A DNA stretch of 64,000 nucleotides from positions 186,001 through 250,000 of the forward strand of contig NZ_AFBG01000019.1 of the NCBI RefSeq assembly GCF_000204195.1. Reading direction: 5' to 3'. A program made the translations under genes and the position numbers. Under the pieces are notes generated by a model. The model was not told the origin of the DNA and ran no database searches. It saw only the letters and a program-made list of their open reading frames with translations. Positions within the stretch are counted from its first letter, which is position 1. The number at the start of each line of letters is the position of its first letter. This document shows, one piece after another, positions 1 through 64,000 of the stretch. Source of the DNA: Acidovorax radicis N35. Lineage in GTDB: Bacteria > Pseudomonadota > Gammaproteobacteria > Burkholderiales > Burkholderiaceae_C.

Positions 1-15
1 TCACCCACCTCACCC

Positions 16-978
16 ATGGGCCTGTTTTTTCTCAAGCGGTTTATCACCCTCCTGGCCACGCTGATTGGCGCGTCCATCGTCGTGTTCCTGGTGCTCGAGA
101 TCCTGCCGGGCAATGCCGCCCAGATCCTGATGGGCCCCGATGCCTCGCCAGAGGCCGTTGCCGCATTGGCCAGCAAACTGGGGCTGGACCAACCGGCGGG
201 CCTGCGCTACTGGCAATGGGTCAGTGGGCTGGTGGTGGGCAACATGGGCGACAGCTATGCCTACAGCTCACCCGTGCTCGACCTGGTGCTGGAGCGCCTG
301 GCCCTCACGGTGCCACTGGCCCTCATGGCCATGGTCATCACCACCGTGCTGGCGCTGGCGGCAGGCGTGTATGCGGCATCCCGCCACAACAAGCTGGGTG
401 ATGTCGGTGTGATGGGGTTGGCACAGATCGGTATTGCCATTCCCAATTTCTGGTTCGCGATCCTGCTGATCCTGCTGTTTTCGGTGAAGCTGCAGTGGTT
501 CTCGGCCGGTGGTTTTCCGGGCTGGACGGAAGACGCCGGTGGCAGCCCGTTCGAAGCCCTCAAGGCCCTGCTCCTGCCTGCCATCGCACTGGCCGTGGTG
601 CAAGCCGCCATCCTGGCGCGCATCACGCGCTCGGCCGTGCTCGAAGTGCTGCGCGAGGACTTTGTGCGCACCGCACGCGCCAAGGGGCTGACGCAACGCG
701 CCGCGCTCTGGGGCCACGTGCTGCGCAACGCCATGATCCCGGTGATCACCGTGATGGGGCTGCAGTTCGCCAACCTGCTGGCAGGCACCATCGTGGTGGA
801 AAACGTGTTTTACCTGCCGGGCCTCGGCCGCCTGATCTTCCAGTCGATTTCCAATCGCGATCTGATCGTGGTGCGCAACTGTGTGATGCTGCTCGCCGCC
901 ATGGTGGTCATCGTCAACTTCGTCGTGGACATCCTCTACGCCGTGATCGACCCGCGCGTGAAGGCCTCCGATATCTGA
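16..978 (+). CDS. Peptide-type ABC transporter permease (DppB/OppB family)
   Basis: Inner-membrane permease of a dipeptide/oligopeptide/nickel-type ABC importer, 320 aa. The N-terminus (MGLFFLKRF followed by a long hydrophobic stretch) is typical of DppB-like proteins. There are about six membrane segments, and the cytoplasmic loop at about residues 210-235 carries the permease signature (RTARAKGLTQR) that docks to the ATPase. It is first of five same-strand genes (permease, permease, ATPase, ATPase, binding protein) and ends 7 nt before the next start. The substrate cannot be read from sequence; a peptide or small amide is plausible given the amidase downstream. Its promoter would lie outside the window. 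Confidence 0.93.
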   Translation: MGLFFLKRFITLLATLIGASIVVFLVLEILPGNAAQILMGPDASPEAVAALASKLGLDQPAGLRYWQWVSGLVVGNMGDSYAYSSPVLDLVLERLALTVPLALMAMVITTVLALAAGVYAASRHNKLGDVGVMGLAQIGIAIPNFWFAILLILLFSVKLQWFSAGGFPGWTEDAGGSPFEALKALLLPAIALAVVQAAILARITRSAVLEVLREDFVRTARAKGLTQRAALWGHVLRNAMIPVITVMGLQFANLLAGTIVVENVFYLPGLGRLIFQSISNRDLIVVRNCVMLLAAMVVIVNFVVDILYAVIDPRVKASDI

Positions 979-985
979 CCCGACC

Positions 986-1861
986 ATGAGCGCCGCCATC
1001 ACCCCTTCCTCTCCTGCCACCTCGGCACCCGGCTGGCTGCACCGCGCGCTGCGCCACCGCAGCTTTGTCATCGGCGCTGTGCTGTCGCTGCTGCTCATCT
1101 TGGCCGCAGCCTTGTCGCTGGCCTGGACGCCCTGGTCCCCCTACGAGATGGACCTGGCTGCGAAACTGCAGCCACCCAGCGGCAAGCACTGGCTGGGCAC
1201 CGACGCCTTCGGCCGCGATGTGGCCTCGCTGCTGCTGGTGGGCGCGCGCAACTCCATCCTGGTGGGCGTGATCGCGGTCGGTATCGGCCTGTCCATTGGC
1301 ACGGCGCTGGGCCTGCTGGCCGCGGCCAAGCGCGGCTGGGTGGAGGAGCTCATCATGCGGCTGGCGGACTTCACCTTCGCCTTCCCCGCCATCCTCTCGG
1401 CGATCATGATGACGGCGGTGTTCGGCGCAGGCATCGTCAACTCCATCATCGCCATCGGCATTTTCAACATCCCGACCTTTGCCCGCGTCACCCGAGCCTC
1501 GGCCAATGCGGTGTGGTCGCGCGAATACATCCTTGCCTCGCGTGCCTGCGGCAAGGGCAGCTGGCGCATCACCCTCGAGCATGTGCTGCCCAACATCCTG
1601 TCGGTGCTCATCGTGCAGGCCACCATCCAGTTCGCCATCGCAATCCTGGCCGAGGCTGCCCTGTCGTACCTGGGCCTGGGCACCCAGCCGCCCCAGCCCT
1701 CCTGGGGCCGCATGCTCAGCGAGGCCCAGACGCTGATGTTCCAGGCCCCGCTGCTGGCCGTGTGGCCCGGTGTGGCGATTGCACTGGCTGTGCTGGGCCT
1801 GAACCTGCTGGGCGACGGACTGCGTGATTTGCTCGACCCCCGGCTCTCGCGCAAGCGTTGA
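986..1861 (+). CDS. Peptide-type ABC transporter permease (DppC/OppC family)
   Basis: Second permease subunit, 291 aa, pairing with the DppB-like protein. An N-terminal membrane anchor (about residues 30-50) is followed by a periplasmic stretch with the family feature HWLGTDAFGRDV (about residues 68-79), then five further membrane segments. The ATPase-docking loop reads EYILASRACGKGSW (about residues 180-193). Length and domain order are normal for DppC/OppC. It starts 7 nt after the preceding gene and is followed by 30 nt before the ATPase, so one operon is likely. Confidence 0.93.
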   Translation: MSAAITPSSPATSAPGWLHRALRHRSFVIGAVLSLLLILAAALSLAWTPWSPYEMDLAAKLQPPSGKHWLGTDAFGRDVASLLLVGARNSILVGVIAVGIGLSIGTALGLLAAAKRGWVEELIMRLADFTFAFPAILSAIMMTAVFGAGIVNSIIAIGIFNIPTFARVTRASANAVWSREYILASRACGKGSWRITLEHVLPNILSVLIVQATIQFAIAILAEAALSYLGLGTQPPQPSWGRMLSEAQTLMFQAPLLAVWPGVAIALAVLGLNLLGDGLRDLLDPRLSRKR

Positions 1862-1891
1862 TCCCGCCAAGAAGACCACCAGAACCCCACG

Positions 1892-2929
1892 ATGTCTCTG
1901 TTAGAAGTCTCCAACCTCCGCATCCGCCTGCAGACCCACCGGGGCCCGGCCGACGCCGTGCGCGGCGTGAGCTTTTCGCTGGCACGGGGCGAAACCCTGG
2001 GCCTGATCGGTGAATCAGGCTGCGGAAAATCCATCACCGCCATGTCGCTCATGGGCCTGCTGCCCGACAGTGCACAGGTCACCGGCAGTATTCGCTTCGA
2101 CGGCGAAGAGCTCGTGGGCCGCACCGACGCGCAGATGTGCAAGATGCGCGGCAACCGCATCGGCATGGTGTTCCAGGAGCCGATGACGGCCCTGAACCCC
2201 GTGCACACCATCGGCCGCCAAGTGGCCGAGCCGCTGCGCCTGCACCGTGGCATGAATGCCTCCGCCGCACGCACGCACGCCCTGGCGCTGCTGGACCGCG
2301 TGGGCATCCCCAACGCCGCGCAGCGCTTTGATGCCTATCCCCACCAGTTCTCGGGCGGGCAGCGCCAGCGCATCACCATTGCGATGGCCTTGGCCTGCGG
2401 CCCCGATTTGCTGATTGCCGATGAGCCCACCACCGCCCTTGATGTGACCATCCAGCAGCAGATCCTGGACCTCATCAGCGACCTGGTGGCCGAACGCAAC
2501 ATGGCGCTGATCCTGATCTCGCACGACCTCGGGGTGATCTCGCAGAACGTGGACCGCATGATGGTGATGTACGGCGGCAGCGTGGTCGAGAGCGGCTCCA
2601 CGGCCTCCGTCTTCTCGGCCATGGCACACCCCTACACGCGCGGGCTGTTCGCCGCACGCCCCCATCTGGGCGCGGTGCACACACCAGGCCAGCGCCCACG
2701 CCTGTCCACCATCCCCGGCACGGTGCCAGAGCTGGTGGACCTGCCCGCAGGTTGCCCGTTTGCGGGCCGTTGCAGCTACACCGTGGAGGCCTGCCACCAC
2801 GACCAGCCCGAAGCCACGCTGGTGGCCACGGATGCCGACGGCGACCACCATGTGCGCTGCCTGCGCCGCGAGGCCATTGCCGAAGCCCAGAGCGCCCAGG
2901 TGGTGAACATCGTCGAGGTGGCCGCATGA
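1892..2929 (+). CDS. Peptide-type ABC transporter ATP-binding protein (DppD/OppD family)
   Basis: ATPase subunit, 345 aa. Walker A is GESGCGKS (residues 40-47), the ABC signature FSGGQRQR (153-160), and Walker B LLIADEP (173-179) followed by the D-loop TALD. The C-terminal oligopeptide/dipeptide extension (CPFAGRCSYTVEAC, about residues 288-301) supplies the cysteines that carry an Fe-S cluster in some relatives. The stop overlaps the next start by 4 nt (ATGA), which implies translational coupling to the second ATPase. Confidence 0.94.
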   Translation: MSLLEVSNLRIRLQTHRGPADAVRGVSFSLARGETLGLIGESGCGKSITAMSLMGLLPDSAQVTGSIRFDGEELVGRTDAQMCKMRGNRIGMVFQEPMTALNPVHTIGRQVAEPLRLHRGMNASAARTHALALLDRVGIPNAAQRFDAYPHQFSGGQRQRITIAMALACGPDLLIADEPTTALDVTIQQQILDLISDLVAERNMALILISHDLGVISQNVDRMMVMYGGSVVESGSTASVFSAMAHPYTRGLFAARPHLGAVHTPGQRPRLSTIPGTVPELVDLPAGCPFAGRCSYTVEACHHDQPEATLVATDADGDHHVRCLRREAIAEAQSAQVVNIVEVAA

Positions 2930-3807
2930 CCCAGGCACCCCACTTTGCCCTTCAGGCTGGCACCCCACTGCTGCAGGTCAAGGACCTGGTGCGCGAATAC
3001 ACACTGCCGCGCGAACACCTGTTTCAGCCACCTGGCAAGGTGCATGCACTCAACGGCGTGGGCTTTTCCATCGCCTCGGGCCGCAGCCTGGGCATCGTCG
3101 GCGAATCAGGGTCGGGCAAATCCACGCTGGCGCGGCTCGTCATGGCCCTGGACACACCCACCTCCGGCACCGTGCACCTTCTGGGGCGCAACCTGCACCA
3201 GCTGCCCCCCACGGAACTGCGGCACGCGCGCCGCGATTTCCAGATGGTGTTCCAGGACCCCTACGGCTCACTCGATCCCCGCCAGACGGTGGAGCGCATC
3301 GTCACCGAACCGCTGCAGGCCCAGGGCGAAACCAGCCGCGCCGCCCAGCGCGAGCAGGCTGGCCAGGTGCTGTCGCAGGTGGGCCTGCGCACCAACGACC
3401 TGTCCAAGTACCCGCACGAGTTTTCGGGCGGCCAGCGCCAGCGCATCGCCATTGCCCGCGCCCTCATCACCCGCCCCCGCCTCATCGTGGCCGACGAGCC
3501 CGTGAGCGCGCTGGATGTGTCCGTGCAGGCCCAGGTGCTCAACCTGATGCAGGACCTGCAGCAGGAGTTCGGCATCACCTACATGCTGATCAGCCACGAC
3601 CTGGCCGTGGTGAACCACCTGTGCGACGAAGTGGTGGTGCTGTACCAGGGCCGCATCGTGGAGCGTGGCTCGCCCGCCGAGCTGTTTCGCAACGCACAGC
3701 ACCCCTACACCCAGTCGCTGGTGGGTGCCGTGCCGCAGGTGCTGCCAGGCCGCGCACGGGCGCGCCGTGCAGCAGCCGCCGCTGCAGCAGCGGCAAAAAT
3801 CGCATAA
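2926..3807 (+). CDS. Peptide-type ABC transporter ATP-binding protein (DppF/OppF family)
   Basis: Second ATPase subunit, 293 aa from the ATG that overlaps the previous stop (ATGA). An open frame extends further upstream, but homologous sequence begins only here. Walker A is GESGSGKS (residues 59-66); the signature FSGGQRQR and Walker B LIVADEPVSALD follow in order. The last ~20 residues are an Ala/Arg-rich tail (positions about 3750-3800) that looks like low-complexity drift. It forms a heterodimer with the DppD-like subunit. Confidence 0.93.
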   Translation: MTQAPHFALQAGTPLLQVKDLVREYTLPREHLFQPPGKVHALNGVGFSIASGRSLGIVGESGSGKSTLARLVMALDTPTSGTVHLLGRNLHQLPPTELRHARRDFQMVFQDPYGSLDPRQTVERIVTEPLQAQGETSRAAQREQAGQVLSQVGLRTNDLSKYPHEFSGGQRQRIAIARALITRPRLIVADEPVSALDVSVQAQVLNLMQDLQQEFGITYMLISHDLAVVNHLCDEVVVLYQGRIVERGSPAELFRNAQHPYTQSLVGAVPQVLPGRARARRAAAAAAAAAKIA

Positions 3808-3876
3808 CCAAATGCACACGTGATGGTGTACAAAGCTTTCGTGCGCCCTCGGTAACAAATTGCACCGGGGCCTTCC

Positions 3877-3904
3877 TCTGGTTTTTGTCTGGTTTTTTGT
3901 CTGG
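3877..3904 (+). repeat. Short tandem repeat in the leader of the peptide-binding protein gene
   Basis: TCTGG followed by a T-run and G is repeated just before the ribosome-binding site: TCTGGTTTTTG, then TCTGGTTTTTTG, then TCTGGAG. The GGAGAG that ends the array is the likely Shine-Dalgarno for the start at 3916. T-runs beside an SD could be slippage-prone, but no function is shown. Confidence 0.5.
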
Positions 3905-3915
3905 AGAGTCCGAAC

Positions 3916-5406
3916 ATGCTGAACCGCCGTACCGTCCTTGCCACAGGCGCCATTGCCGCCGTGCCCCTGTCCACCCCGCTTGGCGCCCTGGCGCAAGGCC
4001 GCAAAGATGCGGTGACGCTGGCGATGACGCTGGAGCCACCAGGCCTGGACCCCACGGCCGGTGCTGCATCGGCCATTGCCGAGATCGTGCAGTACAACAT
4101 CTTCGAGACGCTCACCAAGATCAACGCCGACGGCAGTGTGTCGCCCCTGTTGGCCGAGAGCTGGGAGGTCTCGCCCGACCTCAAGACCTACACCTTCAAG
4201 CTGCGCCGGGGCGTGAAGTTCCAGAACGGCGAGCCCTTCAATGCCGCCGCCGTGAAGTTCTCCTACGACCGCGCTGGCGGCGAAAAGAGCACCAACAAAG
4301 ACAAGCGCACCTTTGCGGGCCTGACCACCCAGGTGGTGGACGACTACACCGTCGTGCTGCTCAACAAGGACATCGACCCCGACCTGCTGTTCATCCTGGG
4401 CCAGGCCACGTCGATCATTGTCGAGCCCAAGAGCGCCGACACCAACGCCAACAAGCCCGTGGGCACCGGCCCCTACCAACTCCAGGCCTGGAACAAGGGC
4501 TCCTCGGTGGTGCTGACGGCGTGGGACGGTTTCCGCGATGCCAAGGCGCTCAAGATCAAGCGCGCCACGTTCCGCTTCATCTCCGACCCCGCCGCCCAGG
4601 TGGCCGCCCTGCTGGCTGGCGACGTGGATGCGTTCCCCCGCGTCACGCCCCGCAGCGTGCCGCAGTTCAAGGGCAACCCCAAGTTCCAGGTGGTGGTCAG
4701 CGGCTCGCGCGCCAAGACCATCCTGGCGATCAACAACGGCAAGAAGCCGCTGGACGACGTGCGCGTGCGCCGCGCCATCGCCGCCGCCGTGGACCGCAAG
4801 GCCGTGATCGAAGGCGCGGGCGATGGCTACGGCGCGCCCATCGGCAGCCACTACGTGCCCGGCGCATTCGGCTATGTGGACACCACGGGCGTGAACCCCT
4901 ACGACCCCGAGAAAGCCAAGAAGCTGCTGGCCGAGGCTGGTGTCAAGACACCGCTGGAACTGACCCTGACGTTGCCGCCCACTCCCTACGCCCGCCAGGG
5001 TGGCGAGGTGGTCGCAGCGCAACTGGCCAAGGTCGGCATCATCGCCAAGATCCAGAACGTGGAATGGGCGCAGTGGCTCAGCGGCACCTATGGCAGCAAG
5101 AACTACGACCTGACCATCATCAGCCACGTGGAGCCGTTCGATCTGGGCAACTTCGCAAAGCCCGACTACTACTGGGCCTACAACTCGCCCAAGTTCAACG
5201 AGCTGTTCAACCAGATCAAGAACGCTGCCCGCCCCGCCGACCGTGCCCGCCTGCTGGGTGACGCACAACGCCTGCTGGCCAACGATGCAGTGCACGCGTT
5301 CCTGTACTCCAACCAGTGGATCACGGTGGCCAACAAAAACCTCAAGGGCCTGTGGAAAGACATGCCCGTGTTCGTGAACGACATCTCATCGCTGTCCTGG
5401 TCCTGA
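3916..5406 (+). CDS. Peptide-type ABC transporter substrate-binding protein (SBP family 5)
   Basis: Periplasmic solute-binding protein, 496 aa. The signal region (MLNRRTVLATGAIAAVP) has paired arginines and a short hydrophobic stretch, so Tat export is possible, with cleavage near ALA-QG (about residue 27). The body shows family-5 features: LEPPGLDPT, the FETLTKI region, and a C-terminal WKDMPVFVNDIS. It follows the ATPase genes after 108 nt with GGAGAG ahead of the ATG, and probably belongs to the same operon. Ligand unknown; the downstream amidase suggests an amide or peptide. Confidence 0.92.
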   Translation: MLNRRTVLATGAIAAVPLSTPLGALAQGRKDAVTLAMTLEPPGLDPTAGAASAIAEIVQYNIFETLTKINADGSVSPLLAESWEVSPDLKTYTFKLRRGVKFQNGEPFNAAAVKFSYDRAGGEKSTNKDKRTFAGLTTQVVDDYTVVLLNKDIDPDLLFILGQATSIIVEPKSADTNANKPVGTGPYQLQAWNKGSSVVLTAWDGFRDAKALKIKRATFRFISDPAAQVAALLAGDVDAFPRVTPRSVPQFKGNPKFQVVVSGSRAKTILAINNGKKPLDDVRVRRAIAAAVDRKAVIEGAGDGYGAPIGSHYVPGAFGYVDTTGVNPYDPEKAKKLLAEAGVKTPLELTLTLPPTPYARQGGEVVAAQLAKVGIIAKIQNVEWAQWLSGTYGSKNYDLTIISHVEPFDLGNFAKPDYYWAYNSPKFNELFNQIKNAARPADRARLLGDAQRLLANDAVHAFLYSNQWITVANKNLKGLWKDMPVFVNDISSLSWS

Positions 5407-5411
5407 GATGG

Positions 5412-5566
5412 GACACCCCCCTGAGGCCCTGCGGGCCTTCCCCCCGCTCTCACATCGCTGCGCGATGTGGGCAGGGGGACGCAGCCCTCGCTGCGGGGCG
5501 GCCCTTGCTAGGCTGCCCGCGCTTGGGCCGCGCCAGTTTCAGGGGCTGCGGGTAGCGCGCGGCGCC
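5412..5566 (-). repeat. Repeat family B, copy 1 (3' end of the binding-protein gene)
   Basis: Begins about 8 nt after the stop at 5406. It contains CCCCCCTGAGG, a GC hairpin CACATCGC/GCGATGTG (about 5448-5471), and CAGGGGGACGC. Its reverse complement matches the copy at about 17481-17633 over most of its length, including the outer part with AACTGGCGCGGCCC. It may act as a terminator or transcript-end structure. Confidence 0.75.
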
Positions 5567-5594
5567 ATGGATCACTAAAACCTGCGGGAGCAGA

Positions 5595-5657
5595 TTGCTC
5601 CTAAAACAATAGCTGTTAGCGCTTTACCAATAGGCGGTAGCAGCCTTTTTTACTTGT
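5595..5657 (-). repeat. Repeat family A, copy 1
   Basis: A degenerate copy in reverse orientation: AAAACAATAGCTGTTAGCGC followed by an imperfect second arm and GTAGCAGCC. It ends about 13 nt before the amidase start, leaving no clear Shine-Dalgarno there. It is the only one of nine copies in this orientation. Confidence 0.65.
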
Positions 5658-5669
5658 AAAACTCCCGAC

Positions 5670-7073
5670 ATGACTGCCTTGCACGACCTGCCCGCCCACG
5701 ACCTGATTGCCGCCTACCGCCAGCGCACGCTGTCACCCGTCGAGGTCACGCAGGCCGTGCTGGCCCACATCGAGCGCTGGGAACCACACATCCGCGCCAC
5801 CTACCTGCTGCGTCCCGAAGCAGCCCTGGCGCAAGCCCGCGCGTCCGAAGCGCGCTGGCTGCGGGGCGAGCCCATGGGCGCGCTGGACGGCGTGCCCAGC
5901 ACCATCAAGGAAAACATCGCCACGCAAGGCGACCCGACACCTCTGGGCACTGCAGCCGTGGAGCTGGTGCCTGCCGCTGCCGATGCGCCGCCCGCCGCCC
6001 GCATGCGCGAGGCCGGTGCCGTCATCGTGGCCAAGACCACCATGCCCGACTACGGCATGTTGTCCTCAGGCCTGTCCACCTTCCACCCGCTCTCGCGCAA
6101 CCCGTGGGACACCCGCAAAGGGCCCGGCGGCTCCAGCGCCGGCGGTGGTGCGGCAGCAGCCGCAGGCTACGGCCCGCTGCACATCGGCACGGACATCGGC
6201 GGCTCGCTGCGCCTGCCCGCCAGCTGGTGCGGCATCTTCAGCCTGAAACCCAGCCTGGGGCGCATCCCCATCGACCCGCCCTACACCGGCCGTGCCGCAG
6301 GCCCCATGACGCGCACCGTGGCAGACGCCGCGCTGATGATGCAGGTGCTGAGTCAGCCCGACGCGCGCGACAGCATGAGCCTGCCCGCGCAGGACATCGC
6401 CTGGAGCCAGTTCAACAAGGGTGCCGAGCGCCTGCGCGGCCTGCGCATCGGCTTGCTGCTGGACGCCGGCTGTGGACTGCCGGTGGAGCCCGAGGTGAAG
6501 GCCGCCGTGGAACGTGCAGCCAAACTCATGGAGGCAGCGGGCGCCACCATCGTGCCCATGGTGCCCTTCATGACCCAGGCCATGCTCGACGGCATGGACC
6601 ATTTCTGGCGCATGCGTTCGCACACCGACCTGAAGGCCCTTCCAGCGCAGCAGCGCGACAAGGTGCTGCCCTACATCCGCACCTGGGCCGACAGCGCCGC
6701 AGGCATGAGCGGCACCGAAGTCTTCAACGCCAGCCACCAGTTCCACCTGACCCGGGTGAACACCGTCAAAGCCTGCAGCGCCTTTGACTACGTGATCTCG
6801 CCCGTGGCACCCATGCCCGCCTTCCAGGCCGAGCTGCCCTCGCCCACCAACGACCCGCTGCGCCCGCTGGAGCACATCGGGTTTACCGTGCCCTTCAACA
6901 TGTCTGAGCAGCCTGCGGCTTCGGTCAACTGCGGCTACACCCGCAGTGGTCTGCCCATCGGCCTGCAGATTGCAGGCGCCCGTTTTGACGACCTTGGGGT
7001 GCTGCAGGTGGCGCACGCATTTGAGCTGATCCGCGAGCCACAGCGGGCCTGGCCCCAGCCGCCTGCGGCTTAA
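5670..7073 (+). CDS. Amidase (amidase signature family)
   Basis: Cytoplasmic amide hydrolase of the Ser-cisSer-Lys family, 467 aa. The triad is visible: Lys80 in STIKEN, cis-Ser155 in GPGGSSAGG, and nucleophile Ser179 in GTDIGGSLR, with the usual 24-residue Ser-Ser spacing. No signal peptide. It is not GatA: gatB and gatC are absent nearby and the C-terminal part is generic. It lies 263 nt after the peptide-type ABC operon and may hydrolyse an imported amide; substrate unknown. The space before the start is filled by repeats of families B and A. Confidence 0.9.
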   Translation: MTALHDLPAHDLIAAYRQRTLSPVEVTQAVLAHIERWEPHIRATYLLRPEAALAQARASEARWLRGEPMGALDGVPSTIKENIATQGDPTPLGTAAVELVPAAADAPPAARMREAGAVIVAKTTMPDYGMLSSGLSTFHPLSRNPWDTRKGPGGSSAGGGAAAAAGYGPLHIGTDIGGSLRLPASWCGIFSLKPSLGRIPIDPPYTGRAAGPMTRTVADAALMMQVLSQPDARDSMSLPAQDIAWSQFNKGAERLRGLRIGLLLDAGCGLPVEPEVKAAVERAAKLMEAAGATIVPMVPFMTQAMLDGMDHFWRMRSHTDLKALPAQQRDKVLPYIRTWADSAAGMSGTEVFNASHQFHLTRVNTVKACSAFDYVISPVAPMPAFQAELPSPTNDPLRPLEHIGFTVPFNMSEQPAASVNCGYTRSGLPIGLQIAGARFDDLGVLQVAHAFELIREPQRAWPQPPAA

Positions 7074-7198
7074 CCCTTGGCAAGCCGATGCGCTGTTGTT
7101 GGTAACCTTGAGGACATGCTCTGGGTGTGCTGCCCCGCCATTCGATAGCGGGCAAATGCCCTGGACCCCACCCCTACAACACCTTACGCAACCACCGC

Positions 7199-7807
7199 AT
7201 GGACATCCTTATCCTGGCGATTCTCATCGCCACCGGTACCTACATGCTCAACGCCAAGGAGCAGCGCAAGCGCATCGCGCTCCTGGGCAGCCACCTGGCC
7301 AACTACCAGATCGAGAAGCTCATGGAGGCACTCACCGACGGCTACCTGCGTGCCCTGGGCGAGAGCACGGACGAGCGCCGCAACCAGATCTGGAGCCTGC
7401 TGAGCACCACCGAATCACAGCTGACCGAGCAGTTCAACCGCTTTGCCGCCGACTTCGCCAAGGTGAACGAGGCGGACGCGCGGGTCAGCCGCCTTTCCAT
7501 GGCCATCCCGTTTGCTGAAAAGCTGCTGCCCGCCATGACCTTCGACATGCGCAAGGCGTTGGCGATCCACGCGCGGGGCATTGCCCATGTGGTGCAAAAC
7601 ACCAGCCACCTCTCACCCAAGGACCGGGCCTTCATGATGACTGCCGAACTGTTCCTCATGCAGCACACCTGCCATTGGTTCTGCAAGTCCAAGACCATTG
7701 CCACGGCCCGCATGCTGGCGCGCCACCAGACGCCGCACGAACAGCTCGTGGCTTCGGTGTCCGCCGAGACTCGCAACGCGTATCTGACCCTTATCAAAGG
7801 CGGTTGA
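7199..7807 (+). CDS. Hypothetical protein with an N-terminal membrane anchor
   Basis: 202 aa from ATG 7199, chosen because it opens directly into a hydrophobic segment (MDILILAILIATGTYML), a likely single membrane anchor. The frame is open 72 nt further upstream without recognisable coding character. The rest is a charged, helix-rich cytoplasmic domain with a His/Cys-containing stretch (QHTCHWFCKS, about residues 159-168). I do not recognise a family. It is followed after 23 nt by the TPR gene. Confidence 0.7.
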   Translation: MDILILAILIATGTYMLNAKEQRKRIALLGSHLANYQIEKLMEALTDGYLRALGESTDERRNQIWSLLSTTESQLTEQFNRFAADFAKVNEADARVSRLSMAIPFAEKLLPAMTFDMRKALAIHARGIAHVVQNTSHLSPKDRAFMMTAELFLMQHTCHWFCKSKTIATARMLARHQTPHEQLVASVSAETRNAYLTLIKGG

Positions 7808-7830
7808 CCCACCGCCTCCAACAATGCCCC

Positions 7831-9192
7831 ATGCCATCCTCCACGCACACCCGCATGACCGATAGCCTGGGTAACTCCGTCACGTTGCACGACCCGGCCA
7901 GCGCGGCTGCCCTGAACGACTTTGTGGAAGGCTTCATTGCGTGCGAAGCCCGCGCGGTGAATGTGCTGAACGCGGGAGCAGACACCAGCCCCATCGTGCA
8001 AGCCAGCTGCGCGGCGCTGCACATGTTTGCCGAATCGGCCGACGCCCCCCGCAACGCCCGCCCCTTCATCGACCAGGCGCTGGCCCACGCCCACCAGGCC
8101 AGCGAGCGCGAACAGCGTTTTGTGGCCGCCGTGGCCGCCTGGGTGGATGGCGACCTGCCCGGCGCCATCGCCCTGCACGAAGAACAGGCCCGCCTGCACC
8201 CCCGCGACCTGGCATCACTCAAGCTCGGCCAGTACCACCTGTTCAACCGGGGTGACTCACCCGGCATGCTGCGGCTGGCCCTGCAGGCCGTGCCCGCCGC
8301 TGCTGACGTGCCCTACCTGCACGGCATGCTCGCCTTTGGCTGGGAACAATGCCACCTGCTGGACCACGCCGAGGCGTCCGCCCGGCACGCCATCGCGCTG
8401 TGCCACAAGGAACCCTGGGCCCACCACGCGCTCGCGCATGTGATGCTGACCCAGGGCCGCATCCGCGAAGGCACAGACTTCATGGCCAGCGTGAGCGACA
8501 CCTGGACGGGGCTCAACTCCTTCATGGTCACGCACAACTGGTGGCACCAGGCGCTCTTCCTGCTGGAGCAAGACCGGCACGCCGAGGTACTGGCGCTCTA
8601 CGACGCGCAGGTGTGGGGCGTGGTCAAGGAGTACACGCAGGACCAGATCAACGCCGTGTCGCTGCTGGCGCGGCTGGAACTGGCAGGCGTCGGTGTCGGC
8701 CCCCGCTGGAGCGACGTGGCCGACCACCTCGCCCTGCGCCTGTCCGACCACGTGCTGCCCTTCCTCGACCTGCAATACCTCTACGGCCTGGCCCGCGCAG
8801 GCCGCACGGAGGCCGCGCGGACCCTGCTGCACAACATCGAAGCCCACGCCGCCACCCGCACCGAAGCGCACGAGCGCGCCGTGTGGCAGCAGGTGTGCGT
8901 GCCGGCCGCGCATGGCCTGCTCGCGCACGCGCAGGGCGACTGGGCCACGGCAGTACAGCAGTTGGGCATTGCATTGCCAAGGCTCATCGAGATCGGCGGC
9001 AGCCATGCGCAGCGCGACCTGTTCCACCAGATCTGGATGGATGCTCTGCAGCGCAACGGGCAGTGGGTGGCGGTGCAGAATGTGCTGCAGCCGATGGCGA
9101 ATGCGCAGCTGGAGTCGATGCGGTTGGCGAGGCAGGTGGGAGTGGTTAATGGGGTGTTGGGGTTGCCGGTGGAACAGCGCAGCCCACTTTAA
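7831..9192 (+). CDS. TPR-repeat protein, TTC38-like
   Basis: 453 aa from ATG 7831; ATG 7855 is an equally possible start and neither has a strong SD. No signal peptide. The protein is helical, with repeated TPR-like pairs (e.g. HEEQARLHPRDLASLKLGQY and the block LAFGWEQCHLLDHAEASARH). It resembles the bacterial relatives of tetratricopeptide repeat protein 38, whose biochemical role is unknown. Its last bases (9120-9192) have poorer codon bias and abut the lower-GC patch after only 4 nt. Confidence 0.8.
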   Translation: MPSSTHTRMTDSLGNSVTLHDPASAAALNDFVEGFIACEARAVNVLNAGADTSPIVQASCAALHMFAESADAPRNARPFIDQALAHAHQASEREQRFVAAVAAWVDGDLPGAIALHEEQARLHPRDLASLKLGQYHLFNRGDSPGMLRLALQAVPAAADVPYLHGMLAFGWEQCHLLDHAEASARHAIALCHKEPWAHHALAHVMLTQGRIREGTDFMASVSDTWTGLNSFMVTHNWWHQALFLLEQDRHAEVLALYDAQVWGVVKEYTQDQINAVSLLARLELAGVGVGPRWSDVADHLALRLSDHVLPFLDLQYLYGLARAGRTEAARTLLHNIEAHAATRTEAHERAVWQQVCVPAAHGLLAHAQGDWATAVQQLGIALPRLIEIGGSHAQRDLFHQIWMDALQRNGQWVAVQNVLQPMANAQLESMRLARQVGVVNGVLGLPVEQRSPL

Positions 9193-9196
9193 AACG

Positions 9197-9718
9197 ATGA
9201 CAACCATTGCTGAACTGCGCTCTCAATTGATCGCCGCCCAAAAGCTCACCGGGCAGTCTTCGTATGAGCGAAGGGCCCCGTCGCCCAAGGCTATTCCCGC
9301 GCTTTTGAAGGCGAAAACTGACATCCAGGCATTTATCCTGCTCCATGAAAGCGAGGCGCAAGCCCACCGGCTCCTGAGTACGGTGCAAGAGTGCCTGTTG
9401 AACTATCCGGGAGCACGAGCAAGTCTCGAACTAGCGATCCGGCTTTCTTCCCAACGAGAGGCCAAGGATCTGAAACGCTTGGCATTGCTGAGGGAGTATG
9501 AGAAAAAATGGACCGAGCTTCTCATCAGCCCAGTAGAGCTTGCAGGCCTTGGAAGCTTTCTTGAGCACGCGCTTTCCAAACAGTTGTGCAACCACTCTCT
9601 CGAACAGACCCGTTGTTGGTTGGCTACGCATTCGCCCACCAAGATCGATTCAAAGCTAAAAGCACTTCGCCACTGGGGCGGATACTGCGATTGCGAGGTC
9701 CTGCACAACGTAATATGA
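9197..9718 (+). CDS. DUF2695-type hypothetical protein
   Basis: 173 aa from ATG 9197, 4 nt after the previous stop. The C-terminus contains LRHWGGYCDCEVLHNV, the conserved cysteine-containing motif I associate with DUF2695. The N-terminal part is helical and of unknown function. Base composition is visibly lower in GC and codon use differs from the neighbours (many AAG/GAG mixed with TTG, CGA and AGC), which suggests relatively recent acquisition. Nothing in the sequence indicates a substrate or partner. Confidence 0.7.
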   Translation: MTTIAELRSQLIAAQKLTGQSSYERRAPSPKAIPALLKAKTDIQAFILLHESEAQAHRLLSTVQECLLNYPGARASLELAIRLSSQREAKDLKRLALLREYEKKWTELLISPVELAGLGSFLEHALSKQLCNHSLEQTRCWLATHSPTKIDSKLKALRHWGGYCDCEVLHNVI

Positions 9719-9759
9719 ATAGCCACCATTTGCATTGATGTCCATTCCGGGAGCTTTCC

Positions 9760-10005
9760 TTGGTCTTCTTCGCTCTGAATCGCTGCGGATACGAAAGTTT
9801 TTCCAAACTCAACATCTGGGACTTTCCGCTTTGGGTCGTTGATGGTGTTTTGTCGGCAGAAGAGCTCACAGCTCTCCGCATGCAAGGTATGGACGTTTCC
9901 GGGTTCAACTATGCTTTAGAGCTTGATGACATAGCTGGCATTCAAGACGCATTGGAAACCATCCGCGAGCACCATCCTGCACAAACCGTCTGGGTTAGCA
10001 ACTAA
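9760..10005 (+). CDS. Small hypothetical ORF, possibly N-terminally truncated
   Basis: 81 aa if TTG 9760 initiates; the frame is closed by a stop at 9736-9738, so there is no ATG option near the N-terminus. The translation reads like a real protein (FPLWVVDGVLSAEELTALRM then an acidic helix and HHPAQTVWVSN), but it starts abruptly inside what looks like a folded segment (VFFALNRCGYE). It lies 41 nt after the DUF2695 gene in the same lower-GC patch. It could be the surviving 3' portion of a larger gene. Confidence 0.4.
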   Translation: MVFFALNRCGYESFSKLNIWDFPLWVVDGVLSAEELTALRMQGMDVSGFNYALELDDIAGIQDALETIREHHPAQTVWVSN

Positions 10006-10047
10006 AGCGTCGCCAGCCCGCATACGGGGCATTTCAGGGGCGCGGCC

Positions 10048-10166
10048 CTGACCGCAAAAGCAGCTTCATCTGCACACACACCGGCTGCGCCGGCAAATCC
10101 GCCAGGTGCCGCACACCCCCCAGTCCAGCACCTCTACCGCATCGCCCACCACCCGCACACGGTGGC
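10048..10166 (-). pseudogene. Decayed 3' fragment of a histidine-phosphatase gene
   Basis: This stretch aligns by eye to the 3' end of the intact phosphatase gene (about 14561-14678), in the same orientation. About 85 of 97 compared positions match, including blocks CCGGCTGCGCCGG, GCCAGGTGCCGCACA and AGTCCAGCACCT. One base is missing relative to the intact gene in the C-run at about 10116-10121, which breaks the frame. The remnant ends just before the ABC ATPase stop at 10175. Confidence 0.75.
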
Positions 10167-10174
10167 GCCCCGCG

Positions 10175-11530
10175 TCAACGGCCAGCGTCCTCCGCACGCT
10201 CCTCATCCTTCGGCACAAACACCTTCTGCGTATTCGGATTGCAATCCATCAGCCCTGCATAGCGCCCCCAGGCGATCATGGTCTGGAAGGTTTTTTCCGG
10301 GTTGTCGTAGGGCAGCGCGCTGCCGATGTCCTTGATCACCCGGGAGGCATCCACTTCTTCATACTCCTTGAGCAGGGCAATGATGATGTGGAAGATGCGC
10401 AGCTTGAACACCTGCTCGGCGAAGATGGCGCGCCGTCCCTGGCGGTCGGCGGCCACAAATCGTCGGCCCAGCTCGGTGAAGCGGACCTCGTCCTTGGGCG
10501 TGTCGATCAGCTCCAGAATTTCTGCGGCCTTGACCAGGGCGATGGTCTCGCCGAACTCCTTGCCAATTTCGTCCGAGATGTCGTAGATGTTCGACAGCTC
10601 CGGCGCGTCGTGAAGAATGCTGAGCAGGCCCAGGATCTGCGCCACCGGCACCAGCGGGATGGACTCCATGCGGCCGCGTGCCCGCGAGATGGGGTGGCCC
10701 GCCACGGGGGTTTCGGCTGGAAGGTCGGGCAGCGTCATGGTGGTGATGGTTTCGTGGATGACCTTCACCAGCCGCTGGAACTCCGGGTCCCGGCTGTCGC
10801 GCGGGTAAGGCAGCGGGTTCTCCAGCACCAGGCCCAGCCTGCCAGGGTGTGGGAACAGCACCACGATGCGCGTGGCCATCTCCACCGCTTCCTCGATGTT
10901 GTGGGTGACCATGAAGACCGAACTCGGGCCCGTTCCCCGGCCCCGCCACAGTGTTATCAGCTCCTGGCGCAGGTTCTCTGCGGTGAGCACGTCCAGGGCG
11001 CTGAACGCCTCGTCCAGGCACAGCAGCCGGGGCTGAGACACCAGCGCACGGGCAATGCCCACACGCTGGCGCATGCCGCCCGAAAGTTCACGCGGATAGG
11101 CCGCGTGGTGGTTGCCCAGGCCAATCAACTCGATGGCCCGCCCCACCGCCGCATCGCGCTCGGCCCGGCTTGTGCGGTGCGCCATCAGGCCCACCGCCAC
11201 GTTCTGCGCCACCGTGAGCCAGGGGTAGAGCGCAAAGGTCTGGAACACCACCGAGGCATCGGAGTTGACGCCGTGCAGGGGCCGGCCATCGGCCAGCACA
11301 CGGCCGGAGCTGGGCTCGATCAGGCCTGTGAGGCAGCGCAGGATGGTCGATTTACCCGAACCCGACTGCCCCAGCAGGGCCAGCATTTCGCCCTCGCGGA
11401 TGTCCAGGTCGATGTTGTCGAGCACCTTGAGCTCGTGCTCCCCCGCGATGGTGAAGGACTTGTTGACCGCACACAGCTGGGCGATGGGTGCTGCGGCGTT
11501 GTGGGTGGGCACGGAGTTCGTCATCATCAT
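10175..11530 (-). CDS. Nitrate/sulfonate-type ABC transporter ATPase with AAA-associated C-terminal domain
   Basis: 451 aa. The N-terminal ABC domain has Walker A GQSGSGKS (residues 54-61), signature LSGGMRQR (149-156) and Walker B LLCLDEAFSALD (169-180), the form typical of the nitrate/sulfonate/taurine group. A linker (about 255-290) leads to a C-terminal AAA-associated domain (about 290-435; SRARGRMESIPLVPVAQ, then a helical region), as in ABC-AAA_assoc proteins. The start is the first of three consecutive ATG codons, 2 nt after the permease stop. The last residues are Glu/Arg rich. Substrate unknown. Confidence 0.9.
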   Translation of the reverse strand: MMMTNSVPTHNAAAPIAQLCAVNKSFTIAGEHELKVLDNIDLDIREGEMLALLGQSGSGKSTILRCLTGLIEPSSGRVLADGRPLHGVNSDASVVFQTFALYPWLTVAQNVAVGLMAHRTSRAERDAAVGRAIELIGLGNHHAAYPRELSGGMRQRVGIARALVSQPRLLCLDEAFSALDVLTAENLRQELITLWRGRGTGPSSVFMVTHNIEEAVEMATRIVVLFPHPGRLGLVLENPLPYPRDSRDPEFQRLVKVIHETITTMTLPDLPAETPVAGHPISRARGRMESIPLVPVAQILGLLSILHDAPELSNIYDISDEIGKEFGETIALVKAAEILELIDTPKDEVRFTELGRRFVAADRQGRRAIFAEQVFKLRIFHIIIALLKEYEEVDASRVIKDIGSALPYDNPEKTFQTMIAWGRYAGLMDCNPNTQKVFVPKDEERAEDAGR

Positions 11531-11532
11531 GT

Positions 11533-13296
11533 TCAGTCCAGGCGAAAGCGGCGTTCTGCAAACGCATACAGGCGCCGCCAGATCAGTTTGTTCATCAGCA
11601 AAACGAAGACCGACATCACCGCGATGCTGGCGATGATGAGCGGCGTGTTGCCCGACTTCGTGGCCTGCGCAATGAAGGCACCCAGGCCATCGGCCTGCAA
11701 GGTCGTATCGCCCCAGGTGGCGAGTTCGGCGACGATGCTGGCGTTCCACGCACCGCCTGCGGCCGTGCACGCCCCGGTGACCCAGAAAGGAAAGATCGCG
11801 GGCAGGATCAGGGTGCGCCACAACGCCCAGTTGTGCAGGCCATACACGCGCGCGGCCTCCTTCAGGTCGTTGGGGATGGCCATGGCGCCCGCGATCACGT
11901 TGAACAGGATGTACCACTGCGTGCCCATGGCAATCAGCAGGATGCTGCCCCAGTTCATCGGGGTCTGCGTGGCGACAAAGAAGCCCACCACGATGGGAAA
12001 CGTCATGTTCACGGGGAACGACGCGCCAATCTGCGCGAGGGGCTGCGCCCACTTCGCCACCCGTGGGTGGAACCCGATCCACACACCCACCGGGGTCCAG
12101 ACCAGCGTGGCGAGCACGGTCATGGCCAGCACGCGCAGCAGGGTCAGAAAGCCCAGCCCCACGATGTGGGCGACCATGCCCAGCGTGACCGCACCGTGCA
12201 GCGCAGAGATGGCAGCGATCAGGCCCCGCAATACCTCGAAGCCCAGCCACGCTGCGGCAGCCAGGCCCAGGGCGCGCAGGGGCCATGGGTTGCCTTTTCG
12301 GAAAGAGCTGCCCCTGCCAGGCCGCTGGCGCAGGAACAGGCCCTGCAACACGTCTGTGAGTGGCCGCCACACCGCCCGGCCGAGCCAGCTGAACACATAG
12401 GCCCGGCGCAGCAGGCCGTACACCCACGAGGTGGCTGGCGCAGCAGATTCCGTCAACTCCACTTTGAACTTGTCGGCCCAGGCCAGCAGGGGGCGCCACA
12501 CCAGCTGGTCGCTGACCAGGATCAACAACAGCATGGCCAGCACCGCCCAGAGCGCGGCCTGGCGGTCGCCCAGCTCGATGGCCTGCGCCATGTACGAGCC
12601 CAGGCCTGGCAGCTGGATGTCCTTGTTCATCACGCTGATGGCTTCGCTCTGCGCCACAAAGAACCACCCGCCACCGAAGGACATCATCGAGTTCCAGATC
12701 AGGCTGTGCGTGGAGGCTGGCAGTTCCAGGGTGCGAAATCGCTGCCAGCGGCTCAGGCCGTAGTTCGACGCGGCCTCCTGCATGTCGCCGGGGATCGTGA
12801 CCATCGAGTGGTAGAAACCAAAGGCCATGTTCCACACCTGCCCCGTGAAGATCGCGAAGATGGCAGCACATTCCACCCCCAGCAGGCTGCCGGGAAACAG
12901 CGCCATGAATCCCGCCACGGTGGCCGACAGAAAGCCCAGCACGGGCACCGACTGCAGCACGTCCAGCACCGGCAGGATGACGGCGCGGGCCGCGCGGCTC
13001 TTGGCCGCGAGGTAGCCCACCGCAATCGCAAAGAACAGCGAAAAGCCGAAGGCGATCCACATGCGCAGCAGCGTGCGCCCGGCGTAGTAGGGGATCTGGC
13101 TGGGCGACATGTCGAGCGGGGGCATGCTCGCCGCATCGAAGTGCACCAGCATGCCCTTGCCAAAGTGCAAGGCGCTCCACAGCAGGCCCATCAAGGCCAG
13201 CAGAACCAGGCCGTCCACCCAGCCAAAACCTCGCGGGCTTTCGTTGACGGCGAGTTGGGGCGCGGTGTTTTTCAGGTTGCGGTGCATGGCCAACAT
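11533..13296 (-). CDS. Double-length ABC transporter permease (nitrate/sulfonate type, two fused domains)
   Basis: 587 aa with two binding-protein-dependent permease domains in tandem. Each ends in a docking loop: EAASNYGLSRWQRFRTLELP in the first half and KEAARVYGLHNWALWRTLIL in the second. About 12 membrane segments in all. One chain therefore supplies the whole membrane channel. The start at 13296 overlaps the preceding stop (TGATG); ATG 13287 is an alternative. Together with the AAA-associated ATPase this forms a complete translocator, but no substrate-binding protein gene accompanies it. Confidence 0.88.
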   Translation of the reverse strand: MLAMHRNLKNTAPQLAVNESPRGFGWVDGLVLLALMGLLWSALHFGKGMLVHFDAASMPPLDMSPSQIPYYAGRTLLRMWIAFGFSLFFAIAVGYLAAKSRAARAVILPVLDVLQSVPVLGFLSATVAGFMALFPGSLLGVECAAIFAIFTGQVWNMAFGFYHSMVTIPGDMQEAASNYGLSRWQRFRTLELPASTHSLIWNSMMSFGGGWFFVAQSEAISVMNKDIQLPGLGSYMAQAIELGDRQAALWAVLAMLLLILVSDQLVWRPLLAWADKFKVELTESAAPATSWVYGLLRRAYVFSWLGRAVWRPLTDVLQGLFLRQRPGRGSSFRKGNPWPLRALGLAAAAWLGFEVLRGLIAAISALHGAVTLGMVAHIVGLGFLTLLRVLAMTVLATLVWTPVGVWIGFHPRVAKWAQPLAQIGASFPVNMTFPIVVGFFVATQTPMNWGSILLIAMGTQWYILFNVIAGAMAIPNDLKEAARVYGLHNWALWRTLILPAIFPFWVTGACTAAGGAWNASIVAELATWGDTTLQADGLGAFIAQATKSGNTPLIIASIAVMSVFVLLMNKLIWRRLYAFAERRFRLD

Positions 13297-14000
13297 CACC
13301 GCTGGAAGGCCCAGTTGAGCCCCACGGTCCACCAGGCGGGCGCACCGCCTGCAACACCCCGCGCCTGGCTCAGGTCCACGCTGAGCGCGTCGGTCACTGC
13401 ATAGCGCGCGCCCAGGCGCCAGAAGCCGGCGTCGCTCTCACGAAAGCGTTCTGCCACCAGCGACCAATGCGGCGTGGCGGCCCACTCCAGGGCTGCGCCG
13501 CCGCGCGGGAGATCGGGCCCTTGGCGGCGGAAATCACGGCCCAGGTTCATATGGACGGCCAGGCCCTCGGCCGGTTGCCAGGTCACGGGGAACACAATCG
13601 CGCTGCCAGCAAACCGTGGCCGGGCGTCCTGCCAGGCGGCCGAGACCACGACACCCACACTGAGCGATTCGGTCAGCGGCGCGGCCCATTTGACCTGCGG
13701 GCCTCCACTCACTGCTGCATCACTGCCAGACCAGCGCGTGCGGTCCAGATTCAGGCCAACCTCCAGCGGGCCGATCCGGCAGGCCGAGCCCAGGTGCACC
13801 AGCGTGCGGCCGCCCCCGCGCTCCCGGTCTGCCCAGGTTTCAACCTGGCACTGGCCGGGCTCCAGGATGGCGGCGTCGTCCACCGCGTGGTGGCCGCCCG
13901 CTGCATGGGCTTCCTGCAGGGCAAAACCCAGCACGGCAGCTGCAGCGCCCAAGTGCCGACGCGTTGGCAGGCCGGGGCGCACGGATCGCACTGCGCGCAT
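13296..14000 (-). CDS. Exported beta-strand-rich protein of unknown function (possible outer-membrane barrel)
   Basis: 234 aa from ATG 14000, chosen because it gives a normal signal peptide (LGAAAAVLGFALQEAHA, cleavage before AGGHH). An ATG at 14069 would add 23 residues. The mature part has alternating amphipathic strands (e.g. LEVGLNLDRTRW, LSVGVVVSAAW, WSLVAERFRES) and ends in the aromatic WTVGLNWAFQR, suggesting a beta-barrel. It is translationally coupled to the permease (TGATG overlap), so it may serve the same transport system, perhaps as an outer-membrane component. I do not recognise a named family. Confidence 0.6.
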   Translation of the reverse strand: MRAVRSVRPGLPTRRHLGAAAAVLGFALQEAHAAGGHHAVDDAAILEPGQCQVETWADRERGGGRTLVHLGSACRIGPLEVGLNLDRTRWSGSDAAVSGGPQVKWAAPLTESLSVGVVVSAAWQDARPRFAGSAIVFPVTWQPAEGLAVHMNLGRDFRRQGPDLPRGGAALEWAATPHWSLVAERFRESDAGFWRLGARYAVTDALSVDLSQARGVAGGAPAWWTVGLNWAFQR

Positions 14001-14558
14001 TGTGGGGAGGAACGGGCCGCGCGTGCAGCCTGCTGCGGGCACACGGCGTGTGGGTTCTTTTCGGCTCATGGGACTCTTTCTGGCTTCCTTGGCCTTGTGG
14101 CTTTCGGGGGGCTTTGAAAACAGCCGGGCGTGGCGCAGCAACGCGCCGCTGTTGCGGCCCGCAAGCTTCTGCATTGGAAAGATGGGGTGTGACGAGCACG
14201 CGGCAATGCGGCCCGGTTTGTGGTGAAACGTTAAGAAATGGCTTGCCACAAAGGGGCAAACACATCGCTGCGGCCGTGCGGCACACAGCGCGGACGCAGG
14301 GCGCTACGCAGCCGAATGTGCCGCACCTGCAAGGGCGCTCTTCACACCTGATCTACAACTGGCACTGTCCACGCGCGCGGCTCCGAAGTGACGACGGGGC
14401 GAATATTGCACCGCACAAAACCGAGCGTCAAGCCAGCCTCTGCAATCTTTACGAAATCTATATACGGAGCGAGGCGGTTCCCATTTTTTTGATGCGCGGG
14501 GCACGGCAGCGACGGAACCTGCCAAGCAAAAGCGCCGTCAAGCCACGCTGCCCCGGTT
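14001..14558. other. Long intergenic region upstream of the ABC module
   Basis: About 560 bp between the exported-protein start and the phosphatase stop. The part at about 14230-14530 is less GC-rich and contains AT stretches (AATCTATATACGGAGCG and a T7 run near 14486), so a promoter for the leftward ABC operon is plausible. No convincing gene, tRNA or palindrome was found. Open frames here have no family resemblance. Part may be residue of the rearrangement that duplicated the phosphatase 3' end. Confidence 0.4.
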
Positions 14559-15230
14559 TCACCGCACCAGCAGCTTCGTCTGGTCGTACACCGGCTGCGC
14601 CGGCAGATCGGCCAGGTGCCGCACATCGGCCCAGTCCAGCACCTCCACGGCATCGCCATCCACCCGCACGCGGTTCAGGCCAGCGTTGGGGATGTCGCTC
14701 TGGCGGGGGCCATCCAGGCCCGTGCCACGGGCTGTGCGCCAGATCATGTCGAGCACGCCGCCGTGGGTCACGACCATGACCTTCTGGCCCTGGTACTGCT
14801 GCGCGATGCGGCGCACGGCGTCCATCACGCGGGTGTGGAACTGGCGGGTGGTTTCGCCCCCGGGCATGCCGTAGTCGGCTTCAAAGCGCAGCCATCGCTC
14901 CCACGCATCGGCGTGGTCCGCCTTGACGTCGTCCACCCGCTTGCCGTCCACGATGCCGAAGTTTTGCTCGCGCAGGCTGCTGTCGGTGAGGGTGTCGATG
15001 TGCAGTTGCGGAAACAGCACCTGCAGGCTGGGGCTGGCGGTCTGCTGCGTGCGGATGAGGTCGCTGCAGACCAGGTGGTCTACCACCAGCTGGTCGGCTG
15101 CCAGGCGTTCGGCCAGGCGGCGGGCCTGTTCGTGGCCTGTGGCGTTGAGGGGCACGTCCACATGGCCTTGAAAGCGCAGTTCGCGGTTCCAGTCGGTCTC
15201 TCCGTGGCGGATCAGGATCAGTTCGGTCAT
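14559..15230 (-). CDS. Histidine phosphatase family protein (phosphoglycerate-mutase-like)
   Basis: 223 aa. The catalytic LIRHGETDWN motif lies at residues 5-14; further signature parts are CSDLIRTQQTA, the acid-containing LREQNFGIVDG, and the second histidine in VVTHGGVLDM. Start 15230 is supported by GGAG seven bases upstream. It is a two-histidine phosphatase; whether it acts on a sugar phosphate, a nucleotide or a cobamide intermediate cannot be told. A decayed copy of its 3' end lies about 4.5 kb to the left, and a family-A repeat lies about 45 nt upstream of the start. Confidence 0.88.
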   Translation of the reverse strand: MTELILIRHGETDWNRELRFQGHVDVPLNATGHEQARRLAERLAADQLVVDHLVCSDLIRTQQTASPSLQVLFPQLHIDTLTDSSLREQNFGIVDGKRVDDVKADHADAWERWLRFEADYGMPGGETTRQFHTRVMDAVRRIAQQYQGQKVMVVTHGGVLDMIWRTARGTGLDGPRQSDIPNAGLNRVRVDGDAVEVLDWADVRHLADLPAQPVYDQTKLLVR

Positions 15231-15267
15231 GCGCTCCATTATCGAATGTATACACACTATTGCAAGA

Positions 15268-15323
15268 CTTTTTGCTTGCTAGCGCTTATGTACAAAGCGC
15301 TTATAGCTATGATTTTTATAACA
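15268..15323 (+). repeat. Repeat family A, copy 2
   Basis: CTAGCGCTTATGTAC, AAAGCGCTT, then AGCTATGATTTTTATAAC. The palindromic core and the downstream AGCTAT element are both present. It lies between the phosphatase start and the end of the small exported protein gene. Confidence 0.8.
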
Positions 15324-15366
15324 ACCGAACGCAGGCAGACAGGCACGTGGTGCCGGGCGCTCTCTG

Positions 15367-15591
15367 CTACCGCATGGGCACGATGAGCACTTTGCGGCGC
15401 GGCCGGCAGCCGGGACCGTCGTAGGCGGCGCTGTCGCGCTGCCAGCCCTGGCCGGGGGAGGTTTGTGCACAGACCCGCGCACCGTCCACCGTGCTGCGCC
15501 AGTAGTACCAGGGCGCGGGGGCGGCCTGCACCAGCGGCGTCAGCGGGGTCAGCAGGGCCAGGGCGAACAGGAAACGGGAAACAACGGGCAT
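15367..15591 (-). CDS. Small exported hypothetical protein
   Basis: 74 aa with a clear signal peptide (MPVVSRFLFALALLTPLTPL, cleavage near VQA-AP). The mature ~50 residues contain WYYWRSTVDG and two cysteines (Cys42 and Cys62, in VCAQT and PGCRP) that could form a disulphide. I do not recognise a family. It lies downstream of the DUF429 gene on the same strand with a 36-nt gap, so the two may be co-transcribed. Confidence 0.6.
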   Translation of the reverse strand: MPVVSRFLFALALLTPLTPLVQAAPAPWYYWRSTVDGARVCAQTSPGQGWQRDSAAYDGPGCRPRRKVLIVPMR

Positions 15592-15627
15592 GGCGGTGGG
15601 GGAAACATCCAGCGTGTCCCGGCCATG

Positions 15628-16512
15628 CTACGCACCGTGTGCCGGGCCGATGCCTTGAAAAGCGGGGGCATTGGCCGTCACGATCCAGCCCTCCAGCGGG
15701 TCCAGCCCCGGTGGCAGGCCATACAGCGCGTCGCCGCCCTCGGCATGGCGCCGCTCGGCCCAGGCAGCTTGCACCAGGCACAACACGGCATCCAGGCTGT
15801 CGCCGCTGGCGTCGTCCACGAGGGCATCGCGCTGGGCGTGGCTGAGCGCCAGGCGCAGGCCCAAGCGCGTCTGGCCGATCTCCAGCGCGTTCACCAGGTC
15901 CTTGCGGGCGATAAGTCGCTCGGGGGTCTGCTTGGCACGGTCATCGCTCTTGTAGCTGCGCCGCTGCAGCACCTCACGCGCCAACAGACCGGGGTAGGCC
16001 TCCAGCCCCACGCGGCGGGGGTCGCCATCGTGCAGGCCCGGCACATGCACACCGGCGTCCAGCAGCAATGGCACACCCGCGTGCAGCATGTACGCCACGG
16101 GCGGGTTCACCCATTTCATCGAGGGGCTGGAGCCTGCGGGGCCGTCGGTGCCGCGGTGGGAAAATTTGCCACCCACCGGGCGGGCATCGCAGAACGCTGC
16201 GAACTGGTCGCGGATCTGCGCGCGGCTGAGGCTGCGGTAGTGTTGCATGCACGCCAGCCAGTCGGTGGGCCAACCCAACGCCTGCACCAGCTCGCGCGGC
16301 AGGCCAAAAGGCAGGTCAAAGCCGCCCACCCAGTCGCCGGGCTGAGACAGCCATCGGCCGAACGCGGCCAGGGTATCGAACCGCTCCAGCGCAGCGAGCT
16401 GTACGCGTGCGCCCCGGCGTTGGCCCAGAGCCAGCACGATGGGTTTGCGCCGCGTGGGGCTGCTGGAGAAGTCGCAGCCCAGCAGCAGGGTTTGTGGTGC
16501 GGCGGCCGTCAT
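15628..16512 (-). CDS. DUF429 domain-containing protein
   Basis: 294 aa. The N-terminus LLLGCDFSSSPTRRKPIVLA and the internal WVGGFDLPFGLP show the acidic residues of the DUF429 family, which has an RNase H-like fold and is often called a putative nuclease. The C-terminal region includes DALVDDASGDSLDAVLCL, with further acidic residues expected at such an active site. Start 16512 overlaps the EamA stop by 4 nt (ATGA), so it is translationally coupled to the transporter. Function unproven. Confidence 0.8.
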   Translation of the reverse strand: MTAAAPQTLLLGCDFSSSPTRRKPIVLALGQRRGARVQLAALERFDTLAAFGRWLSQPGDWVGGFDLPFGLPRELVQALGWPTDWLACMQHYRSLSRAQIRDQFAAFCDARPVGGKFSHRGTDGPAGSSPSMKWVNPPVAYMLHAGVPLLLDAGVHVPGLHDGDPRRVGLEAYPGLLAREVLQRRSYKSDDRAKQTPERLIARKDLVNALEIGQTRLGLRLALSHAQRDALVDDASGDSLDAVLCLVQAAWAERRHAEGGDALYGLPPGLDPLEGWIVTANAPAFQGIGPAHGA

Positions 16513-17390
16513 CCCAAGGCCAACGCCGTGACGCCTGCCGCAATGCACAGCGCGCCAAAAATGCGCGCCATGCGGTCACCCTCGCCCAGCAGGTGCCCGC
16601 CGATGAGGGCGGCAAACAGCATGGACACCTCGCGCGCCGGGGCCACGTGCGACAAGGGTGCCTGCTGCATGGCATACAGCACCAGCACATAGGCCACGGG
16701 GCTGACCACCGCCACGGCCAGCGCAAAACGCCACTGCGCCAGCCACAGCGTGCGGGCCGTGGGCAGGTCGCGCAGCACCACCGGCGCCAGCAGGCCCACA
16801 CGCACAAAGTTGCCCATGTAGTCCACCAGAATGGGCGACATCAGCAGAAACTTGACCGCATAGCCGTCGACCACCGTGTAGCTGGCAATGAAGGCCCCCG
16901 TGAGCAGGCCGTACAACATGCCTTTGTGCACCCGCGCCCGTGCGGCAGGGTCGTGCGCGGCGCGCAGCAGGCCCGGGCCGCCCGCAATCAGGAACACGCC
17001 CCCCACCACGCCCACGATGCCCAAGGCACCCAGCGCCGAGATCTGCTCACCCAGCAGCGTGATGGCCACCAGCGACGACAACAGCGGCCCCGAGCCGCGC
17101 GCCAGCGGGTAGACCACGGTGAGGTCCGCCACACGGTAGCCGCGCAGCAGGATGACGAAGTACGCCACATGCAGCAGCCCGCTGGCGGCGACAAAACCCC
17201 ACTCCACCGCGCCCCACTGCGGCACGGCGTCGCGCCCCAGGTACCAGCCCAGCGGCGCCCAGACGACCATCATGATCACCGAGGTGAAGAACGCAAACCG
17301 CGAGTCCCCCCCGGCCTTCTTGGCCACGATGTTCCAGCACGCGTGGATGAGGCCGGCGAGGATGATGAGGGCGAAGGCGGCGAAGGTCAC
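16509..17390 (-). CDS. EamA/DMT-family transporter
   Basis: 293 aa, about ten hydrophobic segments in two halves, as in the drug/metabolite transporter superfamily. Visible features are an N-terminal HACWNIVAKKA, the VVYPLARGSGPLLSS loop in the first half and LLFAALIGGHLLGE-like sequence near the end. Substrate unknown. It is followed by the overlapping DUF429 gene. The hairpin with a T-run at 17419-17450 separates it from the folE-BLUF unit upstream. Confidence 0.85.
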   Translation of the reverse strand: MTFAAFALIILAGLIHACWNIVAKKAGGDSRFAFFTSVIMMVVWAPLGWYLGRDAVPQWGAVEWGFVAASGLLHVAYFVILLRGYRVADLTVVYPLARGSGPLLSSLVAITLLGEQISALGALGIVGVVGGVFLIAGGPGLLRAAHDPAARARVHKGMLYGLLTGAFIASYTVVDGYAVKFLLMSPILVDYMGNFVRVGLLAPVVLRDLPTARTLWLAQWRFALAVAVVSPVAYVLVLYAMQQAPLSHVAPAREVSMLFAALIGGHLLGEGDRMARIFGALCIAAGVTALALG

Positions 17391-17418
17391 GGGTCAGAAA
17401 GAGAGAGGGCTTGAATGC

Positions 17419-17450
17419 AAAAAGCCGCAGCGCCATGGCGACTGCGGCTT
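17419..17450 (-). terminator. Rho-independent terminator after the folE-BLUF unit
   Basis: Reading the minus strand, AAGCCGCAG, an 11-nt loop, then CTGCGGCTT runs into a T5 tract (complement of 17419-17423). It lies about 190 bp past the BLUF stop and just upstream of the EamA start, where it would insulate the two units. Confidence 0.8.
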
Positions 17451-17480
17451 GATGTGGCCTAGAGAGTTTATCGATTCAAG

Positions 17481-17633
17481 GGCTGCGCACCGCCCACAAC
17501 GCCCTCAACTGGCGCGGCCCAGACAAGCGGCCACCGTGCAAGGGCCGCCCCGCCGCACCGGTGGCGTCCCCCTGCCCGCACCGCGCAGCGGTGCGAGAGC
17601 GGGGGGAAGGCGCGCAGCGCCTCAGGGGGGTGA
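17481..17633 (+). repeat. Repeat family B, copy 2 (3' end of the BLUF gene)
   Basis: Contains AACTGGCGCGGCCCAGAC, GCACCGGTGGCGTCCCCCTG, a hairpin CGCACCGCGCAGCGGTGCG, and GGGGGGAAGGCGCGCAGCGC then CTCAGGGGGG. It starts about 7 nt beyond the BLUF stop codon in the direction of that gene. It is the closest match to copy 1, in opposite window orientation. Confidence 0.8.
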
Positions 17634-17636
17634 TCT

Positions 17637-18059
17637 CTAAGCTCTTCCGATGATGGAGGCGGTTGCCATCAACTCTTCCAGCAACGCAAACGACACCTTG
17701 CCCGAGACCGCATACGGGTCCAGCTCGGGCTTTTCGGAATACTTGAGCAGGATCGAATGGTTGATCTTGGACAGGTTGACCTGCCCCATCGTCCAGCCGC
17801 CAAAGCGGCGCTCGGCGATTTCCTCGTAGTGCAGCAGTTCCACGTTCTTGTGGCGCGGATCCTTCTGGATGTGGCCATACAGGTCGCTCACGGCGGAGCG
17901 GCCACCCTCGATGGCTTGCAGGAAGACCCCGCCGCCGTAACAAAGCACGCCCGTGATGCCGCAGCCCGGATTGTGCTGGCGCGACTGGGTCAGGATGGCC
18001 TCAATGGCGGCGGGCGAGGTATCGACAGCGCGGCTGGCGTAAAGCAGGCGTACCAACAT
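17637..18059 (-). CDS. BLUF-domain blue-light sensor protein
   Basis: 140 aa, essentially a single BLUF (sensor of blue light using FAD) domain with a short helical C-terminus and no effector domain. All residues of the photoactive network can be aligned to AppA: Tyr7 (LLYAS), Asn30 (RQHNPGCGITG), Gln48 (FLQAIEGG), Trp89 and Met91 (GGWTMG). The spacings Tyr-Gln (41) and Gln-Trp (41) are within one residue of AppA. The start has AAGGAA eight bases upstream. The gene begins 3 nt after folE, so it is probably co-transcribed with it. Output partner unknown. Confidence 0.93.
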   Translation of the reverse strand: MLVRLLYASRAVDTSPAAIEAILTQSRQHNPGCGITGVLCYGGGVFLQAIEGGRSAVSDLYGHIQKDPRHKNVELLHYEEIAERRFGGWTMGQVNLSKINHSILLKYSEKPELDPYAVSGKVSFALLEELMATASIIGRA

Positions 18060-18062
18060 GGG

Positions 18063-18791
18063 TTAGTTCCTTCCCGGGATGAGTGACAAAAATTCGCGAC
18101 GCAGGGCGCTGTCCTTGAGGAACACGCCGCGCATCACCGAGTTGATCATCTTGCTGTCCATTTCACGCACACCGCGCCAGGACATGCAGAAGTGGCTCGC
18201 CTCCATCACGATGGCCAGGCCGTCGGGCTGGGTCTTTTCCATGATCAGGTCCGCCAGCTGCACCACGGCTTCTTCCTGGATCTGGGGCCGGCCCATGACC
18301 CAGTCGACCAGGCGCGCGTACTTGGACAGTCCAATCACGTTGGTGTGCTCGTTGGGCATCACGCCGATCCAGATCTTGCCGATGACCGGGCAGAAATGGT
18401 GGCTGCAGGCACTGCGCACGGTGATGGGGCCGACGATCATGAGCTCATTCAAGTGCTCGGCGTTGGGGAATTCGGTAATCGGCGGCTGCGCCACGTAGCG
18501 GCCCTTGAACACCTCGTTGAGGTACATCTTGGCCACGCGGCGCGCGGTGTTGTTGGTGTTGTGGTCGCCCTCGGTGTTGATCACCATGCTGTCGAGCACA
18601 CCCTGCATCTTGACCTCGACCTCATCGAGCAGCTTCTCCAGCTCACCGGGCTCGATGAACTCTGCAATGTTGTCGTTGGCATGAAAGCGCTTGCGGGCAG
18701 CGGCAAGGCGCTCGCGAATCTTCACGGAGACGGGCGTGCCTTCATCATCCGGCGGGGTGGGCGTCATATCGGCGGCGGGTTGGCTGGACAT
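18063..18791 (-). CDS. folE: GTP cyclohydrolase I
   Basis: 242 aa. Converts GTP to 7,8-dihydroneopterin triphosphate, the first step of folate and pterin synthesis. The zinc site is intact: Cys129 and His132 in SACSHHFCPV, and Cys202 in EASHFCMSWRG. The catalytic core begins at about residue 50; the first ~45 residues are a variable N-terminal extension (TPTPPDDEGTP). The gene is followed within 3 nt by the BLUF gene. nudB, whose product acts on the FolE product, lies 11 kb away in the aspS cluster. A family-A repeat lies about 45 nt upstream. Confidence 0.96.
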   Translation of the reverse strand: MSSQPAADMTPTPPDDEGTPVSVKIRERLAAARKRFHANDNIAEFIEPGELEKLLDEVEVKMQGVLDSMVINTEGDHNTNNTARRVAKMYLNEVFKGRYVAQPPITEFPNAEHLNELMIVGPITVRSACSHHFCPVIGKIWIGVMPNEHTNVIGLSKYARLVDWVMGRPQIQEEAVVQLADLIMEKTQPDGLAIVMEASHFCMSWRGVREMDSKMINSVMRGVFLKDSALRREFLSLIPGRN

Positions 18792-18834
18792 GGCCAGAAT
18801 CGTAACAGCGAATGCCAGGGCATGGATTCCAAGG

Positions 18835-18892
18835 GTTTTAGGCCCCTAGCGCTTGTTGGACAAGCGCAAATAGCTACCAAAATAATAGCAAA
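18835..18892 (+). repeat. Repeat family A, copy 3
   Basis: GGCCCCTAGCGCTTGTTGGA, CAAGCGC, then TAGCTACCAAAATAATAGC. A well-preserved copy upstream of folE, pointing away from it. Confidence 0.85.
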
Positions 18893-18959
18893 CAATCCTG
18901 CAGGATTCCGTCATCCCTGGCACGAATCCGTCCCCCCGACGCAGGCAACCGGCGCCCCA

Positions 18960-19036
18960 CTCAGCCAGTGCCGCCGTGGAACCGGCTTCGCCCGGTGGCG
19001 TCCCCTGGTGGTTGCGGGCTGCGGGTCAGAGGGGTC
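18960..19036 (+). repeat. Repeat family B, copy 3 (degenerate; 3' end of the cardiolipin synthase gene)
   Basis: GCCAGTGCCGCCGTGGAACC, then GGCTTCGCCCGGTGGCGTCC, which match copies 4 and 6; the remainder is decayed to GTCAGAGGGGTC. It begins right after the cardiolipin synthase stop in that gene's direction. Confidence 0.7.
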
Positions 19037-19037
19037 T

Positions 19038-20276
19038 TCAATACCGGTTTCCAGTGACCCACAGCGCCAGCCGCATGAGGCCGAAGGCGATGCGATCCAG
19101 GACGCGCTGGCGCAGGGGGCGGTTCGCGTAACGCGCCGGGTCCATGCGCCGGCCAGCATGCTGCATGGCGTGCACCAGGCGCTGGCGCAGGTCGGTGGCA
19201 AAGGCGGCGTCTTCCACCACCACGTTGGCCTCGCGCGCCAGCAGCAGGCTCAGGGGATCCAGGTTGGACGAGCCCACGGTGGCCCAGGGGTTTTCGCCCA
19301 ACGCGTCGATGACCGCCACCTTGGCGTGCAGGAAGCTGGGCGCGTATTCGTGGATCTCCACTCCGGCCTCCAGCAGCGCGCCATACACCGGCCGCGCCGC
19401 GTGGTACTGCATGAAGTACTCGTAGCGCCCCTGCAGCAGCAAGCGCACGCGCACGCCCCGGCGCGCGGCCATCACCAACGCGCGGCGCAGCTTGCCGCCG
19501 GGCATGAAGTAGGCGTTGGCGATGATGACTTCGTGCCGTGCCGCGCCGATGGCCCGGCGGTAGGCTTTCTCGATCCGGCTGCGGTTGCGCACGTTGTCGC
19601 GCAGCACCAGCGCGGCCCGCATGGGCGGGCCTGCCTCCGCAGTCCGCACGGCATGCCGGGCCGCGCTGGCGGCGCGCAGGGCCTGCAGGGCTTCGGGCAG
19701 GCGGCGCTGGCGCGCGTCGCGCACTGCCTGCATGCGCCACCACAGCTGGTCCATGGTTTCGCTGGCCGGCGCGACCAGGCTGCCGGTGGCCTGCACGGCA
19801 AAGTCAAAGCGCGGCGCATCCAGCGTGCCGTAGTTGGGGTCGTGAAAGTCGTCCAGCACATTGATGCCGCCGCAGAACAGCATGCATCCATCCACCACGC
19901 ACAGCTTGCGGTGCAGCCGGCGCCACCGGTGGGGCAACAGCAGGCCCAACGGCCCCAAGGGGGAATACACGCGGTACTGCACGCCCGAGGCCTGCAAGCG
20001 TTCTGCCCAGCTGTGCGGCAAGGTGCCAGTGCCCACCCCATCCACCACCAACTGGGTGCGCACGCCGCGCTCGGCGGCCCGCATCAGCGCCTCGGCCACC
20101 GCCGCGCCGGCACCGGTGAAATCAAAAATGTAGGTTTCAAACTGGATGTCCGACAGCGCCGCATCCATGGCCTCGATCAGGGCGGGAAACAGCTCCTCGG
20201 CCCCTTGCAGCAGTCGCACCCGGTGGTCGTCCGAAAACTCAGCCCTGTGAGCCCGGAACAGCGACTTCTTGCTCAT
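19038..20276 (-). CDS. clsB: Cardiolipin synthase-like phospholipase D family protein (ClsB-like)
   Basis: 412 aa. Two HKD motifs are present: His122-Lys124-Asp129 (LHRKLCVVDG) and His317-Lys319-Asp324 (LHAKVAVIDA), the latter followed by SSNLDP. There is no N-terminal membrane hairpin as in ClsA, and length and architecture fit ClsB (YbhO). It probably condenses phosphatidyl groups to make cardiolipin at the inner membrane. Start 20276 is chosen where homologous sequence begins; the open frame upstream runs through a family-B repeat. The preceding gene encodes a YbhP-like protein, as in the E. coli ybhP-ybhN-clsB neighbourhood. Confidence 0.88.
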   Translation of the reverse strand: MSKKSLFRAHRAEFSDDHRVRLLQGAEELFPALIEAMDAALSDIQFETYIFDFTGAGAAVAEALMRAAERGVRTQLVVDGVGTGTLPHSWAERLQASGVQYRVYSPLGPLGLLLPHRWRRLHRKLCVVDGCMLFCGGINVLDDFHDPNYGTLDAPRFDFAVQATGSLVAPASETMDQLWWRMQAVRDARQRRLPEALQALRAASAARHAVRTAEAGPPMRAALVLRDNVRNRSRIEKAYRRAIGAARHEVIIANAYFMPGGKLRRALVMAARRGVRVRLLLQGRYEYFMQYHAARPVYGALLEAGVEIHEYAPSFLHAKVAVIDALGENPWATVGSSNLDPLSLLLAREANVVVEDAAFATDLRQRLVHAMQHAGRRMDPARYANRPLRQRVLDRIAFGLMRLALWVTGNRY

Positions 20277-20330
20277 CGCGCCCATCCACCGTGCAGCGCA
20301 CCGCCAGCGAATGTGGAAACGGGCGCGCAC

Positions 20331-20416
20331 AAGGCCAGTGCCACCGTGGAACTGGCCTTGCCAGGCCACGGGTGGCGTCCCCCCGCGGGGGAAGGCGCGA
20401 AGCGACTCAGGGGGGC
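20331..20416 (+). repeat. Repeat family B, copy 4 (3' end of the EEP gene)
   Basis: GCCAGTGCCACCGTGGAACT, GGCCTTGCCAGGCCACGGGT, GGCGTCCCCCCGCGGGGGAA, then GGCGCGAAGCGACTCAGGGG. It abuts the EEP stop at 20419-20421 and lies between that gene and the cardiolipin synthase start. Confidence 0.8.
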
Positions 20417-20418
20417 GT

Positions 20419-21156
20419 TCAAAGCCTGAACTCCGCAATCAGCGGCAAATGGTCCGACATGCGCCACCAAATGCGGCCGCGCGGCACGTGCAGCGACAAG
20501 GGCGTGAGGCCACGCACATACACATGGTCCAACTGGGCCAGCGGCAGCCGCGCGGGATACGTGAAGGCACGGGGCGCATCAAACTCATGCAACGCAAAAC
20601 CGGCCAGCATGCGCTTGATCTGCAAGCCCCAGTCGTTGAAATCGCCGGCCACCACCAGGGGCGCACCGGGCGGCACCTCGCGTTCGATGAAGCGCTGCAG
20701 GCGCTCGATCTGGCGGATGCGGCTGCCCGGGATCAGCCCCAGGTGCACCACGATCACATGGATGCGGCGGCCATGGGCGTCCACCTCCACATGCAGCAGC
20801 CCGCGCTGCTCGAAGCGGTGGTCCGAGATGTCCTCGTGCTGGTGGCCGATCACGGGCCAGCGTGACAGCAGGGCGTTGCCGTGCTCGCCATGTTTGGTGA
20901 TGGCGTTGGTGCGGTACACGGCCTCATAGCCCTCGGGGGCCAGGAACTCGGCCTGGGGCAGCTCGGGCCAGCGCTGAAAATACGCCTGTTCCCGCCGGTG
21001 GAGCTTGCGCACTTCCTGCAGGCAGACGATGTCGGCGTCGAGTTGCTCTACCGCCAGCCCCAGGTTGTGGATCTCCAGCCTGCGCGCCGGGCCGATGCCT
21101 TGTACGCCTTTGTGGATGTTGTAGGTGGCCACCCGCAGAATGTCGTCGTGTTGCAT
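20419..21156 (-). CDS. Endonuclease/exonuclease/phosphatase family protein (YbhP-like)
   Basis: 245 aa from ATG 21156. Metal-dependent phosphoesterase fold (DNase I-like): TYNIHKGVQG (Asn near residue 11), the metal Glu in CLQEVRKLHR, HLGLIPGSR, the VVAGDFNDW motif with Asp and Asn, and the C-terminal SDHLPLIAEF catalytic Asp-His. No signal peptide. Its place before a ClsB-like gene copies the conserved YbhP-ClsB pairing, which points to phospholipid rather than nucleic-acid metabolism; that is an inference. Confidence 0.88.
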   Translation of the reverse strand: MQHDDILRVATYNIHKGVQGIGPARRLEIHNLGLAVEQLDADIVCLQEVRKLHRREQAYFQRWPELPQAEFLAPEGYEAVYRTNAITKHGEHGNALLSRWPVIGHQHEDISDHRFEQRGLLHVEVDAHGRRIHVIVVHLGLIPGSRIRQIERLQRFIEREVPPGAPLVVAGDFNDWGLQIKRMLAGFALHEFDAPRAFTYPARLPLAQLDHVYVRGLTPLSLHVPRGRIWWRMSDHLPLIAEFRL

Positions 21157-21276
21157 GGTCTGATTGTGTCGCAAGCCGCACTGGCTGCGGGTTTGTACGA
21201 CGCTGCCAGGGGCACCAGCGCCTTACACTGGGTTACATCCACTCCCCCGCTCCAGCGGGACCGGTACACACCCTGA

Positions 21277-23028
21277 ATGGCTACCGAGACCGTTCCATCT
21301 GCCGCCCCTGCGGTGCTGGCGCTCATTGTCGACAGCAACGCCACCTCACGCAGCATCCTCGTGGGCCAGCTGCGCGAGTACGGCGTGACCCGCATCGTGC
21401 AATGCAGCCGTGTGCAGGACGCACGCAACCGGCTGGAGCACACCGTGTTCGACTATGTGTTGTGCGAACAATACTTTGGCGAAGGCGGCTACTCAGGCCA
21501 GACCTTGCTGGACGACCTGCGGCGCGCACAGCTCCTGCCGTTTTCCACCGTGTTTTTCATGGTCACGTCCGAGGCTTCGTATGCCGCCGTGGCCGAAGCC
21601 GCCGAATCTGCACTCGATGGCTACCTGCTCAAGCCGTTCACGCCCAGCGCGCTGTTCGAGCGCCTGAGCCTGGCACGCCTGCGCAAGATCCATCTGCGCC
21701 CAATTTTTGACGCCATCGAGGCCGAAGATTTCGAGCGGGCCGCCCGCCTGTGCGTGGCCCGCTTCGAGTCGCGCCAACCCTATTGGCTGTACGCCGCGCG
21801 CATTGGCTCCGAGTTGCTGCTGCGCCTGGGCCGCCACGACGAGGCCCGCACGCTGTTCGAGGCCGTGATCGCCGCCCGCGCCCTGCCCTGGGCCAAACTG
21901 GGCGTGGCGCGCGCGCAGATCGAATCGGGCCAGGCGGCACGCGCTGTGACCACCTTGCAGGAGCTGATTGGCGAAGATGCCTCGTTTGCCGATGCCTACG
22001 ACGTGCTGGGCCGGGCGCAGGTGGAGCTGGGCAATTTCTCGCAGGCCATCGAAACCTACCGGACGGCCAGCGGCCTGACGCCGGATTCGGTGGTGCGCCT
22101 GCAGAAGCTGGGAATGATGTCGTACTACATGGGCGACCGCGAAACCGCCACCAAGGTGCTGGCACGGGCCGCCATCCTGGGCATCGACTCCAAGCTGTTT
22201 GACTTCCAGTCGCTGGTGCTGCTCACGTTCTCGTACTTTGCCGAGAGCGATCGCAAGGGCATCGAGCGCTGCATGGCCGACTTTGGCCGCATTCTGGAGC
22301 GGCACCAGGGTAGCGCCCGCGTGCAGCGCTTTGCCGAGGTGGCGCGCACGCTGCAGCTCATCCAGCAGCGGCAGTTCTCGCAGGCGGTGGAGTCGGTGCG
22401 CAGCATGGCACGCGAGATCACGTCCAGCAGCTTTGATTTCGAGGCCGCGTGCAACCTGGGCAGTCTGCTGGCGGTGCTGGCCGTCACGTCGATCGATCTG
22501 TCGGACAGCGAGGGTTGGGTGCGTGCGCTCGGCATGCGCTATGCCAACACGCGCGGCCTGACCGAACTGCTGGCCAATGCCTGCAACCTGCACACGCCCT
22601 ACGGCGACCTGGTGCGCGAGTGCCTGCTCCACATCAACAAAACCGCCGAGGCCGCGATGGCCCAAAGCCTGCACGGAGACCCGACAGGCGCAGTCCATCA
22701 TCTGCTGGCCCAGGCCGAGAAAACACTCAATTCCAAATTGGTGGACATGTCCCAGCAGGTACTGCTGCGCCACCGGGCACGCATGGCGTCGCCGGAACCG
22801 CTGCAGGAAGCCATCGACGCCTTGCGCGCCCGTGTGGGCAGCACCCCGGTGCGCGCCATCCTGGGGCAAGACAGCGAACGGAGGCCCGGCGGCGTGGTCA
22901 TCCGTTCACGCAACGCGGCCGAGACGGGCCCCGCCACCAGGGCGTTGAGCGATGACGACCCCAGTGAGACTGACAGCTCGGAGCCTGACGATCCGCTGGA
23001 CAGGCTCAGGCTGCGGCCATTGGGATAG
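21277..23028 (+). CDS. Degenerate receiver domain fused to TPR repeats
   Basis: 583 aa. Residues ~13-135 form a CheY-like receiver: Asp19 of the acidic pocket (ALIVDSN), switch Thr97 (FFMVTSE) and Lys119 (GYLLKPF) are kept. The phosphoacceptor position in YVLCEQYF is Glu64 (or Cys63), not Asp. About residues 140-500 are helical TPR-like repeats (e.g. AYDVLGRAQVELGNFSQAIE). The C-terminal ~60 residues are acidic and disordered-looking (SDDDPSETDSSEPDD). No DNA-binding or enzymatic output domain. It stands alone; no histidine kinase gene is nearby. Confidence 0.88.
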   Translation: MATETVPSAAPAVLALIVDSNATSRSILVGQLREYGVTRIVQCSRVQDARNRLEHTVFDYVLCEQYFGEGGYSGQTLLDDLRRAQLLPFSTVFFMVTSEASYAAVAEAAESALDGYLLKPFTPSALFERLSLARLRKIHLRPIFDAIEAEDFERAARLCVARFESRQPYWLYAARIGSELLLRLGRHDEARTLFEAVIAARALPWAKLGVARAQIESGQAARAVTTLQELIGEDASFADAYDVLGRAQVELGNFSQAIETYRTASGLTPDSVVRLQKLGMMSYYMGDRETATKVLARAAILGIDSKLFDFQSLVLLTFSYFAESDRKGIERCMADFGRILERHQGSARVQRFAEVARTLQLIQQRQFSQAVESVRSMAREITSSSFDFEAACNLGSLLAVLAVTSIDLSDSEGWVRALGMRYANTRGLTELLANACNLHTPYGDLVRECLLHINKTAEAAMAQSLHGDPTGAVHHLLAQAEKTLNSKLVDMSQQVLLRHRARMASPEPLQEAIDALRARVGSTPVRAILGQDSERRPGGVVIRSRNAAETGPATRALSDDDPSETDSSEPDDPLDRLRLRPLG

Positions 23029-23062
23029 GCACTCCGCCTTCATCGCCTGCCCACTGCCGCTT

Positions 23063-23911
23063 TCAGTACACGGCTGGCGGCGATGGCGCGGCAACGGACG
23101 GACCCAGGCACACCGGCCTGCCATAGCGCGCCGCCAGGTCGCGCGTGGCGGCCACCAGCACGCTCGTGTCCACCCCTACGGCCACGAAGACGGCGCCCAG
23201 CTCCAGGTAACGACGTGCGAGCTTTTCATCGGCCATCAGGATGCCGGGCGCCTTGCCTTCGGCCAGCACGCGGCGTATCCCGCTCTCAATGGCCGCCTGC
23301 ACCTCCGGGTGCCCGGGGTTGCCCACATGGCCCATGCTGGCCGAGAGGTCGGCCGGGCCGAAGAACACACCATCCACGCCCGGCGTGTGTGCAATGGCAT
23401 CCAGGTTCTCGATCGCCAGGGTGCTCTCGGCCTGCACCAGCAGGCACACCTGGGCATTGGCCTCCTTCAGGTAGCCGGGGTAGCGCATCCACTGCGAGGC
23501 GCGCGCCAGGCCCGCGCCCATGCCGCGGATGCCGCCCTGCCCGTCATCCTGCGGATAGCGCATGGCGCGCGCCAGCTGAGCCGCCTGTTCGGGAGTGTCC
23601 ACCATGGGCACCAGCAGGGTCTGCGCGCCGATGTCCAGGTACTGCTTGATCAGCGCCGTGTCGCCCACCGGCACCCGAGCCACTGGGTGCGGGCCGGAGC
23701 CCAGCATGGCGCGGGCGCTGGCGATGCCCTGCAGCTGCTCCAGCATGCGCGGGACGTCGTTGGGCGCATGCTCCCCGTCCAGCAGCAGCCAGTCGAAGCC
23801 CGCGCCCGCCACCAGCTCGGCCGCATAGCCGCTGGCCAAGCCGAACCACAGGCCGATCTGCGGCGTGCGCGCGGCCAGGGCCTGCTTGAAGGTGTTCACG
23901 GGTGTATGCAA
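23063..23911 (-). CDS. hpaI: 4-hydroxy-2-oxoheptanedioate aldolase (HpcH/HpaI family)
   Basis: 282 aa. Class II aldolase that splits the last intermediate of homoprotocatechuate degradation to pyruvate and succinate semialdehyde. Conserved: His48 in [11 protein letters not shown], Arg79 (PVARVP), metal ligands Glu162 (VQAES) and Asp188 (FFGPADLS). The start is TTG 23911, preceded by GAGAGGA at good spacing; no ATG is available near the N-terminus. Last gene of the leftward hpa cluster, 10 nt after hpaH. It is convergent with the receiver-TPR gene, with a 34-nt gap. Confidence 0.92.
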
Positions 23912-23921
23912 GGCAGTCCTC

Positions 23922-24737
23922 TCAAACGAAGCGGAAGGCGATATTGCCCAGCGGCCCATAGTCCGCATGGAAGGTGTCGCCCGCAGCCGCCGCCACGGGC
24001 CGCGTGAACGAGCCGCCCAGCACCACCTCGCCGGCTGCCAGCCCCTCGCCATAGGGCGCAAGCTTGTTGGCCAGCCAGGCCACACCCGTGGCCGGGTGGT
24101 TGAGCACGGCGGCCGCCAAGCCCGACTCCTCGATCACCCCGTTCTTGTAGAGCAGCGCACCGCACCAGCGCAGGTCCACCGCATCGGGCCGCACGGGGCG
24201 CCCGCCGGTGACGATGCCGGCGTTGGCCGCGTTGTCCGAGATGGTGTCGAACACCTTGCGCATCACGCCCGTGTGGCGGTCGTGCTGCTCGATGCGCGCG
24301 TCGATGATCTCGATGGCGGGCACCACGTACTCGGTGGCGGCCAGCACGTCGAAGATGTTCACCGGGGGGCGCCCCGGCTCGCCGCGCAACGGCTTGTTGA
24401 GCACGAAGGCCAGCTCCACTTCCACGCGCGGCAAAATGAAGCGCTGCATGGGGATGTCGCCGCCCTCGGCAAAGAACATGTCGTCCAGCAGGGTGCCGAA
24501 GTCCGGCTCGGTGATCTGGCTGGCGACCTGCATGGCGCGCGAGGTCAGGCCGATCTTGTGGCCGCGCACCGTGCGCCCCTCGGCGATCTTCATCGCCACC
24601 CAGGCGCGCGAGATGGCATAGCCGTCCTGCACCGTCATGCCGGGGTGGCGCTTGGAGAAATGCTCCACCTGCACGCGGGTCTTCTCGGCCTGGTGCAACT
24701 CCCGGGCCAACTGCTGGATCAGTGCGTCGTCAAGCAT
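23922..24737 (-). CDS. hpaH: 2-oxohept-4-ene-1,7-dioate hydratase (HpaH/HpcG)
   Basis: 271 aa. Hydratase of the MhpD/HpaH family acting just before the HpaI aldolase. Recognisable parts are [12 protein letters not shown], the metal-binding acid pair in [10 protein letters not shown] (about residues 103-112), [13 protein letters not shown], and the C-terminal [13 protein letters not shown]. Normal length for the family (~267 aa). It starts 10 nt after the Bug receptor stop in the same operon. Confidence 0.92.
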
Positions 24738-24747
24738 CTGTGCGTCC

Positions 24748-25758
24748 TCAGGATTCCGCCGTGAAACCGATGGCCTTCACGATGGGCCCCCATTTGTCGC
24801 CATCGGCCTTGAGCAGCGCCGCCAGCTCGGCCGGCGTGGACGAGCGCGCCTCCAGCCCCATCGCGGCCAGCCCGGCGATCACGTCCTTGTCCGCCAGCGC
24901 GGTGCGGATGGCGGCATTGGCCTTTTGCACCACATCGGCCGATGCCTTGCCCGGCAGGAAAAAGCCGAACCATTCGTTGTAGGCCATGTCCTTGTAGCCC
25001 TGCTCGATCAGCGTGCTGACACCCGGCATGAACTTGTTGCGCGTGGCGCCCGAGGTGGCCAGCACGCGGATCTTGCCGCCCTGAAGGTGCGGCAAAAATT
25101 CACCTACCGGCGCCGAGACGGCCGCGATCTGCCCGCCCAGCAGGTCCAGGATGGCCGGCTGCGAGCCGCGAAAGCCCACGTGGCGCATGTCCACCTTGCC
25201 CGCGCGGCTGATGAGTTCGCCCACGAAGTGCGGCACCGAGCCCGGTGCGGGCGAGCCGAAGTTGGCGCCCGTGGGGTTGGCCTTGCACCACTCCAGGAAC
25301 TCGGGCACGGTCTTCACCGAGGCCGGCACCTGCGGGCCCACGGCAAAGCCCATGTCGAACACCACGCCCAGCGAGACGGGGGTCACGTCGGCCACCGGGT
25401 CGTAGGGCAGCTTCTTGTAGGTGTGGGGGTAGATGCCCAGCATGGACATGGGCGTGGCCAGCAGCGTGGCGCCGTCGGCCGGGGCGGCCTTGAGCGTGGT
25501 GATGGCGATCTGCCCGCCCGCACCGGTCTTGTTCTCCACCACGGCCGATTTGGCGTAGCCGCCCGTGATCTGGGTGGCCACGCGGCGCGCCAGGGTGTCC
25601 ACGGTGCCACCGGCGGCAAAGCCGGCCAGGATCTTCACGGTGTCGATGGCCTGGGCCTGGGCCTGGGCCTGGGCCATGAAGGGCAGCGTGCCTGCGGCGC
25701 CGGCCAGGGCCAGCTGCAGGATGTCGCGGCGGGAAGGGGTGGGCGAGGATTTCGTCAT
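24748..25758 (-). CDS. Bug-type tripartite tricarboxylate transporter receptor protein
   Basis: 336 aa periplasmic receptor. A Tat-type signal is clear ([17 protein letters not shown]), followed by an unusual run of Gln-Ala dipeptides before the mature start ([15 protein letters not shown]). The Bug signatures are present: the VENKTGAGG loop and the domain-two motif around NFGSPAPGS. No tctA or tctB membrane genes are in the window, as is common for orphan Bug proteins in Burkholderiales. Its place between the FAH-family gene and hpaH suggests that it binds an aromatic acid fed to the pathway (inference). Confidence 0.92.
25645..25678. repeat. Hexamer tandem repeat in the Bug signal-peptide coding region
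   Basis: GGCCTG repeats about five times head to tail, coding for alternating Gln and Ala on the minus strand at the signal-peptide cleavage region. Because the unit is six bases, copy-number change would lengthen or shorten the segment without breaking the frame. Confidence 0.7.
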
Positions 25759-25784
25759 GCGTTGTCTCCGGGTCTCGTTGTGGG

Positions 25785-26729
25785 TTATTTCTTGGCCGCC
25801 TGCCGGTAGTTGGCCTTGAGGTGCTCGGGCACGCGCTCGTCGAAGCCGCAGGCCACGCGCCGCACCTCGGGGCTGTCGGTGGGCTGGTGGCCTACGCCCA
25901 GCGCCGAGGCACGCGGTGCGGCTATGGCGACCACCGTGCCCGCCAGGCGGCCCAGGCCGGTGATCTCGCACTCCACCAGGTCACCCGGGTCCACCGAGCG
26001 CGAGTGGCAGGGCGTGCCCATCAGGATCACGTCGCCCGGCACCAGGGTGATGTGGCGCGCAATGTCGGCCACCACGTAGTGCGGGCCCCAGATGGTCTCG
26101 TCGCCAATGTGCGCCTCCTGCACCACCAGGCCGTTGCGGTAGGTGCGCAGCGTCTGTTCGAACAGGTTCACGCCGCGCACGATGCCCGGGCCGATGGGCA
26201 GCAGCGTGTCCGCGCCCTTCACGCGCAGCATGCTGCCCTGGTCGGTGTCGCGGTAGTTCTGCAGACCCATGTCGAGTGCGGGGCAAAAGCCCTCGATGTA
26301 GTCCCAGGCTTCATCGGGCAGCACGTTGCGGCAAGTCTTGCCGATGACCACGGCGTACTCGCCCTCGTAGTTGAGGTACTGGCTGTCGGCGGGCTTGTGG
26401 ATCTCGCAGCCATGGCCGTTGACCGAGGTCGGTGGCTTGGTGAAATAGGTGGGCGTCTCGGTCGGCTTGGGCTGGTTGCGCGTCTCGAAACTGCGCGAGC
26501 TGTACGAGATGTGCACCGCGATGACCTTGCTGGGTGAGACGGGCGGCAGGTGCTGCACGCTGGTGGGGTCGAGCACGCGGCCATCGTCCAGGCGCAGCTG
26601 CCCCTGTTGTGCGCCCTCTTCCACGATGGTGCCCCAGCAGGCGCTGCCGCCCACCAGCACGCGGCGGCGCTCCACGCGCGGGCCGCGCATCACGGCAGGC
26701 AACTCGGTGATCGGGAATTCGAAGTTCAT
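25785..26729 (-). CDS. hpaG: Fumarylacetoacetate hydrolase family enzyme (HpaG-type isomerase/decarboxylase)
   Basis: 314 aa. The FAH fold occupies about residues 70-285: KVIAVHISYSS, metal-binding acids in YEGEYAVVIGKT, CPALDMGLQNYRD, and the C-terminal GDVILMGTPCHSRS plus GDLVECEITGLG. E. coli HpaG has two such domains in one ~430-residue chain; here there is one, with a short N-terminal domain. It probably does the 5-oxopent-3-ene-tricarboxylate decarboxylation and/or the hydroxyheptadienedioate isomerisation between HpaE and HpaH. It overlaps the hpaD stop by 4 nt (ATGA). Confidence 0.82.
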   Translation of the reverse strand: MNFEFPITELPAVMRGPRVERRRVLVGGSACWGTIVEEGAQQGQLRLDDGRVLDPTSVQHLPPVSPSKVIAVHISYSSRSFETRNQPKPTETPTYFTKPPTSVNGHGCEIHKPADSQYLNYEGEYAVVIGKTCRNVLPDEAWDYIEGFCPALDMGLQNYRDTDQGSMLRVKGADTLLPIGPGIVRGVNLFEQTLRTYRNGLVVQEAHIGDETIWGPHYVVADIARHITLVPGDVILMGTPCHSRSVDPGDLVECEITGLGRLAGTVVAIAAPRASALGVGHQPTDSPEVRRVACGFDERVPEHLKANYRQAAKK

Positions 26730-27625
26730 GCCGCCACCTCCGCCTTGTGGGCCACTTCTTCGCCATCGAACCACATGTGCACGTTGCCCGTGCCGCGGGC
26801 GTTCTCGTAGGCCGACAGGGCCACGCCGCGCGCACGACAGTCCGCCCCGCCCATGGCGCCCAGCATCTGCAGGTAGTGGGCGCCGAAGGCCTCCCAGGGC
26901 ATCTTGCGGTACTCGTCCTGCCAGCGGCCGAGCACCGTGTCGTGCCGGCCCTGCTCCATCAGCGCGATGGCGTCCTTGTCGCTCACGATGTTCTCGGGCC
27001 GCGAGACATTGCTCTCGTGGAAGATGCGTGGGTGGTTGGGCTTCCAGTCGATGGGGTTGAACTTGTGGCTCAGTGCACCCGATGCCAGCAGCAGCACGCG
27101 CAGGTCGCTACGGCGCACGGCTTCGGCAATCGCTTCGCCCGACTTCAGGAAGTGGCGCCAGTCGCAGTTCTGGCACGAACTCACGGTGACCACCGGCGTG
27201 TCGCTGCGCTCCAGGCGCAGCTGCTTGACCAGGTTGATGGTGGCGTACTGCTTGCCCAGGTCGGGGTGGTTGATGACGCGGTTGTAGCCGCCCTGCTCGC
27301 GGGACGCAGCCTCGATGGCCAGTGCCAGATCGGGGTGGCCCCGGTAGTCGTAGGGCACGCCATGCAGGTACCAGGGCATCTCGTCCGAGATGTAGGTGCC
27401 CTGGTAGCGCGCGGCGCCGTCCACCAGGTGGTAGCCGGTGGTGAACCAGTGCGAGTCGAAGATGATGGCCACATCGGGCCGGGCTTTCTCGATGCGCTCG
27501 CGCAGGCGCGCGTAGCCGGGGATCAGGTCCGAGTCGGCCCCCGCCCCCTGCAGCACGCGAAACTCTTCGCACTGCATCAGGCCGGGGTGGTGCGAGACGA
27601 TGGCGGCGCCAACGATGCTTCCCAT
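26726..27625 (-). CDS. hpaD: 3,4-dihydroxyphenylacetate 2,3-dioxygenase (class III extradiol, LigB family)
   Basis: 299 aa. Ring-cleavage enzyme of the homoprotocatechuate meta pathway. Class III features: His12/His13 (IVSHHPGLM), IIFDSHWFTTGYH (about residues 54-66), GHPDLA, and a catalytic-region NHPDLGKQYATINL; SSCQNCDWRHF and LLLASGALSHKFN follow. It is unrelated to the class I (VOC-fold) HpcB/HpaD type found in some bacteria. Between hpaE (24-nt gap) and the FAH gene (4-nt overlap). Confidence 0.9.
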   Translation of the reverse strand: MGSIVGAAIVSHHPGLMQCEEFRVLQGAGADSDLIPGYARLRERIEKARPDVAIIFDSHWFTTGYHLVDGAARYQGTYISDEMPWYLHGVPYDYRGHPDLALAIEAASREQGGYNRVINHPDLGKQYATINLVKQLRLERSDTPVVTVSSCQNCDWRHFLKSGEAIAEAVRRSDLRVLLLASGALSHKFNPIDWKPNHPRIFHESNVSRPENIVSDKDAIALMEQGRHDTVLGRWQDEYRKMPWEAFGAHYLQMLGAMGGADCRARGVALSAYENARGTGNVHMWFDGEEVAHKAEVAA

Positions 27626-27648
27626 GGTGTGTGTCTCCTGTGAACTTG

Positions 27649-29124
27649 TTAGCGGTGGCTGAAGCTCGCGCGGAACGGCTTTTTGGGGACGACAACATCC
27701 TTGACGTCGCAGAAGAACTCGAAACTCCAGTCCCCGCCCTCGCGGCCCACGCCGCTGCGTTTGATGCCGCCGAAGGGCGCGGCCAGGTCACGGATGCCGA
27801 AGCTGTTGACCCAGATGAAGCCGGTGCGCACCTGCTGCGCCACGGCGCTGGCGTGTTCCGCTTGGCCGTAGCAGACGCCACCCAGGCCATAGTCGGTGCC
27901 GTTGGCCAGGGCAATGGCCTCCTCGTCGCTGTCGAAGGTTTGCAGCGTGAGCACCGGGCCGAAGACCTCGTTCTGCACGATCTCGCTGTCCTGGCGCACA
28001 TCGGTGAGCAGCGTGGGCTGGTAATACTGCGCGCCGAAGGGGTGGTGCGCCCCGCCCCAGAGCAGCGTGGCGCCATCGGCCACGGCGCGCTGCACAAAAC
28101 CGTGCACGCGCTCGACCTGGCGCGGGTGGATGATGGGCCCTACCTCGGTGGCCGCCTCGCGCGGGTCGCCCACGGTGAGCTTTTCGACATAGCCGCGCAG
28201 GGCGGCCACGAAGGCATCGTGCACCTTGCGGTGCACCAGAAAACGCGTGCCCGCCAGGCACACCTGGCCGGCGTTGCGGTACATCAGCGCGCCGGTGGCG
28301 GCGGCGTTGTCGATGTCGGCGTCTTCCAGCACGATGAAGGCCGACTTGCCGCCCAGCTCCAGGCTGCAAGGCACGAGGTTGGCGCCGGCGGACTGCGCGA
28401 TCCACTTGGCCGTGGGCACCGAGCCGGTGAACGAGATGCGGGCCAGGCGCGGGTCGCTGACCAGGCGCGCACCGGTGCTAGCGCCCGCGCCCTGCACGAT
28501 GTTGAACACCCCGGGCGGCAGGCCGGCGGCGTGCGCGCAGTCGGCCAGCAGGCTGCTGGTCAGCGGCGCCCATTCAGGCGGCTTGACGATGACGCAGTTG
28601 CCCGCGGCCAGCGCCGGGCCGAGCTTCCAGGTGGCCAGCATCAGCGGCGCGTTCCAGGGCGTGATGATGGCCACCACGCCGGCCGGGTCGTGGCGCACGA
28701 GGTGGGTGGCCTGCTCGGTCTCGATGGGCCGGTCCTGCAGGGTCAGCGCATGCTCGGCGAACCAGGTGATGTTGAGCATCGCGCGCGGCACCACGCCGTG
28801 CTTCATGCGCGAGAGCAGCACGCCCGCATCGTTGGATTCGAGCGTGCAGAAGGCCTCGGCGCGCTTGCCGATCTCGGCCGCGAAGCGGTCGAGGTAGGGC
28901 TTGCGCTCGGCAGCCGTGAGCGCACTCCACGCCGGGAAGGCGCGCGCTGCGGCAGTAACAGCGGCATCCACATGCGCGGGAGAGCCCTCGCTGATGCGGC
29001 CCAGCAGCGCCTGGTCGACGGGCGAGTGCAGGTCGAAGCGCAGGTCCGAGGCCACGCGTTGGCCATCGATGTAGTGATGGGGCGATACGGCGATGCCGGC
29101 GACATTCAGGGTGTCGGTGCTCAA
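27649..29124 (-). CDS. hpaE: 5-carboxymethyl-2-hydroxymuconate semialdehyde dehydrogenase
   Basis: 491 aa, close to the 488 of E. coli HpaE. NAD-dependent aldehyde dehydrogenase: Asn158 in ITPWNAP, Gly motif FTGSVPTAK, Glu256 in LELGGKS, nucleophile Cys289 in NAGQVCLAG. It oxidises the product of HpaD. The best start is TTG 29124 with GGAG eight bases upstream; an in-frame start further up would lie in the intergenic regulatory region. First gene of the leftward cluster and divergent from the LysR gene. Confidence 0.92.
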   Translation of the reverse strand: MSTDTLNVAGIAVSPHHYIDGQRVASDLRFDLHSPVDQALLGRISEGSPAHVDAAVTAAARAFPAWSALTAAERKPYLDRFAAEIGKRAEAFCTLESNDAGVLLSRMKHGVVPRAMLNITWFAEHALTLQDRPIETEQATHLVRHDPAGVVAIITPWNAPLMLATWKLGPALAAGNCVIVKPPEWAPLTSSLLADCAHAAGLPPGVFNIVQGAGASTGARLVSDPRLARISFTGSVPTAKWIAQSAGANLVPCSLELGGKSAFIVLEDADIDNAAATGALMYRNAGQVCLAGTRFLVHRKVHDAFVAALRGYVEKLTVGDPREAATEVGPIIHPRQVERVHGFVQRAVADGATLLWGGAHHPFGAQYYQPTLLTDVRQDSEIVQNEVFGPVLTLQTFDSDEEAIALANGTDYGLGGVCYGQAEHASAVAQQVRTGFIWVNSFGIRDLAAPFGGIKRSGVGREGGDWSFEFFCDVKDVVVPKKPFRASFSHR

Positions 29125-29202
29125 GGGGATTCTCCAATCAGACAACAGGGCGAGGCTGCCTCGCCCGTTCCGTCGCGAAGTATCTGCAGCGCTTTCCTTG
29201 AC

Positions 29203-29230
29203 CACAATCAATGCTTTCTTCCGGATTGTG
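29203..29230. promoter_or_regulatory. Inverted repeat in the hpaE/LysR divergent region (putative LysR operator)
   Basis: CACAATC, 14 nt, GATTGTG: a perfect 7-bp inverted repeat about 50 bp before the LysR gene start and about 80 bp before hpaE. Its position in a divergent 155-bp spacer and its dyad form fit a LysR-type autoregulatory/activating site. Confidence 0.55.
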
Positions 29231-29279
29231 AAGATGGTCTAATGAATGGAACCACCCCAGCGACCCCACCGCGCCAGCC

Positions 29280-30185
29280 ATGTCTCTGCCCCACTTCACG
29301 CCACGCCAACTCGAAGCCTTTGTCACCGTGGCCGAACTGCGCAGCTTCGCGGCCACCGCAGACCGTGTGGCACTCACCCCCTCGGCGGTAAGCCAGCTCG
29401 TGAGTGAGCTGGAAGACGCGCTCGGCTTCAAGCTGTTCGAGCGCAGCACACGCCGGGTTGACATCACCAGCGCCGGACGGGAGTTTCTCGCTTCGGCTGA
29501 GTCCGTGCTCAAGCACCTGCGCATGGCGCAGATGGCCGCCAGCGATGTGCGCAACCGCGCAGCAGGCATCGTGCGGATTGCCGCACCGCTGGTCGTGGCC
29601 AGCGTGATCCTGCCCAAGGCCATCAAGGCCTATGTGCAAAAACGACCCAAGGTGCGCATCCATATCCGCGACGTACCCGTGGAAAAACTCGTCGATGCGG
29701 TCGCCAGCGGCGACGCCGATTTGGCCCTGGGCCCGGATCGCGCTTGTGGTGACGATGTCACGCGCATCCAGCTGTTCGAGAGCCCCTGGGTGCTGTGGTG
29801 CGCACCCACCCATCCCCTGGCCCACAAGCGCAGCGTGACCTGGGACCAGCTGCACGCCTACCCGCTGGTGGCCGCGGGCCGGGACCACGAACGCAGCGTG
29901 GCGCAGATGCACACCGGCCTGCCCAGCGGGCAGCGGGTGACGCCGGTGGAGATCGTGGACAACATCTCCACCGCCATGGGCCTGGCTGCCGCCGATGTGG
30001 CCGCTACGCTGGCGCCCGACTATGTGGGCGCACTGGCCAAGCCACTGGGACTGGTGCGCCGCCGCATCTTGTCACCGGAGGTGATGCGCTACGTGTGCCT
30101 CTACAGCCCCGCGCGGCGCGCCACCTCGCCCGCGGCGGAAGGTTTTTCAGACCACCTGGTCAAAACCCTCACCAAGAACCCGTGA
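29280..30185 (+). CDS. LysR family transcriptional regulator
   Basis: 301 aa. N-terminal winged helix-turn-helix (FTPRQLEAFVTVAELRSF, then ALTPSAVSQLVSELEDALG) and a periplasmic-binding-protein-like effector domain from about residue 95. It is transcribed divergently from hpaE and probably controls the hpa cluster in response to an aromatic intermediate; E. coli uses MarR-type HpaR for this role, so the link is by position only. It is convergent with nudB. Confidence 0.9.
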   Translation: MSLPHFTPRQLEAFVTVAELRSFAATADRVALTPSAVSQLVSELEDALGFKLFERSTRRVDITSAGREFLASAESVLKHLRMAQMAASDVRNRAAGIVRIAAPLVVASVILPKAIKAYVQKRPKVRIHIRDVPVEKLVDAVASGDADLALGPDRACGDDVTRIQLFESPWVLWCAPTHPLAHKRSVTWDQLHAYPLVAAGRDHERSVAQMHTGLPSGQRVTPVEIVDNISTAMGLAAADVAATLAPDYVGALAKPLGLVRRRILSPEVMRYVCLYSPARRATSPAAEGFSDHLVKTLTKNP

Positions 30186-30233
30186 GCAACGGGTCCGGGT
30201 TGCGCGAAGTTGGGTAAAAACACGAAAGTCGCC

Positions 30234-30698
30234 CTACACAAAGCGGGGAAGCAGTAAGCAGGCCTCGGCATTGGAGGCCGAGAAACAGCGCTCGGCCGCA
30301 CGCTGCCAAGGCAGCCATTCGAAATCATCGTGTTCGCGCGGACTCAGCACCACGGGCGTGCCTGCAGGCACACACAAGCCAAACACCCGCTCGCGGTTGC
30401 GCACAACCCCCGGTGCATAACGGTGCAGCCATTGCGGCCAGATGTCGTAGACATTCTCCAGCGCCCAGTCGGTCAGCACGCAGCCGGTAGCCTGCGCGTC
30501 AATGCCGGTTTCCTCAGCCACTTCGCGGCGCGCGGTTTCCTCAAAAGCTTCATCCAGTCGATCCTTGCTGCCGGTGACGGACTGCCAATGCCCGTCCCCG
30601 CCTGTGCGGCGGATCAGCAGCACCTCCAGGGCCGGAGTGTGGATGACCACCAGCACCGACTCCGGAAGCTTGTAGGGCCGCTGCTGGGCTGCCGTCAT
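30234..30698 (-). CDS. nudB: Dihydroneopterin triphosphate diphosphatase (Nudix)
   Basis: 154 aa. The Nudix box is complete (GSKDRLDEAFEETARREV then AEETGI). NudB removes pyrophosphate from dihydroneopterin triphosphate, the step after FolE in folate synthesis. The assignment rests on the aspS neighbourhood (aspS-nudB in many proteobacteria) and on features such as YKLPESVLVVIHT and HWQSVTGS. Start 30698 is 7 nt after the lipoprotein stop. Confidence 0.88.
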   Translation of the reverse strand: MTAAQQRPYKLPESVLVVIHTPALEVLLIRRTGGDGHWQSVTGSKDRLDEAFEETARREVAEETGIDAQATGCVLTDWALENVYDIWPQWLHRYAPGVVRNRERVFGLCVPAGTPVVLSPREHDDFEWLPWQRAAERCFSASNAEACLLLPRFV

Positions 30699-30705
30699 GG
30701 CGCCG

Positions 30706-31533
30706 CTACCCGCCCTTGGAACGCGGGGCAGCCGTGGTGGTGGCAGGAACCGGCGGCGGCAACTCCTTGGCCTGCAGTGCCCTGACCTGCGCCACCAGCT
30801 GGTTGTGCGCATCCAGGAATGCTGCGGCGATGACCTTGCCTTCGTTGGTATTGCTCCACCCGGCCCCCGCGGCGCCCCCCAGCTTGCCGAACACAAGCCC
30901 ACCCACGCCCAGGTCGGTGGTGCGCGCCGCCCCAGTGGCTGCCGCAACCTGCTCAGTCGTTTCGTTGTCGGACAGCAGCAAGGCCGTCTGCGCTTCCTTG
31001 AACTTGACCTGCTCCACCAGCCCCGCCAGACCGGCAACGTCTCGCAGTACCGGGATCATGGCGATCACCCCGGCCAGGCCGCGCCCGGCATCTTGCTCAC
31101 TGAAAGTGAGGCTGGGTGTCAGCGTGTACTGCGCCTCATAGCCCTTGCCCTTGGACACTGTGGAGTTCTTGCGCAGCACGCCAGATTCCTTCAGGTCTTG
31201 TTCCTGAATGGTTCCGCGCAGCCCGGCCGAACGGTCCACCACCCGAAAACACCCACTTTGCTGGGCCAGCAGCTTGACCAGGGGCACCGGCGACGCCGGC
31301 AACTGGTAGCCCGAGCCCATGGTGTAGCCATTGGGATTCTCGGCCAGCGCCAGCGTGGCCACCGGGGCCTCGCAGCGCAGCAGTTCGCGCGCAGCGTTGT
31401 GTGCGCCTGCCGGTCCCGCCGAGCCCGTCACCACGGAGCCGCCCTGGCCCAGTTCGGTTTTTTTCTCGCCGCAACCCGCGAGGGCCAGCAGCACCACACC
31501 CATCAGCAAGACAGGGGTTTTCATTGAAAGCAT
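30706..31533 (-). CDS. Lipoprotein, CsgG/HfaB-like
   Basis: 275 aa. A lipoprotein signal (LLMGVVLLALAGC, Cys21 as the lipidated residue) is followed by a periplasmic domain that resembles CsgG/HfaB-type outer-membrane secretion proteins (ELLRCEAPVATLAL, CFRVVDRSAGL, YTLTPSLTFSEQDAG). The C-terminus is Pro/Thr/Ala rich. Start 31533 has GGAAA six bases upstream; ATG 31524 is an alternative. No curli or holdfast genes are nearby. It lies between aspS and nudB after a terminator, so it may have its own promoter. The family call is moderate. Confidence 0.6.
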   Translation of the reverse strand: MLSMKTPVLLMGVVLLALAGCGEKKTELGQGGSVVTGSAGPAGAHNAARELLRCEAPVATLALAENPNGYTMGSGYQLPASPVPLVKLLAQQSGCFRVVDRSAGLRGTIQEQDLKESGVLRKNSTVSKGKGYEAQYTLTPSLTFSEQDAGRGLAGVIAMIPVLRDVAGLAGLVEQVKFKEAQTALLLSDNETTEQVAAATGAARTTDLGVGGLVFGKLGGAAGAGWSNTNEGKVIAAAFLDAHNQLVAQVRALQAKELPPPVPATTTAAPRSKGG

Positions 31534-31582
31534 GGAGAGTTTCCTTTCAGCGCTTGCACCCTGGAGTCCAGAGCTCGCCAAG

Positions 31583-31619
31583 AAAAAAGCGGCGCGGGCC
31601 GCCAGGCCCTTGCCGCTTT
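31583..31619 (-). terminator. Rho-independent terminator after aspS
   Basis: On the minus strand AAGCGGC...GCCGCTT encloses an inner GGCC stem and is followed by a T6 run (complement of 31583-31588). It lies about 50 bp after the aspS stop. Confidence 0.85.
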
Positions 31620-31670
31620 GTAGTGCGATGCCGCAGGAGTGCATCTGCTGGGTTCGGGGAAAGCCCCGGA

Positions 31671-33473
31671 TCAAGCTGCCTTGACAGCGTCGATGTTGCG
31701 CAGGCGGATGTGCAGTTCGCGCAGCTGCTTTTCGTCCACGGGCGAAGGCGCCTGCGTGAGCAGATCCTGGGCGCGCTGGGTCTTGGGGAACGCGATCACG
31801 TCACGGATCGACTCTGCGCCGGTCATCAGCGTGATCAGGCGGTCCAGGCCGAAGGCCAGGCCACCGTGTGGAGGCGCACCGTACTGCAGGGCATCGAGCA
31901 GGTAGCCGAACTTGGCCTGTGCGTCTTCGGGCGTGATCTTGAGTGCATCGAACACCTTCTTTTGCACATCGGCGCGGTGAATACGCACCGAACCGCCACC
32001 CAGCTCCCAGCCGTTGAGCACCATGTCGTAGGCCTTGGCGATGCACTTGCCAGGGTCTGTGTCCATCAGGTCCTCGTGGCCATCCTTCGGCGACGTGAAC
32101 GGGTGGTGCACGGCGGCCCAGCGGTCGTTCTCTTCGTCATGCTCGAACATCGGGAAGTCCACCACCCACAGCGGCGCCCAGCGGCTTTCGAACAGGCCGT
32201 TTTTCTTGCCGAATTCGCTGTGGCCGACCTTCAGGCGCAGCGCGCCGATGGAATCGTTGACGACCTTTTCCTTGTCGGCACCGAAGAACAGCAAGTCACC
32301 GTCTTGCGCACCGGTGCGCTTCAGGATCTCGGCGATGGCCGCGTCGTGCAGATTCTTCACGATGGGCGACTGCAGGCCCTCGCGGCCATTGGCCACTTCG
32401 TTGACCTTGATCCAGGCCAGACCCTTGGCGCCGTAGATCTTCACGAACTCGGTGTACGCATCGATCTCGCCGCGCGAGATCTGCGAGCCACCGGGCACGC
32501 GCAGGGCCACCACACGGCCACCCTTGGTGGTGGCGGGGGCGGAGAAGACCTTGAAGTCCACGTCCTTCATCACTTCGGTCAGCTCGGTGAATTCGAGCTT
32601 CACGCGCAGGTCAGGCTTGTCGGAGCCGAAGCGGAAAGCCGCTTCCTGGTACGTCATGATGGGGAATTCGCCCAGGTCGACACCCAACTGCTGCTGGAAC
32701 ACCTCAGCGATCATGCGCTGGAAGATCGCGCGGATTTCTTCCTCACCCAGGAACGAGGTCTCGCAGTCGATCTGCGTGAACTCGGGCTGGCGGTCGGCGC
32801 GCAGGTCTTCGTCGCGGAAGCACTTGGTGATCTGGTAGTAGCGGTCGTAGCCAGCCACCATCAGCATCTGCTTGTACAGCTGGGGCGACTGGGGCAGCGC
32901 GAAGAACTGGCCGTCGTGCACGCGGCTGGGCACCAGGTAGTCGCGCGCGCCTTCGGGCGTGCTCTTGCCCAGCATGGGCGTCTCGATGTCGATGAAGCCT
33001 TCCTTGTCCAGGAAGTTGCGCACCTGGATGGAGGTCTTGTAGCGCAGCATCATGTTGCGCTGCATGTGCGGGCGGCGCAGGTCCATCACGCGGTGCGTGA
33101 GGCGCGTGGTTTCCGACAGGTTTTCGTCGTCCATCTGGAACGGAGGCGTGACCGAGGGGTTGAGCACGTTCAGCTCGTGGCACAGCACTTCGATCTGGCC
33201 GCTCTTGAGCTTGTCGTTGGTGGTGCCGTCGGGACGGGGGCGCACCAGGCCCACCACCTGCACGCAGAACTCGTTGCGCACGTCTTCGGCGGTCTTGAAC
33301 ATCTCGGCACGGTCCGGGTCGCACACCACCTGCACATAGCCTTCGCGGTCGCGCAGGTCGATGAAGATCACGCCGCCATGGTCGCGGCGGCGGTTCACCC
33401 AGCCCGACAGGGTGACGGTTTGGCCCATCAGGGCTTCGGTCACAAGACCGCAATAGTGGGAACGCATGGCCAT
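31671..33473 (-). CDS. aspS: Aspartyl-tRNA synthetase
   Basis: 600 aa, full length for the bacterial type. N-terminal OB-fold anticodon domain ([21 protein letters not shown]), class II motif 2 ([19 protein letters not shown]) and motif 3 ([11 protein letters not shown]), with the large GAD insertion between. Many Burkholderiales AspRS also charge tRNA-Asn; the sequence was not checked for that. Start 33473 (MAMRSHYCG) or 33467. It is downstream of DUF502 and fmdB in the usual betaproteobacterial order. Confidence 0.97.
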
Positions 33474-33514
33474 GGCAGAAACTTCCGGCGCCCGGGGGGC
33501 GCATTAAAAGGGAT

Positions 33515-34138
33515 TCACTTACCCGGAGAAATGAGCGTGGGGTCCGCCGGAGCGACCACGCCCATCGAAACGATGTATTTGAGGGCTGAGTCCACGCTCA
33601 TGTCGAGCTCGACGCAGTCGCTCTTGCGCAGCATCACGAAATAGCCGCCTGTGGGGTTGGGCGTGGTGGGCACATACACACTCACGAACTCGTCACGCAG
33701 ATAGGCCGCCACCTCGCCGTTGGGCGCCCCGGTGACGAAGGCCACGGTCCAGACACCCTCGCGCGGCCACTGCACCAGCACCGCTTTGCGAAAGGCGTTG
33801 CCGCTTTCGGAGAACAGCGTATCGGAGACCTGCTTGACGCTGGAATAGATAGAGCGCACCACGGGGATGCGGTGCACCACCGCATCGCCCCACTGCACCA
33901 GCTTGCGGCCGGCGAAGTTGCTGGCGATGGCGCCCACCACCAGCAGGATCAGCAGAGTGAGCACCACACCAAAGCCGGGCACGTGGACGCCCAGCAGCTT
34001 GTCGGGATGCCATGCGCCCGGCAGGATTTGCAGGGTCTGGTCCAGGGTGCTCACAATCCAGTTGAGCACCCACGCCGTGATGACTCCCGGCACGATCACC
34101 AGAAGACCTGTCAACAGCCATTTGCGCAGGGCAGCCAT
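33515..34138 (-). CDS. DUF502 family membrane protein
   Basis: 207 aa. Two N-terminal membrane helices (KWLLTGLLVIVPGVITAWVL and VVLTLLILLVVGAI) flank a short periplasmic loop. The soluble part has the conserved IPVVRSIYSSVKQV, GVWTVAFVTG and YVPTTPNPTGGY motifs of DUF502. Function unknown. It lies 9 nt after fmdB and 41 nt before aspS, a conserved trio. Confidence 0.92.
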   Translation of the reverse strand: MAALRKWLLTGLLVIVPGVITAWVLNWIVSTLDQTLQILPGAWHPDKLLGVHVPGFGVVLTLLILLVVGAIASNFAGRKLVQWGDAVVHRIPVVRSIYSSVKQVSDTLFSESGNAFRKAVLVQWPREGVWTVAFVTGAPNGEVAAYLRDEFVSVYVPTTPNPTGGYFVMLRKSDCVELDMSVDSALKYIVSMGVVAPADPTLISPGK

Positions 34139-34147
34139 GAGGGTGAC

Positions 34148-34492
34148 TCAGCTCGCGGAGGGGGTTGAAGAGGCAGAACTGCCGCCAGCGCTTGATGCAC
34201 CGGCGCTAGGCGCTTCTTTTTTAGGAGCATCACCAGAACTGGCAGGTGCCGCAGCGTCGGCTTTCGGCTCTGCCTTGCTGTCGGTCGCGGGGGCAGAATT
34301 GCCGCTGCTGCCACCGCGAAAATCGGTCACGTACCAGCCCGAGCCCTTGAGCTGGAAGCCCGCCGCAGTGACTTGCTTGGAAAATGCCTCCGCACCGCAG
34401 GCGGGGCACACCGTCAGGGGCGCGTCGGAGATTTTTTGCAGCACATCCTTGGCATGGCCGCAGGAGCCGCATTTGTAGGCGTAGATAGGCAT
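34148..34492 (-). CDS. FmdB family zinc-ribbon protein
   Basis: 114 aa. The N-terminal zinc ribbon starts MPIYAYKCGSCGH and its second pair is CPACG (Cys8, Cys11, Cys32, Cys35). From about residue 60 it is a low-complexity Ser/Ala/Lys tail. FmdB-type proteins are putative regulators of unknown target. First gene of the fmdB-DUF502-aspS unit. A TATAAT-type -10 lies 34-39 bp upstream (34526-34531). Confidence 0.9.
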   Translation of the reverse strand: MPIYAYKCGSCGHAKDVLQKISDAPLTVCPACGAEAFSKQVTAAGFQLKGSGWYVTDFRGGSSGNSAPATDSKAEPKADAAAPASSGDAPKKEAPSAGASSAGGSSASSTPSAS

Positions 34493-34501
34493 GTCAGAGT
34501 G

Positions 34502-34531
34502 TTGAGGGAAAGTGCAAAACCCTCAATTATA
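34502..34531 (-). promoter_or_regulatory. fmdB promoter -10 and leader inverted repeat
   Basis: The minus strand reads TATAAT (34531-34526), overlapping an inverted repeat TTGAGGG/CCCTCAA (34502-34526) in the leader of fmdB. There is no T-run, so this is more likely an operator or leader hairpin than a terminator. The -35 match is weak. Confidence 0.5.
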
Positions 34532-34555
34532 GGCGGCACGCCCATCTCCACAGCG

Positions 34556-36001
34556 TTACTCCGTCCCGACCAGCTTGTGATGGGATGCGTGGCTGTTGCG
34601 GATGGCCTGCGGGCCCAACGAGCCGATCAGCATGCCCGCCAGCGCCGCGAGCAGGCCTGCCAGCTGCGCGGGGAAGACAACACCGGCAGGCGTTGCCAGG
34701 AACAGCAACCAGGTCACCAGCCCCAGCACGATGGCAAATATGGCCCCTTGGGTGGTGGCACGTTTCCAGTAGAGACCAAAAACCAGGGGCACAAAGGCAC
34801 CCACCAGCGGCACCTGGTAGGCGCCCGACACCAGTTCGTAAATCGACGTGCCCTGCATGTAGATGGCATACGCCAACACGCAGGCGCTGAACACCAGGGT
34901 GGTGATGCGCATGGTCCGCAGATGCTGCTTGTCAGAGCTGTGCGGACGGAACTGCCGCCAGATGTTCTCCGTGAAGGTCACGCTGGGCGCCAGCAGCGTG
35001 GCCGAGGCCGTGGACTTGAGCGCCGACAGCAGTGCACCAAAAAACAGCACCTGCATCACAAACGGCATCTTCTCCAGCACCAACGTGGGCAGCACCTTTT
35101 GCGGATCGTCCTTGAGCAGCGCGGCTGTCTCGGTGGGCATGATGATGAGCGCACTGGCCACCAGGAACATGGGCACGAAGGCGAACAGGATGTAGCAGAT
35201 GCCGCCAATCACCGGGCCGCGCGTGGCCGCCTGGATGTTGTTGGCCGACATGACACGCTGGAACACGTCCTGCTGCGGGATGGAGCCAAACATCATGGTC
35301 ACGCCCGCTGCAATGAAGAAAACCACGTCATGGAACTTGGGCTCGGGCAGGAAGCGGAACAACTCGCGGCTGGATGCGAATTCGATGACCTTGCCAGCGC
35401 CGCCGGCCATGTTGCCCGCGAACACGGCAATCACAGCCAGCCCCACCACCAGAATGATCATCTGGATGAAGTCCGTCACCGCCACCGACCACATGCCGCC
35501 AAACAACGTGTACGCCAGGATGGACACCACACCGATGGTCATGCCCATGGGAATACTGATAGAGCCGCCCGAAAGCAGGTTGAACACCAGGCCCAGCGCA
35601 GTGACCTGGGCCGAGACCCAGCCCAGATAGCTGAGCATGATGATGAGCGAGCAGACGACCTCCACCGTGCGGCCGTAGCGCTCCCGGTAGTAATCGCTGA
35701 TGGTCAGCAGCGTCATGCGGTAAAGCTTGCCCGCAAAGAACAGGCCCACCAGGATCAGGCAGAAGCCGGCGCCGAATGGATCTTCCACGACATTGCCAAG
35801 GCCGCCCTCGATGAACTTGGCCGGAATGCCCAGCACCGTTTCCGAACCGAACCACGTGGCAAACGTGGTGGTGATGATCATGTACAGCGGCAGATGCCGC
35901 CCGGCGATGGCGAAGTCCGCCGCGTTCTTCACGCGCCGGGCTGCCAGCAGACCGATACCAATCGTGATCAGGAGGTAAACGATAACCAGGGTCAACAGCA
36001 C
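34556..36001 (-). CDS. Sodium:solute symporter family protein
   Basis: 481 aa from GTG 36001, which has GGAG six bases upstream. About 13 hydrophobic segments. SSS-family hallmarks are the N-terminal VIVYLLITIGIGLLAARRV, the ADFAIAGRHLP segment and TTFATWFGSETVLGIPAKF. The C-terminus ends in a short basic tail. It probably imports an organic anion or amino acid with Na+; substrate not inferable. It is followed by the fmdB unit after 63 nt. Confidence 0.9.
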   Translation of the reverse strand: MLLTLVIVYLLITIGIGLLAARRVKNAADFAIAGRHLPLYMIITTTFATWFGSETVLGIPAKFIEGGLGNVVEDPFGAGFCLILVGLFFAGKLYRMTLLTISDYYRERYGRTVEVVCSLIIMLSYLGWVSAQVTALGLVFNLLSGGSISIPMGMTIGVVSILAYTLFGGMWSVAVTDFIQMIILVVGLAVIAVFAGNMAGGAGKVIEFASSRELFRFLPEPKFHDVVFFIAAGVTMMFGSIPQQDVFQRVMSANNIQAATRGPVIGGICYILFAFVPMFLVASALIIMPTETAALLKDDPQKVLPTLVLEKMPFVMQVLFFGALLSALKSTASATLLAPSVTFTENIWRQFRPHSSDKQHLRTMRITTLVFSACVLAYAIYMQGTSIYELVSGAYQVPLVGAFVPLVFGLYWKRATTQGAIFAIVLGLVTWLLFLATPAGVVFPAQLAGLLAALAGMLIGSLGPQAIRNSHASHHKLVGTE

Positions 36002-36098
36002 GGCGCGCTCCTCTCTCTTTGTCTCAATTTATCTGGTGTGAAGAAATGAAATCTGTCAGTTTGGCGTTCCTGCTCAAGAACGCAGGGTCGGCAGACTT

Positions 36099-37664
36099 CT
36101 AAAACAGCCGGATTCTGACCAGCAGTTGCATGACCAGCAATCCCAGCACAAACCCGACCCCAGCAAAAATGATGCCTTGCAACAGGCGATTGGTGCGTTT
36201 TTGCGCATCCAGCAGTTCGCGCAGAGCGTGCTGGTGGTCGGCCGGGCGCTGCCGCAGCGCGTCATACAGCAGGCGTGGCAGCTCGGGGATCAGCTTGGCA
36301 TAGTGGGGAGCCTCCGCCCGCAGCTCACGCCACAGGCGCTGCGGCCCCATCTGCTCCAGCATCCACTTCTCCAGGAACGGCTTGGCCGTGCTCCACAGGT
36401 CGAGCTCCGGATCCAGCTCGCGGCCCAGGCCTTCGATGTTGAGCAGTGTCTTTTGCAGCAGTACCAGCTGCGGCTGGATCTCCACATGAAAGCGCCGTGA
36501 GGTCTGGAACAGGCGCATCAGCACCATGCCGAGCGAGATTTCCTTCAACGGCCGGTCGAAGTACGGTTCGCACACGGCGCGGATGGCCGATTCGAGGTCG
36601 TTCACCCGCGTTTCGGGCGGCACCCAGCCGCTTTCGATGTGCAGCTCGGCCACGCGCTTGTAGTCGCGCCGGAAGAACGCCACGAAGTTCTGTGCCAGAT
36701 ACTCTTTGTCAGACTCGGTGAGCGTGCCCACGATGCCGAAGTCCAGCGAGATATAGCGCCCGAAGGTGGCGGGGTCCAGGCTCACCTGGATGTTGCCGGG
36801 GTGCATGTCGGCATGAAAGAAGCCGTCGCGGAACACCTGGGTGAAGAAGATGGTGACACCGTCGCGCGCCAGCTTGGGGATGTCCACGCCCGCGTCGCGC
36901 AAGCGGTCCATCTGGCTGATGGGCACACCGTTCATGCGCTGCATCACCATGACCTCCGGGTGGCAGAAGTCCCACAGGATCTCCGGGATCAGCACCAGGT
37001 CCAGCCCCTGCATGTTGCGGCGCAGTTGGGCGGCGTTGGCAGCCTCGCGTACCAGGTCCAGCTCGTCGTGCAGGTAGTTGTCAAACTCGGCGACCACTTC
37101 GCGGGGCTTGAGGCGCTTGCCATCGGCTGACAGGTTCTCCACCCACCCGGCCATCATGCGCATGAGGCCCAGGTCTTTCTCGATCACGGGCAGCATGCCC
37201 GGGCGCAGCACCTTGACCGCCACCTCGCGCTCGATGCCGTTGCGGTCGCGCAGCGTGGCGAAATGCACCTGTGCAATCGACGCGCTGGCCACCGGCACGC
37301 GTTCAAAGGAAGTGAAGACTTCATCCACCGGGCGGCGGAATGCCCGCTCGATGGTGGCCATCGCAATTTCCGGATCGAACGGGGGCACGCGGTCCTGCAG
37401 CCGGGCCAGCTCGTCGGCCACATCTGGTGGAAGGAGGTCGCGGCGCGTCGAAAGCACCTGGCCGAACTTGACGAAGATGGGCCCCAGGCGCTCCAGCGCC
37501 AGGCGCAGCCGCTGGCCGCGTGGTGCATCCAGGTTGCGCCCGAACGACAGGACCCGTGATGCCGAGCGCAGCCAGGGTTTCTGGAAGCTGTCCAGCACCA
37601 TGGCATCCAGGCCGTACCGGAACACCACCCAAAGGATGGCGCCCCCCCGGAGGAACTGCTTCAT
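36099..37664 (-). CDS. ubiB: Ubiquinone biosynthesis protein UbiB (atypical kinase/ATPase)
   Basis: 521 aa. ABC1/ADCK/UbiB family, required for the aerobic hydroxylation steps of ubiquinone synthesis. Seen: the KxGQ motif ([16 protein letters not shown]), Ala-rich loop [29 protein letters not shown] and DFG (ISLDFGIVG). Two C-terminal membrane helices ([20 protein letters not shown]). Start 37664 overlaps the ubiJ stop by 4 nt (ATGA). Confidence 0.96.
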
Positions 37665-38272
37665 GCCCCCGCCCGCTCGGATCCGCCGTTCGGCGCAGCT
37701 GGCGTGGCAGGCTCGGGGGGCACGGGCACCAAGGCCGACGACGAGGGTGCCACGCGTGCGCCCACGAACTGGCGCAGCGCCTGCGCGGCGCGGCGCGCAA
37801 CCTGCGCCACGGTATGGGCAGGGGCGTCGCCCATCACGCGTGCGAGGTCTTCCTCGACATCCCAACGCACATGGTCGACCAGCCAGTTGATCTCGGCGGC
37901 CAACTGCACATCGCCTTCGATGCGGATGGAGGGCTTGTCACCCCGCAGCGCGGTCTGGGCCAGCGCGATGGGAGAGGTCTCGGTCACTTCCAGCCGCAGA
38001 TCGGCCACGGCGGCCTCCGGCGCGAGATTGAACAGCCCGGCCGGTGTGATGGCCAGAGCCATCGAATAGGCGCGCCACTGTACGCGGGCGATGCGGCCCT
38101 TCTGGCGCACCAGGCGGTCCATCGCTTCTTTTTCCTGCATCAGCACGTGGTTGAGGAACAGCACGATCCGCTGCTGCATCTCGTGCACGAGCCATTGGGG
38201 GGGCTGGGGGCCGGCGGCCACGCGCTCAAAGAGGCCGTCCAGAAACGAAAAAGGGGACTGTGGTGTTGCCAT
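37661..38272 (-). CDS. ubiJ: Ubiquinone biosynthesis accessory factor UbiJ (SCP2 domain)
   Basis: 203 aa. Lipid-binding SCP2 domain that helps hold ubiquinone intermediates in the UbiI/UbiJ/UbiK complex. The central segment ([18 protein letters not shown]) and the following [15 protein letters not shown] helix match UbiJ. The last ~35 residues are a Pro/Ala-rich tail. Coupled to ubiB by a 4-nt overlap. Confidence 0.88.
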
Positions 38273-38326
38273 AGTCCCCGATTATTCCCTGAACTGGGAT
38301 AGCCCCACTGCGGGGCATTTCCTTTA

Positions 38327-39355
38327 TTACTGCAGGGCCTGCACACCCGCCACCAGCCAGCCGCTGCTGCCGGCCTTGGGTTTGGTCATGTTCCAGACCT
38401 CACGGAAGGGGCTCGGGCCGGCCGAAGGCTCTTCGCGGATCATGCCGGAGAACTCGACGCTGGCCATGTAGCCATCACCCAGGTCTTCAATGCCCAGCAA
38501 CTGGGCTTCGATCATGACCACATCGGTGTGGTTGGGCTGCACGCCACGGTGGTCTTCGCGCTCTGTCAGCTGGGTGCGGATCTCGCCCAACATGCTGTCG
38601 GTCATCATGGACCGCAGCGTGTTGATGTCCGAACGGTCCCAGGCGGCTTGCAGAGTGACGAAATTGCGCTTGGCAGCAGACAGGAAGCCCTCGGTATCAA
38701 AGCCTTCCGGAATGCCCCAGTTCTGGGAACCCGACAGGCCCGAGCCAATGACCACACCCGTGCCCACCCCGCCCTGCGCAGCTCGCGAGGCGTCGAACGC
38801 CATGCTGCTGCGCTCCCAGGGGCGCGCCGAGGCGTCGTTGCCCACGTTGTTCGGGCTGTACTGTGGAGGCACCTGCGCGGCGGCAGGCGTTGCAGCACCC
38901 GCCCCCTGGAAAGCGAACGGAGCACCGCCGGCAGCAGCACCGCCATTGCCGCCACCACCACTGCGTGCACGCATCACCATCTTGAAGATGGCAAACGCGG
39001 CCAGCGCCAGCAGCGCGATCATCAGAATATTGCCGAACCCTGCGCCCAGCCCCAGGGAGTGGGCCAGCCACGCCAGGCCCAGACCGGCGGCCAGGCCACC
39101 CAGCATCGCACCCCAAGGCTTCTTGGCCGCTGCGGCCGCAGGAGCTGCCGCACCCGCAGCGGCGGGCTTGGCAGCCGCATTGGTAGCGCTCTGGGCCGGA
39201 GCACCTGGCGTCGCGGGCGGCGTTGCCGACTCGCGTTGCGTTACGTTGTTCGACTGCTGACCCGTCGATTTTCCACCACCCAGTCGCCGGGCGTCGGCAT
39301 CGGCGTGCGCAAACGCCAGCATCGCGACCAACACCACAGACCACAGTTTCATCAT
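38327..39355 (-). CDS. Tim44-like domain membrane protein
   Basis: 342 aa. Signal/anchor at the N-terminus (MMKLWSVVLVAMLAFAHADA), a low-complexity Ala/Pro stretch with poly-Ala runs (about residues 35-75), two hydrophobic segments (~80-120), a Gly-rich linker, and a C-terminal Tim44-like domain (EGFLSAAKRNFVTLQAAWD through VWNMTKP). Start 39355 has GGAG five bases upstream. Located between ubiE and ubiJ, as in other betaproteobacteria. Role unknown. Confidence 0.88.
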   Translation of the reverse strand: MMKLWSVVLVAMLAFAHADADARRLGGGKSTGQQSNNVTQRESATPPATPGAPAQSATNAAAKPAAAGAAAPAAAAAKKPWGAMLGGLAAGLGLAWLAHSLGLGAGFGNILMIALLALAAFAIFKMVMRARSGGGGNGGAAAGGAPFAFQGAGAATPAAAQVPPQYSPNNVGNDASARPWERSSMAFDASRAAQGGVGTGVVIGSGLSGSQNWGIPEGFDTEGFLSAAKRNFVTLQAAWDRSDINTLRSMMTDSMLGEIRTQLTEREDHRGVQPNHTDVVMIEAQLLGIEDLGDGYMASVEFSGMIREEPSAGPSPFREVWNMTKPKAGSSGWLVAGVQALQ

Positions 39356-39391
39356 GACTTCTCCGTCTCCGTTAATGACCAAGCGAAACGC

Positions 39392-40123
39392 TCAGCACTT
39401 GATTCCAACATGCAAGGCCACAATGCCCCCTGTCATGTTGTGATAGTCCACATGCCCAAAGCCATTTTTTTGCATGAGGCTTTTGAGTTCTTCCTGGCCC
39501 GGATGCATGCGGATCGATTCAGCCAGATACCGGTAACTCGCGTCGTCACCGGCCACCAGCTTGCCCAGTTGGGGCAGCACCTTGAACGAATACCAGTCGT
39601 ACGCTTTCTCCAGCGGCTTGGCCACCTTGGAAAACTCGAGCACCAGCAGCTTGCCACCGGGCTTGAGCACGCGGCACATCTCGGCAATCGCCTGGTCCTT
39701 GTGCGTCATGTTGCGCAGGCCGAAGGCCACGCTCACCACATCGAAATGCCCGTCCGGGAACGGCAGCTTCTCAGCATCGCACACCGTCGTCGGCAACACC
39801 ACACCCGCATCGATCAGGCGGTCACGCCCCACGCGCAGCATGGCTTCGTTGATGTCGGTATGCACCACGCGGCCGGTGGCACCCACCTTCTTGGAGAACG
39901 CCAGCGCCAGGTCGCCCGTGCCGCCTGCAATGTCCAGCACCTGGCTGCCTTCGCGCAGGTTGGCCACCATCACGGTGTAGGCCTTCCAGGCGCGGTGCAG
40001 GCCCGCCGACATGAGGTCGTTCATCACGTCGTACTTGGAGGCCACGGAGTCGAACACACCCCGCACGCGGCGTGCCTTTTCCTGCTCGTCCACCGACTGA
40101 AAACCAAAATGCGTGGTACTCAT
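39392..40123 (-). CDS. ubiE: Ubiquinone/menaquinone biosynthesis C-methyltransferase
   Basis: 243 aa. SAM-dependent methyltransferase of ubiquinone synthesis. Family features: the opening [20 protein letters not shown], motif [30 protein letters not shown] and [15 protein letters not shown], and the C-terminal [12 protein letters not shown]. Length is normal. Start 40123 follows the family N-terminus (MSTTHFGF). Downstream are the Tim44-domain gene and ubiJ/ubiB, so quinone genes cluster here. Confidence 0.96.
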
Positions 40124-40216
40124 AAGAATTATGCTAGGCGCGTGAACGCCAGAGGTACAGCGACAACCCCGCACTGAAATGGGGCATCTGTCGCAATTTG
40201 GACAACACCATTGAAG

Positions 40217-40275
40217 AAAAATCAGCCGCCAGCGCTTATCTATATTGCGCCAAAAGCTATTACTTCAATAGCACC
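40217..40275 (+). repeat. Repeat family A, copy 4
   Basis: GCCAGCGCTTATCTATATTG, CGCCAAAAGCTATTACTTC, AATAGCACC. It lies in the 214-nt gap between DUF971 and ubiE. Confidence 0.8.
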
Positions 40276-40337
40276 TTGACGGACAAGGGCTTCCGCCGCG
40301 TTCTGTGCTCCGCCAGAAAACCACCCGGCTTTGCGCC

Positions 40338-40760
40338 TCAATGGCTGCCACAGGCATGCCCCCCGGCACCACCTTTGGGCGCCATGGGCGCATCGCGGTC
40401 GGCCCCTGCGGCGGCCAGCCGCTCGGTGTACTGGGTCCACAGCGCGTCTTGCTGCTGGCCCAATTCGTAGAGGTAATCCCAGCTAAAGATGCCACTCTCG
40501 TGCCCGTCGGAAAACGTGGGCTTGACCGCGTAGTTGCCCACGGGCTCAAGGTGGACCAGCGTGACCTCCCGCTTGCCCGTCTGCAGCACTTCCTGGCCCG
40601 GGCCATGGCCCTGCACTTCGGCCGACGGTGAATACACGCGCATCAGCTCAAACGGAATGCGGAACGTGGTGCCATCGGAGAACCCCACTTCGAGCACCCG
40701 CGATGCCTCGTGCACCGTGATTGCCTGCGGCGTGGGCGCGCCCGCTTTCAAACCTGCCAT
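40338..40760 (-). CDS. DUF971 family protein
   Basis: 140 aa. DUF971 (GBBH-like N-terminal domain): AITVHEASRVLEVGFSDG, a FRIPFELMRVYSPSAEVQGH core, and GNYAVKPTFSDGHESGIFSW. The tail ends in a Gly/His/Cys-rich stretch (GGAGGHACGSH) that could bind a metal. The domain is linked to Fe-S cluster proteins in some genomes (known association; not tested here). Start 40760 begins MAGLKAGAP. Confidence 0.88.
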   Translation of the reverse strand: MAGLKAGAPTPQAITVHEASRVLEVGFSDGTTFRIPFELMRVYSPSAEVQGHGPGQEVLQTGKREVTLVHLEPVGNYAVKPTFSDGHESGIFSWDYLYELGQQQDALWTQYTERLAAAGADRDAPMAPKGGAGGHACGSH

Positions 40761-40874
40761 GGATTCACCTGTGAGAAAACTGTTGTCAGAAACGACGGCG
40801 GTGATTGTCCCACCCGCCGCAGACCCCACCACCCAGAGGGCCGGGAGACGCTCCATCACCTGGCAGAGCGCCAG

Positions 40875-41306
40875 TCACGCAGCAACCAGGGGCGCCAGCT
40901 GTAGACGCAAGGCGCTTTCCAGCGCTGGCAGCAGCGCCTGCACTGCAGCCTCTTGCGCCGCAGGGCTGGGCCGCTGCGCAGCCGCCCACACAGGCGAGGG
41001 GAAGTGCGTATCCCAGTCAAACCGCGCAATCACATGCCAGTGCAGGTGCGGCACCATGTTGCCCAGTGCCGCAATGTTGACCTTGGTGGGCGACAGGTGC
41101 TGGCGCAGGGCCTGCTCCACCACCGTCACAGCCTCCATGCAGTGGGCGCGTTCGGTAGCAGCCAGGTCCGAGAACTCGGCCACATGCGCATTCCAGACCA
41201 CGCGGTAGAAGGCAGGAAACCCCGCCTCCTGCGCACGGATGACACGCAGGCGCTCACCGCGCCAGACCAATGCGCCACCGTCTTCGGCGCACAAAGGGCA
41301 GACCAT
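40875..41306 (-). CDS. HIT family hydrolase
   Basis: 143 aa. The histidine triad reads HLHWHVIAR (about residues 87-95). An N-terminal CPLCAEDGG suggests a partial zinc motif. HIT proteins hydrolyse nucleotide phosphoramidates or dinucleoside phosphates; substrate unknown. Its start overlaps the stop of the large oxidoreductase (TGATG), so it is translationally coupled to it. Confidence 0.9.
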   Translation of the reverse strand: MVCPLCAEDGGALVWRGERLRVIRAQEAGFPAFYRVVWNAHVAEFSDLAATERAHCMEAVTVVEQALRQHLSPTKVNIAALGNMVPHLHWHVIARFDWDTHFPSPVWAAAQRPSPAAQEAAVQALLPALESALRLQLAPLVAA

Positions 41307-44300
41307 CAGACCAGCACCCGCTCAATGCCGCCCTGGTTGGCGCGCTGCACATAGTCGGGCATCCAGTTCTCGCCCAGGATTTCGCGCGCCATCTCGACCA
41401 CGATGTAGTCGGCTTCGAGCAGACCGTTGTTCAGGTCGCCTTCGTAGCGGTTCAGGCCCTGCAGGCAGCTCGGGCAGCTGGTGAGGATCTTCACGTTGTC
41501 CTGCGCGCCCACTGCGCCGCTGGCACGCAGCTGGGCCTCGCCCTTCTTGATTTCTTCTTCCTTGCGAAAGCGCACTTGCGTGGACACATCCGGGCGCGTC
41601 ACGCCCAGCGTGCCGGACTCTCCGCAGCAGCGTTCGCTCTTCAAAACCTGCTCGCCCACCAGCGCCTTCACGGTCTTCATCGAGTCCTGAAGCTTCATCG
41701 GGTTGTGGCAAGGCTCGTGGTACAGGTACGCCCCCTTGCCCTGCAGGCTGACACCCTTCTCCAGCAGGTACTCGTGGATGTCGATGATCCGGCTGCCCGG
41801 GAAGATCTTGTCGAATTCGTAGCCCTGCAGCTGGTCGTAGCAGGTGCCACAGCTCACCACCACGGTCTTGATGTCGAGGTAGTTGAGCGTGTTGGCCACG
41901 CGGTGGAAGAGCACCCGGTTGTCGGTGATCATCTTCTCGGCCTTGTCGAACTGGCCCGAGCCGCGCTGGGGGTAGCCGCAGCACAGGTAGCCCGGGGGCA
42001 GCACGGTTTGCACCCCGGTGTGCCACAGCATGGCCTGCGTGGCCAGGCCGACCTGGCTGAACAGGCGCTCCGAGCCACACCCCGGGAAATAGAACACCGC
42101 TTCCGTCTCGGCCGTGGTGGTGGCCGGGTTGCGGATGATGGGCACGTAGTCCTTGTCCTCGATATCGAGCAGCGCGCGCGCCGTCTTCTTGGGCAATCCC
42201 CCCGGCAGCTTCTTGTTGATGAAGTGGATCACCTGCTCCTTGATCGGAGCCGTGCCCACCGTCGCCGGCGGCTTGGCCGTCTGCTTGCGGCCCACCTTGC
42301 GCAGCAGGTCCACGGCGAGGCGCTGGGCCTTGAAGCCCACGTCCACCATGGCCGAACGCATGAACTTGATGGTGTCCGGGTTGGTGGCGTTGAGCATGGT
42401 CATTGCCAGCGCGTTGCCCGGCCGGAACGTCTTCTTGCCCATCTTGCGCAGCAGGTTGCGCATGTTCATGGTGACATCGCCAAAGTCGATCTTCACCGGA
42501 CACGGGCTCTCGCACTTGTGGCACACCGTGCAGTGGTCCGCCACGTCCTCGAACTCTTGCCAGTGCTTGATGCTCACGCCCCGGCGGGTCTGTTCTTCGT
42601 ACAAGAACGCTTCGACCAGCAGCGAGGTCGCCAGGATCTTGTTGCGCGGGCTGTAGAGCAAATTGGCGCGCGGCACGTGCGTGGAGCACACGGGCTTGCA
42701 CTTGCCGCAGCGCAGGCAGTCCTTGACCGAATCGGCAATCGCGCCGATGTCGCTTTGCTGCATGATCAGCGACTCGTGCCCCATCAGGCCGAAACTGGGG
42801 GTGTAGGCATTCGTCAGGTCGGCCTGCAAGGCGGGTTTCGACGCCGAATTTGAAGCCAAATTGGCCTCTAGCGCTTGTCCATCAAGCGCTGGTAGCTCCT
42901 GATTTCGGAGCAACTTACCCTTGTTGAAGCGGCCCTCGGGGTCCACCCGCTGCTTGTACTGCGCAAACGGCAGCAGCTCTTCGTCGGTCAAGAACTCCAG
43001 CTTGGTGATGCCAATGCCGTGTTCGCCCGAAATCACGCCGTCCAGGCTGCGCGCCAGCACCATGATGCGTGCCACCGCCTCGTGCGCCGTCTGCAACATT
43101 TCATAGTCGTCGCTGTTGACGGGCAGATTGGTGTGCACATTGCCGTCGCCGGCGTGCATGTGCAGCGCAACCCACACACGGCCCTTGAGCACGCGCTTGT
43201 GGATGGCCACCGCCTCGTCCAGGATGGGCTTGAACGCGGCGCCGGTGAAGATGCCTTGCAGCGGCCCACGCAGCTGGGTCTTCCAGCTCGCGCGCAGCGT
43301 GTGGTCCTGCAGTTGGGGAAACAGGGTTTCCACACCGTGCAGCCAGCCTTGCCACAGCGCGCGGACCTCCTCCACCAGGCCGATGGCCTGGGCCACGCGC
43401 TCCTGCAGCAGCTCCGGCGAGGGCACCTCGTCATCGGCGTCGTGTTTGCCCAAGGGCAGGTTGCCCCGCTCGAAGAACTCGGTCAGCGCGTCGCACAGCT
43501 TGATCTTGTTGCGCAGGGAGAGCTCGATGTTGATGCGCTCGATGCCGTCGGTGTACTCGGCCATGCGCGGCAGCGGGATCACCACGTCTTCGTTGATCTT
43601 GAAGGCGTTGGTGTGGCGGCTGATGGCGGCCGTCTTCTTGCGGTCGGCCCAGAACTTCTTGCGCGCTTCGGCCGTGATGGCCACAAAACCTTCGCCACTG
43701 CGGGTGTTGGCCAGGCGCACGACCTCGCTGGTCACGCGGGCCACGTCGTCGGCGTTGTCGCCCGCGATGTCGCCGATCAGCACCATCTTGGGCAAGCCAC
43801 CGTTGCCCTTCTTGCTCTTGGTGGCGTAGCCCACGGCCTTCAGGTAGCGGTCGTCCAGATGCTCCAGCCCCGCCAGCAGCACGCCACTGCGCTTTTGCTC
43901 GGCGAACATGAAGTCCTTGATCTCGACGATGGAAGGCACGGCGTCCTTGGCGTTGCCGAAGAACTCCATGCACACGGTGCGCGTGTGCTCGGGCATGCGG
44001 TGCACCACCCAGCGCGCGCTGGTGATGAGGCCATCGCAACCTTCTTTCTGGATACCGGGCAGGCCCGACAGAAACTTGTCCGTCACGTCCTTGCCCAGGC
44101 CTTCCTTGCGGAAGGTGCGACCGGGGATGGCCAGGCGCTCGGTGCGCACGGGCGTCTTGCCGTCGGCCTCGAAATACTGCAGATCGAAGGTGGCCGTCTC
44201 CGCGTCATGGATCTTGCCCATGTTGTGGTCCAGCCGCGTCACTTCGAGCCACTGGGCGTCGGGCGTCACCATGCGCCAGCTGGCCAGGTTGTCCAGCGCC

Positions 44301-45232
44301 GTGCCCCAGAGCACGGCCTTCTTGCCGCCCGCGTTCATGGCGATGTTGCCGCCGATGCAGCTGGCCTCGGCGCTGGTCGGGTCCACGGCGAACACAAAAC
44401 CCGCACGCTCGGCCGCATCGGCCACGCGCTGGGTGACCACGCCAGCCTCGGTCCACACCGTGCCCACTTCGCGGTCCATGCCCGGCAGGCGGCGCATCTC
44501 CACCTCGGTCATGGCTTCGAGCTTTTCGGTGTTGATGACCACGCTCTTCCACGTCAGCGGAATCGCGCCGCCGGTGTAGCCGGTGCCGCCTCCGCGTGGA
44601 ATGATGGTCAGGCCCAGCTCGATGCAGCCCTTGACCAGGCCTGCCATCTCGGTTTCCGTATCCGGCGTGAGCACCACAAACGGGTATTCAACGCGCCAGT
44701 CGGTCGCGTCGGTCACATGGCTCACGCGCGAGAGGCCGTCAAACTTGATGTTGTCCTTGGCCGTCAGGCGGCCCAGGGTCTTCTGGATCTGGCGGCGCAG
44801 CTGCGCGGCCTGCTCGAAGGTGGCGTTGAACTCGGCCACGGCGCGGCGCGCAGCCACCACCAGTTCACCCACCAGACGGTCGCGCCCGGCGTCGTCGTCG
44901 GGTGTGCGGCGTTTTTCGATCTCGCCCAGCCGGTGCTGCAGGGCATCGACCAGGAGCTTGCGGCGGTTGGGGTTGTCCAGCAGGTCGTCCTGCAGGTAGG
45001 GGTTGCGCTGCACCACCCAGATATCGCCCAGCACTTCATACAACATGCGGGCAGATCGCCCGGTGCGGCGCTCTTTGCGCAGCTGGTCCAGCACATCCCA
45101 GGCCGGAGACCCCAGCAGGCGGATCACGATCTCCCGGTCGGAGAACGAGGTGTAGTTGTAAGGAATTTCGCGCAGACGCACAGGCTCGGCGGCCTGCGTC
45201 TGCAAGGCAGCCAACGCAATCGGAACATTCAT
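41306..45232 (-). CDS. FAD-linked oxidoreductase fused to Fe-S and cysteine-rich domains (DUF3683 family)
   Basis: 1308 aa. In order: N-terminal DUF3683 ([20 protein letters not shown]), a PCMH-type FAD domain ([20 protein letters not shown], about 230-250), FAD-oxidase C-terminal domain (to ~770), a linker encoded by a family-A repeat (~776-795), two 4Fe-4S motifs ([23 protein letters not shown]), and CCG-type domains ([28 protein letters not shown]). It resembles a D-lactate/glycolate-type dehydrogenase fused to a GlpC/GlcF-like subunit. Probable membrane-associated 2-hydroxyacid oxidation; substrate unproven. Confidence 0.9.
42855..42907 (+). repeat. Repeat family A, copy 5, inside the oxidoreductase gene
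   Basis: AAATTGGCCTCTAGCGCTTG, CCATCAAGCGCTGG, TAGCTCCTGATTTC. It is read in frame on the minus strand as about 17 residues ([14 protein letters not shown] and flanks) in the linker between the flavin and Fe-S parts of the protein. Confidence 0.85.
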
Positions 45233-45353
45233 GGGGTCAACCTGGGGCGGGCGCTGCGCGCCCATGAGCCTTGGGGGCGCGATTTTAAGCCACCGGCCCT
45301 CCTCTCGCCGGGCCGGGGCTACGCGGATCGGCGCCAGGGACCGATGGACAGCG

Positions 45354-46583
45354 TCAGAAAAGCACGCGGCTGCGCAGTGTGCCGCCGACCTTGGCCAGCT
45401 TGTCCAGCGCCAGGTCGGACGAAGCCGCGTCGATGTCGATCACCACATAGCCGATCTTCTCGTTGGTCTGCAGGTACTGGGCCGAGATGTTGATCTGGTT
45501 GTCCGAGAAGATGCGGTTGATCTCCGACAGCACGCCCGGCACGTTGCGGTGGATGTGCAGCAGGCGGTGCTTGCCAGGGTGTGCAGGCAGCGCCACCTCG
45601 GGGAAGTTGACCGACGAGGTGCTGGTGCCGTTGTCGCTGTATTTCACAAGCTTTTCCGCCACTTCGAGGCCAATGTTGGCTTGCGCTTCCATGGTGGAGC
45701 CACCGATGTGGGGGGTCAGAATCACGTTGTCCAGGCCGCGCAGGGGCGACTGGAACTCGTCCTTGTTGGTGCGCGGCTCCACCGGGAACACGTCGATGGC
45801 GGCGCCCAGCAGCTGCTTGGCTTTGAGCGCTTCTGCCAGCGCCTCAATATCCACCACCGTGCCACGCGCGGCGTTGACGAGGATGCCGCCGGGCTTCATG
45901 GCGGCGATCTCGGCGGCGCCGATCATGCCTTCGGTGGACGGCAGTTCGGGCACGTGCAGGCTCACGATGTCGCACTGCCCCAGCAGGTCGTGCAGATGCT
46001 GCACCTGGCGTGCATTGCCCAACGGCAGCTTGTTGACCACGTCGAAGAAGGCCACCTGCATGCCCAGGGCCTCGGCCAGCACCGACAGCTGTGTGCCGAT
46101 GGAGCCGTAGCCCACGATGCCCAGGGTCTTGCCCCGGATTTCATAGGCGTTGTCGGCCGACTTGAGCCAGCCCCCCCGGTGCGCCACCGCGTTCTTCTCG
46201 GGGATGCCGCGCAGCAGCAGGATGGCCTCGGCCAGCACCAGCTCGGCCACAGAGCGGGTGTTGGAATACGGCGCGTTGAAAACGGCAATGCCGCGTTCGC
46301 GCGCGGCGTTCAGGTCCACCTGGTTGGTGCCAATACAAAAGCAGCCCACGGCCACCAGCTTGTGCGCCTGGGCAAACACCTCTTCGGTGAGCTGGGTGCG
46401 CGAGCGGATGCCCACGAAGTGCACATCCGCAATCTTGCGCTTGAGTTCCTCGTCCGGCAGCGCACCGGACACCGTCTCGATCTGGGTGTAGCCAGCAGCA
46501 CGGATCACATCCACGGCGGAAGCGTGGATGCCCTCGAGCAGCAGGAATTTGATCTTGTTCTTGTCCAGCGAATTGGTAGCCAT
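45354..46583 (-). CDS. serA: D-3-phosphoglycerate dehydrogenase
   Basis: 409 aa, matching the 410-residue E. coli type with a C-terminal ACT domain. First step of serine synthesis. Seen: NAD-binding [26 protein letters not shown]-type loop ([18 protein letters not shown]), catalytic His in [13 protein letters not shown], and ACT region ([19 protein letters not shown]) that mediates serine feedback. Start 46583 ([13 protein letters not shown]). Divergent from ugpB across a 300-nt spacer. Confidence 0.96.
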
Positions 46584-46724
46584 GGCGATAAGAAGAAAGG
46601 GTGTGGAGAAAAGAGACTCGGCGCGTTTGCAGCGCGAACGAACCGACGCGGAGGCGACTGGCACGCGACCCGCAGCATGGTGCATTGCACAAAACCTTGC
46701 AAGCCTCGGCAAATGCGCCACACC

Positions 46725-46746
46725 TTGTCACAAAAGAGTCACAATC
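46725..46746 (+). promoter_or_regulatory. Putative Pho box upstream of ugpB
   Basis: TTGTCAC-AAAA-GAGTCAC-AATC: two 7-bp units with 4-nt spacers, the layout of a PhoB site, about 140 bp before ugpB. The second half is a GTCAC core repeated at 11-bp spacing. A weaker pair (ACGACAT-ATCA-ATGTCAC, 46810-46827) lies closer to the start. ugp genes are classic Pho-regulon members, which supports the reading. Confidence 0.6.
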
Positions 46747-46883
46747 GCTTCCCTCATGGGGACCCCAAGGGGTTTCCCCGGTTGTTGCAAGCGCAAGGCT
46801 CATGCGACAACGACATATCAATGTCACATCGGCTGCATAGCATCCAGCCCTTGTGCTTTTCGTCATCCTCGGAGGAAATATTC

Positions 46884-48194
46884 ATGCAAACGAAGCATCT
46901 GGCGGTCTGCGCTGCCATTGCCTTGTCGGTCTGCGCACCAGCGCAGGCACAACAGGTGGAGATTCAGTGGTGGCATTCGATGAGCGCAGCGCTCGGCGAC
47001 TGGGTCAACGATCTGGCCAAACAATACAACGCCAGCCAGACCAAATACAAGGTCGTGCCCACCTACAAGGGCACGTATGACGAATCGATGACGGGCGCCA
47101 TCGCCGCCTTCCGTGCTGGTAACGCACCCCACATCCTGCAGGTGTTTGAAGTGGGCACCGCCACCATGATGTCCAGCAAGGGCGCCATCGTCCCCGCGGC
47201 CAAGGTGCTCAACGATGCCGGCTTCAAGTTCGACCCCACCCAATACGTGTCCGCTGTCGCCGGCTACTACACCGCGCCCAATGGCCAGATGCTGAGCTAC
47301 CCGCTCAACAGCTCCACCACCATCTTCTATTACAACAAGGACGCCTTCAAGAAGGCCGGCCTGGACGCCGACAAGCCGCCAAAGACCTGGCCCGAAGTGT
47401 TCGCAGCCGCCTCCAAGCTCAAGGCCAGCGGCCACAGCTGCCCGTTCACCACCAGCTGGATCAGCTGGACGCAGCTGGAGAGCTTCTCGCTGTGGCACAA
47501 CACCCTGTTCGCCTCCAAGAACAACGGCTTTGACGGCAACGACGCCCAGCTGCAGGTCAACACCCCCCTGCACGTGCGCCACTTCGAGAACCTGGCCAAG
47601 GCCTCCAAGGACGGTAGCTTCGTCTACAAGGGCCGCGGCAATCTGCCGGACGCATCCTTCCCTTCGGGCGAATGCGCCATGATCACCGGCTCTTCCGGTC
47701 TGTACGCCCGCGTGGCCAAGGAAGCCAAGTTTGCCTACGGCATCTCCGCCCTGCCCTACTACGATGATGTGAAGGGCGCGCCCCAGAACACCGCGATCGG
47801 CGGCGCCAGCCTGTGGGTGATGGCCGGCAAGAAGGCTGAGGAATACAAGGGCGTGGCCGACTTCCTGAACTTCCTGAATGACACCAAGGTGCAGGCCGCC
47901 AGCCACCAGCGCACGGGCTACCTGCCCGTGACCATGGGCGCCTACCAGCTGACCGAGGCTTCGGGCTTCTACACCAAGAACCCCGGCACCGACGTGGCCG
48001 TGACGCAGATGATCAAGAAGGCCACTGAAAAGTCGCGGGGCATCCGCCTGGGCAACTTCGTGCAGATCCGCTCCATCATCGACGAGGAAACCGAACAGAT
48101 CTGGTCGGGCAAGAAGTCGCCCAAGGAAGCCCTGGACACGGCCGTGACCCGTGGCAACGAGCAACTGGCCCGTTTCGCGCGCGCCAACAAGTAA
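46884..48194 (+). CDS. ugpB: sn-Glycerol-3-phosphate ABC transporter substrate-binding protein
   Basis: 436 aa periplasmic binding protein with a Sec signal (MQTKHLAVCAAIALSVCAPA, cleavage AQA-QQ). It matches UgpB: VEIQWWHSMSAALGDWVNDL, TYKGTYDESMTGAIAAFRAG, SGHSCPFTTSWISWTQLESF and the C-terminal EETEQIWSGKKSPKEALD. A strong GGAGG lies eight bases before the ATG. First gene of the ugp operon; a terminator hairpin follows 57 bp after the stop, which would make it the most abundant product. Confidence 0.96.
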   Translation: MQTKHLAVCAAIALSVCAPAQAQQVEIQWWHSMSAALGDWVNDLAKQYNASQTKYKVVPTYKGTYDESMTGAIAAFRAGNAPHILQVFEVGTATMMSSKGAIVPAAKVLNDAGFKFDPTQYVSAVAGYYTAPNGQMLSYPLNSSTTIFYYNKDAFKKAGLDADKPPKTWPEVFAAASKLKASGHSCPFTTSWISWTQLESFSLWHNTLFASKNNGFDGNDAQLQVNTPLHVRHFENLAKASKDGSFVYKGRGNLPDASFPSGECAMITGSSGLYARVAKEAKFAYGISALPYYDDVKGAPQNTAIGGASLWVMAGKKAEEYKGVADFLNFLNDTKVQAASHQRTGYLPVTMGAYQLTEASGFYTKNPGTDVAVTQMIKKATEKSRGIRLGNFVQIRSIIDEETEQIWSGKKSPKEALDTAVTRGNEQLARFARANK

Positions 48195-48251
48195 GTTCTG
48201 ACGAGCGTCTATTGATGCCACAGGGCCATTGAGGCCCGGTGGCATCGAAAG

Positions 48252-48304
48252 CCCGCCGCCCCCGTGAACCCTGCGGTTTACTGGGCGGCGGGTTGTCTTT
48301 TTTT
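48252..48304 (+). terminator. Rho-independent terminator/attenuator between ugpB and ugpA
   Basis: CCCGCCGCCC (48252-48261) pairs with GGGCGGCGGG (48283-48292), followed by TTGTCTTTTTTT. It lies inside the operon, so partial termination would lower permease and ATPase levels relative to UgpB. No separate promoter was recognised after it. Confidence 0.85.
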
Positions 48305-48397
48305 GCCGCCGGGCTGTCCCACGGCAAAAGCGGCCCGATGGCGGGCCCGCGCTCCCGCGCAGCAGCCAGCGCGGGGACATTTTTTGAGAGTCTGGAC

Positions 48398-49279
48398 ATG
48401 GAAAAACGCGTTCTCTTTCGCTCTGCATGGCTGCCGTGGGTGCTTCTGGCACCCCAGCTGGCCATCATCAGCGTCTTCTTCTTCTGGCCTGCCGGTCAGG
48501 CCCTGGTGCAATCGTTCCAGATGCAGGATTCCTTCGGCTTCTCGAAGGAATGGGTGGGTTTTGACAACTTCCGGGACCTGTTCCAGGACCCGGGCTACCT
48601 GGCGTCGTTCAAGACCACGGCCTTCTTCTCGATCCTGGTGGCAGTCAGCGGCATCACGCTGTCGCTGATCCTCGCGATCTTTGCCGACCGCATCATCAAG
48701 GGCGCGATGGTCTACAAGACCGCGCTGCTGCTGCCCTACGCCGTGGCCCCCGCCGTGGCGGGCGTGCTGTGGATGTTCATGTTTTCGCCCTCGCTGGGGG
48801 TGGTGGCCTACATGCTGCGCCAGTCCGGTTTCGACTGGAACCACATGCTCAACGCCGACCACGCCATGGCGCTGATCGTGATCGCGGCGGTGTGGAAGCA
48901 GATCTCCTACAACTTCCTGTTCTTCCTGGCAGGCCTGCAGTCCATACCGAAGTCGCTCATCGAGGCCGCCGCCATAGACGGTGCAGGCCCCTGGCGCCGG
49001 TTCTGGAGCATCCAGTTCCCGCTGCTGTCGCCCACCACGTTCTTCCTGCTGGTGATCAACGTGGTGTACGCGTTTTTCGACACCTTCGCCATCGTCGATG
49101 CCACCACACAAGGCGGCCCGGGCCGAGACACCGCCATCCTGGTCTACAAGGTCTACCACGATGGGTTCAAGGCCATGGACATGGGCGGATCGGCCGCGCA
49201 GTCGGTGGTGCTGATGGTGATCGTGGTGGTGCTCACCGTGATCCAGTTCCGCTACGTTGAAAAGAAAGTGCAGTACTAG
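48398..49279 (+). CDS. ugpA: sn-Glycerol-3-phosphate ABC transporter permease UgpA
   Basis: 293 aa, six membrane segments. The opening [20 protein letters not shown], the docking loop [20 protein letters not shown] (about residues 186-205) and the [18 protein letters not shown] segment are typical of UgpA. Start 48398 has GAGAG nearby; the frame is open for 53 codons upstream across the terminator and is not translated. Followed by a family-B repeat directly after the stop. Confidence 0.95.
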
Positions 49280-49285
49280 ATGACT

Positions 49286-49371
49286 CCCCCCCGAAGCGCC
49301 TTTGGCGCCTCCCCCTCGAGGGGGCGCCTCCAGCGGCCCGGCAAAGCCGGTTCCGCGGTGGCACGCGCAAT
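49286..49371 (-). repeat. Repeat family B, copy 5 (3' end of ugpA)
   Basis: CCCCCCGAAGCGCCTTTGGC, GCCTCCCCCTCGAGGGGGCG, then GGCCCGGCAAAGCCGGTTCC and GCGGTGGC. It begins 7 nt after the ugpA stop and is inside the ugp operon. Confidence 0.8.
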
Positions 49372-49428
49372 GGCGCCCTTTGATTCACGCATGTCTTCTT
49401 CATCGCCCCTCTCTCCTGGAGCCCTCGC

Positions 49429-50280
49429 ATGGTAGAGCGCAGTCCTTATTTCACCGCGTTCTCGCACCTCGTCATGGTGCTGGGCGTGGTCATCGTCGGT
49501 TTTCCGCTGTACCTGGCCTTTGTGGCCTCCACCCACACGGCGCAGGACATTGTCCAGGTGCCCATGCCCATGGTGCCCGGCGGCAACTTCTGGCAAACCT
49601 ACCACGACGCCCTGTTCGGCGGCGGCTCCGGCGCGGGCTCCACCGCACCCGTGGCGCGCATGATGTGGGTGAGTTTTGTCACCGCCATCGTCATCACGCT
49701 GGGCAAGATCGCGATCTCGCTGCTGTCGGCATTCGCCATCGTGTACTTCCGCTTCCCGTTCAAGGGCATCTGCTTCTGGCTGATCTTCATCACGCTGATG
49801 CTGCCGGTGGAAGTGCGCATCGGCCCCACCTACCAGGTGGTGTCGGACCTCGGCATGCTCAACAGCTACGCGGGCCTCACGGTGCCGCTGATTGCCTCGG
49901 CCACGGCCACGTTTTTGTTCCGGCAGTTCTTCCTCACGGTGCCGGATGAACTGGTGGAAGCCGCCCGCGTGGACGGCGCCGGCCCGATGCGCTTCTTCAA
50001 GGACATCCTGGTGCCGCTGTCGCGCACGTCGATTGCCGCGCTGTTCGTGATCCAGTTCATCTATGGCTGGAACCAGTACCTGTGGCCGCTGCTGGTGACC
50101 ACGTCCGAAGACATGTACCCCGTGGTGATCGGCATCAAGCGCATGCTGGCCGGCGGCGATGCGGGCAACGAGTGGAACATCGTGATGGCCACGGCCCTGC
50201 TGGCCATGCTGCCACCCGCCTTTGTGGTGGTGGTCATGCAGCGCTGGTTCGTCAAGGGCCTGGTGGACACCGAAAAATAA
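49429..50280 (+). CDS. ugpE: sn-Glycerol-3-phosphate ABC transporter permease UgpE
   Basis: 283 aa, second permease of the UgpAE pair. Six membrane segments, with [19 protein letters not shown] early and the docking loop [20 protein letters not shown] (about residues 181-200). GGAG seven bases before ATG 49429 supports the start. It is separated from ugpA by a family-B repeat and from ugpC by a family-A repeat. Confidence 0.95.
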
Positions 50281-50284
50281 GACA

Positions 50285-50338
50285 AAACCCCTGCTAGCGC
50301 TTATCTATCAAGCACTTGTAGCTATCAAATTTATTGCA
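50285..50338 (+). repeat. Repeat family A, copy 6, filling the ugpE-ugpC gap
   Basis: CTGCTAGCGCTTATCTATCA, AGCACTTGTAGCTATCAAAT, TTATTGC. It occupies nearly the whole 60-nt spacer, ending 2 nt before the ugpC ATG, which has no Shine-Dalgarno. Confidence 0.85.
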
Positions 50339-50340
50339 TC

Positions 50341-51351
50341 ATGGCATCCATATCTCTTCGCAACATCATCAAGCGCTACGGCCACGGCCCCAAGGCCAAC
50401 CAGGTGATCCACGGCGTCAACGCCGAGGTCAAGGACGGCGAGTTCATCGTCATCGTGGGCCCCTCGGGCTGTGGCAAATCCACCCTGCTGCGCATGGTGG
50501 CGGGCCTGGAGGAAATCTCTGGCGGCGAGCTTCGCATCGGCGACCGTGTGGTCAATGACCTGGAACCCGCCCAGCGCGACATCGCGATGGTGTTCCAGAA
50601 CTACGCGCTGTATCCGCACATGACGAACTTCGACAACATGGCCTATGGCCTGAAGATCGCCAAGGTGCCCAAGGAAGAAATCAAGGCGCGCGTCGACAAG
50701 GCCGCCAAGATCCTTGAATTGGGGCACCTGCTTGAGCGCAAGCCGCGCGAGCTGTCCGGCGGCCAGCGCCAGCGCGTGGCCATGGGCCGCGCCATCGTGC
50801 GCCAGCCCCAGGTGTTTTTGTTTGACGAGCCGCTGTCCAACCTGGACGCCAAGCTGCGCGCCCAGACCCGCCTCGAAATCCAGAAGCTGCACCGCGAACT
50901 CGGTATCACCAGCCTGTTCGTGACCCACGATCAGGTGGAAGCCATGACGCTGGCGCAGCGCATGATCGTGATGAACGCGGGCAACATGGAGCAGTTCGGC
51001 ACGCCCGAAGAGGTCTACCACACGCCCGCCACCACCTTCGTGGCCAGTTTCATCGGATCGCCGCCCATGAACCTGCTCAAGAACGCCCCCAGCGCCGCGC
51101 CCGGCACCATCCTGGGCATCCGCCCCGAGCACCTGGACGTGCGCAGCGAAGGCTGGGAAATCAAGGTGGAAACGGTCGAACTGCTGGGCGCCGAACGCCT
51201 GATCTACGGCCGCATCAATGGCGAGCAGATCATTGTGCGCGTGGAAGAAGGCACCCATGCACCAGCGCCTGACTCGGTGATCCACGTGGTGCCGCGCCCA
51301 GACCGCCTGCACGCATTCGACGCCACCACCGGCAAACGCATCGCTGCCTAA
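50341..51351 (+). CDS. ugpC: sn-Glycerol-3-phosphate ABC transporter ATP-binding protein
   Basis: 336 aa. Walker A GPSGCGKS (about residues 40-47), signature LSGGQRQR, Walker [17 protein letters not shown], and a C-terminal TOBE-like regulatory domain ([14 protein letters not shown]) as in MalK/UgpC. It energises glycerol-3-phosphate and glycerophosphodiester uptake. The start lies immediately after a family-A repeat. The VOC gene follows after 4 nt. Confidence 0.95.
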
Positions 51352-51355
51352 GCCG

Positions 51356-51724
51356 ATGTTGCCCAAGCCGGCCGCCAGCAACGGGAACGGGGTTCAGGCC
51401 ACCGTTCCTGTGCTGGCGTCTCTGAACCTCGCAGAAACCCTGCGGTTCTACACCGAGCACCTGGGCTTTGCTCCGCTGCTGGAGATGGACAACTACCTGA
51501 TCCTGCAGCGTGATGGTTGTGAACTGCATTTCTGGCCCTGCAACGAACCCCACATTGCAGAGAACACCTCGTGCTATGTGCGTGCAGACACAGAGTCTCT
51601 GCACACGGATTTCACGGCACGGGGTTTGCCAGTGGCACCCCCCATCGTCCAGCCCTGGGGCATGAAGGAGATGTACGTCATCGACCCCCACGGCAACCTG
51701 CTGAAGTTTGGTGAACCCGCATGA
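51356..51724 (+). CDS. VOC (glyoxalase/bleomycin-resistance) family protein
   Basis: 122 aa single VOC-fold domain: LNLAETLRFYTEHLGF, NYLILQRDGCELHFW with a candidate metal Glu/His, and EMYVIDPHGNLLKFGEP at the C-terminus. Candidate metal ligands are the His in ELHFW and the Glu in KFGEP. The actual reaction is unknown. It sits between ugpC (4-nt gap) and ugpQ (4-nt overlap, ATGA), so it is part of the operon, which is not usual for ugp loci. Confidence 0.85.
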   Translation: MLPKPAASNGNGVQATVPVLASLNLAETLRFYTEHLGFAPLLEMDNYLILQRDGCELHFWPCNEPHIAENTSCYVRADTESLHTDFTARGLPVAPPIVQPWGMKEMYVIDPHGNLLKFGEPA

Positions 51725-52518
51725 GCGCTCCCTCGCCCGCCCCTGTATCCACCTTGGCCCCCTGGCCCTACCCCCGCTGGATCGCGCACCGCGGCGCCGG
51801 CAAGCTGGCCCCTGAAAACACCCTGGCCGCCTTCCGGCTGGGCGCCCAGCATGGGTACCGCATGTTCGAGTGCGACGCCAAGCTGAGTGCCGACGGCGTG
51901 CCGTTTCTGATGCACGACGCCACGCTGGACCGCACCACCAACGCGGCGCAGGTGCTGAGCACCACCGCCAGCAACACCGGGGGCGACCACCCCTGGAGCG
52001 CGCTGGCCCAGCTGGACGCCGGCAGCTGGCATTCGCGCACCCATGCGGGCGAGCCGTTGCCCACCCTGGAGAACATGGCACGCTACTGCATCGCCAACGG
52101 ATTCTTCCTGAACATCGAAATCAAACCGACACCCGGGGCCGAGGAAAAAACGGGCCAGGTGGTGGGGGAACATGCGGCGCGGCTGTGGCAAGGCCAGGCC
52201 GTGCTGCCCCTGTTCTCGTCCTTCCAGCCCGAAGCGCTGGCAGGCGCCCGGGCCACGGCCCCCCACATTCCACGCGCCCTGCTGCTGGACACGTTGCGCA
52301 ACGGCTGGCTGGACCTGGCACGCCAGCTGGGCTGTGTGGCCATCGTGTGCAACCACGCACTGTGGGATGCGGCACTGGTCGCACAGGTCCACGGCGCGGG
52401 CCTGCGTGCGCTGAGCTACACGGTGAACGACGACTGGGCCGCGCAGCGGCTCATTCACCTGGAAACCGACGGCATCATCACCGACCGCGTGGACTTTTTT
52501 TCGCCCGCCACGCCCTAG
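51721..52518 (+). CDS. ugpQ: Glycerophosphodiester phosphodiesterase
   Basis: 265 aa. Hydrolyses glycerophosphodiesters to glycerol-3-phosphate plus an alcohol. GDPD motifs: IAHRGAGKLAPENTLAAF (HRG at 23-25, PEN at 31-33), metal acids in FECDAKLSADGVPFLMHD, NIEIKP, and GIITDRVDFF near the end. No signal peptide, so cytoplasmic as for E. coli UgpQ. Its place at the end of the ugp operon matches the imported substrates. Confidence 0.95.
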   Translation: MSAPSPAPVSTLAPWPYPRWIAHRGAGKLAPENTLAAFRLGAQHGYRMFECDAKLSADGVPFLMHDATLDRTTNAAQVLSTTASNTGGDHPWSALAQLDAGSWHSRTHAGEPLPTLENMARYCIANGFFLNIEIKPTPGAEEKTGQVVGEHAARLWQGQAVLPLFSSFQPEALAGARATAPHIPRALLLDTLRNGWLDLARQLGCVAIVCNHALWDAALVAQVHGAGLRALSYTVNDDWAAQRLIHLETDGIITDRVDFFSPATP

Positions 52519-52539
52519 GGCGTGCCGCCCTTCAACGCC

Positions 52540-52633
52540 CCGCCCCAGGCCAGCGCCACCGTGGAACCGGCTTTGCCGGGCCACCGGTGGCGTCCCCCTT
52601 CCAGGGGGAAGGCGCGCAGCGCCTCAGGGGGTC
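52540..52633 (+). repeat. Repeat family B, copy 6 (3' end of the Bug receptor gene)
   Basis: GCCAGCGCCACCGTGGAACC, GGCTTTGCCGGGCCACCGGT, GGCGTCCCCCTTCCAGGGGG, AAGGCGCGCAGCGCCTCAGG. The best-preserved short form. It overlaps the first base(s) of the Bug receptor stop codon (52632-52634), and lies between that gene and the convergent ugpQ. Confidence 0.85.
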
Positions 52634-53600
52634 AGTCCAATTTAGCGCCCGACTTCTTCACCGCGTCGGCCCAGCGCGGTAGCTCGGCCGCAAGGAATTT
52701 CGCGAAATCGTCAGATCCCAGAAACGCCGGGTCGGCCCCCTGGCTCACCATGCGATTGCGCACATCGGGCGTCTGCAGCACCTGTCCAAAGGCGTCACTG
52801 AGCTTGTTGACCACGTCCTTGGGCGTGCCTGCAGGGGCCAGAAAGCCATAGAAGCCCACCACCTCGAAGCCCTTGATGCCGCTCTCGATCACCGTGGGCA
52901 CATCGGGCAGCGCGGGGTTGCGCTCCTTGCTGGTCACGGCCAGGGCGCGCACCTTGCCCTGCTTGTGGTAACTGGCCGCCTGCGGGATGCTCTCGGCCAT
53001 GAATTGCACCTGCCCACCCATGAGGTCGGTGAATGCCGGGGCGCTGCCCCGGTAGGGAATGTGCACCATGAACAGGCCCGTGGCGGTCTTGAACATCTCG
53101 GGCACCAGGTGGCTGATGCCGCCGTTGCCCGCCGAGCCAAAGTTGACCTGGCCCGGCCGCGACTTGGCATAGGCCATGAACTCCTGCAGGTTCTTGGCGG
53201 GCACGCCGGGGTTCACCAAAAGGGCCAGTGGCTGCATGGCGGTGCGCGCAATCGGCACAAAATCCTTGAGGGTCGAATACGGCAACCGGCTGTAGAGCCC
53301 CGGGTTGATGACCATCACGCCGGTGTTGGCCAGCATGAGGGTGTGGCCGTCGGGCGGCGCCTTCATCACGTCCTGCGCGCCCACGGTGCCACCCGCGCCA
53401 GCCTTGTAATCCACCACCACGGGCTGGCCCAGCACGGCCTGCAGCTTGTCGGTAAGCAAACGGGCATGCTGGTCCAGCGGACCGCCCGCCGGAAACCCCA
53501 CCACGATGCGAATGGGTTTGGAAGGGAAGGCCTGGGCCTGCGCGGCGGCAGACAGGGCAAGACCTGCGGCAAGGGCGATCCAGGTACGCATCAGCTTCAT
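52632..53600 (-). CDS. Bug-type tripartite tricarboxylate transporter receptor protein
   Basis: 322 aa. Sec signal (MKLMRTWIALAAGLALSAAA, cleavage AQA-FP), then the Bug opening PSKPIRIVVGFPAGGPLDQH, the VVDYKAGAGGTVGA loop and FGSAGNGGISHLVPEMF. An orphan receptor without tctAB nearby; ligand unknown. It is convergent with ugpQ. No operon partner is seen upstream. Confidence 0.93.
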   Translation of the reverse strand: MKLMRTWIALAAGLALSAAAQAQAFPSKPIRIVVGFPAGGPLDQHARLLTDKLQAVLGQPVVVDYKAGAGGTVGAQDVMKAPPDGHTLMLANTGVMVINPGLYSRLPYSTLKDFVPIARTAMQPLALLVNPGVPAKNLQEFMAYAKSRPGQVNFGSAGNGGISHLVPEMFKTATGLFMVHIPYRGSAPAFTDLMGGQVQFMAESIPQAASYHKQGKVRALAVTSKERNPALPDVPTVIESGIKGFEVVGFYGFLAPAGTPKDVVNKLSDAFGQVLQTPDVRNRMVSQGADPAFLGSDDFAKFLAAELPRWADAVKKSGAKLD

Positions 53601-53751
53601 GGGGGGTGTCTCCAGCAGTCAGTGTTATGGGTGTGCGTCCTTCAGCGGCGGACCATGGGGCGACGCCGCCGAAGAGGCACCAAGGCTAGCAGACACCAGG
53701 GCGCCAGAGCCCCTTCCACCGGCCCTCGCAAACCCTCAGGAGGGCAGGCGC

Positions 53752-54030
53752 TCAGGCCTTCCAGCCCCGCACCAGAACCCACTGGCAGGTTGCACAGACC
53801 ACGACCAGGGCAGCGTAGGTCAGCATCTTGCCGTCACGCCCCCACACCACAAGCCCTGCCAGCAGCGTGGCCAGCCCGAACCCAAAAACAACAGCGGCAT
53901 GCAGCCACCCCGAGAGCGTTGCGGGCGCCTTGGAGTGGATGAAACGCCTTGAAAGCACCAGCAGCAGCGCCATGGCGGCGGCAGGTGCCGCAAAATTGAG
54001 CAGGTGGTTGAAAACGTCCAGAGGACCCAT
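53752..54030 (-). CDS. Small membrane protein of unknown function
   Basis: 92 aa from ATG 54030, which starts at a plausible N-terminus (MGPLDVFNHLL); a TTG at 54063 would add 11 residues. Three hydrophobic segments (APAAAMALLLVL, LHAAVVFGFGLATLLAGLVV, MLTYAALVVVCATCQWVLV). I do not recognise a family. Divergent from hemA across a 72-nt spacer. Confidence 0.65.
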   Translation of the reverse strand: MGPLDVFNHLLNFAAPAAAMALLLVLSRRFIHSKAPATLSGWLHAAVVFGFGLATLLAGLVVWGRDGKMLTYAALVVVCATCQWVLVRGWKA

Positions 54031-54088
54031 GGAATTGACCCAAATCAAGGCTTGAACAAGCAAGGCCGCCTGTTCGGGCCAACAATTT

Positions 54089-54094
54089 TATAAT
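54089..54094 (+). promoter_or_regulatory. Consensus -10 element of hemA
   Basis: A perfect TATAAT lies only 8 nt before the hemA ATG (54103), so transcription would start at or beside the start codon. No good -35 was found at 17 bp spacing. Confidence 0.5.
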
Positions 54095-54102
54095 CGGTGA
54101 CT

Positions 54103-55419
54103 ATGGCAGTCTGGGCCCTCGGCATCAACCACACCACCGCGCCGCTCGATCTGCGTGGCCGGTTCGCGTTCGCGCTCGACCAGATCGCCCCCACATTGCA
54201 CGGTTTGCGCCAGTCGCTGGGCACCACCAGCCGCCACCCCGGGGTGGAAACCGCCATCATCTCTACCTGCAACCGCACCGAAATCTACTGCGCGGGCGAG
54301 CAGGCCGCCATGGACCATACGCTGGGCTGGCTGGCCCAGAGCGGCGGTGTGAGCCCCGCGCTCCTGCGCTCGCACTCCTACACGCTCGAAGACAGCCTGG
54401 TCGCGCGCCACGCCTTCCGCGTGGCCAGCGGGCTCGACTCGATGGTGCTGGGCGAAGCCCAGATCCTGGGCCAGATGAAGGATGCCGTGCGCGCCGCCGA
54501 GACGGCCGGAGCCCTGGGCACCACGCTCAACCAGTTGTTCCAGCGCAGTTTTGCCGTGGCCAAGGAGGTGCGCACCAGCACCGAGATCGGCGCCCACAGC
54601 ATCAGCATGGCCGCCGCCGCCGTGCGCCTGGCCAGCCAGCTGTTTGAAGACCTCGGCAAGATCCGCGTGCTGTTTGTGGGCGCGGGCGAAATGATCGAGC
54701 TGTGCGCCACGCACTTCGCTGCCAAGAACCCCAAGCAGATCGCCATTGCCAACCGCACACTGGAGCGCGGCGAGAAGCTGGCCACCCGTTTTGGCGGCGA
54801 GGTGATGCGCCTGGCCGACCTGCCCGAGCGCCTGCACGAGTTCGACGCCGTGATCAGCTGCACCGCCAGCAGCCTGCCCATCATCGGCCTGGGCGCTGTA
54901 GAGCGCGCCCTCAAGAAGCGCCGCCACCGTCCCATGTTCATGGTCGATCTGGCCGTGCCGCGCGACATCGAGCCCGAGGTCAAGGCCCTGGGCGACGTCT
55001 ACCTGTACACCGTGGACGACCTGGCCAGCGTGGTGCAGACCGCCCAGGCCAACCGCCAGGCCGCCGTGGCCCAGGCCGAGGCCATCATCGACGCCGGCGT
55101 GCAGAGCTTCATGCACTGGATGGAGCTGCGCAGCCCCGTGGGCGAGACCGGTGGTGTGGTGCCGCTGATCCAGCAGCTCAACGCGCAGACCGACGAGTGG
55201 CGCGCGCTGGAGATCGCACGCGCCAAGAAGCTGCTGGCCAAGGGCGAGGATGTGGACGCCGTGCTGGAGGCGCTGTCGCGCGGCCTCACGCAAAAGATGC
55301 TGCACGGCACCCTGGCCGAGCTGCGCGCGGGCGATGCCGAAGTGCGCGCCCAGACGGCCCAGACCGTCTCGCGCCTGTTCCTGCGCTCGCAAAGCAAGAC
55401 CCCCCACAACGGCCTGTAG
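54103..55419 (+). CDS. hemA: Glutamyl-tRNA reductase
   Basis: 438 aa. Converts glutamyl-tRNA to glutamate-1-semialdehyde for haem synthesis. The N-terminus [16 protein letters not shown] fits the family and the catalytic Cys56 is in [15 protein letters not shown]-domain features: [17 protein letters not shown] and [11 protein letters not shown]-terminal dimerisation helices are present. ATG 54103 is preferred; GTG 54097 is two codons upstream. Followed by prfA and prmC in the usual order. Confidence 0.96.
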
Positions 55420-55457
55420 CGGCGCTCGCCCGCTCCACAGCCCGCCCCGATTTCAAT

Positions 55458-55516
55458 CAAAATCGGCCCCTAGCGCTTTATCCACAAGCGCCACCAGCTA
55501 CAAAATCAGTAGCAAC
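55458..55516 (+). repeat. Repeat family A, copy 7, in the hemA-prfA gap
   Basis: AAATCGGCCCCTAGCGCTTT, ATCCACAAGCGCCACCAGCT, ACAAAATCAGTAGCAAC. It ends 19 nt before the prfA start. Confidence 0.85.
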
Positions 55517-55534
55517 CCCCTTTTCCAGAATTCC

Positions 55535-56647
55535 ATGAAACCCTTTCTCCGAAGCCAGCTGGAGCGCTATGCGCAGCGCCTGGGCGAACTCGACTTTCTG
55601 CTCTCGCGCGAAGACATCATGAGCGACATGGCGCAGTACCGGCGCATCTCCGTCGAACATGCCGAGGTCACACAGGTGGCGGGGCGCTACGCCCGCTACC
55701 AGCAGCGCGAAGCCGACCTGGCCGGCGCCCGCGAAATGCTGGCCGATCCCGACATGGCCGAGATGGCGCAGGAAGAAATCACCAGTGCCGAAGCCGAACT
55801 GCTGCAGCTCGCAGACGAACTGCAGCGCCTGCTGTTGCCCAAGGACCCCGACGATGCGCGCAACGCGTTCGTCGAAATCCGCGCCGGCACGGGCGGCGAC
55901 GAATCGGCCCTGTTCGCGGGCGACCTCACGCGCATGTACACCCGCTACGCCGACCGCGTGGGCTGGAAAGTGGAGATCGTGAGCGAGAACGCGGCCGAAC
56001 TGGGCGGCTACAAGGAAATCGTGCTGCGCATCGAAGGCCAGCCCGGAACGGGCCCCTCCGGTAGCGGTGTCTACGGCACCCTCAAGTTCGAATCCGGCGG
56101 CCACCGCGTGCAGCGCGTGCCTGCCACCGAAACACAAGGCCGCATCCACACCAGCGCCTGCACCGTGGCCGTGATGCCCGAGCCCGACGAGCACGAGGCC
56201 ATCAAGCTCAACCCGGCGGACCTGCGCATCGACACCTTCCGCGCATCCGGCGCGGGCGGCCAGCACATCAACAAGACGGATTCGGCCGTGCGCGTGGTGC
56301 ACTTGCCCACCGGCATCGTGGCCGAATGCCAGGATGGCCGCAGCCAGCACGCCAACAAGGCCAAGGCGCTGCAGGTGCTGCAGGCGCGCATCCAGGAAAA
56401 GGACCGCAGCGAGCGCGCCGCCAAGGAGGCCGCGCTGCGCAAGGGCCTGATCGGCAGCGGCGACCGCAGCGACCGCATCCGCACGTACAACTTCCCGCAG
56501 GGCCGCCTGACGGACCACCGCATCAACCTCACCTTGTACAAGCTGCTGTACGTGATGGAAGGCGACTTGGCCGACGTGCTGCAGGCCCTGGCCCACGCGC
56601 GCGAAGCCGAGCAGCTGGAAGAGCTGGAGATGGGCACCACGGGCTGA
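55535..56647 (+). CDS. prfA: Peptide chain release factor 1
   Basis: 370 aa. Terminates at UAA and UAG. The GGQ motif ([12 protein letters not shown], residues 241-243) and the RF1-type PxT codon reader (RVPATETQ, residues 196-198) are both present. Start 55535 ([16 protein letters not shown]) matches the family N-terminus, but there is no strong SD, since a repeat lies just upstream. PrmC, which methylates the GGQ glutamine, is encoded next. Confidence 0.97.
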
Positions 56648-56666
56648 TTTCTACCCAAAATTTGAA

Positions 56667-56722
56667 CAAAATTGGCCTCTGGCGCTTGATGAGAAAGCGC
56701 CAGAAGCTATCAAAATAGTAGT
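56667..56722 (+). repeat. Repeat family A, copy 8, in the prfA-prmC gap
   Basis: AAAATTGGCCTCTGGCGCTT, GATGAGAAAGCGCCAGAAGC, TATCAAAATAGTAGTG. Its last bases supply the GTG start codon of prmC at 56721. Confidence 0.85.
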
Positions 56723-57554
56723 GAACAACACCTCCCCCACCCTGGCCCAGGCACTGAACCAGGCCCGCACCCTGGGCCTGGACCGCATCGATGCGCAACT
56801 GCTGCTGCTGCACGCCCTGGCCCGCCCGGATGCAGGCCGCGCCTGGCTGCTGGCGCACGACACCGACACGATGGATGCGGTCGTGCACGGCCAGTTCATT
56901 GCGTTGTGCCAGCGCCGCGTGGCGGGCGAACCCGTGGCCTACCTCACCGGGCGCAAGGAGTTCTATGGCCTGCCGTTGCAGGTGGATGCACGCGTGCTGG
57001 ACCCGCGCCCGGACACCGAGACGCTGGTGGACTGGGCGCTGGAGGTGATCGCCCCTCTGCCCGCACCGCAGGTGGTGGACCTGGGCACCGGCAGCGGCGC
57101 GATTGCACTGGCCCTGCAGAGCCAGCGCCCCACCGCGCAGGTGATGGCCGTGGACGCCAGCACCGATGCCCTGGCCGTGGCCCGGGCCAATGCCGACCGG
57201 CTGGGCCTGCACGTTCGGTTTGCACAGGGCAACTGGCTCACCGAGGTGCATGGGCGCTTCGACGCCATCGTCTCCAATCCGCCCTACATCGCCAGTGCCG
57301 ACCCGCACCTGGCCGCTCTCACGCACGAACCGTTGCAGGCCCTTGCCAGTGGCGCCGATGGGCTCGACGACATCCGCACCATCGTCGCTCAGGCGCCCGG
57401 CTGCCTTGCGCCGGGCGGCTGGTTGCTGCTGGAACACGGCCACGACCAGGCACAGGCGGTGCGCGATCTGCTGCAGCGTGCAGGCTTCAGCACGGTGGCC
57501 AGCAGGCGCGATCTGGCAGGCATCGAGCGCTGCACAGGTGGTTGCTGGGCCTAG
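56721..57554 (+). CDS. prmC: Release factor glutamine methyltransferase
   Basis: 277 aa from GTG 56721. N-terminal helical domain, then a SAM-dependent methyltransferase with the PrmC motifs RPDTE (96-100), VVDLGTGSG (118-126) and the substrate-glutamine motif NPPY (186-189). It modifies the GGQ glutamine of RF1/RF2. No Shine-Dalgarno is visible because the repeat reaches the start codon. Followed by a 285-nt gap before the lipoprotein gene, in which I see no gene. Confidence 0.95.
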   Translation: MNNTSPTLAQALNQARTLGLDRIDAQLLLLHALARPDAGRAWLLAHDTDTMDAVVHGQFIALCQRRVAGEPVAYLTGRKEFYGLPLQVDARVLDPRPDTETLVDWALEVIAPLPAPQVVDLGTGSGAIALALQSQRPTAQVMAVDASTDALAVARANADRLGLHVRFAQGNWLTEVHGRFDAIVSNPPYIASADPHLAALTHEPLQALASGADGLDDIRTIVAQAPGCLAPGGWLLLEHGHDQAQAVRDLLQRAGFSTVASRRDLAGIERCTGGCWA

Positions 57555-57839
57555 CAGGCTGCCGGACTTGGGAGTCGTCGGCTGCAAATCGGCCGCAGCG
57601 GAATGGCTCTCTTCCCACCAACTGTTACAAACAAAGCCCGACGCCGCGGTGTGGGCAATTCAATAATCACCGGCACCCGCTGCGGGGCAACACCTTGCCG
57701 CCACCGCTTCGGACGGCGCCCGTGTGATCGATCGGTGCCGTGCCATCCGCGCCAGGCACCCTCGGACGCTCCAGCCGCCCGCACATTTCTTCCCCGTGGC
57801 CTGCGGCTTTGGACTGCCGCCATTTTTTTGCGAGACACC

Positions 57840-58547
57840 ATGCTTCACATTGCTTCGCGCCGCACGGCGTTGACCCGCCTGAGCGCGCTTTCTCTGGGCG
57901 CCGCCCTGACCCTGAGTGGCTGCGGCTCGGAGCCCGGCGAGCGCAAGGCGTTCATCGAGTTCCTGCAGACCCGTGTGCTCAACACCCCGCGTGCCGCCGT
58001 GCCCAAGCTGAACGAGCAGCAGCGCAAGGCGTTCGGCGCGTATGCAGCGCACTACGACATCATTACGGGCTTCAACCAGGAAATGACCGATGCGCCCCTG
58101 ACCCGCATGATGGCCGCCATGCAGAACATGCGCTCGCTGCCTCAGCTGCTGGCCAAGCGCACCGAGGTGGGCGAACTCCTGGCCCACGTGCCCCAGGCCC
58201 AGCAGGACGTGAAAGCGCGCATCGACCGTGCCACGGCCGCCAAGAACGCTTTGAGCCAACCCGATGACCTGAAGGCGGTCTACGACGCCGCCTTCGACAA
58301 ACTGGTGACCCAGCTCGGCGGGATGATGCTGCAGTTGCTACCGCCCATGCAAGGCATGCTCGCAGCCGCCATGGACCTCGCGACCTACGTGGAGCAAAAC
58401 CCCAAGGAGGTGCAGATCGTGGGTTCCAGCGTCCAGGCGACCACCCAGGCCAGCCTGGACAAGGTCAGTGTCCTGCTCAAGAAGCTGGAGAGCGAAGCGG
58501 CTTCGGTGGCCAAGATGGAAACCGCACTGCGAAAGTTGACAGGCTGA
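57840..58547 (+). CDS. DUF3053 family lipoprotein (YiaF-like)
   Basis: 235 aa. Lipoprotein signal with lipobox LSGC (Cys28, in LGAALTLSGCGSEPG) after a basic start (MLHIASRRTALTR). The body matches DUF3053: ERKAFIEFLQTRVLNTP, LNEQQRKAFGAYAAHYDIIT. Function unknown; mature part helical. Inserted between prmC and grxD. Spaced from grxD by 74 nt. Confidence 0.85.
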   Translation: MLHIASRRTALTRLSALSLGAALTLSGCGSEPGERKAFIEFLQTRVLNTPRAAVPKLNEQQRKAFGAYAAHYDIITGFNQEMTDAPLTRMMAAMQNMRSLPQLLAKRTEVGELLAHVPQAQQDVKARIDRATAAKNALSQPDDLKAVYDAAFDKLVTQLGGMMLQLLPPMQGMLAAAMDLATYVEQNPKEVQIVGSSVQATTQASLDKVSVLLKKLESEAASVAKMETALRKLTG

Positions 58548-58621
58548 TATGCACACGCCAGCCCACTTGAAACAGGGATAATGCAGCCCCATCTGCGCAC
58601 AAAACCCCTACGGAAGTCCCC

Positions 58622-58945
58622 ATGAGCGATACCCAACAACGCATCGACGCCCTCGTGAAATCCAGCGAGATCCTGCTGTTCATGAAGGGCAACGCCAGTT
58701 TCCCCATGTGCGGCTTTTCGGGCCGCGCCATCCAGATCCTGAAGGCCTGCGGCGTGGACCCCAAGAGCGTGGTCACCGTGAACGTGCTGGAAGACGAAGA
58801 AATCCGCCAGGGCATCAAGGAATACAGCAACTGGCCCACGATTCCCCAGCTCTACGTGAAGGGCGAGTTCATTGGCGGCTCGGACATCATGATGGAGATG
58901 TACGAGTCGGGCGAACTCAAACAGGTGCTGGGCACCGAGGCCTGA
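58622..58945 (+). CDS. grxD: Monothiol glutaredoxin, Grx4 type
   Basis: 107 aa. The CGFS active site (PMCGFSGR, Cys30) and the glutathione-binding WPTIPQLY and GGSDIMMEM segments are present. Carries or delivers [2Fe-2S] clusters and pairs with BolA in other bacteria. Normal length. Its place after hemA-prfA-prmC is conserved in betaproteobacteria. A strong terminator follows within 30 nt. Confidence 0.96.
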   Translation: MSDTQQRIDALVKSSEILLFMKGNASFPMCGFSGRAIQILKACGVDPKSVVTVNVLEDEEIRQGIKEYSNWPTIPQLYVKGEFIGGSDIMMEMYESGELKQVLGTEA

Positions 58946-58967
58946 TCTCTCCCGGAGACATCCCCTC

Positions 58968-58998
58968 AAAAAAAGGCCGCCATCGGGCGGCCTTTTTG
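58968..58998 (+). terminator. Rho-independent terminator after grxD
   Basis: A run of A, then GGCCGCC (58975-58981), a short loop, GGCGGCC (58986-58992) and TTTTTGCTTTT. The flanking A-run and T-run make it able to work in both directions. Confidence 0.92.
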
Positions 58999-59124
58999 CT
59001 TTTGGGCATTTGATTTTTGGGTGTTCCTGCAACAGGGGCACCAATCGGGGGCTTATCCGATATTGCCGCAGGCATGTTGTGTGCTTGAATGATTGCGTGA
59101 CCTCACATCACAAAGGAGCATGCA

Positions 59125-60132
59125 ATGACCAGCCATAGCCTTGTTCCCCAACCCCCGGCCCTGCGCCTACCGGTGGCCCAGATGCGCAATGTGTTCCACC
59201 CCGGCGATGTCGAGCGCAAGCTCGCACGGCTGCAGGAGTCCGGCAACCAGCGCGAATACGAAACCCTGCGCACCGTCTACGAGCGCATGCTGGAGCGTGG
59301 CCCGGAGCGCTTTCAGGTCAAGCCCTCGGGCATCCCCGACATGGCCAGCCTGTACGAGCAGTTGCCCAACTTCACCGAGGTGCTGGACGACGTGAAGCGC
59401 CATGTGGCACTGGCACAAGACAGCAGCGATGGCCTAGAGGTCACGCCCATGCTGCTGCTGGGCCCGCCCGGCATCGGCAAGACCCACTTTGCGCGCCACC
59501 TGGCCGAGCTGTTGGGCACGGGCATGAACCTCTTGCCCATGAGCTCCATGACCGCAGGCTGGCTGCTGTCGGGCTCGTCCGCGCAGTGGAAGGGCGCCCG
59601 CCCCGGCAAGGTGTTCGAAGCGCTGGTGGAGGGCGAATACGCCAATCCTGTCATCGTGGTGGACGAAATTGACAAGGCCAGCACCGACGCCCAGTACGAC
59701 CCGCTGGGCGCGCTGTACAGCCTGCTCGAACACGACACGGCGCAAAGCTTCACCGACGAATTTGCCGAGGTAGCCATCGATGCCAGCCAGGTGATCTGGA
59801 TCACCACGGCCAATGACACACGCGGCATTCCCGACCCCATCCTGAACCGCATGAACGTCTTCGAGGTAGAGGCCCCCACGCTGGAGCAGGCGCGCACCAT
59901 CGCCCGTATCTTGTACCAGGGCATCCGCGCGGGGCACGACTGGGGCCGCCTGCTGGACCCCGAGCCGCTCGATGATGTGCTGGACCACCTCGCACAGATG
60001 CCCCCCCGCGAAATGCGGCGTGCACTGATGACGGGCTTTGGCAATGCGCGGCTGGACCGCCGGTCCACCGTGGAGATCACCGACCTGCCCAAGGCGACGT
60101 CAGGGCGCGGCCGCATCGGCTTCGTGCAGTAG
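59125..60132 (+). CDS. Lon-like AAA+ ATPase without a protease domain
   Basis: 335 aa. Walker A GPPGIGKT (residues 113-120), Walker B VIVVDEIDK (about 175-183), sensor-1 ITTAND and sensor-2-region REMRRAL. The spacing GPPGIGKT...DEIDK...Y(D)PLGALYSLLEHD resembles the Lon/AAA module, but there is no Ser-Lys protease domain and no N-terminal Lon domain. It may act as a chaperone or remodeller. AAAGGAG eight bases upstream. It has its own start region after the grxD terminator. Confidence 0.88.
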   Translation: MTSHSLVPQPPALRLPVAQMRNVFHPGDVERKLARLQESGNQREYETLRTVYERMLERGPERFQVKPSGIPDMASLYEQLPNFTEVLDDVKRHVALAQDSSDGLEVTPMLLLGPPGIGKTHFARHLAELLGTGMNLLPMSSMTAGWLLSGSSAQWKGARPGKVFEALVEGEYANPVIVVDEIDKASTDAQYDPLGALYSLLEHDTAQSFTDEFAEVAIDASQVIWITTANDTRGIPDPILNRMNVFEVEAPTLEQARTIARILYQGIRAGHDWGRLLDPEPLDDVLDHLAQMPPREMRRALMTGFGNARLDRRSTVEITDLPKATSGRGRIGFVQ

Positions 60133-60251
60133 CCGCCACAAGGTGCGTGGGGGCCCGCTGCGCATGCGCGGCCCCGGTATCCGGGCGCGGGGCGCCCAGA
60201 TACACTCAAGAGGCCGGTGAGCCACGGCCTGTGCTCTGTCGTCACCCTCCC

Positions 60252-61601
60252 ATGACCCTGTCCCAAAGCCTTTTCGTCATCGGGCTGCTGATTGCAGCCA
60301 GCGCCTTCTTTTCCATGGCCGAGATATCGCTCGCCGCAGCGCGCCGCCTGCGCCTGCGGCAGATGGCCGACGAAGGGGATGCCCGGGCGGACCAGGTGCT
60401 GCGCATGCAGGAGCAGCCAGGCGACTACTTCACGGTGGTGCAGGTGGGGCAGAATGCCGTCGCCATCCTGGGCGGTATCGTGGGCGAAGGTGCCCTGAGC
60501 CCGCACTTCAGCGCACTGTTCGGCCTGTGGCTGTCCGAGTCGAGTGCACAGAAGGTGGGCTTTCTCGCCTCGTTCCTGGTCATCACCTCCCTGTTCATCC
60601 TGTTTGCGGACCTGTTCCCCAAGCGCCTGGGCATGGCCGAGCCCGAGCGGCTGGTGGTGCGGCTGGCACAGCCCATGGCCTGGTGCATGGCCCTGCTGCG
60701 CCCCGTGGTGTGGTTCTACAGCCGGGGGGCGGATGCGCTGTTCCGGGTGTTGGGCATGTCGTCGCTGCGAGACGACCGCATCACCTCGGACGACATCCTG
60801 GCGATGATGGAAGCAGGTGCGCGTGCCGGAGTGCTGGCCGCCCGCGAGCAGCAGGTCATCACCAACGTGTTTGAGCTAGACACGCGCATGGTGTCCAGCG
60901 CCATGTCGCCACGCGACCGCATTGCCTTCTTTCTGCGCGACGAGCCGGACTCCGTCATCCGCCTGCGCATCGCCGCCGAGCCGTTTTCAACCTACCCCGT
61001 GTGCGAGCGCGACATCGACCACGTGGTGGGCTACGTGGACGCAAAAGACCTGTTCCAGCGAGTGCTGAACAACCAGCCGATCTCGCTGGCCGACGACAGC
61101 CTGGTGCGCAAGGTGCTCATCGTGCCGGACCGGCTGACCCTCTCAGAGGTGCTGGAGCAGTTCCGCCAGGTGCACGAAGACTTTGCCGTGATCGTGAACG
61201 AGTACAGCCTGGTGGTGGGAGTGGTGACGCTGAACGACGTGATGAGCACCGTGATGGGCGACCTGGTGGGCCCGGCAGACGAAGAGCAAATCGTGCGGCG
61301 CGATGAAAACTCGTGGCTCATTGACGGCGTGACGCCGGTGGAGGACGTGCTGCACGCACTGTCGCTGGACGAACTGCCCCACGCCGAGGAATACGAAACC
61401 CTCGCGGGCTTCCTGATGGTGATGCTGCGCCGCGTGCCACGGCGCACCGACAGCGTGAGCTGGGGCGGCTACAAGTTCGAGGTGCTGGACGTGGACAGCT
61501 ACCGCATCGACCAGGTGATGGTGTCCCGCCTGGGAGCCCCCCAGTCAGAAGGCTCTACCCCGGTCATCCAGGTAGACAGCACCACGCCGGCTTCGAAATA
61601 G
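60252..61601 (+). CDS. CNNM/CorC (hemolysin-family) membrane protein
   Basis: 449 aa. N-terminal CNNM (DUF21) transmembrane domain (about residues 1-190; SLFVIGLLIAASAFFSMAE, VAILGGIVGEG), a tandem CBS pair (RMVSSAMSPRDRIAF through VVTLNDVMSTVMGDL) and a C-terminal CorC/HlyC domain (WLIDGVTPVEDVLHAL, TLAGFLMVMLRRVPRR). Members of this family are linked to Mg2+/Co2+ efflux. Start 60252; the open frame upstream is not conserved. The ATPase precedes it by 119 nt. Confidence 0.93.
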   Translation: MTLSQSLFVIGLLIAASAFFSMAEISLAAARRLRLRQMADEGDARADQVLRMQEQPGDYFTVVQVGQNAVAILGGIVGEGALSPHFSALFGLWLSESSAQKVGFLASFLVITSLFILFADLFPKRLGMAEPERLVVRLAQPMAWCMALLRPVVWFYSRGADALFRVLGMSSLRDDRITSDDILAMMEAGARAGVLAAREQQVITNVFELDTRMVSSAMSPRDRIAFFLRDEPDSVIRLRIAAEPFSTYPVCERDIDHVVGYVDAKDLFQRVLNNQPISLADDSLVRKVLIVPDRLTLSEVLEQFRQVHEDFAVIVNEYSLVVGVVTLNDVMSTVMGDLVGPADEEQIVRRDENSWLIDGVTPVEDVLHALSLDELPHAEEYETLAGFLMVMLRRVPRRTDSVSWGGYKFEVLDVDSYRIDQVMVSRLGAPQSEGSTPVIQVDSTTPASK

Positions 61602-61667
61602 GCCTGCCTGCGAATTGGCCCCGCAGGCCCGCGGAAGCTGATTGCCTCTGTTACCCGCTGAATACAA

Positions 61668-61730
61668 GCCAAATTGGCCCCTAGCGCTTGATAGATAAGC
61701 GCTAACAGCTATACAAATAGTAGCAATTCA
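61668..61730 (+). repeat. Repeat family A, copy 9, between convergent genes
   Basis: AAATTGGCCCCTAGCGCTTG, ATAGATAAGCGCTAACAGCT, ATACAAATAGTAGCAATTC. It lies between the CNNM and transglycosylase genes and reaches the latter's stop codon. A full-length, well-conserved copy. Confidence 0.88.
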
Positions 61731-62420
61731 AGCGGCAGGCAGTTGTGGTTTTTCGCCAAACAGCCAGTTGCGCTGTGCGCCAAACACGGCGTCCGGATAG
61801 GGCGAACGGCCTCGGCTGCCGTTGTAGCGACCCAGCGCCATGAACAGGTCGCCCCGCTCCCGGTCGATGTAGTGCCGCAGGATCACGCAGCCAAAGCGCA
61901 GATTGGTCTGCATCTGGAACAGCTTGCCGGCATCCCCGTCTCCAATCACCCGTGTCCAGAACGGCATGACCTGCATATAGCCGCGCGCACCCACGCTGGA
62001 GACCGCGTATTTTCGGAATGCGCTCTCCACCTGGATCAGGCCCAGCACCAGGGACACATCGAGCCCGGCGCGCTTGGACTCGTACCACGCGGTTTGCAGG
62101 AAATCGCGGCGGACCTCCCACTCGGGCTTGCGACGGCGCAGGCGGTCGCTCATCGCGGCCAGCCAGCGCACGTAGTGAATGCGGGCCTCGGTGGTAAAAA
62201 AATGCGGCTCTGGCGGAGCCTGGTTGGCAATGGCCGAACTCAGTGCGGTGCGCACGGAATCCATCAAGGGTTCCTCCAGTTGCCCACCCGCATGCGCCAG
62301 CGAAGGCGTCGCCAGCCACACCGCTGGCGCCGACAGGGCAGCCAGGCATGCGCGCCGGGACACGCCGCCCCCGTCCTCGAGGGGCGTACTTGCCGCAGAA
62401 ACCAGCCGCGCCCCGTTCAT
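61728..62420 (-). CDS. Lytic transglycosylase (SLT-type)
   Basis: 230 aa. Catalytic Glu132 is in [20 protein letters not shown], followed by YMQVMPFW and [17 protein letters not shown], the Slt-type core, then the C-terminal [14 protein letters not shown]. The N-terminal region ([17 protein letters not shown], cleavage near AHA-GG) is a Tat-like or Sec signal. It cleaves peptidoglycan glycan strands in the periplasm. The start overlaps the proS stop by 4 nt (ATGA). Confidence 0.9.
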
Positions 62421-64000
62421 ACCGCCATGCGGCCCTTCACGTGGGCCAGGATGTCTGCCGTGGCCACCTTGGTGGCCGCTGAGTCGCGGCGGTGCTGGTA
62501 CTCGACCACACCCTCCTTGAGACTCTTGTCGCCAATGGTCACGCGGTGTGGCACACCGATCAGCTCCCAGTCGGCAAACATGGCACCGGGGCGCTCGCCC
62601 CGGTCGTCCAGGATCACGTCGACGCCCGCAGCCAGCAGGTCGGCGTAGAGCTGCTCGGCCGTGGCCTTGACGGCCTCGCTGCGGTCCATGCCCACGGGGC
62701 AGACCACCACGGTGAATGGGGCAATGGCGTCGGGCCAGATGATGCCGCGCTCGTCGTGGTTTTGCTCGATGGCCGCAGCGGGCAGGCGCGTGACGCCAAT
62801 GCCGTAGCAGCCCATTTCGAAAAATGCGGGCCGGCCATCGTCGCCGAGGAAAGTCGCGTTCATGTCCTTGCTGTACTTGGTGCCCAGGTAGAACACGTGG
62901 CCCACTTCGATGCCACGCTCGATCGCCAGTTTGCCCTTGCCGTCGGGCGAGCGGTCGCCCGCCACCACGTTGCGCAGGTCTGCCACCGCATCGGGCTCGG
63001 GCAGGTCGCGACCCCAGTTGACGCCCGTGATGTGGAAATCGACCTCATTGGCCCCGCAGATCCAGTCGGCCATCAAGGCCACCTCGCGGTCCACCACGAT
63101 CTTCAAAGGCTTCTTCAAACCGATCGGCCCCAGATAACCCGGCTTGCAGCCAAAGTGCTCCTCGATTTCGCCCAGCGTGGCAAAACGGAAACCCGCCAGG
63201 CCCGGCACCTTGGCCACCTTGATCTCGTTCATATCGTGGTCGCCACGCAGCAGCAGCAGCCACACCTGGGTCTTGACGATCTCGCCCGCCTCGTTGGTTT
63301 CGTCCGTGGCGAGCACCAGCGACTTCACGGTGGTCGCGAGCGGCACGCTGAGCAGCTCTGCGACGTCGGCACAGGTGCTCTTGCCCGGCGTGGCTGTCTT
63401 GGTCAGCGCCTGCGTGGCAGCGCCGCGTGGACCGGCGGGGGCCAGGGCTTCGGCCTTTTCCATGTTGGCGGCGTAATCGCTCTCTGGGCAATAGACGATG
63501 GCGTCCTCGCCCGTGGCGGCGATCACCTGGAACTCTTCGGAAAGGTCACCACCGATGGCACCGCTGTCGGCCGCCACGGCGCGGTAGGTCAGGCCAAAGC
63601 GGTCAAAAATGCGGCGATAGGCTTGCGCCATGACCTGGTAGCTGGCCTTGGCCGCCGCCTGGTCGCGGTCAAAGCTGTAGGCGTCCTTCATGATGAACTC
63701 GCGGCCACGCATCAGGCCAAAACGTGGGCGGCGCTCGTCGCGGAACTTGGTCTGGATCTGGTAGAAATTCTTGGGCAGCTGCTTGTAGCTCTTGAGCTCC
63801 TGGCGTGCGATGTCAGTGATCACTTCTTCGCTGGTGGGCTGCACCACGAAGTCGCGTCCGTGGCGGTCCTGGATGCGCAGCAACTCGGGGCCCATCTTGT
63901 CGAAACGGCCCGTTTCCTGCCACAGCTCAGCGGGTTGCACCACGGGCATGGTCAGCTCCACGGCACCTGCACGGTTCATTTCCTCGCGCACGATGGCTTC
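62417..64000 (-). CDS. proS: Prolyl-tRNA synthetase (5' end beyond the window)
   Basis: Partial: 527 complete codons up to the right edge, where the frame is still open (EAIVREEMN at the edge). Class II synthetase of the bacterial type, with motif 2 ([20 protein letters not shown]), an inserted editing domain (about 63500-63000; [20 protein letters not shown]) and the C-terminal anticodon domain (FTVVVCPVG). An ATG at 63991 is inside motif-1 sequence and is not the true start, which lies about 60 residues further out. Confidence 0.96.

Follow-up and report, generated by a model that had tools for sequence, protein, structure and literature searches.

Turnover of cargo through recombination in flanking core genes has been documented for gene-turnover hotspots (PMC5635113, in the accessible part of the article), and the accessible part of PMC3240628 describes the integration of DNA in which one end is homologous and the other illegitimate. 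The locus analysed here belongs to a stretch of 64,000 nucleotides from Acidovorax radicis N35, referred to as the window, and occupies the slot between a TPR-type gene and a histidine phosphatase gene. It resembles the hotspots covered in that part of PMC5635113 in its fixed neighbours, in a cargo that differs by genome and in the absence of a mobility family among the proteins scanned in this slot, and it differs from them in that the comparison spans species of a genus, with integron integrase remnants in two slots and IS5 and IS256 transposases in two. Homology-facilitated illegitimate recombination, as presented in the accessible part of PMC3240628, would yield the structure seen here by one homologous and one illegitimate joint, but we infer the process, including its homologous joint, from anatomy alone. 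The slots of the genomes G026 and G043 are like chromosomal integrons in combining a broken integron integrase with attC-like spacers, whereas the slot of this genome has neither. The ABC operon in the slot corresponds in domain make-up to duplicated-permease ABC systems with an AAA-associated ATPase and departs from them in that no solute-binding protein was found among the slot proteins scanned. By description and not by alignment, its leader is like that of Salmonella mgtCBR in the accessible part of PMC3641672, with a short reading frame ahead of magnesium-related genes.

The left border of the slot is the TPR-type gene (7825..9192, forward strand), which was hit by two TPR models below their cut-offs. 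It is followed on the same strand by a DUF2695 cargo gene (9197..9718; PF10905, E 1.3e-13) and by a small ORF (9760..10005), perhaps a gene fragment, for which neither a Pfam family nor a match in 40 loci of the genus was found at E 0.01. The reverse strand carries an intact gene for an ABC ATPase with a C-terminal AAA-associated domain (10175..11530; PF00005, ABC_tran; PF09821, AAA_assoc_C), a duplicated ABC permease gene (11533..13287; PF00528, BPD_transp_1, in two stretches) and a gene for an exported protein (13296..14069). No NCBIfam model reached its cut-off for the ATPase among the best 25 of 187 listed, nor for the permease among the 10 listed. The exported protein matched no model of Pfam or NCBIfam at E 0.01 and nothing in the 40 genus loci, G039 included, and its relatives were detected in 68 of the 399 genomes of the family, with this genome counted. 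The intact histidine phosphatase gene (14559..15257, reverse strand; PF00300, E 3.9e-55) forms the right border, and 42 of the 47 genomes of the genus, counting this one, have an ortholog with at least 74% identity. The Pfam scan of the slot proteins of this genome revealed neither a mobility family nor an integrase.

The domain scan and the repeat search bore out the earlier note in that the 3' end of the phosphatase gene is present as a real direct repeat, in the same orientation, around the ATPase, the duplicated permease and the exported protein. The left copy is a decayed remnant (10049..10175, reverse strand), which was delimited by repeat, whole-genome and slot searches and by column comparison. 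Two direct repeats, 10051-10115/14561-14625 (86%) and 10119-10175/14630-14686 (82%), lie in register, and a one-base deletion sits in the left copy, as the note had it. The reported match of about 85 in 97 positions holds for the better part of the remnant; aligned in full, 105 of 127 columns are identical (83%), and of the 22 differing columns roughly half are peculiar to the remnant. The left copy has additionally lost the stop codon, with TGA at 10049-10051 of the forward strand versus TCA at 14559-14561. When the whole genome was searched with positions 14559-14700, two places emerged among the candidates scored (40 of 137 first-look candidates), namely the query position and, with E 9.2e-30 and 85% over query bases 3-116, the left copy; a plasmid collection searched with the remnant returned no match. 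Homology ends at 10174/10175, at the ATPase stop codon (10175-10177), and a non-homologous joint is visible at 10175, where no microhomology could be demonstrated. The C-terminal tail of the ATPase is variable among the relatives whose tails were compared.

The gap between the TPR gene and the phosphatase gene is a variable-cargo slot in the genus. A common frame with varying cargo was recognised in 40 loci, some of which end at contig ends, and the flanks are conserved, as the amidase gene was matched in 39, the TPR gene in 35 and the DUF429 gene in 33 of them. Mechanical ORF calling in the slots longer than 350 bases gave 69 ORFs with a minimum length of 80 amino acids, 16 of which fall into clusters of three or four, the rest being paired or single, and the region is an identity mosaic throughout. 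Relatives without the ABC module, for which the earlier note had proposed to look, do exist: the TPR gene and the phosphatase gene are only 62 bases apart in G036 and 50 bases apart in G023. In G027, the only one of the 40 loci with a DUF2695 homologue (81%), this gene lies directly between the TPR gene and the phosphatase gene and starts 4 bases past the TPR gene, as it does here. In G039, the same ATPase and permease genes (permease identity 86-87%) adjoin the phosphatase gene without a remnant, and the region upstream of the ABC operon is 77% identical to that of this genome over 136 bases. According to rpoB, the nearest genomes include neither G027 nor G039.

The remnant is confined to one of the 34 slots searched. 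The 33 other slots lack a full-length copy of the phosphatase end, and four of them contain short matches to it (23 to 38 bases among the matches listed). Neither a remnant without the ABC module nor a genome with the left cargo and the remnant but without the ABC genes was seen in these slots. Apparent duplications of the TPR 3' end in G019, G014 and G010 were discarded, all of them being hits of the single query G018, in which the TPR end had been extended into cargo, and so was the one in G034, a match of 62 bases where the slot begins. The TPR end of the G037 slot was misplaced in the slot comparison, giving a negative slot length.

These arrangements make it probable, by a modest degree, that the remnant marks the joint of two fused slot versions, with homology behind the junction at one side and an illegitimate event just beyond the stop codon of the ATPase gene at the other. 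The first version would have consisted of TPR gene, DUF2695 gene, small ORF and phosphatase gene, with the remnant as its right-hand border, and the second of ABC operon and phosphatase gene. Since DUF2695 stands between the TPR gene and the phosphatase gene in G027, a phosphatase end is expected at the very place of the remnant. One end of the incoming DNA, whichever version this was, would have entered by homologous recombination in a shared flanking gene, and the other would have been attached, with no homology involved, directly behind the ATPase stop and some 125 bases into the phosphatase copy, which then would have decayed.

The foremost alternative, close to the idea of the earlier note, is that the ABC operon arrived in one step together with a phosphatase 3' end, by a single crossover or an insertion-duplication within the last 125 bases of the gene that left one full and one truncated phosphatase copy. 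This explanation fits the anatomy, in which a full gene and cargo are followed by a 3' end that is truncated and points the same way, but it is rather unlikely, as the ABC genes of G039 adjoin the phosphatase gene and share the upstream region without any remnant. The G039 slot is also one form of the separation of remnant and module that the note had named as refuting its proposal, and it indicates that insertion of the ABC genes alone did not make the repeat. The part of the proposal that invoked recombination agrees with the varying slot cargo of the relatives, whereas a duplicative insertion by the ABC module itself is not supported as the source of the repeat.

The tree evidence on the origin of the remnant is weak. 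In a tree of 128 columns the remnant joins G030, G038, G019 and G018 (support 92/76), and no starred set contains it. The same four genomes are nearest to the TPR 3' end (8670-9192) by tree path, which argues for the fusion and against the one-step arrival of the ABC operon, and the intact phosphatase 3' end leans to G036/G037. The 5' part of the phosphatase gene is likewise near G019, G018 and G030, so that the contrast between the two sides is limited; by tree path the remnant is as close to G040 and G009 as to G030, and by plain identity G011, G009, G017 and G030 are equal at 84.3%, with the phosphatase gene of this genome at 82.7%. A clade of the remnant with the phosphatase gene of this genome was not rejected on 128 columns (p-AU 0.325), which leaves room for a simple duplication and speaks for the one-step arrival.

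A tandem duplication of the phosphatase gene together with the ABC region, after which the left phosphatase copy was mostly lost, would also explain a partial copy in direct orientation. It is improbable, because two events are needed and because the remnant is preceded on its left by the cargo common to G027 instead of ABC sequence. A similarly low probability applies to a joint made by an integron integrase that acted on a secondary site in the phosphatase gene. Broken integron integrase genes are present in the slots of G026 (TIGR02249 with E 2.9e-70, short of the cut-off) and G043 (a piece of 95 amino acids with E 1.3e-25), both located just past the TPR gene, on the opposite strand to it and near cargo ORFs with attC-like spacers. 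At the position of the joint, moreover, the sequence of other phosphatase copies is CGCG/TT, and integron integrases use a G/TT step, although GTT is a common triplet. Against this origin of the joint, integrase matches occur in just 2 of the 34 slots, none was obtained in the window at E 0.001, and the slot of this genome contains no attC-like pair. On the two strands of all slots, 4 and 1 attC-like pairs were counted versus 2.5 and 1.8 in shuffles, which is barely above expectation, with 0 and 1 in 314 kb of flank control; a strict attC search gave 4 versus 1.3 in shuffles and 0 in the slot of this genome. The integrase remnants, together with the transposases (IS5 in G011 and IS256 in G015), indicate that other mechanisms act in the slot, which lowers the probability of the fusion of two slot versions.

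Site-specific islands are usually recognised by a gene 3' end that recurs on the far side of the inserted DNA, and the repeat beyond the ABC operon fits this picture. Integration of such an island with the phosphatase 3' end as attachment site is nevertheless very improbable, as the combination of an integrase and near-identical att repeats is not found here: the copies are merely 83-85% alike, and no integrase occurs among the slot proteins scanned. The lack of a full-length phosphatase-end copy in the other 33 slots largely refutes this origin and led to the rejection of an att-site or target duplication. Chance similarity or an assembly error is practically negligible, considering the E value of 9.2e-30 in the whole genome, the collinearity of the remnant with the phosphatase C-terminus and the location of both copies, too different to confuse an assembly, inside a contig of 888 kb.

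The ABC operon is preceded by a sigma-70-like promoter site (14402..14431, reverse strand; TTGACG, 18 nt, AATATT), with one match to the consensus found and 0.1 expected from shuffles, and by a conserved upstream reading frame with a GTG start and 22 codons plus stop (14304..14372, reverse strand). The frames of the leader loci start with GTG and comprise 20-23 codons, of which the first five hardly vary in nucleotide sequence, an invariance that is partly built in, since the loci were gathered by similarity to one copy (L241) and selected for the motif. Beyond codon 5, the differences are almost evenly distributed over the codon positions (475, 562 and 584 in 1724 codon comparisons), and the peptide may thus matter little in this part. 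In other Burkholderiaceae the conserved leader mostly precedes magnesium-type transport genes, coding for MgtC, a magnesium P-type ATPase, Nramp or MgtE_N-like proteins. A gene of the MgtC, MgtA, Nramp or MgtE_N-like type lies within about 1.5 kb downstream in 21 of 25 other leader loci, a count in which four loci supplied reference proteins and two carry an MgtE_N-like gene only. In three leader loci, the gene for the exported protein is followed by one for a magnesium-type P-type ATPase.

Of the 47 genomes of the genus, one has the exact leader motif and 34 have it with at most one mismatch, compared with 15 for the backwards control. G039 has the leader region in common with this genome, with the upstream frame not kept. 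The leader was not found in front of the ABC genes of other genera (80 loci, with two matches of up to two mismatches lacking a leader context), and the plasmid collection gave one match in Variovorax to the L241 leader and none to the L276 leader. Searches with Rfam found no match up to E 1 at 9000-15400, and in 16 of the 30 leader loci the hits were limited to two tRNAs and four matches below threshold. RNAalifold predicted five pairs, none of them changed on both sides, from an alignment that is poor in its 5' part. Pairing of GGAG with a stretch past the stop codon was calculated at -10.6 kcal/mol versus a shuffle mean of -8.9 kcal/mol, the copy in the window being weaker than the shuffles. 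No description of the leader was recognised among the papers listed by the literature searches, and the accessible part of a Burkholderia sRNA paper names mgtC2 solely as neighbour of another candidate's homologue.

The genomic context of the leader suggests that the ABC operon may belong to a magnesium-type regulon. Going further, it is quite possible, though short of probable, that this undescribed leader governs the operon, that the ABC system would transport magnesium or a related divalent cation and that the leader would represent a new translation-coupled ion sensor.

The scar beside the transporter operon is ordinary in kind, but it illustrates in readable form how cargo gets stacked in a variable slot of the chromosome. 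Moreover, the conserved leader ties an uncharacterised duplicated-permease ABC transporter to magnesium-type genes and hence to a function that can be tested, and it provides a candidate for an ion-responsive leader outside the known enterobacterial ones.

The earlier note's direct repeat of the phosphatase 3' end was confirmed. It consists of two in-register pieces, 10051-10115 paired with 14561-14625 (86%) and 10119-10175 paired with 14630-14686 (82%), with a single base deleted between them in the left copy. When the phosphatase end was searched against the whole genome, it matched the end of the histidine phosphatase gene (14559-15257, minus strand) and the left copy (10049-10175, minus strand), with no third place among the 40 of 137 preliminary candidates that were scored. 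This remnant differs from the phosphatase end at 22 of 127 compared columns and has lost the stop codon, and a minus-strand reading past the stop of the ATPase gene still yields phosphatase C-terminal residues. The repeat scar itself is ordinary.

The window is located on contig C12 of a genome of 5.5 Mb. A phosphatase ortholog with at least 74% identity is present in 42 of the 47 genus genomes (partial in G021, split across two contigs in G033), and 40 phosphatase loci were compared, leaving out this genome's own locus and that of G021. The usual gene order is amidase, small protein, TPR protein, variable interval, phosphatase, small ORF, DUF429, EamA, BLUF, folE and cls, with the amidase gene present in 39, the TPR gene in 35 and the DUF429 gene in 33 of the 40 loci. 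The variable interval, or slot, ranges from 50 to 5,958 bases across the loci, the values for G037 (negative) and G018 (misread) being unreliable. TPR gene and phosphatase nearly adjoin in the near-empty slots of G036 (62 bases), which is among the nearest genomes by rpoB, and G023 (50 bases).

The slot ORFs, which were called mechanically, cluster mostly as singletons or pairs. Among the 40 loci and the window, integrase matches were obtained in G026 and G043 only, as broken integron integrases identified by profile at 10953-11723 of locus L052 and 11050-11720 of locus L050 (both minus strand), each representing one of these two slots. In both slots the integrase reads against the majority of the cargo ORFs and is accompanied by attC-like spacers, which in the G043 slot are placed between single-gene cargo ORFs. 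This makes the TPR-phosphatase slot a present or former chromosomal integron in at least some members of the genus. An IS5-type transposase gene is located in the G011 slot (L047, 12448-13431, plus strand) and an IS256-type one in that of G015 (L056, 5090-6313, minus strand).

The phosphatase 3' remnant was present in one of the 34 slots searched. Among the 47 genomes of the genus, a high-identity ABC permease was detected in G039 and the present genome only, and permease relatives at 51% lie outside the slot in G025 and G045. G039 carries the ATPase and permease genes in the same slot, adjoining the phosphatase, without the remnant and without the exported-protein gene. The stretch between operon and phosphatase common to both genomes is 77% identical over 136 bases, and the ABC DNA, where matched, shows 74-90% identity per 300-base window, similar to the flanks. 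The DUF2695 gene of the left cargo (9197-9718, plus strand) recurs among the 40 loci only in G027 (81%), where it likewise starts 4 bases past the TPR gene and ends about 80 bases ahead of the phosphatase. The adjacent small ORF (9719-10005) starts with TTG, lacks relatives among the genus loci and may be a piece of a longer gene.

The scar is most simply explained by the fusion of two slot versions, in which a homologous exchange in a shared flank at one side would have been combined with an illegitimate joint that fused the phosphatase copy to DNA just beyond the ATPase stop. Published work describes cargo turnover through recombination at flanking core genes (PMC5635113) and one-sided homologous integration (PMC3240628). 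An integron integrase possibly had a role in the joint, which coincides with a G/TT step, but this step is a single common triplet, and searches for integrases and attC-like pairs revealed neither, nor any other integron trace, in this genome's slot. Of the earlier reading, recombination holds, whereas entry of the ABC module by its own duplicative insertion is not supported, though it keeps some probability.

With respect to the two versions assumed in the fusion account, rpoB and the flanks were aligned for 30 loci of the 41 out of 47 genomes with a match; G030 was without match. The nearest rpoB genes among the 30 loci belong to G036, G019, G037 and G018 (94.4-94.5%), with G039 at 90.8%, and G036 and G037 are the closest relatives for the 3' end of the intact phosphatase. 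Since these neighbours agree, the left cargo would be the newcomer, with the qualification that the neighbouring genes are mosaic too. The remnant groups with G030, G038, G019 and G018 (support 92/76) in a tree of 128 columns, in which a clade of remnant and own phosphatase is not rejected (p-AU 0.325); G040 and G009 are equally near by tree path, and several genomes tie by identity. The TPR 3' end is nearest to the same four genomes, so the comparison leans towards left cargo and remnant belonging to one slot version. The 5' part of the phosphatase is also near G019, G018 and G030, and sliding identities show a mosaic region. Further to the right, the EamA region (16420-17470) reaches up to 95-97% identity in parts to G005, G014, G015 and G027 and just 84-90% to G036 and G037, both among the nearest by rpoB; judged by these identities, it is a recent exchange.

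The leader upstream of the exported-protein gene (14304-14431, minus strand) deserves a second look. This element, common to other genera, comprises a sigma-70-like site, a GGAG resembling a Shine-Dalgarno sequence, and a 22-codon frame that starts with GTG. When the family was searched with the copy of locus L241 (E 1e-3), 30 of 399 genomes gave 32 places, from which 30 loci were taken. The motif is missing in three (L275, L278 and L280) and L277 was left out for its longer frame, giving an alignment of 26 loci including the window copy. Codons 1, 3 and 5 (GTG, AGT, AGT) are identical in all 26 frames and codons 2 and 4 in 25, figures that are inflated because the loci were chosen by similarity and motif. 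The frames stop at codon 21-24, stop counted, and in-frame gaps are multiples of three. No Rfam match to the leader was obtained in 9000-15400 (up to E 1) or in the 16 of 30 leader loci scanned, which gave two tRNAs and four sub-threshold matches. The exact pattern occurs in three of 165 genomes sampled from the order, namely this genome and two of the same family, and in none of the 161 genomes from other families. In the long leaders of L266, L269, L273 and L276, a second similar stretch downstream of the frame, with a HRLAHAPHPQLS-like translation by eye, is perhaps a further leader element.

A gene for MgtC, a Mg P-type ATPase, an Nramp-type or an MgtE_N-like protein lies within about 1.5 kb downstream in 21 of the 25 other leader loci, four of the 21 being the source of the reference proteins; of the remaining four loci, two have an exported-protein relative alone and two have neither. 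The MgtC, P-type ATPase and Nramp domains passed the Pfam cut-offs, the last in L259, which is closely related to the Nramp reference, and the MgtE_N match was slightly below. NCBIfam matches of these proteins were below the cut-offs, and the ATPase and Nramp pieces end at locus ends. On a Variovorax replicon the leader precedes a Mg-type ATPase gene. A one-mismatch motif of G017 (L262), likewise before a Mg-type ATPase gene, was also seen at G005:C8:226984, G027:C1:4328027 and G033:C219:9465.

According to Pfam, the ABC module combines an ATPase with AAA_assoc_C (10175-11530) and a duplicated permease (11533-13287), both on the minus strand. A relative of one of the four Mg-type references was found in the examined stretch of five of 80 ABC loci, in two of them at just about 30% identity. 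A Rhizobacter MAG (L164, 50-7241) has, in series on one strand, a gene for a protein judged outer-membrane-like by eye, the duplicated permease gene, the ATPase gene and the gene of a P-type ATPase with 49% identity to the Mg-type reference. In L224, from an Anaerolineales MAG, permease and ATPase come after an Nramp-type gene. We infer that the ABC module may serve a magnesium-type or other divalent-cation role.
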